A stretch of DNA of 64,000 bases from Amphiura filiformis. Taxonomy: Eukaryota > Echinodermata > Ophiuroidea > Amphilepidida > Amphiuridae. Location: positions 9,260,815-9,324,814 of the forward strand of contig NC_092637.1 in assembly GCF_039555335.1 (NCBI RefSeq), read 5' to 3'. This document shows, piece after piece, positions 1 through 64,000 of the stretch; positions within the stretch are counted from its first letter, which is position 1, and every line of letters starts with the position of its first letter. The notes beneath the pieces were generated by a model. The model was not told the origin of the DNA and ran no database searches. It saw only the letters and a list, made by a program, of their open reading frames with translations. A program made the translations under genes and the position numbers.

Positions 1-631
1 GATCAGTTGAAACAGTACAGTCGCTTCTTGTGATCAGACTCAAGTCGTCGAAACGCAGAAAGACGGCATAACTCACGAAGCATGTGAATAAGACACGGAG
101 GTCGGCCAAGTTTGCGTTGGAATGACCGTGCGAGCTAAATAACTTGACCAACGTGTCTGAAGTGATGGGCTCCTTACGAACGGTTGGAGTTGATCTTAAG
201 CGCTTAAAACCTTGCAAAGCAGTTTTCACCATAGAGTTAGACGTTGGTGAAGGAATACCGGCTAGACCGTGCGCCCAACTGACGGCTGCTGCCGCGGATA
301 CCGCGATAGATTTTGGACCTGTGGCAGCGAGGTGTGAAATATAAAGGGAAAAATGAAAAGGGCTAACGGGAAATGTTGAAACTTCAGGATTTGATGAAGC
401 CCAGGCCTCCCATTTTTTCTACGTGGCTAGGTATTTCTTTGTGGTAGATGTAGCCTTTGCTGACATGAGAAGGGCTGGAAGATTGACGCTGGCGAGATGT
501 TTCAAAGTAGGGTCTTGAAGCGAAGGTGTTAAACATTTCCAAGCATCTGCAAAGCAAAAATAAAGAACGGACACCAATAGGTTCATAACAATGACGCTAA
601 TAGCGTCTTGTAGGCATTCAAAGAGATTCAT
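1..631 (-). pseudogene. Tyrosine recombinase/integrase (XerD-like), N-terminal part, one in-frame stop
   Basis: Read on the minus strand, one frame runs from a Met at 631 to the window edge and is broken only by a TAG at 419-421. Before the stop it reads ...STTKKYLAT; after it KKWEAWASS, FPVSPFHFSLYISHLAATG, WAHGLAGIPSP, LQGFKRLRSTP, RKEPITSDTL, NLADLRVLFTCF and FLRFDDLSLITRSD. This order, a SAM-like core-binding domain followed by the start of the catalytic domain, is typical of the XerD-like tyrosine recombinases of metazoan mobile elements (DIRS, Crypton and related groups). The catalytic Arg/His/Tyr residues would lie beyond position 1. Such enzymes cut and rejoin DNA at element ends. The stop suggests a dead or readthrough copy; no other lesion is visible. 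The family is well supported by residue pattern; the element class is not determined. Confidence 0.8.
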
Positions 632-1117
632 TTAAGAGGTCAAAGATGCTCTTACGATGGCTGACCAATTATATATGACAAGTGACAATGGATTTTATGA
701 ATATTAAACTGAATGGGAGGTAGGCCTAATACAGCTCTATGGCTTAAACAAAAAGTACAGATTCGGTGTTGAGCGACGGGCCAACGACGCGGCGTTGGCG
801 CTCGGTGGCCACGAAAAACCCCCGGGGGAGGAAACGTGAGTGCATCCAGGACGCTCAACGGAGGTGCACTCCCCCTGGACCGAATATGTATGAACAATTC
901 AAAGGGAAAAAACAAAAAAGGAATATGAAAAACGAAAAAACTAATTTTTTTTTTTGGGTGGGTTTGGGCGGGAAATTAGGTGTTGCACGGATGCTTGCTT
1001 GACTGAGAGTGAGCTATCGAAAGCGAACCCCAATTGTGGTAGAATGGGTGATTATGTAATCGCCTATTGTGTACCGGTAAACGGTACAACGACCTTTCGT
1101 ACGCAAACGAAATTTCA
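632..1117. other. No gene recognised
   Basis: This stretch upstream of the recombinase contains short overlapping open frames on both strands, with no recognisable domain, and a T-run near 940. It may be the 5' part of the same element. Confidence 0.4.
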
Positions 1118-1262
1118 CATAAGTGGCAGTGTGAATTAGCGTCGGATATAACTATATCCGACGTAATGTGCTTTAAATCCGACAATTTGTTCACACAGTC
1201 GGACTTAAATTACGTCGGTAATAGTATCGGATATAAGTGGCAGTGTGAATGAGCGTCGGATA
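1118..1262. repeat. TCGGATATA-motif repeat, interrupted by a MITE
   Basis: A perfect palindrome around 1141-1162 (GTCGGATATA...TATATCCGAC) and repeats of CGGATATAAGTGGCAGTGTGAA are visible. Matching pieces resume after the inserted foldback at about 1600 and again at about 2383-2530 (ATCCGACGTAATGTGC, GTCGGATATAACTG), so this is one dispersed element split by later insertions. Confidence 0.6.
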
Positions 1263-1270
1263 TAAAAAAA

Positions 1271-1587
1271 CCCGGGGGGTCACTCCCATTGTGGCCTGTA
1301 CACCATCCGCGATAATCAACTTTTGAAAAGCACCCTAAACAAGGATTTAACCCTTGGCTAAAACGACACCCTAAACAGGGATTTCATTCCTAACATCATA
1401 TTTCATACCCTAAATTTCATTTCCGCGTATTTAGAAATTGCAATTTTGCTACCCTTTTTCCAATTTTTCATGTTTTTGACACCCTAAACGCGATACGCGC
1501 GTATCGTGCCTACCCACGAAAAACGACCCTTTTACGCGTTTTCATTATCGCGGATGGTGTACAGGCCACAATGGGAGTGACCCCGGG
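1271..1587. mobile_element. Foldback MITE, about 44-bp terminal inverted repeats
   Basis: The left end reads CCCGGGGGGTCACTCCCATT and continues to GCGATAAT. The right end, from 1544, is its reverse complement and finishes at GAGTGACCCCGGG. The interior repeats ACCCTAAAC-type units and has no coding capacity. It is inserted in the TCGGATATA repeat. Confidence 0.85.
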
Positions 1588-2559
1588 AAAAAAATTACTA
1601 TATCCGACCAGAGAAGATGTAAAGAAAGGAGATAGATCCAGCTATCCTCAAACAAAATATGTGTGTTGCCGCTCATTCAAAAGCAATCACGCTATTAAGG
1701 TTTAACAATAAAATACAACAAAAGGGTTCGAACCCATGACGGGTGTGATACACAAGTTGCTGCTTACTAGGTTTAGGGAAAGGTCAGTGTCTGTATACCA
1801 TCAATACTATGCATACCATGCATGCAGATCCTAACATCCAGTTTATTTCAAATAAAATATGACCGAAGTTCCATGGCAAATAATAATTTTGCACGCTTGG
1901 TTACGCTTTCAACCTCTACGATTTATGATACAGACTATTTTCAATTATCAAAATATCTTTATTAGGTTTGCAGGAAATGACAGGAAAATACATTAAAACA
2001 ATAAAATATAGATGATCAAAAATCATCCCGTTTCTAACAAAATCCTAAAACACTCTCCTAAATAATTAATATATGTTCCAAAATGGGTGGATTTTTTGGA
2101 ATCTTTGCAAAACTATATTTCTTTCTTATAGTATCCACGTGTGGTATCCCCGCAGAGCAACATCAGGTACTTAACACACACGTGTCATACCGTCAAGGAA
2201 TTATCTATCAAAACATTGGATATGGTTTCAATTCTGGAGTGAAAATTAATTAACCGTAGTCTGCAACACACATCACATCAAAGGCTACTTTCAAGTAGAT
2301 GTGTAACTACTTGAGAATAAAGGACTATGAATAGGTGCGACAGGATAATTCCGTTCTTCCTCCTTCTTTTTCAACTTTCCTGATCCGACGTAATGTGCTT
2401 TAAATCCGAAAATTTAAGGCTGAATATGACCAGGGTTAAGAGCTGTTAAGACCGATCGAAACGTTACGTCCGGTAATAGTAATTACGTGTGGACATGCAG
2501 CACTACTGGGCTGTCGGATATAACTGTATATCACTCGCGCAAAATTTTAAGCAGAGTCA
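1588..2559. other. Repeat-derived non-coding DNA; tRNA-like B box
   Basis: No protein-coding signal was seen. GGGTTCGAACCC at 1724-1735 resembles a Pol III B box, and the minus-strand sequence around it looks like a relic tRNA or SINE head, though no cloverleaf can be supported. Pieces of the TCGGATATA repeat recur at 2383-2530. Confidence 0.35.
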
Positions 2560-2845
2560 TAGTCGTAGATCCCGGGGATGGTGTGGGGGGGGGGGATAAA
2601 TCCCCCTAATATTTTGCCAGGGGGATGGTCCATACAATCACCCTCCCCCAATGTTGACGCCTGCAAATGGGTTTCTGACCAAATTAACCTCATATTTGCC
2701 CATTTTTTGCCCCAAAATTTATTCTACTTTTACACCATTATTTCATCAGTTTAGCTTCAAAATAGCAAAAATTTTTCGCGCGCTTCGCGCACAATTGAAC
2801 CAAAAGCTTATTCTGTCGCCAAAAGGTGCTGGATTGACTATACTT
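2560..2845. repeat. Dispersed G-rich repeat (partners near 37.9 and 38.4 kb)
   Basis: The G-run followed by GATAAATCCCC and GGGGGATGGTCCATACAATC recurs inverted at about 37845-38005. The later part (TTTAGCTTCAA, ATAGCAAAA, GTGCTGGATT.ACTATACTT) recurs in direct orientation at about 38428-38517. Non-coding. Confidence 0.65.
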
Positions 2846-2876
2846 GAATTTTTTTTTCCAACTGCGTGATGTCATC

Positions 2877-3267
2877 ATGGCTGCAGCTGCAAATATTAAT
2901 ATAAATAAACGCAATAGAGGGGTCAATTGGAATGACAAGGGAACATTGGCTATCCTCAAAATTTGGAGAGACACGGAAAGTATTTCTGGGATAAAAAAAA
3001 AAAAAGCTTTGGGAGGAGATAGCCACGCTATTACATGACAAGGGGGGATTCCCCGTACGGTCGGGGGAGCACTATGCTAAGATAAAGGCACTGAAAACTC
3101 TCCATCGCACCCTAGCCCTCCATGATCGGGTAAAAAGTTCCGGCGCAAGAGCAATTGACCATCCTTATTGGGATGACCTACACGAGTTTCTAGGGGGGGT
3201 AGCAAATGTAAACCCTCCAGAGGGCTCGGGGGGGGGGCAGTATGGCCCTGGAAGTAGATGGAGATGA
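2877..3267 (+). pseudogene. Myb/SANT-like DNA-binding domain ORF, one frameshift
   Basis: From the ATG at 2877 the frame reads MAAAANININ, RGVNWNDKGTLAILKIWRDT, then loses frame in an A-run at 2993-3004. In the next frame it continues LWEEIATLLHDKGGFPVRSG, EHYAKIKALKTLHRTLALHD, AIDHPYWDDLHEFLGG and stops at 3265-3267. This is the helix pattern of the Myb/SANT-like (Myb_DNA-bind_4) domain: W at the start, a central W-E-I, and the C-terminal P-Y/F-W/Y-D-E-L box. The fold is known from Harbinger/PIF-type transposon partners and from many lineage-expanded metazoan nuclear proteins that bind DNA. The frameshift sits in a homopolymer, so it could be a real lesion or a sequencing slip. No second exon is evident. 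Confidence 0.72.
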
Positions 3268-3690
3268 CATTTATTAAGCCATAAGCATGATAACAGAAAG
3301 GCATCATGATGCAGTCATGTCTACAGTAGAATTCATCTCGACCTTTGCAGGACTCAACCCCATTAAAAGCTATTAAACCAAGATAACACTCATTGAAACA
3401 GCTCAACTGATTAAATCGGATCTTCTCTGGTTGTGCACAAGTGTCTGTTTTCATGTGCGATATCGCAATAAAGCTGGTATTCATAGCTTCAGTTGGGTAA
3501 CCGATTATAAAGGAAACGAAAGGAAACAATGGTATGTGTACCTTTGTTCACGAAATGAGACAATGGCGTGCTTTTTGTAAACCAGCATTCTTGAAAATGA
3601 GCAACATAATGATTGTTGACTTAACACGGGTTTGAAATAATTTCTTCATATTTTTTGGTGTTATCTGTCGTTTACATATCCTTCCTAAAA
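3268..3690. other. No gene recognised
   Basis: The long minus-strand frame across 3077-3529 is mainly the shadow of the Myb/SANT ORF. No motif or repeat was seen in the remainder. Confidence 0.4.
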
Positions 3691-3990
3691 CACCAAAGTA
3701 CGAGTATTTCCAAACATCTAAATTAGCTAAAATTTAGGACATGTTACAAAACTATATTGTCTAGAATTTTAGAAGAGTACTTTTAATATTGGCCGGTTAT
3801 TTTTCACACAGCGACGTTAACTAGGCAATGTACTATTACCTATAACATTAACTAAAACACCAAAGTACGAATATTTCCAAACATCTAAATTAGCTAAAAT
3901 TTAGGACATGTTAAAAACTATATTTTCTAGAACTTTAGAAGAGTACTTTTAATATTGGCCGGTTATTTTTCACACAGCGACGTTAACTAG
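3691..3990. repeat. Tandem duplication, two copies, 167-bp period
   Basis: The block starting CACCAAAGTACGA at 3691 and ending CGACGTTAACTAG at 3824 is repeated nearly identically at 3858-3990, with a 33-bp spacer. Few substitutions suggest a recent duplication. Confidence 0.9.
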
Positions 3991-4086
3991 TCATATCCCC
4001 ATACTTTTAACGTAGGGCTATTTGTAGGGGTCACGCGTCAATGGGAAAGAGCACTGTGTATTGTGTATAGGAAAACGGACTAGTAA

Positions 4087-4330
4087 CTGCAGTATGTGTA
4101 AATGGATTTTCTAAGATGATTAGGGGGTCCCAAATATACGGAAAGAAAAATAGGGGGCGTCATAAAATATTTTTGATGACCAAAATGTTGGGAGTCGCAA
4201 TACAACACGACTACAGATAGTGTGTTTATTTTATTCCAAAAGACTGATGCCTGTTGGGGGAGGTGCAAACGGTGGGGGGGGGTCATAAAATCTTTGCTGA
4301 CGAAATAGGGGAGGTCGCAATTTTATTGAA
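4087..4330. repeat. Dispersed repeat (inverted copy at 11.64-11.83 kb)
   Basis: GGGGTCCCAAATATACGGAA, AAAAATAGGGGG and TTTTTGATGACCAAAATGT match the reverse complement of 11665-11810. It carries no open frame of interest. Confidence 0.7.
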
Positions 4331-4505
4331 GCCGACTTTTTGTAAATTTGGGACCCCCAAGAAAAAAATAGCATGATGATGGGAGTCATTGTTATTTTTT
4401 ATTTTTTTTTATTTTTTCAAAGATGTCCACAATGTAGTGCATACATGTATAAAATGCGATATAGAGCTAAGTCTACTGTAAAATGGGACTACTTTGTCAA
4501 ACTAA

Positions 4506-4655
<150 letters not shown>

Positions 4656-4865
4656 CCGTACAGGGTAGGTGCATGTAAATGGTAAACCACTGAGGTCCAT
4701 GAACAGAACAGAGCAGAGTAATCAAGAATGGTAGAATGAGAAGTAGCATTGCCAATGCGAACATACTGTGGCCTATTTGCAAGATATGATTTGCACCAGT
4801 TCAGGGCGAGATTTTGAATGCCGAGATAATAGTGAAGACGGGAGAGAAGAATACTATTCTCAAAT
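4656..4865 (-). pseudogene. Non-LTR retrotransposon reverse transcriptase fragment
   Basis: The minus-strand frame reads LGIQNLALNWCKSYLANRPQ then YVRIGNATS, the conserved RT segment between the Asp-containing palm motif and the GSVLGP box. A shifted frame continues GPQWFTIYMHLPCTD, corresponding to the GPxLFxIY motif before the catalytic YADD, and then runs into the GAT repeat. The closest relative in this window is the CR1/L2-like element at 12.8-15.6 kb. Only about 70 residues survive, so it is a dead fragment. Confidence 0.75.
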
Positions 4866-5780
4866 GCAGCACTCACAATGAAGATAATTTTTGCAAAGAA
4901 TATTATAAAAACGTTCGTATTTTCCCTCCAATTAAAATTTTTTTTAAAGCCCATCAAATCATCAAAACATTAAGATAAGGAGAAATTGACATACAAAAGA
5001 GCGAGCCGAATTTGCTACCTATATTTGCATTATCTCCCATTGATCAGGCAGTGTTAAAGGCACCTTTGATCGTGCCTGCAGGTTTTAGCTCTTGTTTTAT
5101 TTGATGCATTAGATCAGGGATAGGAAACAATTTCAACTTTGTGGGTTAAAATTTCCTATGAAAAAATGGATGGGCCTCACCACCACACATTCAGTTAAAG
5201 ACGAAAGTAACTAAAGTAGGACTTATAAGCTCCGGGAAATAGTACTGAGTGAAGCACCTCTAATATTGTTTGTTGGGTGCCCGAGAGGTGTTTGTTTTGT
5301 TGTTGTTGTTGTTGTTTTTGTAGCGCTATGTTTGTTCAAACATGTACAGACCATCTTCAACAGCTATCTACTCTTTTTCAAGATTAAATTTTAAGTAAAG
5401 TTTGCTATACTATTTGCTAGTTTAGGATAGGTATGCTATTTTAGTGCCGTTTTAGTGTAGCGGTAGGACTGCAACCATAATCATCGTAGCAAGAAGTATC
5501 CGTGAGTCTGGACCCAACCTTTCGTCAGGCTCAGTACTCGAACCTCCGATTATTCAGATAACTGCGTTGTGTTTTCAGAAAACACCGTTTTGTTTTTAAT
5601 AAAGCTTTTAGCTGCTTATATGACCAAAAACTGTCACTGTTCACATCGTCATGCCTTTGGCAAGAGCATGCACTTAAATTTTACATTTGGGGTATAAATC
5701 CTTTTGCCAATTATACCATAGAAGGAATCGTTGTTTTGATGATATCGGCTCCTTTCTCGCCAATCATGACAGATGGAGCA
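4866..5780. other. No gene recognised
   Basis: AT-rich sequence with a (TTG)n run near 5295-5320. No coding domain or long inverted repeat was seen. Confidence 0.4.
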
Positions 5781-5785
5781 TTACC

Positions 5786-6350
5786 GTAAAATGGGGTAAC
5801 TTTGGGCACTTTTCAGAGTTTTTAAACCACTGCTTCCAAACAAAACCAATTATATTTCTAATTAACTCTTTTTTGTGACATTAGGGTTCCCTTCTACACC
5901 TTGAAGTTGAAAAAGATTTTTTAATAATTTTGTAAGGGTGCCCTAGGGGTTCAAAATGACCTGACCAAAGTTACCCCGCCTTTGGGGCAACTTTGGTCAC
6001 AGTATTACATTCCATGAAGAAAAAAAAATCAAAAAAATTGATCTTCGCTGAATATGGGCAAGTTGTTGTTTTTTGTGACATTTGACACCTTGCAAAATTA
6101 ATCAAACACACATCCTTGCTCACAAATATCGATTTTTATTTTTTCTGAAAAAAATGTAAAAAAATGCTGATTTTTGGTCAAAAATCCCGCTTTTTCGTAA
6201 ATTTCAAGGAAATTACACATGAGCGACTATTATTTCTTCCAAACATATTTCTTAACAAATTGACACCAAATATGACTAAAAACAATATTGCTGTACGAAA
6301 ATATGACCATTTAAAAAAATATATTTGACCGACCAAAGTTACCCCGCTGA
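5786..6350. repeat. Repeat with GGGGTAACTTTGG ends, in both orientations
   Basis: TAAAATGGGGTAACTTTGGG at 5786 faces GACCAAAGTTACCCCGC at 5964 and again at about 6330, with GGGGCAACTTTGGTCAC at 5984 between them. The arrangement looks like one or two foldback elements, and the rightmost copy abuts the GMC oxidoreductase exon at 6352. Confidence 0.55.
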
Positions 6351-6351
6351 C

Positions 6352-6424
6352 CGAAGTGTTTCCAGACGGTACAACTGGCATAATGGAGGAATCAACCACT
6401 CGAAGACACTCGATTCCTCGGACA
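6352..6424 (-). CDS. GMC oxidoreductase, penultimate or late exon (C-terminal catalytic part)
   Basis: After a strong acceptor (TTTGTTTTCAATTTCTAG) the exon reads VRGIECLRVVDSSIMPVVPS then GNTS. This is the C-terminal signature of glucose-methanol-choline oxidoreductases (RVVDaSIMP...sGNTnAPT), which are FAD enzymes such as choline dehydrogenase. Its first base completes the codon left open by the exon at 59444-59614 (CG|T, Arg), giving VVDPKL-R-VRG exactly as in the family. I place the 3' end at the GT of TCG|GTCAGC (6352); a GT seven bases further is the alternative. The next exon, normally encoding APTIMIAEKA, was not found down to position 1. Adjacent GGGGTAACTTTGG repeat sequence may confuse the boundary. 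Confidence 0.85.
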
Positions 6425-6892
6425 CTAGAAATTGAAAACAAACCAACACAGCCAATCAGTTTTTAATGAAATGTTTCCAGCGGGGTTTCCAGATTTCGAT
6501 TTCATACACAAACCCTTTAAGTATGCTATTAAAGGTATTACTATATTCCGTTATTGATGGGGCAATAATTATATAGGGTCCTTCTTGATGGACTAGATTA
6601 AAATTGGAGCGCAAGATATTGGGTAATCGAGTCCGAGCCCATTTCACAAAGACGTGCAACATTTATTTGTTCATACGTAGGCCTACAATCCTATCAATGC
6701 GCGGATTTGGAAGTCAACTTGTGCCAAAATTCCTTCCTACAATGCAATATACATCCTGCATAACAAAGGAAATGGATTAAACTTCGAAATGTGGAGATGA
6801 ATTCCGGTAGAAAAAAATATGCGTATACAAACGTAAGTTGTAATGTGGTACCTATAAGTGGATTCAAAATCGCTCCAATTTGTTACGTTAAG

Positions 6893-7321
6893 AGCTGTTA
6901 AGGGCAGGGGTATGAACGTTTGGACAGTATTTGTTGTGGGACATTAGAGCACATCAGACATATCGAATTGCATTCTGAATACGAAGAATGCCCTTCTGAT
7001 ATCAAATAATTTTGATATTTTGAAATTCGCAATGTAATACACATTTTATGGTAAATGATTAAAAATTGATATTTTTGACATTTAACAGTACTCGAAGTAA
7101 ACGTTATAAATCTGATGATTTATACTTAAAGTGTATGTGTGTAGGATGAAAAGCCGACGATCAATTAAAAAATTTGACCTTTCGTATGGAAGATATGAAT
7201 TTTTTCCCCAAAACACCTACAAAAATTAGGTCTTTTGGGGAAAAAAATCCATATCTTCAATATGAAAGGTCAAAATTTTCAATTGATCGTCGGCTTTTCC
7301 TCCCAACTACATACACTTTAA
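6893..7321. mobile_element. Large foldback MITE family 1, one arm plus hairpin centre
   Basis: The left arm starts at GGGGTATGAACGTTTGGACAG and includes AGCACATCAGACATATCGAA. The centre is a near-perfect inverted repeat: AAAAGCCGACGATCAATT, a fold around 7205-7240, then AATTGATCGTCGGCTTTT. The second outer arm is missing. Related copies occur at 21.5-22.66, 47.3-47.97 and 59.17-59.43 kb. Confidence 0.85.
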
Positions 7322-8975
7322 GGCTACATGCTCTTTTTGGTTGAACTTTTTGGCGGCAAATAATCCCGCCAAAACATTAAAGTAATCTTTTCCCACAACT
7401 AAATATCATAGTCAGGAAATTAATGATGCATCTGGTAGCTTAGATCATAACTTTCATTATACTTAGTTGCAATTATCCCAGAAAATTCTTGATTTGTTTT
7501 TACAGAGTCTTGAATTGTCGATGTTTTTGATCAAAACACATCACTCGGTGTATTTTGAAACTCGAGGCATTAACTCTTCTCAAATTAGCCCCAAATCATA
7601 ATTTATTATATGCACGTGTAGCAAACACCAATGGGAATAATTGGACGTTGTTTGCGGAGCCTAAATTTGGTTTGATTTTATTTCACAATAATTCTAAGGT
7701 GAGAATTTTGACCTGACATTTCCTTTTTGGATTTCCAATTTAAATTCATTGATATGTGATATTTTGAATAAATAAAGAGTACGCTTACCTTTCTGCAACA
7801 CTTCCCGGTATCATTAAGAATCTGCTGATAACCAACATTTTAGCTGAAAACAGTCCCTTCCTATCATTTTTGAACAAAATATGGTTTAAAAGTGCGTACA
7901 CTACGTGTATAAACTAGCACAGCGAGGTAATCAAGAGAGCTATTTACGGTGGTGTATCTATTGTAAGCTATTAGGGTAGGCCTATAGTATATCTTCCCGC
8001 AAGTGACAAGATGTGTCAAGCAGGGCGGTATATTCAAACGCTATTGTCTGGATCATTGAGTATCGATTGCGCACGTATACATGCAACACGGATGTGTGTG
8101 GTCCTCCCCAGGTTTTGACATGAATTACAAATGACGTCGTGAATGACCCAGCGTTTTCATTTTATTATTACTAAATTAATCGTCGTTTATCACGAGTACT
8201 AAGAGTCGTACCAGTTCAATTCATCAAAATTAATTTGTATTAAATGAAAAACAAACAGACAAGTAGAGTCATATGTCTTTCTATGACCGTATTCCTACCA
8301 AAATCTGATTTTCAATACACTAGAAACGTGTTGATATGTATATCTTTGAAAATCGCCGAATGTTAACCACAGTCACCGTGGCACACCGTCAACAACCAAT
8401 AAATAATTCTTTTAGCACAGACGGAAAACTAACCAATAGAAATACGCCCAGTGAGTCACGTGGTTGCCAGTGACGTCATCGAACTTAACTCTGATTTTGA
8501 TTAAAAATTGATCAACCCGATGGTTATTTTTAGCTTTTACTTCCGTTTCTTTTCACGATAATTGATCGATCATGATCTGAGCATGCGCAAATGATATCTC
8601 GAACGTGCTCAATAAAAGTGATTGTCAAATTTTGACGGAAAGGTAAGGAAATACGCTGTTTTTTGGAAGGTCTTCGGCAATTTTGTGCACAATATTCATG
8701 CCTTCGACATTTGATGTTTACATTTTCGACTCGGGTAGAAAACTATAAAAATATCGAAATATTTACCCAGGAATTAAAATCTTTACCGAGGATTTGTACA
8801 TGAACACATGTCTTGAAAGACTACGGTAAGCTTACGTTAGTACATTTAATTCCCAGCGAGTACATTTAACTCAAAATGTGACCAAAATTCTAATTTGATT
8901 CAGTTTTTGAACAGTGAAAGATGCGTAATTAGATGCGCAGACGATAAAAAATTAGTTCGCCTATTCACACAGGAC
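7322..8975. other. No gene recognised
   Basis: About 1.65 kb with no domain, no long open frame and no clear repeat partner inside the window. Confidence 0.4.
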
Positions 8976-9167
8976 CGCGACACTCCGGAGGACAGCAGAG
9001 GACAGAAAAATGTGACTCTCCTGCTAGTCTCCTACACAACCAGTTAATTATGTTTTTGTTCATACCGCATACAGTCTGGCCCGCGCCCGAGACTAGCAGG
9101 AGAGTCACATTTTCTGTCCTCACATCGGTATAGGCCGTCTGCACGTTAATTGTACGGAGTGTCGCTT
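8976..9167. mobile_element. Small foldback element
   Basis: GCGACACTCCG near 8977 pairs with CGGAGTGTCGC near 9156. Inside, GACAGAAAAATGTGACTCTC then CTGCTAGTCTC (9001-9031) pairs with GAGACTAGCAGGAGAGTCAC (from about 9089). Non-coding. Confidence 0.8.
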
Positions 9168-9669
9168 CTCTACCTTTATTTTCTCTGATTCACATCACAC
9201 TGGCAATGACTGGAGCTTACATTGAATTCATTATAAACTATAACTACTTCAATCATTAACATCCTTGCTAAATAACTTGGTTTTCGCACGAAAATAAAGA
9301 CATAGTTTGGTAAGTTATATACATATCAATATCAGGTGATGTTTTGTAAGCTTAATATGTTACCAGAATAGTATAATTAGTCCGGCTGTGTATGGGATCA
9401 TAATCATCATCATATTATTCATATATCATTATTTATAATTATATGCTAGTAAAATCTAAGATATAATATGACTTTAGCCTTAGGCATGTTCATAAAATTT
9501 ATCTAAAATTGCTTTCATTAAAAAGAGAGTCATGTAACTTCAAAAATGAGGGGTCAATCATGTATGTAGGCCTACAATTGGCAATGAAAAGTATGCTCGC
9601 CTGAATGTCCCAAATTTTGTGTCCAAAAAAAGCATTTTCAATGGCTTCCTAATTTCCTATGTCTTTTAG

Positions 9670-9797
9670 CTGAATTTACACTCGAGTCGATCGCTGAGCG
9701 ATTATGCGATGAAACGCTTTTGAAAGCGATGGGCAATCACCGAATTTTGCGATGCATCATCTCTCGTCGCTTTTGGCTTTGCATTTATACTTATCAA
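9670..9797. repeat. Partial copy of the GCTGAATTTA.AC element
   Basis: GCTGAATTTACACTCG, then CGATGAAACGCTTTTGAAAG and GCGATGGGCAATCACC duplicate the start of the element that follows. It is truncated after about 130 bp. Confidence 0.7.
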
Positions 9798-10243
9798 GCT
9801 GAATTTATACTTGATCGCCGAGCGATAGCGATTAAACGCTTTTGAAAAGCGATGGGCAATCACCAAATTTTGCGATGTATCGCTCGTCGCTAGACGACAA
9901 TTAAAAAATTCTAATCTAAATGCCACAAAATACATTTTTAAAACATCAGTTGCTGTCAATAATTATTGTTTTGAATTAATTCCTCACCAAAAAATTAATA
10001 ATCGAGAAAGATAAATTAATTAGCAAAATAATTGATCCAGATGGTTGTATATATGATTTGTTGACACATTCACGTGTCAAGCGATATCGCAGGGAAGTTG
10101 AGATTTCTTCAACTTGCAAAAGCGACATCGTTTTTGCCTTGAATCGATTGATCGGCTTGACGCCTGGAAATGTCGTAAGTAAACATTGAGCATGTGTGAA
10201 AATCACTTTTCTGCAAAAGCGATTGAGTATAAATTCAGCTTTT
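9798..10243. mobile_element. MITE with AGCTGAATTTATACT termini
   Basis: The left end AGCTGAATTTATACTTGATCG is mirrored by GATTGAGTATAAATTCAGCT at the right end near 10220-10240. The interior contains GCGATGGGCAATCACC and AATTAATTAGCAAAATAAT. No coding potential was seen. Confidence 0.75.
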
Positions 10244-10985
10244 ACGGCGATAGCGATTGCAGACAACAATTAAAATATTCTAAATGCTAGAAAATACATT
10301 TTACAATAATTATTGCGTTGATTGAATTAATTCATCACCAGAAGTTCATAATCGAGAAAGGTTAATTAATTAGCAAAATAATAGATCCAGTTGGTTGTGT
10401 ATCAGAGGATGTTTAAAGACATTCCCACAACCCAATGGGGTTTCTGACCTCGTATGTCTGGCTTTTGTACACATATGGTACAGTTGATCATGCCTTGCAT
10501 TGGAATTGTGTGCAAATATCTGGTGTTTTCATCCTATTATTTAACATTCATAACATCGAGACTTAGGAATAAAATTAATGCAGTGGGACAATATGAATGT
10601 TTCCTGTAAGAAAATCAAATATCAGTCCTAAGTGTCAACTATTAGCTCGTTGGCTGCAGTTTTAAAATGACCATTTTGTGTGTGTGGCAATGGGGACTTT
10701 GCCTTTAAAATTAGGTTATATTGATCAAATTTCCCAATCATAGTGCATTGTAGGAATGCCTTTAAGCTTCCTCTGGTTGTGTATGATTGGTTGACGCCTT
10801 CACGTTTCCAGGCTAAAGTTCAAGCTGGGAAGTTGAGATTTCTTGCAAAAGCGACGTCGTTTTTGTCTCAGCGATTTGAATCGATTGATCGGCTTGACAC
10901 TCTGGAAATGTAAGTAAACAGTGAGCATGCGTGAGAATCGCTTTTCTGCAAAAGCGAGAGTAAAATTCATCAGCTTTAACGTATG
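10244..10985. mobile_element. Second copy of the same MITE, split by a nested element
   Basis: ACGGCGATAGCGATTG through AATAGATCCAGTTGGTTGTG matches the left and middle parts of the preceding copy. After the insertion at 10403-10775 it resumes with GATTGGTTGACGCCTTCACG and ends GCAAAAGCGAGAG..ATTCATCAGCTTT. Confidence 0.75.
10403..10775. mobile_element. Nested 373-bp MITE with 9-bp target duplication
   Basis: The element starts CAGAGGATGTTTAAAGACAT and ends GGCCTTTAAGC-like sequence finishing TTCCTCTG, which forms imperfect terminal inverted repeats. It is bounded by the direct repeat GTTGTGTAT (10394-10402 and 10776-10784). Removing the element and one repeat restores the host MITE copy. 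A 9-bp duplication points to a P- or MULE-like mobilising transposase rather than Tc1/mariner. Confidence 0.85.
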
Positions 10986-11244
10986 TGTGTACAATGTATG
11001 GCTAAATTTTTTAGCACAAAGGGCCATTTTGCACAAATACAAATATGAAATGTGGCTTTCACTACTTCATACATGTAGTTGGCCTATCAAATTATTATTC
11101 AAATGCAGTTTTACTCAAATTCATGCAGATTGGAGTTTTGAGGGTCAAAATCCAAAATCTCCAAATTTTGGATCTTGGATTACAAGAAGAGCTAAGAAGC
11201 TTAATGTATCCCGCCCTCAGGCCCCTCACATGTTAAAAATGACA

Positions 11245-11621
11245 CCTTAGGGGCTGTGCAATAATTACGAGCCCTGGGAGGGTAAAATTGGGGGGGGGCA
11301 AGAAATTTTTGGTGAACCGAAAGGGGGGGCAAGCAATTCCCCCCAAGCGATTTTTGGCATGCATTCATGGGGCGCCTTTTTAATAAAACGCTCAAAATGG
11401 TTTGGGAAAACAGTACGAAAACGCTTAAATTTTCCTGCTTGCTGCGCCGCAACATAGGCCTACATCTAGACCATTTAAGGTTTGCAATTTGGGATCCAAA
11501 AATTTGGCATGTTCAAGGGAGGGGGCAAAGAATTTTTGGCGAGCCGGGGGCAAGCGATTTTTATGCGAGCCATTTGCAAATTTTACCCCCGGGAGGGCTC
11601 ATGATTGCACAGCCCCTTAGG
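11245..11621. mobile_element. Foldback MITE with CCTTAGGGGCTGTGCA termini
   Basis: The left end CCTTAGGGGCTGTGCAAT then GAGCCCTGGGAGGGTAAAATT mirrors AATTTTACCCCCGGGAGGGC then ATTGCACAGCCCCTTAGG. G-rich internal blocks (GGGGGGCAAG.AATTTTTGG) repeat inside. Confidence 0.85.
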
Positions 11622-11639
11622 CCTACCCCCTAAACAAGC

Positions 11640-11830
11640 TAAAATTGTATTGAAATCAGTCTTTTTGAATAAAATAACCATGTACTATCTGTGGTCATCT
11701 TGTGACTCCCTACATTTTGGTCATCAAAAATGTTATGACCCCCCCCCCTATTTTTCTTTCCAAAAATGTATGAACCCTTCTCTGTATATTTGGGACCCCC
11801 TTCTGAAGAAAATGATAGCTCCCCCTAGGC
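11640..11830. repeat. Inverted copy of the 4.1-4.3 kb dispersed repeat
   Basis: CATTTTGGTCATCAAAAATG, CCCCTATTTTTCTTTCC and TATATTTGGGACCCCC are the reverse complement of 4110-4220. Confidence 0.7.
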
Positions 11831-12816
11831 CTAATCATTATTTGTTCTTGAGCAAAGATTGGTGAATCATATGATTTAAAAATGCATCGTTAAACCATAT
11901 TTTGTACTTTTGTTCTCAAAATTACAAAAAAAGTAACATAGGCAATTATCGTAGTAGGCTGGTGATATCCATTCTTGTTCCAAAATTGTTAATTGTGCCC
12001 TTGGTTTGTTCTGACTAGAAATATGAAACACTGGCCATGTTTCTGACCAAAGCTTCTGACATTCATAACATCGTTGGTCAATCATGTTCCAAACGGGATA
12101 TGTAGAACCGCGCAGTCTTCTCCAAGTGTGTACATCTCGATTTGCGGATTGACCCATGACCTCATGAAACGTAAACATTAAACACATGGCAGGCGTGAAA
12201 TATAAATTTCTCTGTGTCTTCTTGCCAGGAAAATCAGGAACTTAACCAGTTGCAGTCATTTGATTGTGAGTAGCAAAGTACACAAGCAACCAGGCCTTGT
12301 TGTGGCTTATGAAGGCGAATTTAGTTTGACACTTTGTCAAATAAGTAACATAGAATTGAAAGAAATGTTACACGATTGACCATATCTCTGAATCGTGTAA
12401 AAGCTTAAAAAGTCTTGACCATGGCGTCTAAAAAATTGATATTTCAAATTGGCTGATCGTAATCCCCAAATTTGAGTATACACATGTACCGAAGATATGC
12501 ACCATATCTTGCAAAGTTAATTTTTTTGAAAATAATTAAACAAGCTATGAAAGCTAGACTGTTAAAAGAAATTTTTGAAAAAAAAAATTTAGTTGTAAAT
12601 TTAGGTTTTCTACAACTTGTAATTTTATTTGTGAAGTAGAGATATCAAAACTGAATAGCAAGAATGTTATTATGGGATGTTTTATAGATTACTACAATTT
12701 GGTTTAGAAATCGAATGAGGAAAATCGATGAAATGACTGGTCCAAAAAATAATAGCGAGTGCTATAATTAATGACCCAGTTCTTTCACTCCCAGTCCCAA
12801 TCAGAGTCTGAAAATT
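11831..12816. other. No gene recognised
   Basis: AT-rich sequence. A minus-strand frame at 11876-12187 has no recognisable domain, and no inverted-repeat element was detected. Confidence 0.4.
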
Positions 12817-12946
12817 AATAATAATAATAATAATAATAATAATGCATTTATAATGCGCCATCTATCTAGACAACCTATTCCGAGGCGCAAACATTGAACA
12901 ATTAAAAATTAACACACAATTATAAAAAAACAGTCACATATAGAAA

Positions 12947-14529
12947 TCAATTGTCATAAGCAATCTTAAACAGATGAGTTTTTAAAGTCTTTTTGAAAAT
13001 ATCAAGTGAATCACATATACGCAGATTTAAAGGAAGCAAGTTCCAAAGAGCAGGTGCACAAGCATAGAAGGCCCGGTCGCCAAATGATGAAGAAGTCCGT
13101 GGAACTGAAAGAAGACATTTATCCGATGATCTAAGGTTTCGTGATGGAATATAAAAATTGATAAGTTCACTGATATAAGAAGGTGCCATGTCATGGAGCG
13201 CTTTCCAGGTGAGAAGAAGGAGTTTGAAATGAATGCGATATCGAATTGGTAACCAATGCAGACGTTGTAAGACGGGTGAAATATGGTCAAATTTCCTAGT
13301 CCTTGTGAGCATGCGTGCAGCAGCATTTTGAGCCTGTTGAAGTTTATTGAGTTGTCGTTCAGTGATTCCATATAATAAAGCATTTCCATTGTCAAGACGT
13401 GATGTGACCAAAGCGTGGACAAGTGTTGCAGCAGTATCATAATCGAGCACTTTGCGAATTTCATTAATGTTTCTAATCTGAAAATACGTTGATTTGCACA
13501 CATTTTTGATGTGGTCAGCGTCCATTGAGAGAATGTTGTCAAATATAATTCCTAGATTGCGAGTATTAGAAGAAGCTTGAATGTTGGCAGAATCAATTTG
13601 AAGAGAGTTGGAGCGAAGTTTTGATTGATTATATTTGGAGGTGATAATAAGAAGTTCAGTTTTGTCATCATTTAATTTCAATTTATTTACAGTCATCCAT
13701 GATTTAATGTCCTTGATACATAATTCAATTTGCGAACGTGAAGAAAGTTCATCTGATGCACTATCTAAATCAAAAGATAAATAAAGCTGTGTATCGTCGG
13801 CGCGCATACATGTGAACTTGTAATCCATGATTGCGGGCGATGTTCGCTATTGGAGACGAGTAAATGGTGAAGAATTGAGGTCCTAATACAGATCCTTGGG
13901 GGCACCGAAAAGGAGTGGAATGAATGATGACAAACAACCATTGATGTTGACAGCCTGCAATCTGTCGGTCAAATAAGAACGGGTCCATTCAAGTGCACTA
14001 CCTCTAATACCAAAAGAGGAGAGACGCGACAGAAGGACACCATGGTCTATGGTGTCGAAGGCAGCAGATAGATCAAGTAATACCAAAAATACACCACGTT
14101 TTTTATCCAAATTACATAATATGTCATTTTGAACACGAAGTAATGCTGTTTCAGTTCCATGATGTTTTCTATACGCTGATTGGAAGCGCTCATATAGGTT
14201 GTTCACAGTAAGATGATCAGCTATACGAGATGAAACAACTTTTTCAATTATTTTTGAGATGAAAGCCAAGTTTGATACCGGCCGGTAATTTTTCAAGATT
14301 TCAGAGTCAAGCGATGGCTTTTTAAGAAGAGGTGTGACGAGGGCAGTTTTGAAACAAGATGGAAAAACTGCTGACTCAATGAAAGATTAACAATGCGTGT
14401 AATAAGCGGAGCAAGCAGCTGAAGATGATTCTTTAAAAGCCACGTAGGAATAGGGTCAGAGTCACATGATTTTGGTGGTGCAGCACTGATGATTTTACAA
14501 ATTTCCTCTTCCGGCGAGGCGGAAAACAT
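12947..14529 (-). pseudogene. Reverse transcriptase of the CR1/L2-like element, frameshifted
   Basis: Motifs in order: [74 protein letters not shown] (motif A), [36 protein letters not shown] (motif B region), then the YADD box. At the YADD box itself the frame slips near 13800, so one frame reads MYARRRY and the next RADDTQLYLSF; the segment appears to carry extra bases inside the catalytic box. Downstream are LKLNDDKTELL, LVTSRLDNGNALLYG, HWLPIRYRIHFKLLLLTWKA and a stop at 12947-12949. This enzyme would copy element RNA into DNA at a nicked target; here it cannot be translated intact. Breaks also lie near 14290 and 13885-13985. Confidence 0.92.
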
Positions 14530-14664
14530 CTAAATGAGATTTTAAATCATGTTCAATGTCCGAAGTAGTGGATGTGTTTTGCTTGTCAATAGCAGTAAGT
14601 TCAGAGTCCAAATCATCACGTATTTTAGTAATTTTTGAAGTGAAGAAACTATTAAATTTTTGTG

Positions 14665-15618
14665 CTAGTTGTTCCTTAGAGTTGTGAGAAGGAAGTTTTG
14701 CTTTTCCTTTTGGTGCAGCAGACTTTCAACAATCTTAAAAAGTTCCTTCTGGTCAGAACAATTTGAAATTTTGTCTCTATAGTATGCTGCCTTTGCATCA
14801 TAAATCATGTTATAAACATGTTGGCGTTGAGTTTTAAAAAGCTGATGATCCACTTCCAATTTGGTTTTCCTCCACTTACGCTCAAGTCTTTTCCTCAATT
14901 TCTTCGCTTCATCAATCTCAGGGGAGTACCAGGGATGGGAAGGGCGAATTGTAATGGTACGGGATTTCAAAGGTACATGCTTATCCAAAATGTTACAGAG
15001 AGACGAGTTATATTTATGTACAATTTCATTTAGATCTGCTGATGAATCAGTGCTTGCAAAAGATTTCTCAATATCCAAAGCAAATTGTTCATGGTCAAGT
15101 TCTTTATATTTTCGATAAGAAATGTGCTGTTTCAAAAGTGGAGGTTTCTTGAGGTTCAGCTTACAAAGAATCGAAACATGATCAGTCATAAAACAGTCGA
15201 CATTAACAGAATTAATTAAATTATCAGAGGCGCGGCCAATTACTAAATCCAAAATATGTCCTTTGATATGAGTCGGAGAATTAACATATTGATCAAAGTT
15301 ACAAATATCCAATAGTTCTTTCAGCCGTGCAGTATCATTATCATTTGGGTCTTCAAAATGAAAGTTAAAGTCACCAACAATTAAAAGTTTAGTTCTTGAG
15401 GTAGATGACAGGGTACTAAGGAAATCAGAAAATTCCTGAAGAAAAACTTTGGCTGTGACGCGATGCTTCTTGCTGTAAGTTGGTCTGTATATGACAACCA
15501 ATTTCAGAGAAGAACATGTACCAGGAAAAGTCAAATCACAACATAAACTTTCAAAAGAGAGATATTTGAGTTGGGAGCCGGTACTTCTGGTTATTGTTTG
15601 TTTATAGCAAAATAGCAA
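14665..15618 (-). pseudogene. AP-endonuclease domain of the retrotransposon, N-terminus missing
   Basis: The frame reads LVVIYRPTY, LLIVGDFNFHFEDPNDNDT (catalytic Asp/Asn box), THIKGHILDLVI and MTDHVSILCKL (the final Asp-His of the exonuclease-endonuclease-phosphatase fold), then a linker rich in Lys/Arg and Trp (HPWYSPEIDEAKKLRKRLER) leading to the RT. The first conserved blocks (N-, E- and Y-containing motifs) are absent, showing 5' truncation. The domain nicks target DNA to prime reverse transcription. Confidence 0.88.
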
Positions 15619-16687
15619 TGGAAAAATAATAATATATATGTAAATCTTTCCCTTTCCGTTGCAATATAACTTTCAGATTTCGATGATTATCTAGGCCAAT
15701 TTAGATGTTTAATATGCCAAAAACATCCCATTTTAGCTCTCAAAATTTCAAAAGAGAATGTAACCTTAAAAAGGCCCTTTCAGTGATTAAAAAAATAAAA
15801 ATTGCTTATCAATTGCCTCAAATTGAAGGATAAGTCATTAAAATTGTCATTAGGTATTTTTGAAATGAAAAAAGTTTGAAAAAAATGAGGAAAACAGCAG
15901 TATTGTCAAAGTTGAGGCCCCATTAGAATACATGGAGCTAATATAATACATGTACAGTCAGTATATCAATTACAGGTTTCACGTAAATGTTGTCTTACAT
16001 GTAATGTGGTACTACTAGTACTTATACACCGGTCCTTGATAATATTTGTGACTATTTGTGCATTTTTTTTTACAATTTTTTTTTTGAGGATTTGTAGAGT
16101 CTCTGGATCTACATGTATACTAGGAATTTTAATTGAATGAACACAGCTGTACCGGGTATTTGATCCAACCACAATCAAGGCATTAGCCAGAGGGGTGTCC
16201 AGGTGTCATTTGGACACCCTGTTAATGCATTGACCACAATCGCTTATCGCGATTTCAAACTTCATGCGAAGGCACAACCTTGGATTGATGCAATACATTG
16301 TATAATACTTGACCAATCACAAGTGCGTTGGCATATGGTTACGAGTTATTCAAGCACAGTCGCATGACGCACATCCTCGCGTACATGGCAAAAATTTGGC
16401 ACGCTATCATCGCTATTCCACTATAGAACCAAGTGCTACAATAATTTGTGGAACACATGGGAAAAATTACAATTTTGTAGTAAAAGGGACTCACAACTGG
16501 CATTGACATGACACTGACTTACTACGTATGGATTTTTATTTCAGATTTTTAGGAATTTTGCTGTGGAATCGAATCGAGAGAGAATTCAGAGAAGTTTGTA
16601 AACAAAGATACAATTTAGGTGAGTTATTTCTTTGAATATTTTTGCACTGAATGTTGACCCCATAACAGGGGTCGATTTCAGTTACAT
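15619..16687. other. No gene recognised; short hairpin
   Basis: No domain was seen. A compact inverted repeat, GGGTGTCCA..TTTGGACACCC, lies at about 16192-16220. Confidence 0.4.
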
Positions 16688-18245
16688 GTACCACTCAGCC
16701 CTCGAATTAACCCACGGCACCCACAGCATTTTGCCGTGGGTGCCCATGCCAACTGCAGTAATGGGCCAGAGCCAAAAAACTCAACCTTAGAAAATGTAAA
16801 AATTGTCACAGGAGTGAATTTTTCCTCTGGTTTAATAGACTACTAACCAAAGATTATGAATCGGCAAAAAAAAAGGAAAATTTGCCCGTCAATTTCGGAC
16901 TGCAAGCAATTAAATACACATGTAGCGCCCTCTTGTTTGGCGGGACGGAATTGCTAAATTTGATGTTACTACATATTTAAAAAAGATAGAATTTTTTTGT
17001 GTATGGTATTATAAAGGTCTTCTGTATAGACAATTTCAGCACTAAAAAAAATGTCAGTGGACTTTGCAAAAATAAAGAAATAAATTAAAATATGTGTAAA
17101 ATTCCGTCCCGCCACATTTTGAGGTGATTTTTTACGTTCGGAAGGGACGAAAAACAAATTTTAGTCAAAACTTTCCAAAATATCAACTATTATGGTAATA
17201 AACATTCCTGAGTACACTAAAATTGAATTCATCAACTTTGCTAGACTCAGAGCCATTTTAACTTCTTACTTTTCAGGCCTTTAGTGGTAGGATGCCAGCA
17301 ATAAGGCTATTTTCAGGGTCTGTGGTGTAAAACATGGCCCTGCCACATTTTGAGATGATTTTTTTAAGTTCAGGAAGGGATGAAAATTTTCTTTCTCAGT
17401 TTATATTTTGCAATAATTTTTCATTGGAAGTGAAAGAAAAGACAATTTTGTCAGTTTTAAAGTGAATCAATTGCTTTTTTTCTTGATTTTGACATGGTGG
17501 ACAAAATTCCGTTCCGTCTCATTCCGTCCCGCCACAATGACATGATTTTCAAAAATCAATGAGCGTACTATAAAGAGGGGGTGAATTTTATAATTCCTTC
17601 CATAACAAAAGAAGGATAGTTCAAGAAGTTAATACCAATGTTAGAAACAAATGTTTTATCCCAGTACTTTTGATAAAATAAAAAAAAATGTACTGTGTAC
17701 ACAAATACATGAAGTTTATCATTCCGTCCCGCCACATCGATGAATTTGTGTTACCGTGGCAACATGTTGATTCTTTGGACTATTTTTCTTGTGTGTGAAT
17801 GCAGTCTGTAACTTACTTGTTTATATTAAGAACATGAAGAATCCATAAAATAAACAGTCACAGAGCTACAATTTAAAAGGTCTATCAAAATTCCGTCCCG
17901 CCACAAACGGGAATTTTGGCTCTGGCCCTAATGCCTTAAAAATATGTCCTTTACCCAAGGCAGTCACTTGCTGTGCCCTCTAATGAAGTTGCTGTCGGTG
18001 CCCCAGCCCTGCCCCTCCATTATAAAAATCATCTATCTCTGTTTGTGTGTGTTTTCTTCACTTTTGAGAACTTCCCTTGGTGCCCTTCTCAACCTTTCAA
18101 CAGTTGACATGATGCCCTCTAGAAATACAGGTATTACAAACTGCTGTGCTGCCTTGCCTTTTCAGTGAAAATCCAAGGCAATTTTCAACTTGCCCTAAAA
18201 AAGTTGCTGTGCCCCTTCAGATCCTTAATTCGAGGGCTGGTACCA
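16688..18245. mobile_element. Nested foldback elements with an internal CCGTCCCGCCACA motif
   Basis: The outer inverted repeat GTACCACTCAGCCCTCGAAT (16688) pairs with TTCGAGGGCTGGTACC (to 18245). An inner pair, GGGCCAGAGCCAAAA at 16763 and TTTTGGCTCTGGCCC ending at 17928, marks a second element inside. In the inner element ATTCCGTCCCGCCACA occurs at about 17101, 17520, 17722 and 17889, and inverted near 16939. No transposase ORF is present, so both would be non-autonomous. Confidence 0.75.
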
Positions 18246-18899
18246 CTGCACTTTTTCCTTAAGTATGAGCTGAATATCACCCAATTTTTGCATGCATACA
18301 TGTACAATGTAGGCAGATGTACAAAAAAATCGAACCCTGCCCCATAACAATAATTTATAACAGAAGATAAAAGAGGCATTATCAAGCATCGGACATGCTC
18401 AAATTCAACTTGATTCATCATGTAAATACATACCGGTAATACATAAAATATTTTCATTTTACTTGTTTCTTTTTTGGTGGGGAAAGAAGATAAAACGCCT
18501 GAAAATATGATAAAAATTAAAATGCAAAAGAAAATGTCAAGGAAAAAAGGTGAAGCACTCCTGCTTTGACTACTAGCAATAATGTGTGATTTGCATATTA
18601 ATGAATAGAGTCCTATTTAAATGTTAGTTTTCACTGCTCATATTGGCCCAATGAGGTAAAAACAAATAAAATTGCAATTTCATTCCAGCGCCTACAATGC
18701 TGGTATTAGCTTTACGATGGTATTACATGTATGTATTTTAGCGCGACGTAAGACAAATAGCGATATAAATGCACAGTTTATATGTCTAGACATATACATT
18801 TTATGATTCAATAATATGTGTTTCATTAGCTGACATTCATATGAGACATGTTATCAAGCACTCTATCGGTGAACTCTGAAAACCGAAGATAGACTGTAA
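18246..18899. other. No gene recognised
   Basis: AT-rich sequence with TACATGTA octamers. No coding or foldback structure was seen. Confidence 0.4.
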
Positions 18900-19257
18900 T
18901 TAAGGGGTACTACACCCGTGGCCAATTTATGCCTATTTTTGCACTTTTCTCAAAAATTATAGCGCATTGGTGACAACTAAAATATGTATATTATAGGGGC
19001 AAGGACTACAACTACTGCACTGAAAATTCAGCTACTCAAGGCAAGTAGTTATTGATTTATTGATCAAATAGTGGTTTTCCTCATTTTTGACTGTAACTCC
19101 ACAACTGTTGTCTGTGATGAAATAAAATTTTCAGTACAGTAGTTGTAGTTCTTGCCCCTATAATATACATATCTTACTTGTCATCAATGCGCTATATAAT
19201 TTGTGAGAAAAATGCAAAAATAGGCACAAAATTGGGCAGGGGTGTAGTACCCCCTTA
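18900..19257. mobile_element. MITE family 2 (GGGGTACTACACCC), copy 1
   Basis: TTAAGGGGTACTACACCCGT at the left mirrors GGGTGTAGTACCCCCTTAA at the right, with ATTATAGGGGCAAGGACTAC and GTAGTTCTTGCCCCTATAAT inside. TTAA flanks both ends. Sister copies lie at 33953-34314 and 57347-57697. Confidence 0.88.
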
Positions 19258-19409
19258 AACCACTTCAGGCTTAGTCTTTCATGTGGTATTTTTAGTACCG
19301 TAGGCGTACACCACACTGCAAAAATCATTAAAAGGTGTGTTTCTAAATTAAACGCTCCTCTTGCACCACTATTCTAAACATGCTTGACTCTGTAGAGTGG
19401 CAGCCATGC

Positions 19410-19570
19410 AGCCCTGATAACTTACGTCTGCGTAAATTTACAAAAGCGTGTGTCTGTCATGATATGTAAAGCGTAAGACCTAGGTGCTGCGCCCAGCTAG
19501 GTGTATGCCATTCTGATATATCAATCCACAATGTTAAGAGTTCTGCCTTTTACGAGCTGATCACAGTACC
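19410..19570. mobile_element. MITE family 3, truncated copy
   Basis: TACGTCTGCGTAAATT, GCTGCGCCCAGCTAGGTGTA, CATTCTGATATATCAATCCA and GAGCTGATCA match, inverted, the fuller copy at 39711-39910. The left terminus is degraded. Confidence 0.6.
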
Positions 19571-19736
19571 GTAATTTGCTACAATCTGAAAATTACATTG
19601 TTTGTGTTGAAGGGGACAAATTTCCCGCCCGCCTCACAGTCACATTTCAAAGCCAGCAGGATACAAAGCAATTTTTGTTTTTTATTTGGCCTTATTTTCA
19701 TAATGTTTTTGGGGAAAATTGCTGGCATCTCTGAAT

Positions 19737-19941
19737 ACAGGGTGTCCCTGAAACAACTGTATCGTCAGAAACTTAATTGTTTGGGTATTTTAACGCCACA
19801 ATGAAAAAATTAGGTAAACAAGGTAAAAAATAAGCGCCCACACAAAATGACTTCGTTAAGCGCCCTGGACGCTTATTGGAATGAATACGGTACCCAACAA
19901 AGTCAGTTTCCGACGATACAGTTCTTTCAGGGATATCCTGT
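19737..19941. mobile_element. Small MITE with ACAGGGTGTCCCTGAAA termini
   Basis: ACAGGGTGTCCCTGAAACAA then TGTATCGTCAGAAAC pairs with GTTTCCGACGATACAGTTCT then TTCAGGGATATCCTGT at the right. The ends resemble those of Tc1/mariner- or ISL2EU-type MITEs; the class is an inference. Confidence 0.75.
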
Positions 19942-20749
19942 ATAAGTTTACGTCCATTTATTCTGCAACTCATAATACTCGACCTTCGATGTTTGCACAG
20001 GTTACGCATACAAGGCTTCTTTTTTTGCTACACTTGTTAAATACTGTATTCTGATTGATGTTCAAATTTGATTCATAATTTTTCATGAGTCAACTCAACT
20101 ATATCTTTTACATCTTAAGATTGCCTAGGTTCTAAAATTAAGTAAAAGTACTGGTCATTTTAATGAAATTTTTAATGCGATCGATCACCAGTCTTGATCA
20201 GCTGTGTTTACTCCTGAAATTCCATTACTTTACACAGTGTCTTGCTTCATCGATTTCTACTATCAATCAATTTTATCGCAATGGACTCTAGCCTCAAATG
20301 TAAAGCTATTTTTGTTCAATGTTTTTTCTGCACTTGAACGCTTGAAAAATCTGGCAAAAATTTTACACGATCTTGGCTTCATTCGGCTTTATACTTGCTA
20401 GCACTACTAAACCCAGTGCTTATTTATTTTCTGTTATCAGTGAAGAGTGCAAGGTTTCTTAAAGCCTATGCAAGATGTATCATTTCTTTCATTCTGTATC
20501 TGTGATGCCCCTTGCTTGTTTTAATTGCACTTTCTGAGAGTGTATAATTCACATCCTCATACTTTTGGTAGACAGTTGAAGAGATTTACTGACATACATC
20601 TTTGTATGGATTTTTCCATTGGGAAGTTGTTGGATTGGAACCTCAAGTCAAAATTTTGCCATCCATCTGGCATAGTACATGTATATGGGTCTCTTGAATT
20701 TATGAGTTCCCTCACCGTAACACAATTCGCAAGAACTACGGCCAGGGAC

Positions 20750-20890
20750 TGCCTTTAATTTCGAGCGAGAGCAATCGCTCTCTACTGCTCTCCTTAAATC
20801 TGATATAGGAGAGTGATATTTAGCTCTCCTTAGTTGACCATTCATTCTCTCCTTACATTCTATTGTAGTGCTCTAAACAGCTCTCCTTGA
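20750..20890. repeat. Dispersed repeat (inverted copy at 54.6 kb)
   Basis: GCTCTCTACTGCTCTCC, ATCTGATATAGGAGAGTGAT, CATTCTCTCCTTACATTCTA and GCTCTAAACAGCTCTCC match the reverse complement of 54600-54730. Confidence 0.7.
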
Positions 20891-21162
20891 AGGCCCCAGA
20901 AGAGATATTTGATGTTTTGCTGCAAATTGCAAAAGATGTCCCTGTACAGCCCACCATTCTTCTAACATACATAGTAGTGTGTCCTATCATTAAAATCTTA
21001 CAAAATCTTAAAAAGAAAACCACTGTGCATGCATGTATTGCACGTGGAGACCTTGAGTATGGTGTACGCCTGGAAAAACTAGGTCTGATGTCTGATATAA
21101 TTACAATGTACTTGCTATTTCCTTTATTGCCAAGTGTTTTTACTGCAAGCATGATCTATTGA
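20887..21162 (+). other. Unrecognised open frame (91 codons)
   Basis: The frame reads KAPEEIFDVLLQIAKDVPVQ then LARGDLEYG-like sequence (CIARGDLEYGVRLEKLGLMS) and ends at 21162. Its composition looks protein-like, but I recognise no family and there is no ATG at its 5' end. It could be an exon, a decayed transposon ORF or chance. Confidence 0.25.
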
Positions 21163-21512
21163 AGCATGATTTTGATGCTACTTGTTTTCCAGTTTATTTG
21201 GATCAACTTCCTCCACCCATCTCTCAAAGACCAATTCTTGTTTGTCTCCAATTTCCTGGACAATCTCAAAAACATTTCAGAACAATTAGTTTGGATTCAA
21301 AATAGTTTTTAGTTTTACCTAAAGGTTGTGCTTATTATCAAACCTCTTTGTTTGAAAATATATCTATAGGCAGATTGCATCCTTTGCCCTGTTCCCCTGT
21401 GTTCCTGTGGGAACCAATTAGGTTTAGCCACTTTGAAAGTGACTTTGTCACTATCTGGCTATCCCTGCCAGGGGTTCTCTTGTCCTTTGTTTTTGATTCC
21501 TGGTAAAGGGAT

Positions 21513-22662
21513 CTGGAATGAGCGTTTTGACAGTATTTTTTGTGGGACATGAGAGCACATCAGACATATCGAATTGCATTCTGAATATGAAGATCACTGT
21601 TGGCAGGGCACCCTTTTTAAAGGGTGCCACTTGGAAATTTGGAAAATCCTTAAAAGGGTGGGGGTTTAAACTTTGTTGGTAAAAAGGGTGGATTGGTATA
21701 AAGGGTGGGAGTAAAATATAAAGGGTGGGAGTGCCAGCTTACAATATATTTTCATTGAATGATAAAATCATCCTAGTTTCCAAGAATAAGTGCCAAACCA
21801 CTGCCAGCAAACCATATCGCAAGATAAAAATTCCATTTGATGCATGTTTACATCCACTAGGCTATCGTGTGATGTTAGGTGCAGAATTCGGCGTACTTGA
21901 TTTATTTCTAACCAAATTGCCTGTGACTTCATCAATGTATACAAATAGGGGAAAAAGCAAAAGTGGTCGGGGTCAGGAATTTTCAGTGTAAAGGGTGCCT
22001 CAGTATAAAGCGTGGGGGTCAGGAAAAGGGTGCCTCAATAAAAAGGGTGGGGTAAAATAAAAAGGGTGGGGTCAAACCCCACTGCCAAGTATGAAGATTG
22101 TCTTTCTGATATCAAATAATTCTTATTTGTTGAAATTCACGATATAATACAAATTTTATGACAAATTATTAGAATTTGATATTTTTCACATTCTTGATAT
22201 AACAGTCCTCAACGTAAATTTTATAAATCTAATGATATATTCTTAAAGTGCATTTAGCTGTGAGGAAAAGCTGACCATCAATTGAACATTTTGACCTTTC
22301 ATAAAAAGATATGGATTTTTTCCAAAATTTTTTTTCGGTGTTCTGGGAAAAAATCCATATCTTCAATAATGAAAGGTCAAAATCGCCAATTGATCGTCGG
22401 CTTTTCATCCCACCTACATACACTTTAAGTACATATTATCAGATTTAACAAGTTTAATTCGAGTACTGTTAAATATCCAAAATATCAATTTTAATCATTT
22501 GCCATAAAATGTGTATTATAATTTACATACATTGCAAATTTCCAAAAATCAAAATTATTTGATATCAGAAGGACATTCTTCGTATTCAGAATGCAATTCG
22601 ATATGTCTGATGTGCTCTAATGTCCCACAATAAATACTGTCCAAAGGTTCATACCCCACCCC
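21513..22662. mobile_element. Large foldback MITE family 1, full copy with a nested insertion
   Basis: The left end GAATGAGCGTTTTGACAG then GAGCACATCAGACATATCGA mirrors the right end TCGATATGTCTGATGTGCTC then TACTGTCCAAAGGTTCATAC. The centre is the same GACCATCAATTG / CAATTGATCGTCGGC hairpin seen at 7.2 and 47.6 kb. A second element is inserted at 21600-22088. Confidence 0.88.
21600..22088. mobile_element. Nested element with TTGGCAG...CTGCCAA ends and AAAGGGTGGG repeats
   Basis: It begins TTGGCAGGGCACCC and ends GGTCAAACCCCACTGCCAA. Both sides show TATGAAGAT, a probable 9-bp target duplication separated from the left terminus by a few bases. Multiple AAAGGGTGGGG units occur near both ends. 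Confidence 0.65.
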
Positions 22663-23170
22663 TTTTAAAGGCATGCCATCTCTCTAGTTTCTCCAACATG
22701 GGTCGATTCAATGTTTTGCTATATGACCTTGCTTTGCATTTTATATTTTTGGCGTGTGTAATTTATATAGTGTGTAATTTTGATAGTGTGGAATATTTTA
22801 TACATGTGTTTTTTACTGGCAAATAAAATGATGTGATATGATAAAATTCAAAAACCTCAATAATTTCTGGGTCCTCAATGTCTCTAAAATGTATGTCCGT
22901 AACTACTGAACTCCGCTATAGTGATGTTGTAGCTAAATTGTTTGAAAGCTAGTTGCAAACTACAGGTTCCTTTTGCATTTACTGCATTTTTCTACAATGT
23001 CTTGGGTGTGATAAAGGCCTAGAATGTGTCAATCTGGACCTGTAGAGACTTGCTGTACACACCATGAATACATCTCAGTAAAAGGCTAAAATGTTTCCTT
23101 GTATGTGGCTTAAAAACCAAAATAAAATGTGTTTTTTTGTTTAATTTCCATAATTAGGATTTAGACATCA
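22663..23170. other. No gene recognised
   Basis: AT-rich sequence with no domain, ending in a polypyrimidine/AG stretch (TTTCCATAATTAG) at about 23157, just before the following open frame. Confidence 0.35.
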
Positions 23171-23215
23171 TTATATGTTTTGAAATGGCAGCAACATTGA
23201 ATCAAGGCTGAGCAG

Positions 23216-23539
23216 GTGTCACAAGCACTGCTCTTGAAATTTCCAGGGATAGAAGGAGGTGACAAGCTCTTGTTGCAAAAACTTTTCATTGCAGTGAAGC
23301 AGGATAACTGCCCCAAACTTGTGCAGTTTACTGAAGAAGAACTGAACAGTAGACCTAATAATCTCTCATATCCAGCTGCTGAATTTTTTGGAGCGTTGTT
23401 CTGGTGGATGCTATTAGTCAAAGAAGAAAACAAGTCCACTGAATATGGCGAGTTCCATATGGAGTACATTAGGCAATATCCTGTGTTCGCACACACATGG
23501 TTGGAAGAGTTAGATTTTGAGCATGGTCTTAAATTGTAG
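23216..23539 (+). CDS. Terminal-exon-like ORF of unknown function
   Basis: The frame reads ...VSQALLLKFPGIEGGDKLLL, QKLFIAVKQDNCPKLVQFTE, LNSRPNNLSYPAAEFFGALF, WWMLLVKEENKSTEYGEFHM, YIRQYPVFAHTWLEELDFEH and GLKL, then stops. It lacks an ATG at the 5' end, and AG dinucleotides near 23207-23215 could serve as acceptors. The composition (amphipathic helices, few low-complexity tracts) looks like genuine protein, and it may be the last exon of a + strand gene nested in the large intron. I do not recognise the family and found no partner exon upstream. Confidence 0.4.
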   Translation: MSQALLLKFPGIEGGDKLLLQKLFIAVKQDNCPKLVQFTEEELNSRPNNLSYPAAEFFGALFWWMLLVKEENKSTEYGEFHMEYIRQYPVFAHTWLEELDFEHGLKL

Positions 23540-23689
23540 AAATTTACTTAAGTTTCAAAGTCTGTGACTATTAAAAGTCAATTCTGCTTTTGCTTCTGCT
23601 TGTCATTTCCGAGATCCGGGCGATTGAAAATGGGCTCAGACCCCCCACCCCTTTAGTGCACATGCGTCATAACATTTATTTTCCTCCAA

Positions 23690-24825
23690 CTTTAGACATC
23701 AATATCTTCCGCTAAGGGTAAGCTAGAGGGCTACAAATTGGAATCTAGGGTGTATTTTACCCAAATAACCAGAATCTGGACTAAAAAAACAACTGTATCT
23801 TACCCCATTTGCTGATATAGTCATCTAAAATGCATGTTTGTGTTGACGCGTCACGCACATGACAAATTCCCATTTTATCCCCCACTCCTCTTCATATTAG
23901 ATGAAAGACATCATCTATGTTGCCTTTAGTAGGCATTAGGCAATATAGGTTCATGTGTGACCCCCTAATGAGTAGACCACTCATTGGCTTAATAAAAATT
24001 TCACAGGGGCTCAAAGATGACTTCTCAGGCTCTCAGCCAAAAGACCCCCCCCCCCTTCGTGACCCCCACACAAACTCACACAAATTCAAAATACTTGAAT
24101 GATGTTCCTCTGTACCTTAGTGGTATCAAGCCATCTTCATGATTAAAATGGTGTTTGAATCTCTCATTGAAATACACATTGCATTCTGGGTATTAGAACA
24201 TTAATGTCAATTACTGTGTATTTCTCCTAACAGTCATTATAACCATGAAGATGGCTTGATACCACTAAGATTCTGGTACAGAAGAAGATCATGCAAGTGT
24301 TGTGCGAGTTTGGTAAATGGTGAATTATTTCCAACAATGTCAAATGGGATCATGAACGGGGTCTTTTTTGGATTTTTGGCTGAGGAGCCATCTTTGAGTC
24401 CCTGTGAATTTTTTATTATTTTATAAGCCAATGAGTGGTCTACCCGGGCCTGCTATAGAGGGTCACACCTGAACCTATATTTAGAGAATAAAAGATAGGA
24501 TTTTGTCTTTTGCCTATCCAATATCGTGCCATAATGGATGGGCTGGCCAATATTTTGAGTAGTGGATGCCGGCTGCGCGCCGGCATCCACTACGATGAAT
24601 AAGAATGCCTACTAAAGGCAAAATAGATGATGTCTGACATCTAGTATGAAAGAGGGGGGGGGGGCAAAATGGGAATTTGTCATTTGCGTCAGCACAAACA
24701 TGCATTTTTAGATGTCTATATCAGCAAATAGGGGTAACATACATTTTTTTTTTTTTTTTGAATCCAGATTGTTATTTGGGTCAAAGACACCCTAGATTCC
24801 AATAGAGGTTATCCACTTCACTCAT
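23690..24825. mobile_element. 1.1-kb foldback element
   Basis: TGCTGATATAGTCATCTAAA, ATGCATGTTTGTG and CATCATCTATGTTGCCTTTA on the left pair with AAATAGATGATGTCTGAC, CAAACATGCATTTTTAGATG and TATATCAGCAAATAGGGG on the right. The centre is GTGGTATCAAGCCATCTTCA..ATGAAGATGGCTTGATACCA. The right arm carries an extra compact hairpin at 24559-24593. Confidence 0.85.
24559..24593. repeat. Perfect 15-bp stem, 5-nt loop hairpin
   Basis: GTAGTGGATGCCGGC, loop TGCGC, then the exact reverse complement GCCGGCATCCACTAC. It is GC-rich in an AT-rich setting and absent from the opposite arm of the surrounding foldback. Confidence 0.9.
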
Positions 24826-25109
24826 GTGTGACTTCTAACAAAAGGCACTGATTCCCGTAGTATTCCTCATTCAATCCAATTCAATGCACGACCTCGGAGT
24901 TACCTGCATGACTTTGGCGGGCTATTTTGAAACAGTGATGGCTGCACATGCAGGTACTTCTTTTGTAAGTCCTAAACAAGGTAAAGCAGTCGCTGATAGG
25001 ATACGCAGCTTATAGAACACGGATAACCTGTAAAAATAGCCCAGTAGCTTACCCCTAGGGAAAGATATGGGTGTCTAAACTCGGAAGAAAATGAATGTCG
25101 CGACGCATA

Positions 25110-25460
25110 CACGCAAAAAGGGGGGGTCTGACCTAATTTTCAATATGCCGATTCTCGGAAACGACAAAAATAATTGTTGTTTCACTGAGGGAGTCGCAAA
25201 ATTGTCATTTTGGATTTTTAAAAAAATTGTTATTATGTGCCTTATTCTATTTTGTTTATTAGTGATGTTTTACGATCTTAGTATGAAAGATTCCAGAAAT
25301 CCAGAAATTAAAAGTTGCATAAGATTTGGAGCATCTGCAGTTTTGCATACATTGGAATGGCTGTTTTGTGTCAAAATTAGTGTGTGACAGTGAGGGCGCT
25401 TTGCATAAAAGTTAAACGCTCTTTCAATTTGGAAATTTTAGTGTCCTACATGTAACTACA
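25110..25460. repeat. Dispersed repeat (copy at 63.05-63.6 kb)
   Basis: GGTCTGACC..TTTTCA, ATTATGTGCCTTATTCTATT, AAAGTTGCATAAGATTTGGA, GTCAAAATTAG and GAGGGCGCTTTGC recur in the same order at 63055-63600. The 98-codon open frame over it is incidental. Confidence 0.65.
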
Positions 25461-27033
25461 TGTATGAAGATAATAGGTGGATGAATTGACTTTGAAATTG
25501 ACCCCCATTTTAATATTGAATGAAATGTTAATTTTGGAGGCCTTCCTGAACTTATAAAATGAAACAAAAATTTGGCCACAATTTCTTGTGGCATATACAT
25601 TGTACATGTATATCTTCACACCCTTAACATTTTCTATAGGAAGAGTCTGGTGGTGTATGACTTTAAATGCAAAGCACCCTCTCAGCTAGTTTGGACATAA
25701 AACAGCCATTTACAAGAATACACATGCTCCAAGTCTGAAATGCAACATTAAAAAAAAAAATGTCGAGACCAAAATGTGTAAAATGACACCATATCAATAT
25801 AGAATAAAGGAAATCATAATATTTTTGGATGCAAACTGGCAGCTTTCAGACCCCCACAAAGTTCTTAAGAGCCGCAAGACCTACATGTATGAAAATATAA
25901 TTGTGATTATTGGCTTCCTATGAGATCAATGCATCAATATGAAGATGTACATTACAGTTAAAATGGCTAATACTTTGAAAACTATGGCTCCTGTCATCAC
26001 ACTAGCCTTAAATACATTTGTGTACCTAAGCCTGAAAAAAAGCTTTCTGTTCAATCTTTTCATCTGTTGTTCATCCGATCATTGATACATTGAACAAAAA
26101 ATCAATTGTGATCAAGGCAGTCTGAAACAAAATGTGGTAAAAGTGAATATTATATTTATAAACTAGTTGTCTATTTTACAGATATGTCATTTATATGTCC
26201 AATTTTTGGGAACTGGTAAGGTGATGTGTCTTGGTGGAGGGGTGGCAAGTGGCGGTCTTAAAATTCCGCTAGGTTTTCGCAAAAATATGGTTATTTGGTA
26301 AATCATTTGCATATAAATTAATTGCTTTTTAAATCTTATTTCTTTCCTTTTTTTCCAAACATTGAGCTGGGGGCAAAAGATTTGTTAAAATTCCAATTAA
26401 AAACAACCACTAAAATAAAAAAAAAAGTAAAAATGAAAACAACATGTGTATCAAGGTGGAGGCATTGTTGCCGATGCTTTATGCATAGAATTATGGGACC
26501 AGAGCACTGCAAAATTTTACTTTCATCTTGTGATTCTTTATAATCAATCATTACAAACATAAAGCAATTGATGCCTACATGTATTTCCAATCCATGCCTA
26601 AAATGACCAACAGATTTCACAATAGCTCTACCGGCCCTCTACTCCTGATTGCAGACAAATACAGCACTGATTTCTTTAGGATAACAAATTTATACATGTA
26701 TACAGGATAATACATGTATTTTGCTCATACCAACAATTTTGTCTGGAATTGGGAGTGCAGTTTGTATTCCACTCTTGCATTTCTTTATTCACACATATGC
26801 CTATGGAATAGACTAGAAACTTTGTTGATATTCACTTCTACCACATCTTTTAAACCCAAAGGTTTGTTTCCGACTTTTGTGATCAAAATGTCTCTTTTGT
26901 TTCAATGTGATGTATGATTTGAGGATCGCACAAAGGTGATACATGTAGTATAAAAGCAGAAACACAGCCTCCATGGCAGTTGAGATTGGATTAATAATTT
27001 CCTTTCTTTTCACCTGGAAGCTGACAGTAATGT
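25461..27033. other. No gene recognised
   Basis: AT-rich sequence with many TACATGTA octamers (25602, 25883, 26576, 26694, 26710, 26941). No domain or inverted repeat was seen. Confidence 0.4.
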
Positions 27034-27204
27034 TTACTTGATTTGTTTGAAGTGGCCTTCTTTTTCTTCATCTTTATCATCTTCCCTGTTTCTCTTCTTT
27101 CTTGAAAGGCCAGAATGCTTAATGGGTCTTTTGGCCTGGCTTGACCATTTTGTTCGAGCCTGGCTCCACCAGGACCCAAGTGTGTCTCCACACAGAGCAA
27201 CTAT
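27034..27204 (-). CDS. Terminal-exon-like ORF, basic C-terminus, unknown function
   Basis: On the minus strand a plausible acceptor (TTTGTTAAAACAG) precedes a phase-0 frame of exactly 56 codons plus a stop: IVALCGDTLGSWWSQARTKW, SSQAKRPIKHSGLSRKKRNR, EDDKDEEKEGHFKQIK. The Lys/Arg- and Asp/Glu-rich tail looks like a nuclear protein C-terminus. I do not recognise the family and no upstream exon was found, so it may be a last exon of a gene nested in the GMC intron or a processed remnant. Confidence 0.35.
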   Translation of the reverse strand: MVALCGDTLGSWWSQARTKWSSQAKRPIKHSGLSRKKRNREDDKDEEKEGHFKQIK

Positions 27205-27249
27205 CTGTTTTAACAAACATTTAATGATTGAGACTACTTGAGTGTTCAT

Positions 27250-28715
27250 AGATAAAGGATGACCTTTTAGACAAGAGTAAAAGTTTCATTTTGTTTGTAT
27301 GTACTTGAATTTGTTAACTGAATCTTGTATCCGAACTGATGACCTACATTTTGTGGATGGTCAATGATTTTCAGGGGTATTCTTTCTGGGCTCTCCTAAA
27401 GACTGCATTAATGTAAACATGTTGCACAGCTGCACTTGTATCAATGTCTATCAATAACTTTGTACATGATTCACTCAAATGCACATGTATATGAAAATCG
27501 ATGGAAAAAGTGTTGTTTAGACCTCACACCTTCTGTTGTGGTGGGAGGTGTTGGGAAGAAGATAAAGAGCAAAGTTGTTGTTCTTTCTGCCCGGTTTGGA
27601 GCACCCTGCCCATGATAGCGAGCCATGTGTTGTGACCAAGCTGGTCATTAGTGCTAGCTATGTGTACCAGGCTGTCAACTCTCACGCATTGGGTCACTTT
27701 CTCAACTTGTTGCTCCTACCCCCCCTCCGCTTTTCACATTCTCGAGCGCCATGGCTCAAATAATCATGGTACAAATTGAACATTGAGTCAGCAAATCCTG
27801 CACGCCTCTGTCTCATGCCAAGCAATTCCAAAAGTGGACAGCCAGCAGCCCTGTGTGTATGTGGTTTGATTCTAGGGCAATCACATCCCTTAGCATGCTT
27901 GGCCTGCCAGGGGGTTCATTGCTGTGGTATATTGCACTGTAGCGTTTTGCAGCTCAGTGTAGCCAGTTTATTTATGTAATTTTGTCCCGTTTGTAGGTAT
28001 GAATGACACTTTACTCTTTGCTGTGCTGTGGGGAGCAATTTGCCCCCCCCACGGCTACGCCACTGGTATTTTGTAGCATTCTTTGGTCCCTCAAGGTATC
28101 TTCTTGGTATTGGAAGTGCAAATAATCTACCTCTTATTTATGCATGCAGAACTTTACCCCAATTGTACTCTTTACATCAGTAACTGGACTGAAGGGCTAG
28201 TGTCCCCAAGAAATTGCCCCGAGTAGTTATCATTGCAAAGAGCAATTAATAATAATAACAATATTTACTTCTTTATTTCCATTTTGTTATCCCCTGGCTT
28301 TCTGAACCATTAAGATAGCTGCTTCAGATACAACACCCTTGCAGAAAATTAGCTCCTGTGTCAGATCAATCAGGTCTATTCATTGGAATGTTTTTAACAT
28401 AACAAAGAAAACTATTTTCCCCACCTATTTTAAGAGTCGTATATAAGAATTGTAACAATTCTTATGTTTGTCTTTATTTGTTTAAAATTCCGTTAATTTT
28501 TACAATTTTTGATTTTTTTTGGCCCACTTACATAATGTAGCATGGAGCTATGGTTACCAAACTTTCAGGGATGGTAAATAAGCTGAATAGTATCTAGATT
28601 CTCTTGTCAGTTTTTGTGGATAAAGTGTTTACTTTTTGGGAAAAAAAACACATTTTTTATTTCAGGGCCATCCAAAAATTATAAAAAAATACCAACATTC
28701 CTGTTAACTACTTAA
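27250..28715. other. No gene recognised
   Basis: A somewhat GC-richer patch at 27590-28070 has only short frames without domains. CACGGCTACGCCACTGG at about 28050 resembles the end of a common dispersed repeat. Confidence 0.35.
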
Positions 28716-29036
28716 AAGGGCACTTCATGATCCACAGCATCATCCCCCCACTGTTCTCAAAATCACTGGAAACCTCTGGCTACATAATGTTAATACAAAA
28801 AAATTCTGGCAGATTAATTCGTTTTGCAAAGATATCGTGAAATTTGGTATACCGCAACGAAATTACAACACATTGTCTATGGAGCAGTGTACAAATGTAA
28901 TACACATAATCATGCATAACTCGCAAACGCAAAATCGGTAACAACTGAAGTATTGGGAATAAGCTTTTTTTTGGATATCTACTGAAAAATGTCCTAAAAA
29001 GTGGATGCTCGGATCACGAAATACTCCTTTAAGTAA
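28716..29036. mobile_element. MITE family 4, copy 1 (inverted partner at 56.9 kb)
   Basis: CTTCATGATCCACAGCATCA, TAATTCGTTTTGCAAAGATA, TGTCTATGGAGCAGTGTA and GGATCACGAAATACTCCTTT match the reverse complement of 56939-57256. Short terminal inverted repeats (AAAGGAG.ATT..GTGATCC) bound it. Confidence 0.75.
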
Positions 29037-29950
29037 CACTAAGCTAGAAAGTAAACTTGGTTTGTATTAGGCCTATTCTGTGATATATTGGCAACAAAAT
29101 GAAATTCAAAACTTTTATATACAACTGTTATAAAGGAGAGAAAAATCAGTTTTAATAAAATCTTTGTTTTCAAAATGTGGCTATTTTGAGAAATTGGCAA
29201 AGTGCTAAAAGCCCTTCCCTGTAGTAATTCAATGGGATTTTGAGATGACAAAAATTTGCATAAATCAAAAACACTTTTTTTGAAAAAATATTAAAACTTG
29301 GCATAAGGTTTTCTCATCAATACACATCCTATATCATTTTCAAGGAGTTCTGAGCATGACATCGTAGCCGATAAAGGGTAGACGAGGCATTGTTGGTCGA
29401 AACAGCCAAAATTGTGATTTTCATTATCTAAATCAATATATTTTATTGAAATTAAAAATAACACTTTGATGTTTTGCAGAAGTTCATTCTACAAATTATA
29501 TGCTTTGAAAATGTGACCATAAAATTATTATTTATTTATTTATTTCTCATTCATTTGACAGATCTTTGCTTTTGGACATTTTACTCTTTGTCATTGTCAG
29601 ACGAATTCTTCTTTGCGATAATCGTTGCAAATAAGTGGTAAGTCAATATTATATTTGTTGTCTTTTTTCCATGTCTATGTACAGTTTGTTTTATTAATCA
29701 TTCATGAAAGAAAAAGTGTGTCTTAAAGCTTCTGTAGTGTATGGCTTCATCATAATTTTGTGGTACACATTTTTGTGTCACGATCAGAGAAATCTGCCAT
29801 TTCATGTCTGTCTCTGTCTTTAAAGAATTTGTTTGAAGAATGAAAAATTGATTAAAATATTTCATTATGTACTGTGTACATGACAATGTCAGATTAATCT
29901 AAGTTTATTTTAGTAATAGTTTGGAGTCAGGAAGATGGTGAAGGGGAAAT
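29037..29950. other. No gene recognised
   Basis: AT-rich, with no supportable feature. Confidence 0.4.
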
Positions 29951-29954
29951 TTAT

Positions 29955-32830
29955 GGGTCAGTCCATGTCAAATCAACCAATTTACTGAAAAGTTCCCAGG
30001 TGACCCTCTCAGGTGTTGATGAAATTACATCAGAATAATCTTTTGTGGCCACAATGAACCCATACAAAAATTTGGCCTCATAGGCCATGTCGTTTTGAGA
30101 AATGGCCGTTTGAAGTTTGGCCCTGACCCCCCCTTTTTGGCACTCACGAGTGTTATTGGTAATTTAATACCAACTTTGGTAGCTCATAACTTCTTGTTCT
30201 GAACAGATGTAAAGTTGCATTCTAGCTAATCTTAAGTCATATTTTTAGAATCTGGCTCTAAATTTCAGATATATCTGCTTTCCTTTTAAAGTTATGAGCA
30301 CCCAAAGTTGGTCATTTATTCAACCACAAGTGTGATTTTGTCATTTTGCGGGTGATCATAATCATCATATGACTCAAATGTCATAGATACATTGTCTATT
30401 ATTATTGTCTAATTGTCTATTAGTACATCTGAGCTCACAACCAAGTTAGAGGAAATCAAACCATTAATGGATTATGGATGGGCGGCATCCAAAGTTGGGT
30501 TCTGGTGAAAATTTGCTTGAGACCACCCTCTTTCAGACCAATGGTTGACCTTGTCGACAGTTGAAACGTGAATTGAAATTTACTGCCATGAAACATACTG
30601 AATAAGACCTACCTAGAAACAAAAATTCAGCATTGGTACTCAATGCTCATAACTTTTAAAGGAAAGCAGATATCTGAAATTTAGAGCCAGATTCTGAAAA
30701 TATGACAAGGTTAGCTAGAATGCAACATTACAGCTTTACATGTATATGGTCATTTTCACGGTAAAGGGTGTAACTTTGGATTTTTAACATTTTAATCCCT
30801 AGTGTTCTAATAAAGCCACAGAATTCCATGATTTTTGGCCACATAAGTCATCTAGTTAGCAGCTACCTTGGGTAGCATAATCAGCTTTGGGAGTTACTGC
30901 GTTCAGTTTTAGCAGGCTTAAATGTACTTAATATTGCCATTTTGAAAAACTATAAAAAAACAGTAACATTTTTGTAAAACCCTGTGTTTTCTTCAGTTAG
31001 TTCATGGATAATTTTTCTTATCCTGAAAGTACAGTCATATGTTCAGTAAACACTGCCACATTAGATTTAATTGTGAACAGCCCTGTATTTTTGAGAACCG
31101 GACTTCGATATTTGTCGTTTCGAGGCTTCATTTTCCGTTAACAATTGTTAACAAACTTTGTGGGTGTAGCTTTGGTTCATAATTCTTGGTTATTTCTTCA
31201 CTTCTTCTTGATTCATAACAGTTGTTATCTTAACTTGAAATGGGTAACAAAAATTAGTCGATTTGCAAGCTTTTAAAATTTTTATAAAATCTTGACTTCA
31301 AAGAGCCGTTTTTCCGTTAACTTTTTTGAAGCCTCCGAAACAAACTGTTCAGCAAGCTTGTGCAAATATAAATAAAAGAGCTCATCAAATCTATTTATCA
31401 AAATGTAGCAAAGTAGATCCTCAAGTCACATGTTTTTAAATCGTGGAGATATATATCACCGTTTGAAAATGGGACCCAATACAAACTTTCCGTTAACAAT
31501 TGAAGCCTCCGAAACAAATGAAGCCTCCGAAACAACAATAAGATTAATTATCATCTATGCATATCTAAATTGGTGTTTCATACTGATATCTGCATTGTAA
31601 TTGTTACTTGATATGTGCAGAATGTCATAAATTAAAAAAAATGTTGATGTTATGGTTAATGTTTGAAAAATATACTGATACCCAAAAAGCCTGTTTCGGA
31701 GGCTTCACATGCAAAAAACACCATACTAAACAAATGGGTGAAAAAGTTAACATGCTATAAATCTACAATATCTGCCGTGATAGAATCATTGATTCAATAC
31801 ACACAAGAAAATAACAGCTTAGATGATCCCAACAGTGTTGTTTTCAAAAAACTACTTCTGCAGTGTTTAGCCATTGTTAACATGAAGCCTCCGAAACGAA
31901 AAAAAAAAATGACTTGCTGTGATAATTTAATTTTTGTCACAACTAAAATTCAATACTTAGAAGCAAAGCATGAAAATTGGTAATTGTGATATTTTTTACC
32001 TATTTTTTCATGTCAACTTGCAGTAGTTAGCCAAATATTTTACTTTTATGATCACCTGTGTTGTTAACTGAAGCCTCCGAAACACAAATCGCTTTAATTG
32101 CCAATTCTAAAATATAACTCCAATTTCTGTGAAACTTGGCTGGGAGGTTCCTTTTATCAAGTAGTATTTGTACATGAAGTTAGACATTCAAATTATTTTA
32201 GGAACCCAATTAAAACTTAAAAAATATGTTTAAGGTTGGGAAATTTCCATTGTAAATGACACTTTATGTTAAAAATTTTCAAAACTGCAATTACAAACAT
32301 AGCAAACCATGGTATAAAATGTAACTTATATCTGTTGACTTACTTTGGAATGGGATTTCACATGTATTCCAGCTTTCATGTCATAATTTTCTGAGCTTAT
32401 GTAAAATACATTTTTTCTTAGATTTTAACCAAAATGTTATGGAAATGTCAAATTTTTTATTAGAAATCGAAAGGTTTAAGCCTTGAAACATTATTTTACT
32501 GGAATTTAAGTTGCTTCTTTACATGATTTCAGTAAACAGAAACATGTTTAAGTGGTTTGAAATTTTGACCCAAAAAATCAAAAGTTACACCCTTTACTGT
32601 GAAAATGACCATATCTGTTCAGAACAAGAAGTTATGAGCTACACTCATGAAAGTGCCAAAGGGGGGTCCGGGCCAAACTTGAAACTGTTATTTCTCAAAA
32701 TCGACATGGCCTATGAGGGTAATTTTTTGTATGGGTTCATTGTGGCCACAAAAGATTATTCTGATGGAATTTAATCAAAATCTGAGAGGGTCACCTGAGG
32801 ACCTCTGGTTGATTTGACATGGACTGACCC
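29955..32830. mobile_element. 2.9-kb foldback element with TTAT target duplication
   Basis: GGGTCAGTCCATGTCAAATC at the left mirrors GATTTGACATGGACTGACCC at the right. The arms extend about 260 bp (CATACAAAAATTTGGCC / TTTTTTGTATGGG; CATAACTTCTTGTTCTGAAC / GTTCAGAACAAGAAGTTATG). TTAT lies immediately outside each end. The interior holds seven copies of a TGAAGCCTCCGAAAC motif but no recognisable transposase. Confidence 0.85.
31116..32083. repeat. Interspersed 15-mer TGAAGCCTCCGAAAC, seven copies
   Basis: Exact direct copies occur at 31327, 31501, 31519, 31883 and 32069, an exact inverted copy at 31693-31707, and an inverted copy lacking one G at about 31116. Several adjoin GTTAAC or CCGTTAACAATTG. 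An open frame at 31663-31983 overlaps two copies but shows no domain. Confidence 0.9.
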
Positions 32831-33952
32831 TTATGCAATTTTGCATTGCATTGGGTTTCAGTTTCACAACCTTGAGACATGCTTTCTTGTCTAACTCACT
32901 AACCCATTGGTCCTTCAATGACTTCATTGTAATACAAAACACATTTTAACATTTTATTTCCAATGTTGTACAGTGATGTATTATATTGTTTGATTCCGTA
33001 CTGCACTTTTTGCCAGACTCGCCTCGCACCAAAAAAAGTTGACAGATTCGAAGTTGCGTGTGAGTCCAGTCCAGTCTAGTCTTTAGTCAAATCCATGTAA
33101 GATGTGGAAAACCAGGCCTGGAAAGAATGGAGAATTCAGGAATCGCATTCCTGGGACGCTTGGTAATCGGAGAGGGGTATACTTTTGGGGATAAATAAAT
33201 AGGCCTACATTAGAAATGTTGGCAAATGAAGATTTCATCAAGACCTGGTGGAAAACATTATCTCAAAACATCAACTGGATCTCAAATTTTATCCCATATT
33301 TTATGCCATTGGTGAACTATAACTATTACCTAGATGCCAAATCTAAAATTATTTAAAAGTCCTTTATGTGTGGGTGCTACTGGGACTTGAATTTGAAATT
33401 GTTGGTCAATAGCCATAGCATTATATGCATAAAGGCAGCTATTTTGTTAGGCAAGATTAACATAAGAAAGAACAGCTGCCTTGTGCATTTAATCATGTAG
33501 TGCTATAAATCAAGATGTTAACTAGTCCAAAACTACAAATAAAACACAAAGGAGCAATCTATAACTTAGGTCAAGTTTAAATGTAAAATCAATTACTGCC
33601 CTTTGCGGTCTTTACTGTGTAATTGTAAATTTCCTTTCAAAAGCCATAATGTATTATCTATGATCTTGTATATAAAATTGGTTATTTTTTTTTCAAACCT
33701 GATTATCTGTCATATTTCCAAACTTGCACCTAAATGAAATCACCCAAATTTGTTATAAGTTTGTAGGTCAACAGAGCAAAATGAATTATGACATTGAATG
33801 TGCTATAAAACTGCAAGTTTTAAAAATGGCCAAAATAAAGTATGGGTTTGTTGTTGTTTTTGTTGTTTTTTATTTGGCAAAATCATTAGAATACAAAAAC
33901 AAATTATAGAGACAGAAAAATCATTACAAAGTACATCAATGTGACAAATTAT
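32831..33952. other. No gene recognised
   Basis: AT-rich sequence with no domain or foldback. One TAGGCCTA octamer lies at 33200. Confidence 0.4.
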
Positions 33953-34314
33953 TAAAGGGTGTACTACACCCCTGTGGTAAATTTGTGACTATTTTTGCAC
34001 TTTTCTCAAAAATAATAATGTGGTAACAAAAGTTATGTATATTATTGGGGCAAGGAATCCAATTACTACACTGAAATTTCAGTGACTCAAGACAAGCGGT
34101 TCAGTATATATGATAGAAAAAGAGATACATCCTAGCGGTATCTTATTTTTTATCATAAATAACGAACCGCTTGTCTTGGGACACTGAAATTCCACTGTAG
34201 TAAGTGGATTCCTTGCCCCTATAATATACATAACGTTTGTTACCACTGTGTTATTAGTTTTTGTGAAAAATGCAAAATAGACACAAATTTATCGAGGGGT
34301 GTAGTACCCCCTAG
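33953..34314. mobile_element. MITE family 2, copy 2
   Basis: AAAGGGTGTACTACACCCCT mirrors AGGGGTGTAGTACCCCCT, with AAGACAAGCGGTTCAGT / GAACCGCTTGTCTTG near the centre. It is closer to the 57.3 kb copy than to the 18.9 kb copy. Confidence 0.88.
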
Positions 34315-34479
34315 CCACAAAGTCATTTAGGAACAGGGCACACGGACATAAAAATTACAAGCCGGGATAACCCATTAAGCCCGCAGAAAAGGCAAGCTTA
34401 TTTCCGATGGGGTCCCAAGAAAAGATGAGAGAACAAAATAATGGGAAAACAAAAAAATGCCTACACAGTGAAATCAGAC

Positions 34480-34695
34480 ATCTCTTGACTGAGAGAGTTG
34501 TTGGCTAGATGTTGTTTGACACTTTGTTTAAATGCAGACTTGGTAGGCAATCCGTTGATGTTTGATGGGGATCATTCCAGTCCAAAATGGCTTTGTAGTA
34601 GAATGTGTTCGAGGCAATACCTTTTACCCTAGGAACAATGAAATTGGATTCACTTGATCTGGTTCCATAAGAGTGGCACTTGATGTTCTAGTGAA
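34480..34695 (-). pseudogene. Non-LTR retrotransposon RT C-terminal fragment
   Basis: The minus strand reads YGTRSSESNFIVPRVKGIAS then NTFYYKAILDWNDPHQT and, after a frameshift, LPTKSAFKQSVKQHLANN. This is the conserved C-terminal tail of CR1/L2-type reverse transcriptases (FxVPxxxxxxGxxSFxYxGaxxWNxLP...s...FKxxLKxxL). No catalytic part remains. Confidence 0.75.
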
Positions 34696-34984
34696 ATTCT
34701 GATTAAGATAAAGTGCACCTTGACAATGGTAGATGTTAAAGTACTTAAAGTGTTACAAAATGTAGTTAACCTTGTAAGTATTACAGCTCATGGATAGAAA
34801 CCCTTCCTGACAGTACATGTACTTATTATTTTAGCATAGAATAACAAATTCAAATTTGAAGGACATTTTACATTACTTCCCTGTATTTGTGCCAACTGAC
34901 CCGCTTATATATGCTACTGTACCACACAAAGATGATCACACACTTGCATGTAGAGACCATCTTTAATTTGGGGATAACACACAA

Positions 34985-35475
34985 TATATTAGAAGAATGG
35001 AGTGCTGAGGTTCTTCAAATCTTGAGTAGATCAGAGTTAGATCCTCAGCCAAGATGGATATCATGAATTGTTAAACCAACTCCTAAGTTAAAGAGATAAC
35101 ATTGCAGATGCTATACATGTAGACCAGATGGATGGTAAAACTGTTTTCTTTTCTGCAATAGTATTTGAATTTTTGCAAAGGGAAGTTCTTGGATTTCAAT
35201 CTAATAGTAATAATAATAATATTTATTTCAATAACCAAAAAAGTAAGCATATGCCTATCTTCGTGGAATACTGTAGTGTGACTGTGTTGCCACCAATCTG
35301 ACTTAGAATGTATCTGAATTTATCTCTGGATCTATTGAACTCTTGAGTGTGTCCACCAATCACAATTTACAATGTCCCAATATAATATTACCATAGTCAT
35401 CTCATATGAGATATGTGATCTCAAGATTTGAAGAACCTCTGACCCCTGCAATATTTTAATATTATGTGTTCTCAT
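34985..35475. repeat. Probable foldback element
   Basis: GAGGTTCTTCAAATCTTGAG (about 35010) pairs with CTCAAGATTTGAAGAACCTC (about 35425), and ACACACAATATATTA with TAATATTATGTGTT further out. The interior has an AAT-type run near 35205. Confidence 0.55.
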
Positions 35476-36000
35476 CAATTTCAGCAAGGTACAATGTATA
35501 TCTGTGCAAATTTGTGATTACTCTTGTGTAGTTGTATCAGCCTAGCACATCAAAATTTGGCCAAAAAAATGTGAAAAATATGTATAAGCCAATTCACAAT
35601 TACACAGTGAATACATGAAAGGGCAGCCATTTATGTTTACATAGAGTTGGCTGTGGTAGCTCCTTCTCATCTTGATAATTTTGAGATACTGTACAAACAA
35701 GATGTAATTCGCACTCATTTCTAAGGGCTCATATTGAAATACCCTACCACGTTTTCACACAGAAAGAAGGCAGGATTCCCTCGCTAAGCGTGCGCCTTTT
35801 AGGAAAGCTCGGTCAGGAAAGCACGCTCCTAATTTAAGTCAGTGAAGTGGCTAATTGCAGTGTTATAATCACACAGGATTTTAATAAAAGAAGGCTACCA
35901 CAGGAGAGCTGCAGGATGGCGCACACCTTCCTGTGTAAAAGAATTTAAAAAAGATCCCTAATTTGAATCATGTACATACAAATGTAACAAAATGCGAATG
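35476..36000. other. No gene recognised
   Basis: No domain, RNA gene or repeat partner was seen. Confidence 0.35.
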
Positions 36001-36425
36001 GTTTGTCCTTCTATGACCACCCAGGCAAAAATTTAGGCATGAGTCATGCCCATGAACATGCCAAGATCTTGCCATGAACATGCTAAGGTTACCACAAATA
36101 CCACAGATGGCAAAAACGATAAAACCAGAATAGGTCTTCAGTAAACTCTTCGCCCATGAACATGCCAAGATCTAGCCATGAACATGCTAAGGTCTTGCCA
36201 TGAACATGCCAAGAACATGCCCTATAATTTTCGCTAGCAAGGAGCATTAATTTGGGGAAAAAGGGTAGGCCTATACTTTTACCGCAAGGAATGAGCATTG
36301 AAAAATAATGTTGCAATTTTGCAAACCTGGTAAAGTCGCTCCACGACCATAAAGAACAGCAAAATACCACAGATGGCAAAAAACGATAAAACCAGATTAG
36401 GTCTTCACTTCAGTAAACTCTTCGC
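36001..36425. repeat. CATGAACATGC minisatellite with a 270-bp direct duplication
   Basis: Units of about 17-22 bp (CCATGAACATGC.AAG.TCT) repeat between 36045 and 36220. ACCACAGATGGCAAAAACGA then GGTCTTCAGTAAACTCTTCG at 36093-36152 is repeated at about 36365-36425. Confidence 0.75.
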
Positions 36426-36749
36426 TTAATTTTTGTTCAACATTATCTCGACATTATCTCATCCCCGTAAAAATATTGCAAGCTTCCGAAGGTCGCTGAT
36501 CTTATGGTTTTGGTAACTCCCTTCACCAGGAACACATGTTATGATTTTGTGTATAGTTAGTGCGTGCAATGGCGACATTCACTCGCATAATGGGGGGGGG
36601 GGAGTAATGCTAGTAAGCATGACATTTAGCAATCAACCGCGACAGATTCCGCAATATGGTACCCAACATTGCTTTGTCTTATTTTTGCAACGGAATACGA
36701 GAATGAGCAAATACCGACTGCGTGATGTTTAATTTAGCTCAAATTTATG
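36426..36749. other. No gene recognised
   Basis: Contains a G-run at 36591-36602 only. Confidence 0.35.
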
Positions 36750-37802
36750 TATATGGTCGTGTGTCTTGAGCTCGCCACCAAAAAAAGGTGGCGACGTTAC
36801 ATTTTGCCAAAGTCGACTCAAAATAAATGATGATATCTCTGTCAAGCAAGAAGGTATTGTCATGCTTGTGGTCTCATTTAATTGCTAAATAAAATGCACT
36901 TTCAACCCTGTAAAAAGAAATACTTGAACCTTTTTTTTACTTTCTCTGTGCTTCATAGAATTCAGATTGGGCAGGGTGGTGGGGATGTGGTGGTGGGGAT
37001 GTGGTACACACAAACTCTATGGGATTGGTATTTTTAGTGCGTAATCTGCTTCTGTAAAGGCTGTAAATTGGATTTGGACTCTATTTAGCATCTAAAACAC
37101 TCATGCCCTTACAGCTAAACAATTCTACTAATTGTTTTTAATAATTTATGATTGGTTTAGTCTAGAAAATACAAATTTTTCCATACAAAACTACCCGTTG
37201 TCATATTAAACACTGTAGTAAGTAATGCAGATGTCTTCAAAATCTAAAAGTTAATGTAAAATTTTAATTACTTATCCTATCATAGTCAAAGTATAGATTT
37301 TCTGAAGGGAAATTTGACGAGGAATCTAAATATGGACATATTTTTTCTGTATTGGTTAGGGGGAAAATGTTTAGGTTCAAAATATGTTGAATTGTAAAAA
37401 AATCTAACATACTTTGGGACACCCTATATTCCTAGATTACCAAACAGCTGTGATTTTGGTTTCTTCCAAAGTCAGTTGGCTCTTCATATCCTCTAATCAA
37501 ATGAATGTTGTTTACTTCCAGTTTATTACTCTAAGTTGGTAATAAGCAATGCATTGAGTGACCCATTTTTTATCAACATCTTTTTTTTCCACCCTGTATA
37601 ACTTGCAGGTCACCCTGTATAATGAGTTGAAATGTATATATTTGAATTGCATATGCCTTCAGCTTTCCAAAAATGTATACTTTTGCTAGTTTAGGGTTGC
37701 TGATTGTCGAGATAATCTAATTAGAAACCTGGTTGGTGTAAAAATTCACAATATTTGTCATGTAACGCTAAGGGTGGCGAGTTCAGGACACACGGCCATA
37801 TA
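36750..37802. mobile_element. 1.05-kb foldback element
   Basis: TATATGGTCGTGTGTCTTGA then GCTCGCCACC at the left mirrors GGTGGCGAGTTCAGGACACA then CGGCCATATA at the right. The AT-rich interior includes ACCCTGTATAA repeats near 37595-37625. Confidence 0.8.
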
Positions 37803-37834
37803 GCACTTTTTTAGCGATGCATTTTGGATACCAT

Positions 37835-38520
37835 CGAATTCGACCGCTGAATGTATGAGGTTAATTTGGTCAGAAACCCACATCATACACATGTCAACAT
37901 TTGGGGGGGGGGGATGATTGTATGGACCATCCCCCTGGCAAAATATAGGTGAAGGGATTTATCCCCAATAATTGGGGCGATTTGTCCCCGGATCTACGCC
38001 TATGATATTGGGCCCAAGCCTTGAAATCCCGGGCTTGAAATAAGGATTTCGGAACCAGGAGCAATTGTACTATAATTTAACAATAAATTGCTCCTGGTCT
38101 ATGTCTTTGTGTGTAATTTTCCAACAGAAGCAGGAGCATTTTTCTTGCGCTTTTGCTCCCCTTGGCTTTATAGCCGAGATTTGATGACAATGACAGAAGT
38201 GGTAGATTCGCTACAAATACAAATATTGCATCGCAAAATGCTACGCATTTTTCTTTTTTTTTGCATAGCAAAATAACTGCTATGCAAAATTTGGAAACTG
38301 CTATACAAACATGTGTTTTGCATTGCACAAACAGCTATGCAAAAAAATTGACTGAATTAGAACCCTGCATACATTGTATTTGGCTATTTTAGCCCCAAAA
38401 GTACCATGATATTCCACTTGATCAGAGTTTTAGCTTCAATATAGCAAAAGTTCAAGCGTTTCGGGCGCAGTTTTGCCATTCACTGGTTGCCAAAATGTGC
38501 TGGATTTACTATACTTTAAG
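37835..38520. repeat. Rearranged copies of the 2.6-kb G-rich repeat
   Basis: GGATGATTGTATGGACCATC and CCCTGGCAAAATAT (inverted relative to 2.6 kb) are followed by a TGCTCCTGG...CCAGGAGCA inverted repeat around 38055-38098, TATGCAAAA-type repeats at 38200-38345, and a direct copy of the 2.7-2.84 kb part at 38428-38517. Confidence 0.6.
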
Positions 38521-39710
38521 AATTTGTTCCACCCCCACATGTCAATAGATATCTACTCCAGTAACGCCACTGTCCAATATTATCATTTCAATGTTAGTAA
38601 TAGCCTAATAGGTCATTTGAACCGCTTTAATTATATCCTTTGTTTTAGATCCAAATGTTTTGTAAAATAATTGAATTTTGTTATCTTTGCTTAAAGTGGA
38701 AGCCCCAAAGTGGAAGCCCCACTTTTCGCTCAAGTTCCCTGGGAATTAGTCAAGGTTACAAATTATCCATGTACATGTAAATTCTGTCTGTCATCAAAGT
38801 AACAGGTGTATTGACAGTACTTCTGTGGAGAACTAGCCAGACAGGGCTACCTGTTTAAAAAGTTAGCACTAAAAATGGATTTGACCCATCATGTACCAGT
38901 CACCGAGATAGTTATCATTGTTAATGATATTACTTTCAAATCTTTCAAACTTGATCTTGGTCTTGGACTGCCTGGTCTCGGTCTTGGTCTTGGCTGGTCT
39001 CGACTACAGCAGGGGTGTGTGTGGGTGCCAGTGGGTGATTTTAGATATACATGATTACTACTCTATATGATTTATTCAGCACAGCCTTATGAAAACTACC
39101 ATGGGTCTACTCAGTCTACTACAGGTTTGATTTTGTATTTAAGAACAGATTGTGATGATTTGTCTCTGGACACTTTGAAAGCACTAGCTAAAATTAAAAT
39201 CTGTTATCATAATTTCACATAAATGCGTAATAACAGTGCTTGTGTCTTCTCATTTTCTATGTGTTTGTTAACAACCTAACATCTGCACTAGAATGGTAAA
39301 TGCTATCAAGTATTCGTGGTTCAATTCCACGGCTAGTGAAAATATAAGTTGCTTTCATCACATATTAAATGAGATGAGACCAAGTTTTAGTTTAATTTCT
39401 TAAATTTAAAATGAATTATGCACTTATTAATGTAGTGTGACATCACAATTGATTGTTGCCAGGTCAACTGGTCCATGCTGTATGTGTTCGGAACCACAAT
39501 TAAAATGATCACAACAAAAAATTAATGTGTTGCCATGTGCAAACCAAGCGTGAACCAGCTTAACTAAGGCCCAAAAAACATTTTGTTTGGTTGTCCTGAA
39601 TGGATCCACCATACTTCTTGAGCCACCCAAAACATGTTTGTTTAATTGCCATTATATAGCCACCCAAAACATTTTCTTTTAATTGGCATGTATATTGCAA
39701 CATAAACTTT
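38521..39710. other. No gene recognised; GGTCTTG simple repeat
   Basis: A short run of TCTTGGTCTTGG-like units lies at about 38945-39005. Nothing else is supported. Confidence 0.4.
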
Positions 39711-39910
39711 GATCAGCTCGTAATAGGCGGGACTCATAATATTGTGGATTGATACAGAATGGGGTACATACAGCTAGGCGCAGCACCTATGCGAACTGTG
39801 TTTTGCGTGAATGCCGTGTGCATTTGTGAATTTACGCCTGCGTAAGTTGGAACTTCATTGACTCGCGCAGTAACAAACACTGAATAATTCCCGCCTATTA
39901 AGAGCTGATC
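39711..39910. mobile_element. MITE family 3, fullest copy
   Basis: GATCAGCTCGTAATAGGCGG at the left mirrors CCGCCTATTAAGAGCTGATC at the right. The interior reads GTGGATTGATACAGAATGG and TTTACGCCTGCGTAAGTTGG. Relatives lie at 19.4 kb and 50.5 kb. Confidence 0.85.
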
Positions 39911-40755
39911 ATTGTATAAATTATGCAATGTACATGTAGAATGAAAACCAAATTTTCAGGGCCCATATTCCCCATAATATCATAAGTTTCCTGCCAGTAC
40001 ATTGCATACATGTATGTAACCTAATTTTAAAGTGTTGTTTCAATCAATCAATCTTGCATTAACCAGGTAATATTTAGGTTAAAATGTACATCAGTGTCCA
40101 AATGAGGAAAATATGGAGGTTATCCGAGGACAACTAAAGCATAAATTGTGCTTGTCCTCAAAACATTTTGTTTGTCCCCAAAATGTGTCATATTTAAGAA
40201 GTAAAATATAGTGGTTGTCTAGAGGATAAGTTTATGTACATCTCAATATGGTTGTCCCCAGTGATTTTTGGACAAGAGGATAAGTCCTTATTTCAACACT
40301 GGGTTACATACATATGCAATGTTAAATTAAAAAGTAATGTTTTTTCTCACATGAATTATACTACTAAGAGTAAAGAGTAAAATATACACCAAATTATAGT
40401 TGTTAAAATTATGACAGCATCCATGCAGTCAGACCTGACTTTCTGAGAAATTGCGATTGAGTTTCTTCAGCAGTTACATGTTGGGAAGAAAAAAAAAATC
40501 TGACCAACCGATTCTTTCTTCCACAGCAGTTTGGGTACTCAAGGGCAACCAAACTATTTTTTTGGAGGGGGGCTTGAGGTGTGATGTATTCAGTATGATG
40601 GCAAATTGATGATAATTTTCTGAATTAAATTTGAAACCTTGAAAATATTAATACACAGGTTTATAATAACTTGATTAAGAAAATATATATAAAAACATAA
40701 CAAATTTTATATGTATCAAATATATAAAGATCTTGCTATTCTTTAATTTTCACAG
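39911..40755. other. 5' flank of the RAG1-like gene
   Basis: No exon was recognised. It ends in a good acceptor-like tract (ATTCTTTAATTTTCACAG) at 40755, so an upstream exon may exist. No CACAGTG-like heptamer with a nonamer partner was found here. Confidence 0.4.
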
Positions 40756-43584
40756 ATCCATGGATAGACATAAGGCTGGGTTGGAAAGGTTGTGTAGGCT
40801 TTGTGGGGTAACAATCAGGGATAATTGTTATGACATATGTGGGAAGGATTTGAAATCCAATGTTCCATTTTCCCGATCTTATTTTGAATGTTTATTCTGT
40901 TGATGTTTCTTTTCGATTCCACAGACATACACCCTTCTAGGTTTTGCAAGGGCTGTATGTGCACAATAATACACCATTCAAAATTGCCTCCAATGAAGGT
41001 AGGAATGTTACTGTGCTCAATAAGCCACAGGTTTGGGTCCCATATACCGATGAAGGGTGTTATGTCTGTGGAAGGTTTCGGAGGGGTTTGCAAGAGGGGT
41101 TAATAAAGTACATACAACGAGAAAGAGGGAAGGAGGCATGTTCAGAAATCACCAGGTTCATCGTCTACAACAGCATCAGCAGCATCATCTTCATCACATT
41201 CAACATCGTCTTCTGTTCATTTATCACCTAGAAAAGTATTCGCTGCAGCAAGAGCTACTTCACCTAAATCAAATGAAATTGCACCTCATGTCATTTTGCA
41301 AGAAATTAATGGTATTGTACATAGGGTTTCTACATGTAGTTCATCTCAATCTGTAGGGAGTAAATTTCCAAAAGCCTTGGCTGTTACCCTTGGAGTTGCA
41401 GAGTGTGTATTATTATGTAGCATGTGTGGTGGATTGTTGGATAATCCTATTGAAATGTTACCATGTCACCATACCTTTTGTAAATCATGTGTATATGAAT
41501 ATGTAAATAATGTAGGTTCAAGTTGTTATGTATGTTCTATGAATATTTCATCTGTTGTACTTCCTTCTCAGCATGTTTTGATGATGTTAGACAACCTGCA
41601 GGTGCACTGTCTCTACCAGGAGAGGGATGTGGCCACCTATTTGATCTACGTGATTTATGGTCACACATCTCCATATGTCCGTTCTCCATTGATCACGAAC
41701 ATGAAGGAGAAGGCATGGCACACTCCTTCCTCCTCGTGAGAGGTAGACCTCCAGGAAGTTTAATTGACGCTCAACAGGCTGCGCAGAATGCCAGATTGCG
41801 CACAATCAAACAAAGAATCAATGACTTGCAGGCCAAGGAGATCCACGAGAGTAATGTTAGCATATGTGTAGCACTTGCTATTAACAGTTTACTGAGCTGT
41901 AGGCCAGCGAAGCAAGGCAGATCTTATTGATCAGATATTTAAAGATAAGTATGGTACTTTGTCACCAATACAATGTGTGGCATATAGAGTTAATAATATG
42001 ATGTCATGGCATGCATACAGAGCTTCAGCCAAAGTAGTGAATCAAGCTTTTGGAAATGTGCAGGTATTCAGGTCTGAGAGGGTCATGCGTCTGGTTGAGG
42101 CCAGGCTTCTTCCAGGCTCTGCTGTGTTTTCATTTAGTCCCCCCCTTCACAGAGTTTCTACTGATGTTAGTGGGGGTGACAGTATTGATATATTGTCTGG
42201 GCTACCCGACACTCCCCTAATGGAACCTCATTGTCGAGGTAGACGTTGGAGACTGGACAAGGCATTGGCTTGTGCCCTTCAGGATTCAGAGGTTGATCTG
42301 TTTGCGGCTCTTGATATGAAAGGTCTGGACAAAACATCACCAGGTCCTTTCATGGTTGACATCAAATGGGGAGATGATGGCATGGGCGATGTGAAGCTGA
42401 AGAAGGGCACAGAAGCCAATGTTCCTGATAAAGTCATTCGATGTTCATTTGTCGTCCATGCAATCTCTGCCGAGGTTGAAGGGGAAGATGTTGTGGTATG
42501 GGAAGATGCTGGGAGTGGTTCATCCCTCAATTGCCGACCACTTCTCATTGCCAGAGGTGATGAGGGCAGCTTCCCATCCTCCAGCACCCTCCTTCAACCC
42601 ATTTTGGCAGAGATGTCAGACATTGTGGCGTCAAAGATGACATTAGAGACTTCATTTGGTCATCGGATTTTTTCTTTTAATTTTACTGGTTGTATGTTTG
42701 ACGAGAAGAGGGTTCGCCATATACAGGGTCTGGCTGGATCTGGAAGTAGATTTTTATGTACGTTGTGCGATGCCACACGGGATGTTGCAACATCGGATCC
42801 ATTTGATGAAGTTGTTACCAGAAGCTATGATAGTCATCTCTCCCGTTACCTGAACGTAAGACAAACCCAGACAATTTGTCAACAAAAGATCTGGGCGAGG
42901 TTGTGAAAGGTCAATGTGGAAAACCCTATGATGAGGCACATTTGAGCCCTACAATGGATGCACTGCATTGTCTTATTAATGTAGGTTCGAGGGTCATCAA
43001 GACTTTGTATGTATATGAATTTGCAAGGGTCTTCACCACCAAGCTTTCAGCTAAGCTGATGAAACCACACAAGACAAACTTTGATTCTGTCATCAGGAGA
43101 ACCTCCAAATATTCACCCCCTCATGCCAAATGGTAACTACGTAAGACGGCTGACGGAGCAAAAGACAGTTGACTTTATTTTAGGCCGAGTTGATAATTCT
43201 CGCCTGGAGAGTATCCGGACATTCATCTCGACCTATAATGAAATGAAGGCTGTCTACTGTTCTAACCAGCCCCTTGCTACTTGTCCAGAGCTTTGTGCCC
43301 GATATTCACAAAACGCACAGGTTTTGACGGCGCTGATTGATACTCATTTCACATATCTGAAACCCTTCAGCAACTACTTTCATAAGATGATTGCTCATGT
43401 ACCTGAATTACTCGACAGGGACAAGTCAGTTGGTAAGTTTAGTAGTTCTTCTAATGAACGGGCCAACAAAGACTCGAGGCGGTTCACACTGCGAAATTCC
43501 AGACAGACATCCCAATTTGAGATGCAGGATACACTTCGGATCCATTGGCTTTACACCAGCAGGCGGCTTCAGTCTGCTGTGTAA
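40756..43584 (+). pseudogene. RAG1L: RAG1-like recombinase (RAG1L), catalytic triad intact, about seven frameshifts
   Basis: The order follows vertebrate RAG1. N-terminal zinc region: LERLCRLCG, DIHPSRFCKGCMC, CYVCGRFRRGLQ. RING C3HC4: CSMCGGL, CHHTFCKSC, CYVC (41415-41535). Nonamer-binding-like segment: RGRPPGSLIDAQQAAQNARL. Then ADLIDQIFKDKYGTLSPIQC, VMRLVEARLLPG and the core. Catalytic acids by alignment with D600, D708 and E962: DDGMGD (codon 42376), LCDATR (42769), SNERANKD (43456). Other core landmarks: SPTMDALHC, LMPNGNYVRRL, NYFHKMIAHVPEL and HWLYTS; stop at 43582-43584. Frame changes fall near 40885, 40980, 41130, 41620, 41905, 42855 and 43100, with no nonsense codon in the correct frames. 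RAG1 cuts next to heptamer signals by nicking and hairpinning. ATG at 40760; an acceptor at 40755 allows an earlier exon. Identification is very secure; whether it is functional is not. Confidence 0.96.
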
Positions 43585-43716
43585 TATTTTTGTTTTAAAA
43601 AGGATGACTCCGGCAATCACAACATTATACCTTATATGTTAGAAAAATAATTATCAAGCACAAATCACTTATGGTTTTATTTAAAACAAACTCATATTGG
43701 CCATAAAAACACCTGG

Positions 43717-43878
43717 CTCTCAACACACGATATTCAAAATTCCTGTGCCGAAATTGTCTAGCGCAATGACGTCAGGGTTACTTGTGCTAAATTGTTGCCA
43801 GCCTTCATTGTATTACTGGGGCGTCATTGCACTAGACAATTTTGGCGCCCGGGAATTGTGAATATCACGTGTTGAGAG
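43717..43878. mobile_element. 162-bp foldback MITE downstream of RAG1L
   Basis: CTCTCAACACACGATATTCA then GAAATTGTCTAGCGCAATGA mirrors TCATTGCACTAGACAATTTT then GAATATCACGTGTTGAGAG. It lies 130 bp past the RAG1L stop. Confidence 0.85.
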
Positions 43879-43917
43879 ACGCCTATTAATTTGTTTGTAT
43901 GGTCAATATCAGTTTAG

Positions 43918-45027
43918 GGAGTGTTCATTAATACTTTGGTGGGGGGGGGGCTGATCTTCCTCAAATTTTTTGCTCAAACTTTTGGACCCCCCTCGATGGA
44001 CTGCTTAACTTTTTGATCCCCTCTTTTGACAGATAAAACTTCCCCCCCATTATCGTATAACAAACATTATACTCAATAGTGTTGTTTGCAGTGGTGTGGT
44101 ATCTGGGTCACATGTCATTGAGGGAGGAAAATGTTTAAAACATTCGGTGGGACAATTGTGCATGAAATACAAGCACAAGGAAATTTTCGTTGATACTTAA
44201 TTTAGATTGGTCCCAAATCAGGGTGTTTATCTGATTTTACAGGGATACGGTAAGTGAAATAGAGGATTTATTTGGAGGTTCATAGGCACAGCAGCATAAT
44301 TTGGATCTGTGGCTATTATGATTGTACTAATGTGTGCGAACCGCTCAAAAAATTGCCCATATTGAAGCTTGAATATTGAAGCTTCAAATATTGTTAAAAT
44401 TGGAACAAATTTATGCAAAAAGCTAAAAATAGTAAAATGGCCAAATATGAGATATATATATGTTCACGCAAATATACACAGGGAGTCAGTTTTGGCCCTG
44501 AAGACCGTGGCACTGGGCCTGTGCACACTCGGCCCTATGGTATCTACCCATGGGCCTATGTGTACAAAATAATTTAGCAATGAGAAATAGTAAACTGAAG
44601 TGTGCATGCAGTTTACGTGCAAAGAAATCAATTTATTTGCAATATTTTCTAGATTTAGTTGTATTTTGATCAGATTGGTACATAATCATGTTTGTAGCCT
44701 ACTTTGTAGAGATATAAAATTCTATGATAAAAGTGTCATTATTTCTTAGAGGAACCGCTGTTGCATGTTGCTGAACATCTTTAATGTTATATTAATTAAT
44801 AGATATGTGTACACTAAGTGCCATCATTTTTCAAACAAAAGCACTGAAAACCAAAACATGTCCATGTTAAAATTGATATAGAGGGTCTCAATGCGCGTGA
44901 AGCGTGCAAAAATTGTGTGTTTTCCTACCACCTAAAACTTTTTTGTTCCCCCTCTTTTAAGGTCAAAAACTTTTTTGGCTCCCTCCCTTTTTACCACCCC
45001 CACCAAAGTATTTCCGAACACCCCCTT
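43918..45027. mobile_element. 1.1-kb foldback with ACTTTGGTGGGGG arms
   Basis: GGGAGTGTTCATTAATACTT then TGGTGGGGG pairs with CCCCCACCAAAGTATTTCCG then AACACCCCC. Just outside, CAAATCACTTATGGTTTTAT (43661) pairs with ATAAAACCATATGTCATTTG (45034), so a larger inverted structure spans about 43.66-45.06 kb. Confidence 0.7.
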
Positions 45028-46756
45028 ATTTCAAATAAAACCATATGTCATTTGTGGTTGATAATTAATTTTCTATCATATAAGTAGGGATGTCCACTGT
45101 CAATACATTTCCTGCTATAATGGTTTCCTACTGGGTGTGTGTGTGCACTCGCCCATGTATTGTCTATGCAAACACACCCCCTTGCACTAAGTCCAAGCCC
45201 TGATAAATGGCAACAGTACTTGTGGTCCAATTTATAGCCCTAAAACGGAGTGTTTCAAGAAATTCCTTATTCCACCAGAAAACATTAACCAAACTCTTTC
45301 CTGATTGGTCATTAAATAGAGAGGACCTTCGTTTATCAAGGGATCAACTTTTTTTAAAGAAAAAATTCATGAGATGAGAACCTGTGTATCAGGTGTTGAA
45401 ACACAATTATCTCTGAATTTGGATTGATTCAGACAAGCTAACTTACATACTCATAAAATGTAACTATTTTTGAAGACAAAATGTGCAGGATGTTAAGAAA
45501 TTAAAGAATAAGCCTACCAAAACCCATCTCCAATTATGCACTTCTGACTACTATGTCCATTTCATATGCTATATCCATCATGGCTTCCATGCAGTGTATT
45601 GCTCAATGTAGTAAAGATAACCTTTGAGTTGGAGCAAAATTCTCAAAATTTGTAGTAATTAATGTTACCTAACTTATGCGATGATGAAATATAATCATTT
45701 TTGAAGATAAAATGTGCTGACCTTAAAAGATTGAACAATGTTTAAGACTACCGCTATTCATTTGAAATAATGCACTTATTGTTCATCTCCTCTATGGAGA
45801 TATTTTCCATGGCAGCCATCTAAAGATCATGCTTGAGGTTCCACCAAACAAACCATGGGTTTTGAGGTCTTATATTTTTGTTGTATGTCAACAAAATCGC
45901 TTAAATTTTCATGATGATCTTATTTCATGTTGTTATAAGCAAATGTAATGTTCCAGAAAATGCTATTTAACAAATACATTAAAAACAATACCTTAAAATT
46001 GCACTTTTTAACAAGTTCTAGCAGCCCTATAATAAAACTGGAATGAAATGTCCGATTAGGATTATTTAAACGCCAAAATGTTTCTTTCACCAATTTCCAG
46101 CCAATAAGTTCTGAATAAATTTAAAAGTACTTCAATTTTGAGTGGACATGCCTAATATAAGGCATGATGTTGTGATTGCCGGAGACATCCTTTAAGATGA
46201 GTATCCATATGGAGGAGTGAGCTGATTCTGATATCTATAAACAGCTTTATGGTGATCTTGATGGAATGGTGCATTATTACTGATGATCTGGAATCATATT
46301 CTGCTTTGTCCAATGAATCGTACCTCAATCTTAATCCTGTAGTTAGCACTAACTCGCAATAAAAGTAAAATTGCACTATTTGGCCAAATTTTTGACATGG
46401 GCCACTGGCCAAAAACATGAATTTTTAGGCTGTTTTCACATGCTGTGACAATCAAACCTAAAGACTCATACAAAGTGTAATCGATTTGTGGATTGTAAAT
46501 TTTAAAAGTAGAACAAAGTCTAATATCTATTTGTGGATTTTAAACATTTTATTTTCTTTTATAACCATTCATTAAAGTTATTCTAAGAAGTTAAAATTAG
46601 ATGAAAATCTTGCCAAATGCCTAGTGTCAAATATGACTAATGTAAGAAAACATACAAAAATGCATGGTTTGGCCTTAGGTTTACAAAAATGTTTGTTTAG
46701 CGTAACATTAAAAGAAATTAGGGGATTATATATTTTTTTTTTTTTTTTTTGGACAC

Positions 46757-47095
46757 ACGCTTTTTAAGCTGTTGCGATGGTTAGGGCGCGAGCTTCATGA
46801 TCGGAAGGTTGCGGGTTCGAGCCCCACTACGGCCAGTGTGTTGCGTCTTTGAGCAAGATAGCTTAATTCCCAATTGCTTCACTCCACCCAGGTGTAAAAT
46901 GGGGAGCTGTTGGGGTAATCACAATCTAAGTCGCTGAGAGTACCTGCGCATCAGTTGCGGACTTGGTGAAGCGGAAATGATTCTGATATATCCTAATGGC
47001 AGCGGAATAATTGTTGAAGTGTGCTGATAATTAGGCCATGCCTAGCTGAAGCGCACGTTAAATCAAACAACATTTATTTATTTTTTTTATTTTTT
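46757..47095 (+). mobile_element. tRNA-derived SINE
   Basis: The Pol III A box (GATGGTTAGGGCGCGAG, about 46779) and B box (GGGTTCGAGCCCC, about 46812) are followed by a SINE body: TCTTTGAGCAAGATAGCTTA, CAATTGCTTCACTCCACCCA, GGTGTAAAATGGGGAGC, TGGCAGCGGAATAATTG. It ends in a TTTATTTA-type tail at about 47070-47095. The CCACCCAGGTGTAAAATGGG body is of the kind seen in echinoderm and hemichordate SINEs (from memory). A long T-run precedes it. Confidence 0.82.
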
Positions 47096-47302
47096 AAAGG
47101 CCATGGAACTTTTTTTTCTTGTTTATAAATTGTTTAATAATTTTCTTTTCTTTTTGTTTTTGCAAAAAAGAAGAAAAGAGAGAAAAAGTCTGGTATCGGG
47201 CCAGTCGGGTTACACCAATCAAATTATTTTTAGGCCTTATTTCAAGAAAGTGATCAAATATTAAAATTGTGCTTTTATTGCTAGTTAGTGTTTATTAAAA
47301 GA

Positions 47303-47968
47303 TTAAGGGATCTAAAATGAGCGTTTATTGCGTTTCAACAGTATTTTTTGTGGGACATGAGAGCACCTCGGACCTATCGAATTGCATTCTGAATACGAAG
47401 CATGTCTTTCTGATATCAAATAATTTTCATTTTTGAAAATCACAATATAATTCAAATTTTATGACAAATTATAAAAAATTGATATTTTCAAATGTTTGAT
47501 ATATAACAGTCCTCGAAAGTAAATTATATAAATCTAATGATATATTCTTAAAGTGTATGTAGCAGGGAGGAAAAGTCGACGGTCAATTGAAAATTTTGAC
47601 CTTTCATATTGAAGATATGGATTTTTTCCCAAAAAGACCTAATTTTTTTTTTTGTGTTTTTGGAAAGAAATCCATATTTTTAATACGAAAGGTCAAATTT
47701 TCAATTGATCGTCGGCTTTTTCATCCCACCTACATACACTTTAAGTATAAATCATCAGATTTATAAAGTTTACTTCAAGTACTGTTAAATATCAAAAATA
47801 TCAATTTGATTTGCCATAAAATGTGTATTAAATTGCGAATTTCAAAAAATCCAAATTATTTGATATCAGAATGACATTCTTCGTATTCAGAATGCAATTC
47901 GATATGTCTGATGTGCTCTGATGTCCCTAAATAAATACTGTCCAAACGTTCATACCCCAGCCCTTAAG
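47303..47968. mobile_element. Large foldback MITE family 1, complete uninterrupted copy
   Basis: AAGGGATCTAAAATGAGCG then GAGCACCTCGGACCTATCGA mirrors TCGATATGTCTGATGTGCTC then ACTGTCCAAACGTTCATACC and CCCTT. The centre has AATTTTGACCTTTCATATTG / AATACGAAAGGTCAAATTTT. This is the cleanest reference for the family in the window. Confidence 0.9.
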
Positions 47969-48059
47969 ATTGCACAATATTTCATTTTGCATAAAAGATA
48001 TTGAAATTTAGTGCTGTATTTTTCAAAGAACTTGGTTTGGGAGTAGTTAGCAGAATGGT

Positions 48060-49480
48060 TTCTTGGATAGTACCAACAAGGTTTCTCTCCTGTGTGAATA
48101 GTTTCATGCTCGTGCATAGACACAATAATATTTCATGACAACACATACAATCATGTACCTATATTTTTGAGGTTTGTCTCTTGTGTGAATCATTACATGG
48201 TCCTGATTGACAGAATCATATTTCATAACAACACATACAATCATGTACCTACATGTATATTTTGAGGTTTCTCTCCTATGTGAATCATTACATGGTCCTG
48301 ATTGACAGAATCATATTTCATAACAACACCTACAATCATGTACCTACATGTATATTTTTGAGGTTTGTCTCCTGTGTGAATCATTACATGGTCCTGATTG
48401 ACAGAATCATATTTCATGACAACACATACAATCATGTACCTATATTTTTGAGGTTTCTCTCCTATGTGAATCATTACATGGTCCTGATTGACAGAATCAT
48501 ATTTTATGACAACACATACAATCATGTACCTACATTTATGAGGTTTCTCTTTTGTGTGTGAATCCTTTCATGGTCTTGATTAGCGGAAAGATATTTTATG
48601 ACAATCTACATTTTTGAGGTTTCTCTTTTGTGTGTGAATCCTTTCATGGTCCTGATTGGCGGAATGATATTTTATGACAATCTACATTTTTGAGGTTTCT
48701 CTTTTGTGTGTGAATCCTTTCATGGTCCTGATTGATGGAATGACATTTTATGACAATCTACATTTATGAGGTTTCTCTCCTGTGTGTGAATCCTTTCATG
48801 GTCCTGATTGGTGGAATGATATTTTATGACAATCTACATTTATGAAGTTTCTCTTTTGTGTGTGAATCCTTTCATGGTCCTGATTGGTGGAATGATATTT
48901 TATGACAATCTACATTTATGAGGTTTCTCTTTTGTGTGTGAATCCTTTCATGGTCCTGATTGGTGGAATGACATTTTATGACAATCTACATTTATGAGGT
49001 TTCTCTTTTGTGTGTGAATCCTTTCATGGTCCTGATTGGTGGAATGACATTTTATGACAATCTACATTTTTGAGGTTTCTCTTTTGTGTGTGAATCCTTT
49101 CATGGTCCTGATTGGTGGAATGACATTTTATGACAATCTACATTTATGAGGTTTCTCTCCTGTGTGTGAATCCTTTCATGGTCCTGATTGGTGGAATGAT
49201 ATTTTATGACAATCTACATTTATGAAGTTTCTCTTTTGTGTGTGAATCCTTTCATGGTCCTGATTGGCGGAATGATATTTTATGACAATCTACATTTATG
49301 AGGTTTCTCTTTTGTGTGTGAGTCCTTTCATGGTCCTGATTGACGGAATGACATTTTATGACAATCTACATTTATGAGGTTTCTCTTTTATGTGTGAATC
49401 CTTTCATGGTCCTGATTAGCGGAATGACATTTTATGACAATCTACATTTATGAGGTTTTTCTCCTGTGTGTGAATCCTTT
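48060..49480 (-). repeat. C2H2 zinc-finger-derived minisatellite (12 units of 76 bp plus longer units)
   Basis: On the minus strand each unit carries the C2H2 linker pattern HTGEKPHKC, then CHKMSFHQSG-like finger residues. From 48541 to about 49457 the period is exactly 76 bp (starts at 48541, 48617, 48693, 48769 and so on). Upstream units are 90-96 bp (48170, 48265, 48361, 48451). A real finger repeat is 84 bp; 76 is not a multiple of three, so the frame shifts every unit and no multi-finger protein can be read. Isolated relics of the same gene appear at 49855-49900 and 50378-50440. It is best read as an old zinc-finger gene fragment amplified as satellite. Confidence 0.85.
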
Positions 49481-50274
49481 CATGGTCTTGATATTCACCT
49501 GACTGACTGATTTTTTTACAATAACGACATTAGCATATGTGAGGTATCCCTCCTGTATGATCCATTTTGTACAAGATTTCAACAACATGTCACTTTGTGA
49601 TTTTTTAAAAATATCATGAACTCTCTGACCTGAAGAACTGCTCTTGAAACTGTTATCTGGTTTTGTGTCTATGCTTTTTATTATCTATGTATACACTACT
49701 TAGGCTGAAGTATTATATGAAAAGTAAGCATGCATTGTACAGTAAATATTGTACAGTAAATAAATTTTTTGTATAAATTAAATATGAAAGCCACCACACA
49801 TGCTATAGTACATGTATAGTATAAATGTTATAATCAAGGCTCTTCATTCACAACCTGAGGTTTCTCTCCTGTGTGAATCTGTTCATGTTCCTGATTGATG
49901 GAATGATTTGTAACCAGGGAGGGAGCACTTGTATTTCATGGTGGACACCATGCTCATGAACAAAAAAGTAAAAAGGGTAGTTTTTCAGCATTGGGCAAGT
50001 ACACCGCTGTACCTGTTTAGGGTGTCAAAAATCCCAAAAATCAGAAGAAAGGGTATACTTTTCCTAGCATGATACTTGCTTAGGGTACCAAAGTTTAATG
50101 GCAAAATAAAAAAGGGTAAAGAAGGCTGTGCAGAACACATCGTAGGGTAAACCATTAAGAAACATCAAACTACTAATATTAAACAAGAACCTGTACATGA
50201 ATTTTTACTTTCTTAGTGTTAAAAAAATGGCAAAATACTTGTTTAGGGTATGTTTTGCACACACTGAGTACGCT

Positions 50275-50476
50275 AGTACTTGTTTAGGGTGTGTTTCGAG
50301 AGTCCATACATGAGCATGGTGTCCATCACATAATGTAAGTGCCCCCCCCTCCCAGGTTTGAAACAATAACTACATTTATGAGATTTCTCTCCTGTATGAA
50401 TCATTTCACTTTCAAGCATTGCATTTGTAGATTTGTAATACAAGATCATCCAGAAACTGAAAAGCGCACATTCCAA
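50275..50476 (-). pseudogene. C2H2 zinc-finger relic
   Basis: The minus-strand frame includes SEMIHTGEKSHKCSYCFKPG: a linker plus the first two zinc-binding cysteines, then loss of the finger. It lies upstream of the 48-49.5 kb array and in the same orientation, so the two probably derive from one zinc-finger gene. Confidence 0.6.
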
Positions 50477-50482
50477 AAGTTT

Positions 50483-50695
50483 GTTCGGTTAATATAAGGC
50501 GTAAAAATAAGACACAGTATATTGATATAGAATGGCACACATGCAGTTGGGCGCAATGCTTACACTAGTTGTGCGTTGCTTTTAATTCGTGACTGGTGCA
50601 CGATTATGTGAATTTACGCAAGAGTGAGTTGTGACTTTATTGACACGCACAGTAACAAAAGCTGAATAATTTCTGCCTTATATAAGCCGAACAAA
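50483..50695. mobile_element. MITE family 3, diverged copy
   Basis: GTTCGGTTAATATAAGGCG mirrors CGCC/GCCTTATATAAGCCGAAC. The interior GATATAGAATGGCACACATG and AATTTACGCAAGAGTGAGTT match the 39.7 kb copy. Confidence 0.7.
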
Positions 50696-50699
50696 CTTT

Positions 50700-51465
50700 G
50701 AATTTGTAATCTAAGGTCATCCAGAAACTGGAAAGCACACATTGCTAGATTTGTAATACAAGTTGATCCAGAAACCGGAAAGCACACATTGCTAGATTTG
50801 TAATACAAGTTGATCCAGAAACTGGAAAGCACACATTGCTAGATTTGTAATACAAGTTGATCCAGAAACTGGAAACAGAGCTGCCAACTCTCCCTCTTTT
50901 AGCAGGAGACTCCCTACTTTTAAACCTTCAGAACCCTTGGTCATCTCCCTGAAAAGGAAATGGTTTCGTCCATTAAGATGTACACAATTTGACAAATCTC
51001 CCTGATTGCAACAGGAAATCTCCCTTTTTTCAAGATTCCAATGTTGGCAGCTCCGCTGGAAAGCACACATTGCTAGATTTGTAATACAAGTTGATCCAGA
51101 AACTGGAAAGCGCACATTGCTAGATTTGTAATACAAGTTGATCCAGAAACTGGAAAGCGCACATTGCTAGATTTGTAATACAAGTTGGTTCAGAAACTGG
51201 AAAGCACACATTGCTAGATTTGTAATACAAGTTGATCCAGAAACTGGAAAGCACACATTGCTAGATTTGTAATACAAGTTGATCCAGAAACTGGAAAGCA
51301 CACATTGCTAGATTTGTAATACAAGTTGATTCAGAAACTGGAAAGCGCACATTGCTAGATTTGTAATACAAGTTGATTCAGAAACTGGAAAGCACACATT
51401 GCTAGATTTGTAATACAGGTTGATTCAGAAACTGGAAAGCACATATTGCTAGGTTTGGTACAAGT
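50700..51465. repeat. 47-bp minisatellite, interrupted by a MITE
   Basis: The unit is GTTGATCCAGAAACTGGAAA then GCACACATTGCTAGATTTGT then AATACAA. At least a dozen near-identical copies have a period of exactly 47 bp (for example 50762, 50809). 47 is not a multiple of three, so the minus-strand frame reading MCAFQFLDQL repeats is incidental. Confidence 0.92.
50876..51055. mobile_element. 180-bp hAT-like MITE inside the minisatellite
   Basis: It starts CAGAGCTGCCAACTCTCCC and ends AATGTTGGCAGCTCCG. The flanking unit sequence is duplicated (ACTGGAAA left, GCTGGAAA right), an 8-bp duplication with one mismatch, as expected for hAT. Confidence 0.8.
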
Positions 51466-52510
51466 GCATGCAGGGAAACCTGATGCATGTTGCTGACAAA
51501 ACATGCACAAAAATGCATTCAGCATTCAGCAATAAAATTATATATTTGCATTCGGGATGCACGAACACGCATTAGCAGGAGCCCTGATTATAATTATAAT
51601 TATACATGTATCTTTCAATATCAATTCCATACCATTGTCTTACTCTTAATTAAAATGTTCTAATATTAAATGCAAAGATTCAAATGTAAAGCAAATAGCT
51701 GTTTGGGCCAGTTTTTGGTCTGGTTGAAACTGGCAAAATGGAACAAAACTCATACATACAGTGTAGTCACTCAAATATTAGAAAGCAACAGAGAAAGCAC
51801 ATTACCAGTAACGCATTTAAGTTGTAAGGAATCTTTCAACATATTGTTGTCTCATAAAGTCAGTTTTGAATGAGATATATATGGCACATTTCATAGTTAT
51901 GCACTAGTGAGCAATGAAAACACATGCCTTTTAAAGTTGCTTGTTAAATATAAAATCTGGCCTTGTTACCCTGAGGCAAATTATTTTTGTAACTTAATAA
52001 TTTGTTTTGAGATGAAAAACTGATCTATAAATCACTTATGATGACTTTTTATGATCAACTTATGATCACTTTTTTAATTTGTGCCAGCAAAACTGTTTTT
52101 GCCAGGTGATTAAACTCAAATTTTTTTTCCACATGTGTCATGGAAAAAATAATCATTTCTTTAAAGCCACAATGTACAATTGTGTTATTCTTTGCTCAAA
52201 AGGTGAAATAATATTTGTTCATTTTATGCTGTAATAACTAGGCTAAGTAAAAGAAACCCTAATGGCTAGGCTATTTTATTTTAGCCATTTAACATGGAGT
52301 TCTATGGGGACTTATGAGTGAATAAAGCGTATGACAAATTGCTCTGTTGACCTGATAAACAACAAATGTGGCTAATTCCATTTAGGTGGTAAGTTGGCAC
52401 ATGAATAAAGATTACACAAATATACCAAATTATCAGGTTTGAAACAAATTAACCAATTTCATATAATAAAATTGTACATTAGGGCTCAAGGCGTTTATAG
52501 CTAGAGTAAT
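51466..52510. other. No gene recognised
   Basis: 3' flank of the RAG2-like gene. AT-rich, no domain. Confidence 0.4.
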
Positions 52511-53548
52511 TTACCACTGAAAGCCATGGCGGGGCCATTCTAAATCATCTGCACGGCACGACTTGCAGTGGTAGATAGCCTTCTCAAGTTGCTCATTTGA
52601 CTTATTATGAAAAGGATCTTGCGGTGATTTTCACACACTAAATGTTTAAATTCCAAACATAAATCACACTCTATACTTAACTCTAGATCATACAAAGAAT
52701 CATCTACATTTAAGCTTCCTAGGTTCAACATGAAGAATACATGGATTACAACAGAAAATTTCCCTCTGCTCCCTGACTGGCCCGTCCTCTTCATCTGCAT
52801 TTCCAACTCCCCCAACTGCACCTAGCTGTTCCTCTTCTTCTTCCTCTTCTTCCTCCTCCTCTTCTTCCTCCTCTTCTTCCACCTCCTCTTCCTCAACATC
52901 TTCCCCTCCTTGAATAATTTCTTCACCTCCCTCATCATGTCTTTCACTAAATATCTTTACAATTTTTTCACACCCCACCTTCCTAACCACAACAATACCC
53001 ACCCGCTCTGTGTTCCCCAAAAGCAAATTCCCCAATAAAGCTTGAATGTATTTCTTTTGAACTTAAAGTACATAAAACCAGATCAAAAATATACAATTTG
53101 CTGTTTGGTTTTTGATTGTGGATACCACCAAAGAAAATGAGAGAATTGGGCAAAATATTGGACAAACAAACGCCTCCATACATACAAAATGAATCACTTC
53201 GTAACTGAAGTTTTTGGGTGCCCAAATGAAATGAATAAATAGTGTTGAACTGAATAACTGCAGTACCCTCAAACTTTATACCACCAAAAAGATAAAGGGT
53301 ATCCAAGTCAGCGAAATAAAAGCAATGATGAAAAACACGGGGTTCAATACCAAAATCATACGGTGATAGTGTCCATGATGAAGAGTCGATGTTGAAAATA
53401 TAATTATCAGAACATAATGTAGTCTTCCAGAAGAACTCAGTAGAATGAAAATGATGCGTTGCTCCACCAAACAAAAATAAGTTGTTGCCACTCAGTAGCG
53501 TAAATGAAGAACCAAAAGCGAGGTGATGGATGAACAGAACCGTGGAGA

Positions 53549-55616
53549 CTGTGATGTGGATGTAAATAAAATTGTATAATGTAAATCATATATAATGATG
53601 GTATGGCAAATGATACATGTATGAGAAACAAATAGAGAAAAAGAGATAGATGTATTTGTAAATGTCACTAGGGCTTATTTTGATAAATGAATTTGTGCCC
53701 GTACACTACTGAATGAGCATAAGTCAGCAAATTGTATTCTGAGTTACAGTGTAAAATGGTGTGAAGGTCGTATTCACAAGTACCTCAATTTGGTGCGACG
53801 AGTATCTCAACCAATCAATAATCCTATTGCTGAAGAGGATAATAAGCTTCTATCTATTTCTATAGAATATTTCAATAATTTAGTCTTTGTGTACTTTGGC
53901 TAAATCCTGTTCAAGTGGTGGGTAACAAAGGATTGTATTTTGTCGAAGTATGTATAACCAACAATTAACAATGAGAGGACATTCCTGAACCTTGTTGACT
54001 TGGGGATGATTTGAAATGACCGCCAGTTATGACTGTTTGATATCTATGACCAGAAATGTGGAAAAAGAGACCAAAAAAAAAGACCAAAAAAAGGTACCAT
54101 TTTGTTGAAGCAGCAGAGTTCAACAAAACATAACCCAGCTTCTGGATATCTTTTTAAATCAAATGATATACCATTTTAAAGCTTATGATATATATTTTCT
54201 AAACATGACAACAAAATTGACCGGGCTGACATTACGGATGATTTGTGGTGTACAGGCACATTTATAAAATTGAGTGCAAGGTGACATTTACAATTTTTCA
54301 AATCACAGCATGCCAAATTACATGTATGGTGCTGGACCACCAATATTGTTTGTAGATAATAATGTACATTGGATTTCATTGTTGCTATTCATTGCAGCTC
54401 GGTGTCATTACTGCATTGGGTATTTGTATAGTTTCATTGTAGTAGCTAGTAGCTGAATATGTTTACACTAAAATGTTGATGTGTGCAATGCACACATAAT
54501 TGCTATGGCCAGAGCAATTGTTGTAACCAATTATATGTATATAAAATATAGATTCATCTCATCTCCGCTATCAGGGACTGTTTTTGACATTTACAGTAGA
54601 ACATAAAATAGCTCTTCTGGAGCTTTCAATGAGAACTGTTTAGAGCATTTACAATAGAATGTAAGGAGAGAATGGACAACTTTGGAGAGCTAAAATCACT
54701 CTCCTATATCAGATTTTAAAAGCAGTCCCTGCACTATGTTTTCATGTCATGAATGGACCTCAATACTGTGAAGTGTGTACTGTGCCGAGGATTTTTCATT
54801 ATGCAACCGACATGCTTTGAATCAAAGTGTGCATTTTTGGCACTCTGTGTCTACTGCATTGTTATGCATGTTTAGTACTACATGAGCAACATTCAAGTTT
54901 CAGACTTTCTTTTGAACTATCTTTTGATTTAATGCTGCCAGTGCAGTTGGGACTCCATGAAAAAATGGAATGAAAACATTTGGTTGATTTGTCAGAGCAT
55001 AATTTAGACAGGAAATTTTTGGTTTAATCTCTTTACAAACTTTACAAAGTACACAATGCACCATTATTATAAAATTGGTGTACTGGGATTGCACTGGTTG
55101 TTGGAAATTCTACGGTTAATTTTTACACAGGTTACAAATGATACAATACAGTGTACAATCTGCCAGGCATATTCAAATAGCTAACAATTCACAGTACTTG
55201 TAACACTGGTGATTGCATGATGACTGAACAAATTGAAAATCTTCTCAGTTGTACAAAATGTACATAAACAACAACATGATTATAATTTAGTCAAGAGTAA
55301 TGTCTGATGTGCATATGATGAGGAAATAAATGTGTACTTTGTCTGAAAACCTAGCGACTCAAACCATCAAGTGTCGTTTGTTTATTAAGTATAACGATGT
55401 CTCATTTTTCTTTAAGTGCAATGACATTAAATGTACCATGTATGGGTACATTCAAGCCGATAAGATTGCAATTGACAAGAAAGTAGCTCCATCTCAAACT
55501 GAAAATTTGTCACTTTGTGTTACTTTTCCACACCTAGGTGAGAATGACATATTGCTGCATGCTGCAATTGCATTTTATTTTATTGACAAATTTTAGTTAC
55601 ATTATTCTTTTATACC
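53549..55616 (-). other. Probable intron of the RAG2-like gene
   Basis: It lies between the donor at 55616 and the acceptor ATCCACATCACAG at 53549. The upstream exon ends in phase 0, whereas the FGSSF frame needs one base from before, so a small exon or an indel near the acceptor must be assumed. The interior holds a dispersed repeat at 54.6 kb and unclassified AT-rich DNA. Confidence 0.5.
54590..54733. repeat. Inverted copy of the 20.8-kb repeat
   Basis: AACTGTTTAGAGCATTTACA, TAGAATGTAAGGAGAGAATG and ATCACTCTCCTATATCAGAT correspond to the reverse complement of 20770-20885. Confidence 0.7.
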
Positions 55617-55740
55617 TTAATGAACTGAAATAAGAGTTGCTTTCTTGACTCGCAAACAAAAGTGAAATCAGCACTTGGTTTTCCTGTTGGTAGTTTCCCC
55701 CCAAACATGTATGCCCTGGTCCCTGTTGCATCTGTTTCAA

Positions 55741-56938
55741 CTGTTCAAAAAGAAAACAAACATAATATGATAAATAAAAACATGTAGGATGGATGGGTAC
55801 TCACTGTTGTAGGACCAAGGGTTGGAGTATTTACATGCCATTCTCTCCTGAAGCATGCATCTCATTCTAGTCCTATCCGCTGTCCTACATATTCCTCCAT
55901 TAGTATATCTTGCTGGGGTGGGACTGGAATCACTGGATCGGGCTTGTCTCTACATCTATCTTCATAGAATAAATAAAGGAATCTTGCCATGCTGTAGCGT
56001 GGTAGTCATATCCTCGAAAATTGGATCCTATACTGCCAAGTTCTTAACGATGTTTTTTCTCATGAACCAGTGATTAACTGCACTGAATGTGGTATATTAT
56101 GATCAGTTGATCACCCACAACCAATGACCAGTTCACCAATGGCACTGAAAATTGAAAAGGAACTCTTGTCTGGTACATGACACTTGCTTCAAGTTCTTGA
56201 TTTTGTAGAAATCCTACAAACAAATCAAACTAAGAAATATCTTCAACAACATGACTATACAGGGTGAGTAAAAACAAGTGCAATAGAGAAAAGAATCCAT
56301 TTTTATTTAAAAACCGAATTGAATCTTTTAGGTTTAAAAACACTGTATACATTACATATCCATTAGAGATCATGTGTGAAAAAATCAAGGAATTAGCATA
56401 TTTACTGTTTTGTTTTTATGACACATTTAATAGCGATACCCAATTTTAATGTTTGTCCAAGAGACATCTAAAATTTGAATGTCAGCCCACTCTGTGTAAG
56501 GTAGATTTGGAACAACTGCCATTTTCGTAACCTCATTTGCATAGAATAAAATGAAGCACCCCAATTGTTATAGTCCTTGGTCTTATTTAAGGAGAAGAAA
56601 CATTATTTGATGTTATTTTCATTTCCGATGTTGATTCTCTATCAAAAAAATATAAATTTGTAGGTTTTTGCCATTTGTTGCCACTGGCAATGGGAAAAAT
56701 CAAACCCTGATTAAAACATTAAATAATGACCCAACCACAAGAAAAGTATAGGCCTACATTTTCTGAAAGGAAATTGCATGAGGAATCTGAATATTGAAAA
56801 TTCTAATTCTAAAAATTGTTGGCGATAAATATAAACCATTTAAAGCCAAAAGCTGCCAAAAATCATTTTCAAATAAACTTATTTTTGGAGCACCCTGTAT
56901 AATCACATGTTTACTAATGTACAATTTATTTGAGTAGC
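55741..56938. other. 5' flank of the RAG2-like gene; possible further exon
   Basis: At about 55807-55850 (minus strand) a frame ending CKYSNPWSYN stops at a GTGAGT donor whose phase matches the 55740 exon (A|TT, Ile). It may be the preceding exon, but the match is only one chance in three. TATACAGGGTG (56258) and CACCCTGTATA (56892) form a possible foldback pair. Confidence 0.35.
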
Positions 56939-57256
56939 TTAAAGGAGGATTTTGTGATCCTAGCATCCTCTTTTCATGACATTTTCAGTTGATTCCGATT
57001 TTGTGTTTTGCGAGTTATGCATGATTTATGTGTATTACACTGCTCCATAGACAAGTGTTTGTAATTTCGTTCTGGTATACCAGAACGAAATTCAAATTTC
57101 ATGATATCTTTGCAAAACTAATTAATCCATAAGAAATATTTTGTATATACATTATGTAGCCATCAGAGGTTTCGAGTGATATAAAAATCTCAACCTTTTT
57201 AGAAAAATGGGGGGTGATGACTGATGATGCTGTGGATCACAAAATGCCCTTTTAAT
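56939..57256. mobile_element. MITE family 4, copy 2
   Basis: AAAGGAGGATTTTGTGATCC at the left mirrors GGATCACAAAATGCCCTTTT at the right. An internal TCGTTCTGGTATACCAGAAC palindrome lies at about 57067. It matches 28716-29036 in reverse. Confidence 0.78.
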
Positions 57257-57346
57257 TGTTAAGCATACATGAATTGAAAGCATATTCTCCAAATTGCTAG
57301 TATTACCAGTATTACAAAAAGTACACATGCATGTTTCTGTAAATTT

Positions 57347-57697
57347 AAGGGGGTACTACACCCATGTGGTAAATTTGTGACTATTTTTGCATTTTTCTCA
57401 AAAAATAATTACACACTGGTAACAAAAGTTGTGTATATTATTGGGGCAAGGAATCCAATTACTACACTGAAATTTCAGTGACTCAAGACAAGCGGTTCAG
57501 TTTATATGATAGAAAACGAGGTACACCCTAGCGGTACCTTATTTCTGATCATAAATGTCTTGGGTCACTGAAATTCCAGTGTAGTAATTGGATTCCTTGC
57601 CCCTATAATATACATAACTTTTGTTACCACTGTGTTATTAGTTTTGAGAAAAATGCAAAAATAGACACAAATTTATCGAGGTGTAGTACCCCTTAAA
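57347..57697. mobile_element. MITE family 2, copy 3
   Basis: TTAAGGGGGTACTACACCCA mirrors GGTGTAGTACCCCTTAA. Internal GGGGCAAGGAATCCAATTAC / TAATTGGATTCCTTGCCCC. TTAA lies at both ends. Confidence 0.88.
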
Positions 57698-58188
57698 TTG
57701 GTGTTAATTATTACATTACCGGTATAAATTAAAAGATAAATTTGTTGTTAATTTTGAACATGTAATGGAAAATGTGCCCACCGAATGACATGCGACCAAA
57801 TGCATGTGTTTCAGGTCGCTAATTAATAAAACCCACTTGAGAACACATAATCAGAGTTCATTCCTAATGCATTTTTCATACACTTAATCGCTTTTGCAGA
57901 ACAACCAAATCGCAGTGTACGTACCAAATTGCAGATCTTAAAAATTTGCACATTGAGCAAGCACACGATTCACTGTTTTGCAAAAGCGACTGGTATTCAT
58001 GTAGACCGACACCTTCAGTTGGTCAACGTTCACACACAAAAACAACAATATTACTACTAAGGCTGCGCTTTGCCTTTGTGGGGATTATATTATACCGCCG
58101 TTCCGGTACTTACTTTTGGGCCTCCATGATTTTATGATATAATATGTTGTCTGCGGACAAGCTTGAACTGCACTTTTACAGATAATTG
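57698..58188. other. No gene recognised
   Basis: Nothing supportable was seen beyond weak GCTTTTGCA.AA similarity to the 9.8-10.9 kb element. Confidence 0.35.
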
Positions 58189-58325
58189 AATGGTCGGCAT
58201 TCCTTTACTTTAGGCGGTTTTATTTTACATGTAATAGCTGCCTTCTGCACTGGTTAGTGGTTATACTTCCACAAAAAGGCAGCTATAATATGTAAAAACC
58301 CTAAAGAAACGCCAAATGGTCAATC
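58189..58325. mobile_element. Short foldback element
   Basis: GAATGGTCGGCATTCC, TTTAGGCGGTTTTA and CATGTAATAGCTGCCTT pair with AAGGCAGCTATAATATG, ACCCTAAAGAAACGCC and AATGGTC. Confidence 0.65.
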
Positions 58326-58669
58326 AATGTGTATAAACAAAATAACAAATAATAAGGGCCTCCCTCACAAAAAGATTGAGAAAGTTTTGACGATGATTTT
58401 ACTTCAGTTCATGACCATGATCAGAGAGTCCGACTTCATCTGCATTTGCATTTGGCATGTCAATCAATTGCCAATTGCTCATAACTAAAATCATTAAAAT
58501 CAAATTAGACTGACAATATCAATGAATATAGATTAAGTTCAACCTATATATTACAACACTAAACTAACGCAATGTACATGATGTATAAAAAGTAGTAAGC
58601 TTACGTACCTGCCATATGTGCATTGGGGTCTGGATAAGCACTCTCTTTTGCAAGCTGCATTAGCGGCTT

Positions 58670-58800
58670 CATTCTCTTTCCATCCCACCGCCACGATGAT
58701 GTTGGGCATTTGAACTGGACCATTCGTCCCCTTCATAAAAATAGAGATGATTATTAATCATAAAAGGGGACGAACGGTCTGGTGGGATGGAAAATGAGGG
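58670..58800. repeat. Inverted repeat CCATCCCACC / GGTGGGATGG
   Basis: TCCATCCCACC and GGACCATTCGTCCCCTT pair with AAGGGGACGAACGGTCTGGT then GGGATGGA. A small element whose class is unknown. Confidence 0.65.
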
Positions 58801-59018
58801 TTTTTCACCTCCCATTAACTCCAATATAATACTCTCTATGGGCGCGGCCATTTTGAATATCATTCGGCGACAATCGGAACTTGCCGTAACAATTTCCGAT
58901 TACTCGAAACGGATGTGACGTATTGCATTTCGTCATCAAAATTGACCAAAACACTGCCCTCTGGGAACCAAATGTCGTTAATGATTCTTTCGATCGGTCT
59001 AATGTGTTGTAGACTGTG

Positions 59019-59092
59019 TGCGTGGCACAGTAGGCATCTTCAGCATTCATAGTGCAATTGGCGGTGGTTCGAACCCCGGTGAAAATTTTAGT
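59019..59092 (+). pseudogene. tRNA-like relic
   Basis: TGGCACAGTAGGC fits a Pol III A box and GTGGTTCGAACCCCGG a B box about 35 bp further on. No complete cloverleaf with a paired acceptor stem is evident, so this is a tRNA pseudogene or SINE head. Confidence 0.45.
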
Positions 59093-59164
59093 ATTTTTTA
59101 TTCTTTTTACTAATGCGCTGTGCCGTTTTTCAAACACGCCCCTGAATGAAACTGATGGGCAAGT

Positions 59165-59432
59165 ACCCTTAAGATTATAAGCTATTATATCATTAGATTT
59201 ATAAAATTTACTTCGAGGACTGTTAGGCCTATATATCAAAAATGTGAAAAATATCAAATTTTAATAATTTGTCATAAAATTTGTATTATATCGTGAATTT
59301 CAAAAAATGAAAATTATTTGATATCAGAAAGACATTCTTCGTATTCAGAATGCAATTCGATATGTCTGATGTGCTCTCATGTCCCACAAAAATACTGTCG
59401 AAGCGCTCAAAACGCTCATTCCAGATCCCTTA
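59165..59432. mobile_element. MITE family 1, single arm, beside the GMC exon donor
   Basis: TATATCATTAGATTTATAAA, GATATCAGAAAGACATTCTT, TCGATATGTCTGATGTGCTC and CGCTCATTCCAGATCCCTTA match the right arm of the 47.3 kb copy. It starts about 10 bp inside the GMC intron, next to the 5' splice site. Confidence 0.8.
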
Positions 59433-59443
59433 AGGAGCCTTAC

Positions 59444-59614
59444 CGTAATTTCGGATCGACGACAGCAGATGGATCGTCCCAACAAGCCCCCATCTTGCAA
59501 GTTCCGACAGGATGGAAACCCGTGTAGGCGAAATGGCGCACGCATTCCGTTAAATTATCCTCAGACCATGGATCATGAAGGCTGTTTGGTAAATTCCATT
59601 CACGAACTTGGCAT
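59444..59614 (-). CDS. GMC oxidoreductase (choline-dehydrogenase-like), internal exon
   Basis: A clean acceptor (GGTTCAATTTCTCAG) precedes 171 bp reading CQVREWNLPNSLHDPWSEDN, LTECVRHFAYTGFHPVGTCK, MGACWDDPSAVVDPKL, then CG|GTAAGG. HPVGTCKMG with the following DP.AVVDP is the hallmark of the GMC C-terminal substrate-binding and catalytic domain; the His of HPVGTC is the conserved active-site histidine region of choline dehydrogenase and relatives. These FAD enzymes oxidise alcohols; the substrate cannot be told from one exon. The exon uses phase 2 at both ends and joins the 6352-6424 exon perfectly. Upstream exons are not in 59.6-64 kb, so they must lie beyond the window, across the P5CR first exon on the other strand. 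Confidence 0.9.
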
Positions 59615-60473
59615 CTGAGAAATTGAACCATGAAATCTTGAATGTAATTACCATGATTACGTATCTTTGAAAATTCGTGATGGAAACACACGAAGATCTT
59701 TGCCTTAAATTCAGCATTTTCAATACTTTGTTTTACTCTTTATTTTACCAATTGATTATATATTATTCCCAACATCCTCACGAGTAGTTTGGGTCTTTCA
59801 CAAAGGATTTGGGGACCTGCGATATGGTCATTTGCCCAAAATTAAAGATTATAAAAAGACTTGCTCATAGGCCTCTACGATTTAAATGCGTCGCTCTCAA
59901 TCATTTGCTTGGCAAGGGCTTGGCAAGTCTGATACCCTGTTTCAATTAAAAGATAATTGGTACTTTTGACTACAAAGTATGTCGTTTTGTATCCAAGTCA
60001 AGCTGGTACATTTTAAAATGAACAAATTCCTATATCCATGAGTGACCGCAATCTGGCCACTCAGGCTAAAGTCGGAAACTTTGAAAAGAGAGTTAGTACC
60101 GTTACTAACTTGCTCAGTACCTATTTATACGCGTCACCTCCAAAGTTGGAGTGCCCCCCGGACATAAACAAACCTTTTATAGTTTCACCGGCCCCAGTCA
60201 ATTTCAATGTTTGTTTTTTTATTTTTCCCGCGGTAGATACACACAGCTCATGGGCCAATTATAGACTTCTTCCAGTCGTCTATACCCGGGTGCATAGTCA
60301 TGTACTTTAAACCTGCGGCAAAGACTACTGTAATATCCTACGAGCTTTTCCTACGATCTGTCCACAGTCGACCACGTTTGCGTTTGACAATAACCTTGGA
60401 TCAAACGTGAAAGTAGCGACTAGCGACACACATTATTGCTCTTTAGATCAGTCTTTTTATTTATTTAATAATA
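59615..60473. promoter_or_regulatory. Presumed promoter and 5' region of the P5CR gene
   Basis: This 860-bp stretch precedes the P5CR start codon, with moderately GC-rich patches. No GMC exon was found here on the minus strand. TATTTATACGCG near 60120 is only a weak TATA-like match, so the promoter role rests on position. Confidence 0.3.
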
Positions 60474-60573
60474 ATGGCTACCTCAAGCTACCCAGATTTG
60501 TCTCAAATTCGTATAGGATTTGTGGGTGTCGGCAACATGGCTCAGGCAATCATTGACGGCTGGATGAAAGGAG
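60474..60573 (+). CDS. Pyrroline-5-carboxylate reductase (PYCR family), first coding exon
   Basis: ATG at 60474 opens MATSSYPDLSQIRIGFVGVG then NMAQAIIDGWMKGG, ending at GGAG|GTAAGC, a good donor in phase 1. IGFVGxGNMAxAII.G is the N-terminal Rossmann NAD(P)H-binding loop of pyrroline-5-carboxylate reductases, which make proline in the last biosynthetic step; the short N-terminal leader resembles the PYCR3-like (cytosolic) branch more than a mitochondrial leader. The next exon (expected to contain LAVKPH) does not appear before 64000, so the intron exceeds 3.4 kb. The gene is divergent to, and probably overlapped by, the GMC oxidoreductase gene on the other strand. Confidence 0.82.
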
Positions 60574-62128
60574 GTAAGCTTAAAGCCTTAAAAAAATTAT
60601 GTATAAAACTAAGGTGAATTCAATTGCCCTCAATTCAACCTGCATCATTTTAAATATCAATATGCCCTAGACGCAGCAAGAAATTAGAAGGAGCCTACTA
60701 ATTATACTGAGAATTTTACGTGAGTATTAGTATAGACTATATAGGTATGCTAGGTGAATTCAAATTTGCCATCAAACTGCATCATTTTATACTTTTTTAT
60801 ATATCAAATTTAAGCTCTTGAGTAAACAAAGCCAAAACTGAAAACCTTTTTTTTTCATAGCACTTTCCGTAGCAAAGTTACATCTTGTCAAAGATTGACT
60901 TTCATCAAAAAGATTCAGTTAGCAAAATTCCCCAAAACGGTATTTTTGGGGTGTTTCTAGATCTTAGTCTCATTATGATAGCAGCTTTTTTAATGGAACT
61001 GCTATCAAAATCCTCTAAAATTCCATGTAAGCCTGTCTTATCACCATAAAAAATCATATATTTGGGTCAAGTGAAGTATAGAAAGCATATTTATGTAGGT
61101 TTTTTTCTTCGGCCAGTTGTTTTAAATTTCTATGTAAATATGCATTGACATTGTCGGCGAATTTGACTGACTAGCAAATGTGTTATAACTAAAGTTTGCC
61201 TGGGATTCCTAGACTATCTAGACATAAAAACATGTCATCTAGTTATTTTCCATGTTTCTCACAACGAAGAGAGTATGATCAGTATCCGATATTATCATGC
61301 GCAGATCAGAGGTGGGTGGACAGAATATGAAGACACCTGGGTCAGTCCCACACCACATTTCGCCAAAATACATTCTAGAAACGCTTGCTGTTAGAATAAG
61401 AAAAATTTTAATGCTAATTTATTGCACATTCTAGGGAAGCGTGGTTACCTTTTTGAAATAACCGAGTGAGAGGGTTTTCAAGAAAATATTTTTCCTGTCA
61501 AAACTGAAGCATCCTCTGCATAAAAGAAAATATGAATATTAACTGCACATCATATATAACGATTCGTGATACCCAATTGTGGCACATTTGATGTCGTTTA
61601 AGAAGCAGAGAATTTTATTTCAATTTTATATACGCCAAAATATTTTTTTAATTGAGCAAAAATAAGGATAGAAAAAACGTTGAAAATCCTATGTGAATAT
61701 TACATTAGACCCGCAAAAGATTACTGTTTCGTTTTTATGGTAATCTAATCTTTTATTTCCTGAAAAAACATTTGGGGTCTAAAATGGAATTTTTATGTAA
61801 TTGATAAAAACATCGAACGTGTATACAAGAAAATGGTAGGTTTTCCTCTATAGTATTTTACTGACCATGGAAATGTACTGAGACACAAGCACGTCAAAAT
61901 CGATATAATGTATTGTCCATACAGGCGCCCAGTTATCACTGTTTATTATTGGATTTTTTTGTATAAAACACGCAGTTAACTTAATTGGCGCTAATAATAC
62001 ACATAAATGTTTTTAGGCAAATAAAATTCCAAAATATGGTACGTTTTCTGCCTTTGCTTGTCACGTGGTAGGCCTATGTTGAAGTTGCGATTATACCTTC
62101 AAATAAGTTTCAAATGAATTCCAAGAAG

Positions 62129-62216
62129 ACAAATGGCCGAGTGGTCTAAGGCGCTGGGTTCATAGTGTATCCAAAGCAGTCCGCCGCCGCCGTGAGTTCG
62201 AACCCCGCCTCCGCCA
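62129..62216 (+). pseudogene. tRNA-Leu/Ser-like pseudogene
   Basis: TGGCCGAGTGGTCTAAGGCGC is a canonical class II tRNA D-arm (A box), followed by a long variable region and GAGTTCGAACCCCGC (B box). The sequence before the D-arm does not pair with CTCCGCC after the T-arm, so the acceptor stem is broken and no anticodon can be assigned with confidence. Confidence 0.6.
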
Positions 62217-62399
62217 AACTTTAATGAAGTAAAATTAAAATTGAAATTTTAATTTAAAAAAATTTCATATTGGGGAAATGTGACTGGCAGAATTTATGTA
62301 TGGCGTGGAGTGGTATAAAAAAAAAAATCGAGAAGCAAACTATAATTTAAAAACAAAAACCACCATACGATACCAGAACCACCCTAGCCTAGGCGGCTC

Positions 62400-62860
62400 G
62401 AACTGAGGCTAACCTGCGGGGACTAAGCCGGGACTGTACATATTTGTAACAGTTTCCAAAATTACATCCCCGGGTAGGTCCCCGCTGGGAAGGGGGGGTG
62501 CAGGGGGTCAGAGTGCCCCCCTGACAAAAAAAATGAAAGAAAAAGTGCCCCTCTGACAAAAAAAAACCCTCTGAGAAAATTATGAGGGAAAAGGGCAAGG
62601 AGCCCCTTTTCTAGCAAATGTAAAATACAAATTTTGTGACAATAATGCCCTTTTTTAGCCGGATAATGGGCGAAAATAGTGTAAAATACCATTTTTTTCA
62701 CGCTACGCGCGCACATCATAAGGCCCTTTTCGGGAAGCTCGAAGACATACAGTCTCTGTATTGTATGATGCAAGTGCAATTTTTTTCGTCTGTGCCCCCA
62801 AAATTTTATTTTGCCCCACCTGACCAGGAAAGCTGGCTATGCCCCTGGTTACATGCGAGT
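62400..62860. repeat. Dispersed non-coding repeat (GTGCCCCTCTGAC / CTATGCCCCTGG)
   Basis: Tandem-like GTGCCCCCCTGACAAAAAAA blocks, TTTCACGCTACGCGCGC and a terminal GGCTATGCCCCTGG are typical of a common interspersed repeat. The overlapping minus-strand frames have no domain. Confidence 0.5.
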
Positions 62861-63054
62861 GCGTTTATAGTTTATACGGGCACTACTTGCAAGTTTACAT
62901 TAGTACTGGGTTATACAACCATGATGTGTCAGATTCCTTAGGGCTCAAGCTTTAATATTTGATGCAGGATGATCTCCTGAGCATTTTGACACCTCTTTTA
63001 CTGAAATCGGCCAAAAAATTAGAAGGTGCCAGCCAAAAAACTTATGCTGACGGG

Positions 63055-63600
63055 GGGGTCATTGTCATTTTGCATCAAAATGTTATTCTAATATGCCTTA
63101 TTCTATTGATATTGGTGTTGTTTTATATGTGTAGGCCTACATCCATATCAAAACGATGCACTTGTCGGCTGCTACATGTGTCTCATTTAATAGCTAGGAA
63201 TAAATATCGGACTCATTTCAATTGGAAGTTACTTCAAATCCTCCCTTGAAGTCACATGGTTAATAATGAGTGTTCTAGCTGTATTCATAAACCATGTAAC
63301 TTGGGATTGATTTGAGGTGATCTCCGCTAGAGATGAGTCTGGTATTCATTCCTAGCTATTATTTAAAATGAGACACTTGTAGCAGCCGACAAGTGCATCG
63401 TTTTGATATAGATGTACACACGTACATGTTATTGGTACCAAGGAATTCATTTTTGATTTTGAAAGTTGCATAAGATTCGGGGCATCCATATTCTTGGAAA
63501 CTATTGTTTTATGTCAAAATTAGGGTATGATAATGAGGGCGCTTTGCTCTTAGCACGCGCACACTCTTTCAACAGTAAAATTTAGTGTCGTAAGTATGAA
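63055..63600. repeat. Second copy of the 25.1-kb repeat, split by a MITE
   Basis: GTCATTGTCATTTTG and TATGCCTTATTCTATTG, then after the insertion GAAAGTTGCATAAGATTCGG, GTCAAAATTAG and GAGGGCGCTTTGC, in the same order as 25.1-25.45 kb. Confidence 0.65.
63145..63409. mobile_element. 265-bp foldback MITE nested in the repeat
   Basis: ATATCAAAACGATGCACTTG then TCGGCTGCTACA.GTGTCTC mirrors GAGACACTTGTAGCAGCCGA then CAAGTGCATCGTTTTGATAT. The arms are about 60 bp and nearly perfect, so the insertion looks young. Confidence 0.88.
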
Positions 63601-64000
63601 GATAATCATAAGTGGCACCTGATCAAGAAATTTGAACGTTTTACATGATTCGGTTTGACTTTAACACCCATTTGAACATTTCATGGAACGCTGTCATCGA
63701 AATGTACAGAGGTCAATGCACTTTCATACCATGTACATTTCAACGGAGGGCTTCATGAAATTACAAAATACGGTGCCACGGTCAAACGAAAAAAAAAAAC
63801 TTAACGCCCAAGAAAAATCAACTGGCAACACTACAGCTAAGACAGCAAGTGCTAGTATTGGATATCTCAAGAAGAAGCAACCAGCCAGTAAGGTTGCGAA
63901 ACGTCACAACTAATTGTGAGTACCTGGATTTGTTTTGAGAACTATAGTGATAAGCACAAATTTCTTGTAGAGGTTCCACCTATGATTATCTTTAGTTATG

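Follow-up and report, generated by a model that had tools for sequence, protein, structure and literature searches.

The window analysed here, a stretch of 64,000 nucleotides from contig NC_092637.1 of Amphiura filiformis, holds two genes that face each other tail to tail: a RAG1L gene on the plus strand and, on the minus strand, a succession of kelch, acidic hinge and PHD-type zinc finger pieces that we label RAG2L. The features that carry the analysis are listed below, where D600, D708 and E962 are what we take to be the residue numbers of the catalytic sites, and where both the numbering of position 848 and its Arg in wild-type mouse RAG1 are likewise assumed.

40760..43584, plus strand: RAG1L gene, recognised by the Pfam RAG1 family and by RAG1 in the PDB; no intron is required; convergent (tail-to-tail) to RAG2L, 8.9 kb apart
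41416..41535, plus strand: RING (zinc dimerisation domain) of RAG1L, zf-C3HC4 at 8.8e-08
42376..43458, plus strand: equivalents of the RAG1 catalytic and zinc residues from PDB alignments, namely D600 (42376), D708 (42700), E962 (43456), ZnC2 (42757, 42766) and ZnH2 (43381, 43396)
43123..43125, plus strand: Met aligned by HMMER to RAG1 residue 848, next to a gap of one residue; the aligned PDB chain also has Met
56706-52511 (about 52.5-56.7 kb), minus strand: RAG2L gene with kelch, hinge and PHD pieces, from a reading of the frames
56590..56706, minus strand: first-blade-like kelch exon of RAG2L, GLIFPIASGNKWQKPTNLYFFDRES..., from a three-frame reading; 3' border uncertain, in-frame TAA after it
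55616..55740, minus strand: RAG2L exon A with blade MFGGKLPTGK (GG at 55702), an exon of its own with splice-like borders (ACAG acceptor, AAG/GTATAA donor); kelch profiles match over the joined read-through
52986..53548, minus strand: RAG2L exon B with blades FLFGGATH (53468), YLFGGIKF (53285) and FFGGIHNQ (53129), from Pfam and, with the read-through, a match to 6b40_M
about 52766..52951, minus strand: acidic hinge of RAG2L, 33 of 62 residues D or E
52556..52753, minus strand: PHD-type finger, with CCNPC at 52753-52739, CDLC/H/C at 52668-52633 and CKSC at 52567-52556; eight ordered ligands over two frames

In its unedited frames, RAG1L is matched by the Pfam RAG1 family at 3.3e-53 and 1.1e-37, and by RAG1 in the PDB at 5.6e-52 and 1.3e-36. 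The RAG1-type N-terminal region, which sets RAG1 apart from Transib, is represented by the RING. The top three of the 65 PDB matches of this RING are RAG1 chains (33.9-33.6 bits), a generic RING comes next at 32.7 bits, and the RING of mouse RAG1 (1rmd) reaches just 22.4 bits, under many generic RINGs; the N-terminal zinc piece scores 18.8 bits with RAG1_imp_bd, short of the cut-off of 23.3. The path chosen through RAG1L takes about eight frame changes and meets no same-frame stop, its start (40860-41228) being the least certain part. No further RAGL copies were found in the window (10 pieces searched), a scan of viral and genome contigs with one RAG1L segment found no relatives, and Rfam and tRNA scans gave 0 matches.

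All the kelch, hinge and PHD motifs named in a preliminary description of this DNA lie on the minus strand, with the zinc ligands in order. The interval given there, 52511..55740, is too short: the first-blade exon starts at 56706, outside it. The likeness of this exon to blade 1 of RAG2 was judged by eye only, against what we take to be the mouse sequence. Exon B, in an unedited frame, is matched by Kelch_4 above the Pfam cut-off (6e-08) and by PF24681 just under it (2.5e-12; 47 bits, cut-off 50). A six-blade propeller is expected, and the gene presents four clear GG blades together with first- and last-blade-like pieces recognised by eye; AlphaFold2, run without homologues on the 187 aa of the unedited exon B, gave a mean pLDDT of 32.9, from which we draw no fold reading. 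The Glu run of the hinge, made of 11 GAA and 10 GAG codons, coincides with a purine-rich tandem repeat at 52829-52903. The blades of exon B use one frame, the hinge, CCNPC and CKSC a second, and CDLC..H..C a third; at least three frame changes are needed in exon B. The preliminary description had kelch and PHD within one gene; the pieces lie in that order, spread over several frames and exons rather than held in one open frame. We infer that the kelch, hinge and PHD pieces together encode one RAG2L protein.

Frame breaks, element ends and surrounding repeats

Sequencing errors or decay may be behind the frame breaks. A dead, decaying copy, whose frame changes and in-frame TAA are real and which makes no protein, is compatible with either RAGL family discussed below and has a little less than an even chance. 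The frame changes in RAG1L and exon B speak for it, as do the TAA after the first-blade exon, the repeats immediately past RAG1L and the lack of a convincing TIR pair, whereas every break in RAG1L is a frame change and its catalytic and zinc residues are intact. Moreover, an unrelated LINE in the window breaks in the same style, with frame changes at three of its four joins, which favours assembly indel errors over decay. This LINE (12950-15672, minus strand), with frames broken like those of RAG1L, is matched by Exo_endo_phos_2 (endonuclease, 2.1e-07) and RVT_1 (reverse transcriptase, 9.5e-17). In RAG1L (40860-43133) and in the LINE (13886-15672), successive frame changes alternate between the same two frames, an alternation that a rough reckoning makes unusual for random indels.

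Element ends were sought as TIRs with a CAC start and a 5-bp TSD. At a threshold of at least 11/16 with an exact TSD, the search returned one low-complexity AAAAA pair, and 3 of 30 shuffles gave one too; a looser search, with no shuffle control, returned six pairs, the best at 7/10. RSS-like sites at either side of the locus score 12 at best, and the whole window, on both strands, holds three sites at 13 and 26 at 12, so that the flanking sites do not stand out from the rest. Two candidate pairs of ends were rejected: the near-palindrome pair 34069/57581 lies in an inverted-repeat element around 57370-57675 (among the 25 longest of 117 pairs), and in the pair 35595/59054, with CAATT in common and CACTATG at an end, just 6 of 10 end bases match. 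With no convincing TIR/TSD, the locus may be a mobile element, a fossil or a host gene.

Several other repeats and gene pieces surround the pair. Nested repeats occupy 43599-46193, just past the RAG1L stop, where an arm at 43599-43689 pairs with 45026-45084 and 46155-46193; the right arm is split by about 1 kb, its ends being TAGGGATGTCCACT and AGTGGACATGCCTA. Between RAG1L and RAG2L lie tandem arrays of 90/76-bp units (48079-49492) and of 47-bp units (50702-51457), the former reading, on the minus strand, as HTGEKP zinc-finger-like peptides (zf-H2C2_2 28.6 bits, under the cut-off of 40). Two minus-strand pieces, at 6181-6462 and 59443-59739, match the C-terminal domain of a GMC oxidoreductase over profile positions 109-134 and 64-108 respectively; they may belong to two genes or be exons of a single one, which would then have the RAGL locus inside a 53-kb intron.

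Placement among the RAGL families

The locus is most likely an invertebrate RAG1L-RAG2L pair, arranged tail to tail, of RAGL family A. This call is based on features and on three-way bit scores, with amphioxus as the sole RAGL-B compared. Passages of PMC7204232 (2020) distinguish four RAGL families, of which A, then known outside vertebrates from P. flava alone, is the nearest to vertebrate RAG, and describe invertebrate RAG1L cores as closer to one another than to vertebrate RAG1, with the exception of the P. flava family A member. Over a core segment, RAG1L shares 113 of 295 aligned residues (38%) with mouse RAG1, a level that speaks against a jawed vertebrate as its source. Segment 1 of RAG1L scores 180 bits with mouse RAG1, 171-170 bits with 3jbw and 6dbi, which we take to be zebrafish, and 85 bits with the RAG1L of 6b40, presumably amphioxus; as a control, mouse RAG1 and amphioxus RAG1L score 115 bits with each other over the same region. 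Segment 2 gives 129, 116 and 75 bits (mouse 129, amphioxus 75).

Sections of PMC7204232 attribute a Cx2Cx3GHx4C tail to essentially all invertebrate RAG1L. In the six frames of the window this motif (CxxCxxxGHxxxxC) is absent, and the looser CxxCxxxxHxxxxC occurs once, at 44905. The latter was set aside as a RAG1L tail, as it sits between the inverted-repeat arms 43599-43689 and 45026-45084/46155-46193. Repeats that start about 15 bp past the RAG1L stop may have removed the C-terminal zinc motif. Parts of the same paper describe echinoderm RAG1L without a RING, and amphioxus and mollusc RAG1L with one (PMC7204232). The RING at this locus counts against the known echinoderm RAG1L type; since amphioxus and mollusc RAG1L share it, it does not by itself speak for family A.

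For RAG2L, we take an acidic hinge to be a criterion of family A. In 2023, Martin and colleagues reportedly described Ptychodera flava and several echinoderms as hosts of complete family A transposons whose RAG2L-A has an acidic hinge. These elements presumably share with our locus a vertebrate-like RAG1L and an acidic-hinge RAG2L; they differ from it in that no convincing TIR/TSD is found here. In the earlier account, so far as its passages cover the point, the acidic linker is missing from invertebrate RAG2L (PMC7204232, 2020). Two PHD patterns are printed in excerpts of that paper: Cx4-7Cx14-16Cx2-4Cx4Hx2Cx11-18Cx2C for invertebrate RAG2L, and CCx2Cx22Cx5-6Hx2Hx2Cx19Cx2H for vertebrate RAG2 (PMC7204232). 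The ligand order in our RAG2L is CCxxC, CxxC, xxxxH, xxC, CxxC: the CxxCx4Hx2C and the last CxxC are invertebrate-like, while the initial CCxxC and the long gap to the next ligand recall the vertebrate start. The last gap seems above the printed invertebrate range, although exact gaps vary with the placing of the frame changes. The acidic hinge, the vertebrate-leaning RAG1L score and the absent C-terminal zinc motif are more telling than the PHD, and point to family A.

The alternative of a RAGL family B locus, with a Glu-coding microsatellite that passes for a hinge by chance and a RAG1L that has lost its tail, is unlikely. It would account for the overlap of the hinge with a tandem repeat, the invertebrate type of the two PHD halves, the repeats so close beyond the RAG1L stop and also the RING, which is kept in amphioxus and mollusc family B RAG1L (from sections of PMC7204232). 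However, RAG1L scores half as well against amphioxus as against vertebrate RAG1, and the acidic residues extend past the repeat, with GAA and GAG alternating at third positions in the Glu run and two Val codons.

The vertebrate RAG1-RAG2 pair has in common with this locus the convergent arrangement, the RING, the DDE residues, the kelch part, the acidic hinge, the C-terminal zinc finger of RAG2 and a RAG1 or RAG1L gene that needs no intron; the differences are the splice-like borders of RAG2L here, its CxxCxxxxHxxC and CxxC ligands, and a residue other than Arg at what we take to be position 848. The tail-to-tail layout is the one reported for RAGL loci in passages of PMC7204232 and PMC9885083. 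Sea urchin SpRAG1L-SpRAG2L (RAGL-B) shows the same convergent pair, with kelch and PHD, as far as sections of PMC7204232, PMC8355894 and PMC9885083 describe it; it differs in that echinoderm RAG1L lack the RING and invertebrate RAG2L the acidic linker (PMC7204232, in part) and in its multi-exonic genes (PMC8355894, in part). Amphioxus ProtoRAG (RAGL-B) shares the RAG1L DDE core, the RING and a kelch RAG2L (E 0.00019 with the read-through) but, in passages of PMC7204232, has a RAG2L without hinge and PHD and a RAG1L with a CCGHC tail; against RAG1L here, amphioxus RAG1L has half the bit score of vertebrate RAG1.

Identity of the kelch gene and its zinc finger

Taken by itself, the kelch sequence is a poor guide, as it does not tell RAG2 from generic kelch proteins. 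The expectation that this part would be closer to RAG2 than to generic kelch proteins was contradicted by the PDB search with the RAG2L read-through, in which generic repeat proteins lead at 28.7 and 28.1 bits and the RAG2L chain of amphioxus, 6b40_M, is third among 30 matches (24.0 bits, E 0.00019); with the unedited exon B, amphioxus RAG2L (6b40) is at merely E 0.21. The profile comparison with RAG2 gave no better result: Pfam searches at E up to 10 returned kelch families and no RAG2 family, the PDB matches at E up to 10 (13 with the unedited exon, 30 with the read-through) include no vertebrate RAG2 chain, and a two-row profile including amphioxus RAG2L has no vertebrate RAG2 among its 29 PDB matches at E up to 1. 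The long loop after FLFGG, which is ungapped against amphioxus RAG2L, was dropped as a RAG2 mark since generic chains cross it too, nearly gap-free in the second alignment of 5a10 and, when the two-row profile is used, in those of BSU1 and dynein chains.

Context therefore decides the identity of RAG2L, because a convergent RAG1L adjoins it. The RAG2-like reading of the preliminary description was upheld mainly through this neighbour, which went unmentioned there, and not through the kelch sequence. The RAG2L of invertebrates are known for their divergence, and with no vertebrate RAG2 profile or chain among the matches we use the label RAG2L rather than RAG2. Kelch and PHD within one gene are a mark of RAG2/RAG2L, according to parts of PMC7204232 and PMC9885083.

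For the zinc finger, we used a strict pattern (CCxxC, 60-100 nt, CxxCxxxxHxxC, 45-80 nt, CxxC, frames free) whose spacing ranges were set post hoc. The window, both strands counted, has it once and none of 40 first-order Markov simulations of 128 kb has it, which counters the objection that the motifs arose by chance in unrelated frames, though their frames do differ; the central CxxCxxxxHxxC alone is found 0.35 times per simulated 128 kb, versus 1 observed. Pfam PHD scores 9.9 bits on the read-through (E 1, cut-off 24), and the PHD part, searched against the PDB, matched no PHD protein, only two unrelated chains at E 0.19 and 1.6. As the Pfam score is sub-threshold and no PHD chain is matched in the PDB, the PHD claim stands on ligand pattern, position and neighbour. 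A hand alignment to the mouse PHD, which is weak evidence, places R, S and F at what we take to be the cage residues Y415, M443 and W453. The aromatic cage looked for at the outset is thus reduced to one aromatic (F for W453), so that H3K4me3 reading is unsupported.

The reading that an ordinary kelch gene of the host lies next to a RAG1L unrelated to it, and has zinc-like motifs through chance, would fit the generic kelch profiles and chains that match or outscore RAG2L and the long blade loop seen in non-RAG2L chains, but it is very improbable in view of the simulations and of the kelch-hinge-PHD order in convergent position next to RAG1L.

Proposed mechanism and evolutionary meaning

Vertebrates assemble antibody genes with RAG1 and RAG2. 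By analogy with the family, RAG1L would act as a DDE nuclease-transposase, nicking DNA at the ends of the element and forming hairpins there, with the RAG2L propeller as its cofactor; the acidic hinge would damp transposition, like the vertebrate RAG2 hinge, and the PHD would tether the complex to chromatin. Met rather than Arg at position 848, together with the hinge, would then put together a RAG1 feature that permits transposition and a RAG2 feature that restrains it. It is rather unlikely that this locus is an unreported family A pair that is undamaged in the living animal, is kept by the host as a gene and not as a mobile element, and combines a permissive RAG1L (Met 848) with a restraining hinge; should this be true, it would represent a living transposon-recombinase intermediate, in a lineage not known to have one. 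The locus is possibly among the family A loci already published, in which case it adds nothing new.

Hinge and PHD outside vertebrates were reportedly published in 2023. The view that the layout is older than vertebrates, and that amphioxus RAG2L lacks a PHD, agrees with print and is not new: in passages of PMC7204232, all invertebrate RAG2L except that of amphioxus have a PHD. Less trivial is the hinge, which the same paper describes as missing from invertebrate RAG2L.

The propeller, acidic hinge and PHD-type finger at this locus fit the published view of a pre-vertebrate origin. Among the invertebrate relatives known so far, family A RAGL stand closest to the antibody-gene recombinase, and to our knowledge they have been reported from few genomes. 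One more locus that has a RING, an acidic hinge and a PHD would help to order the steps that led from a transposase to the V(D)J recombinase.
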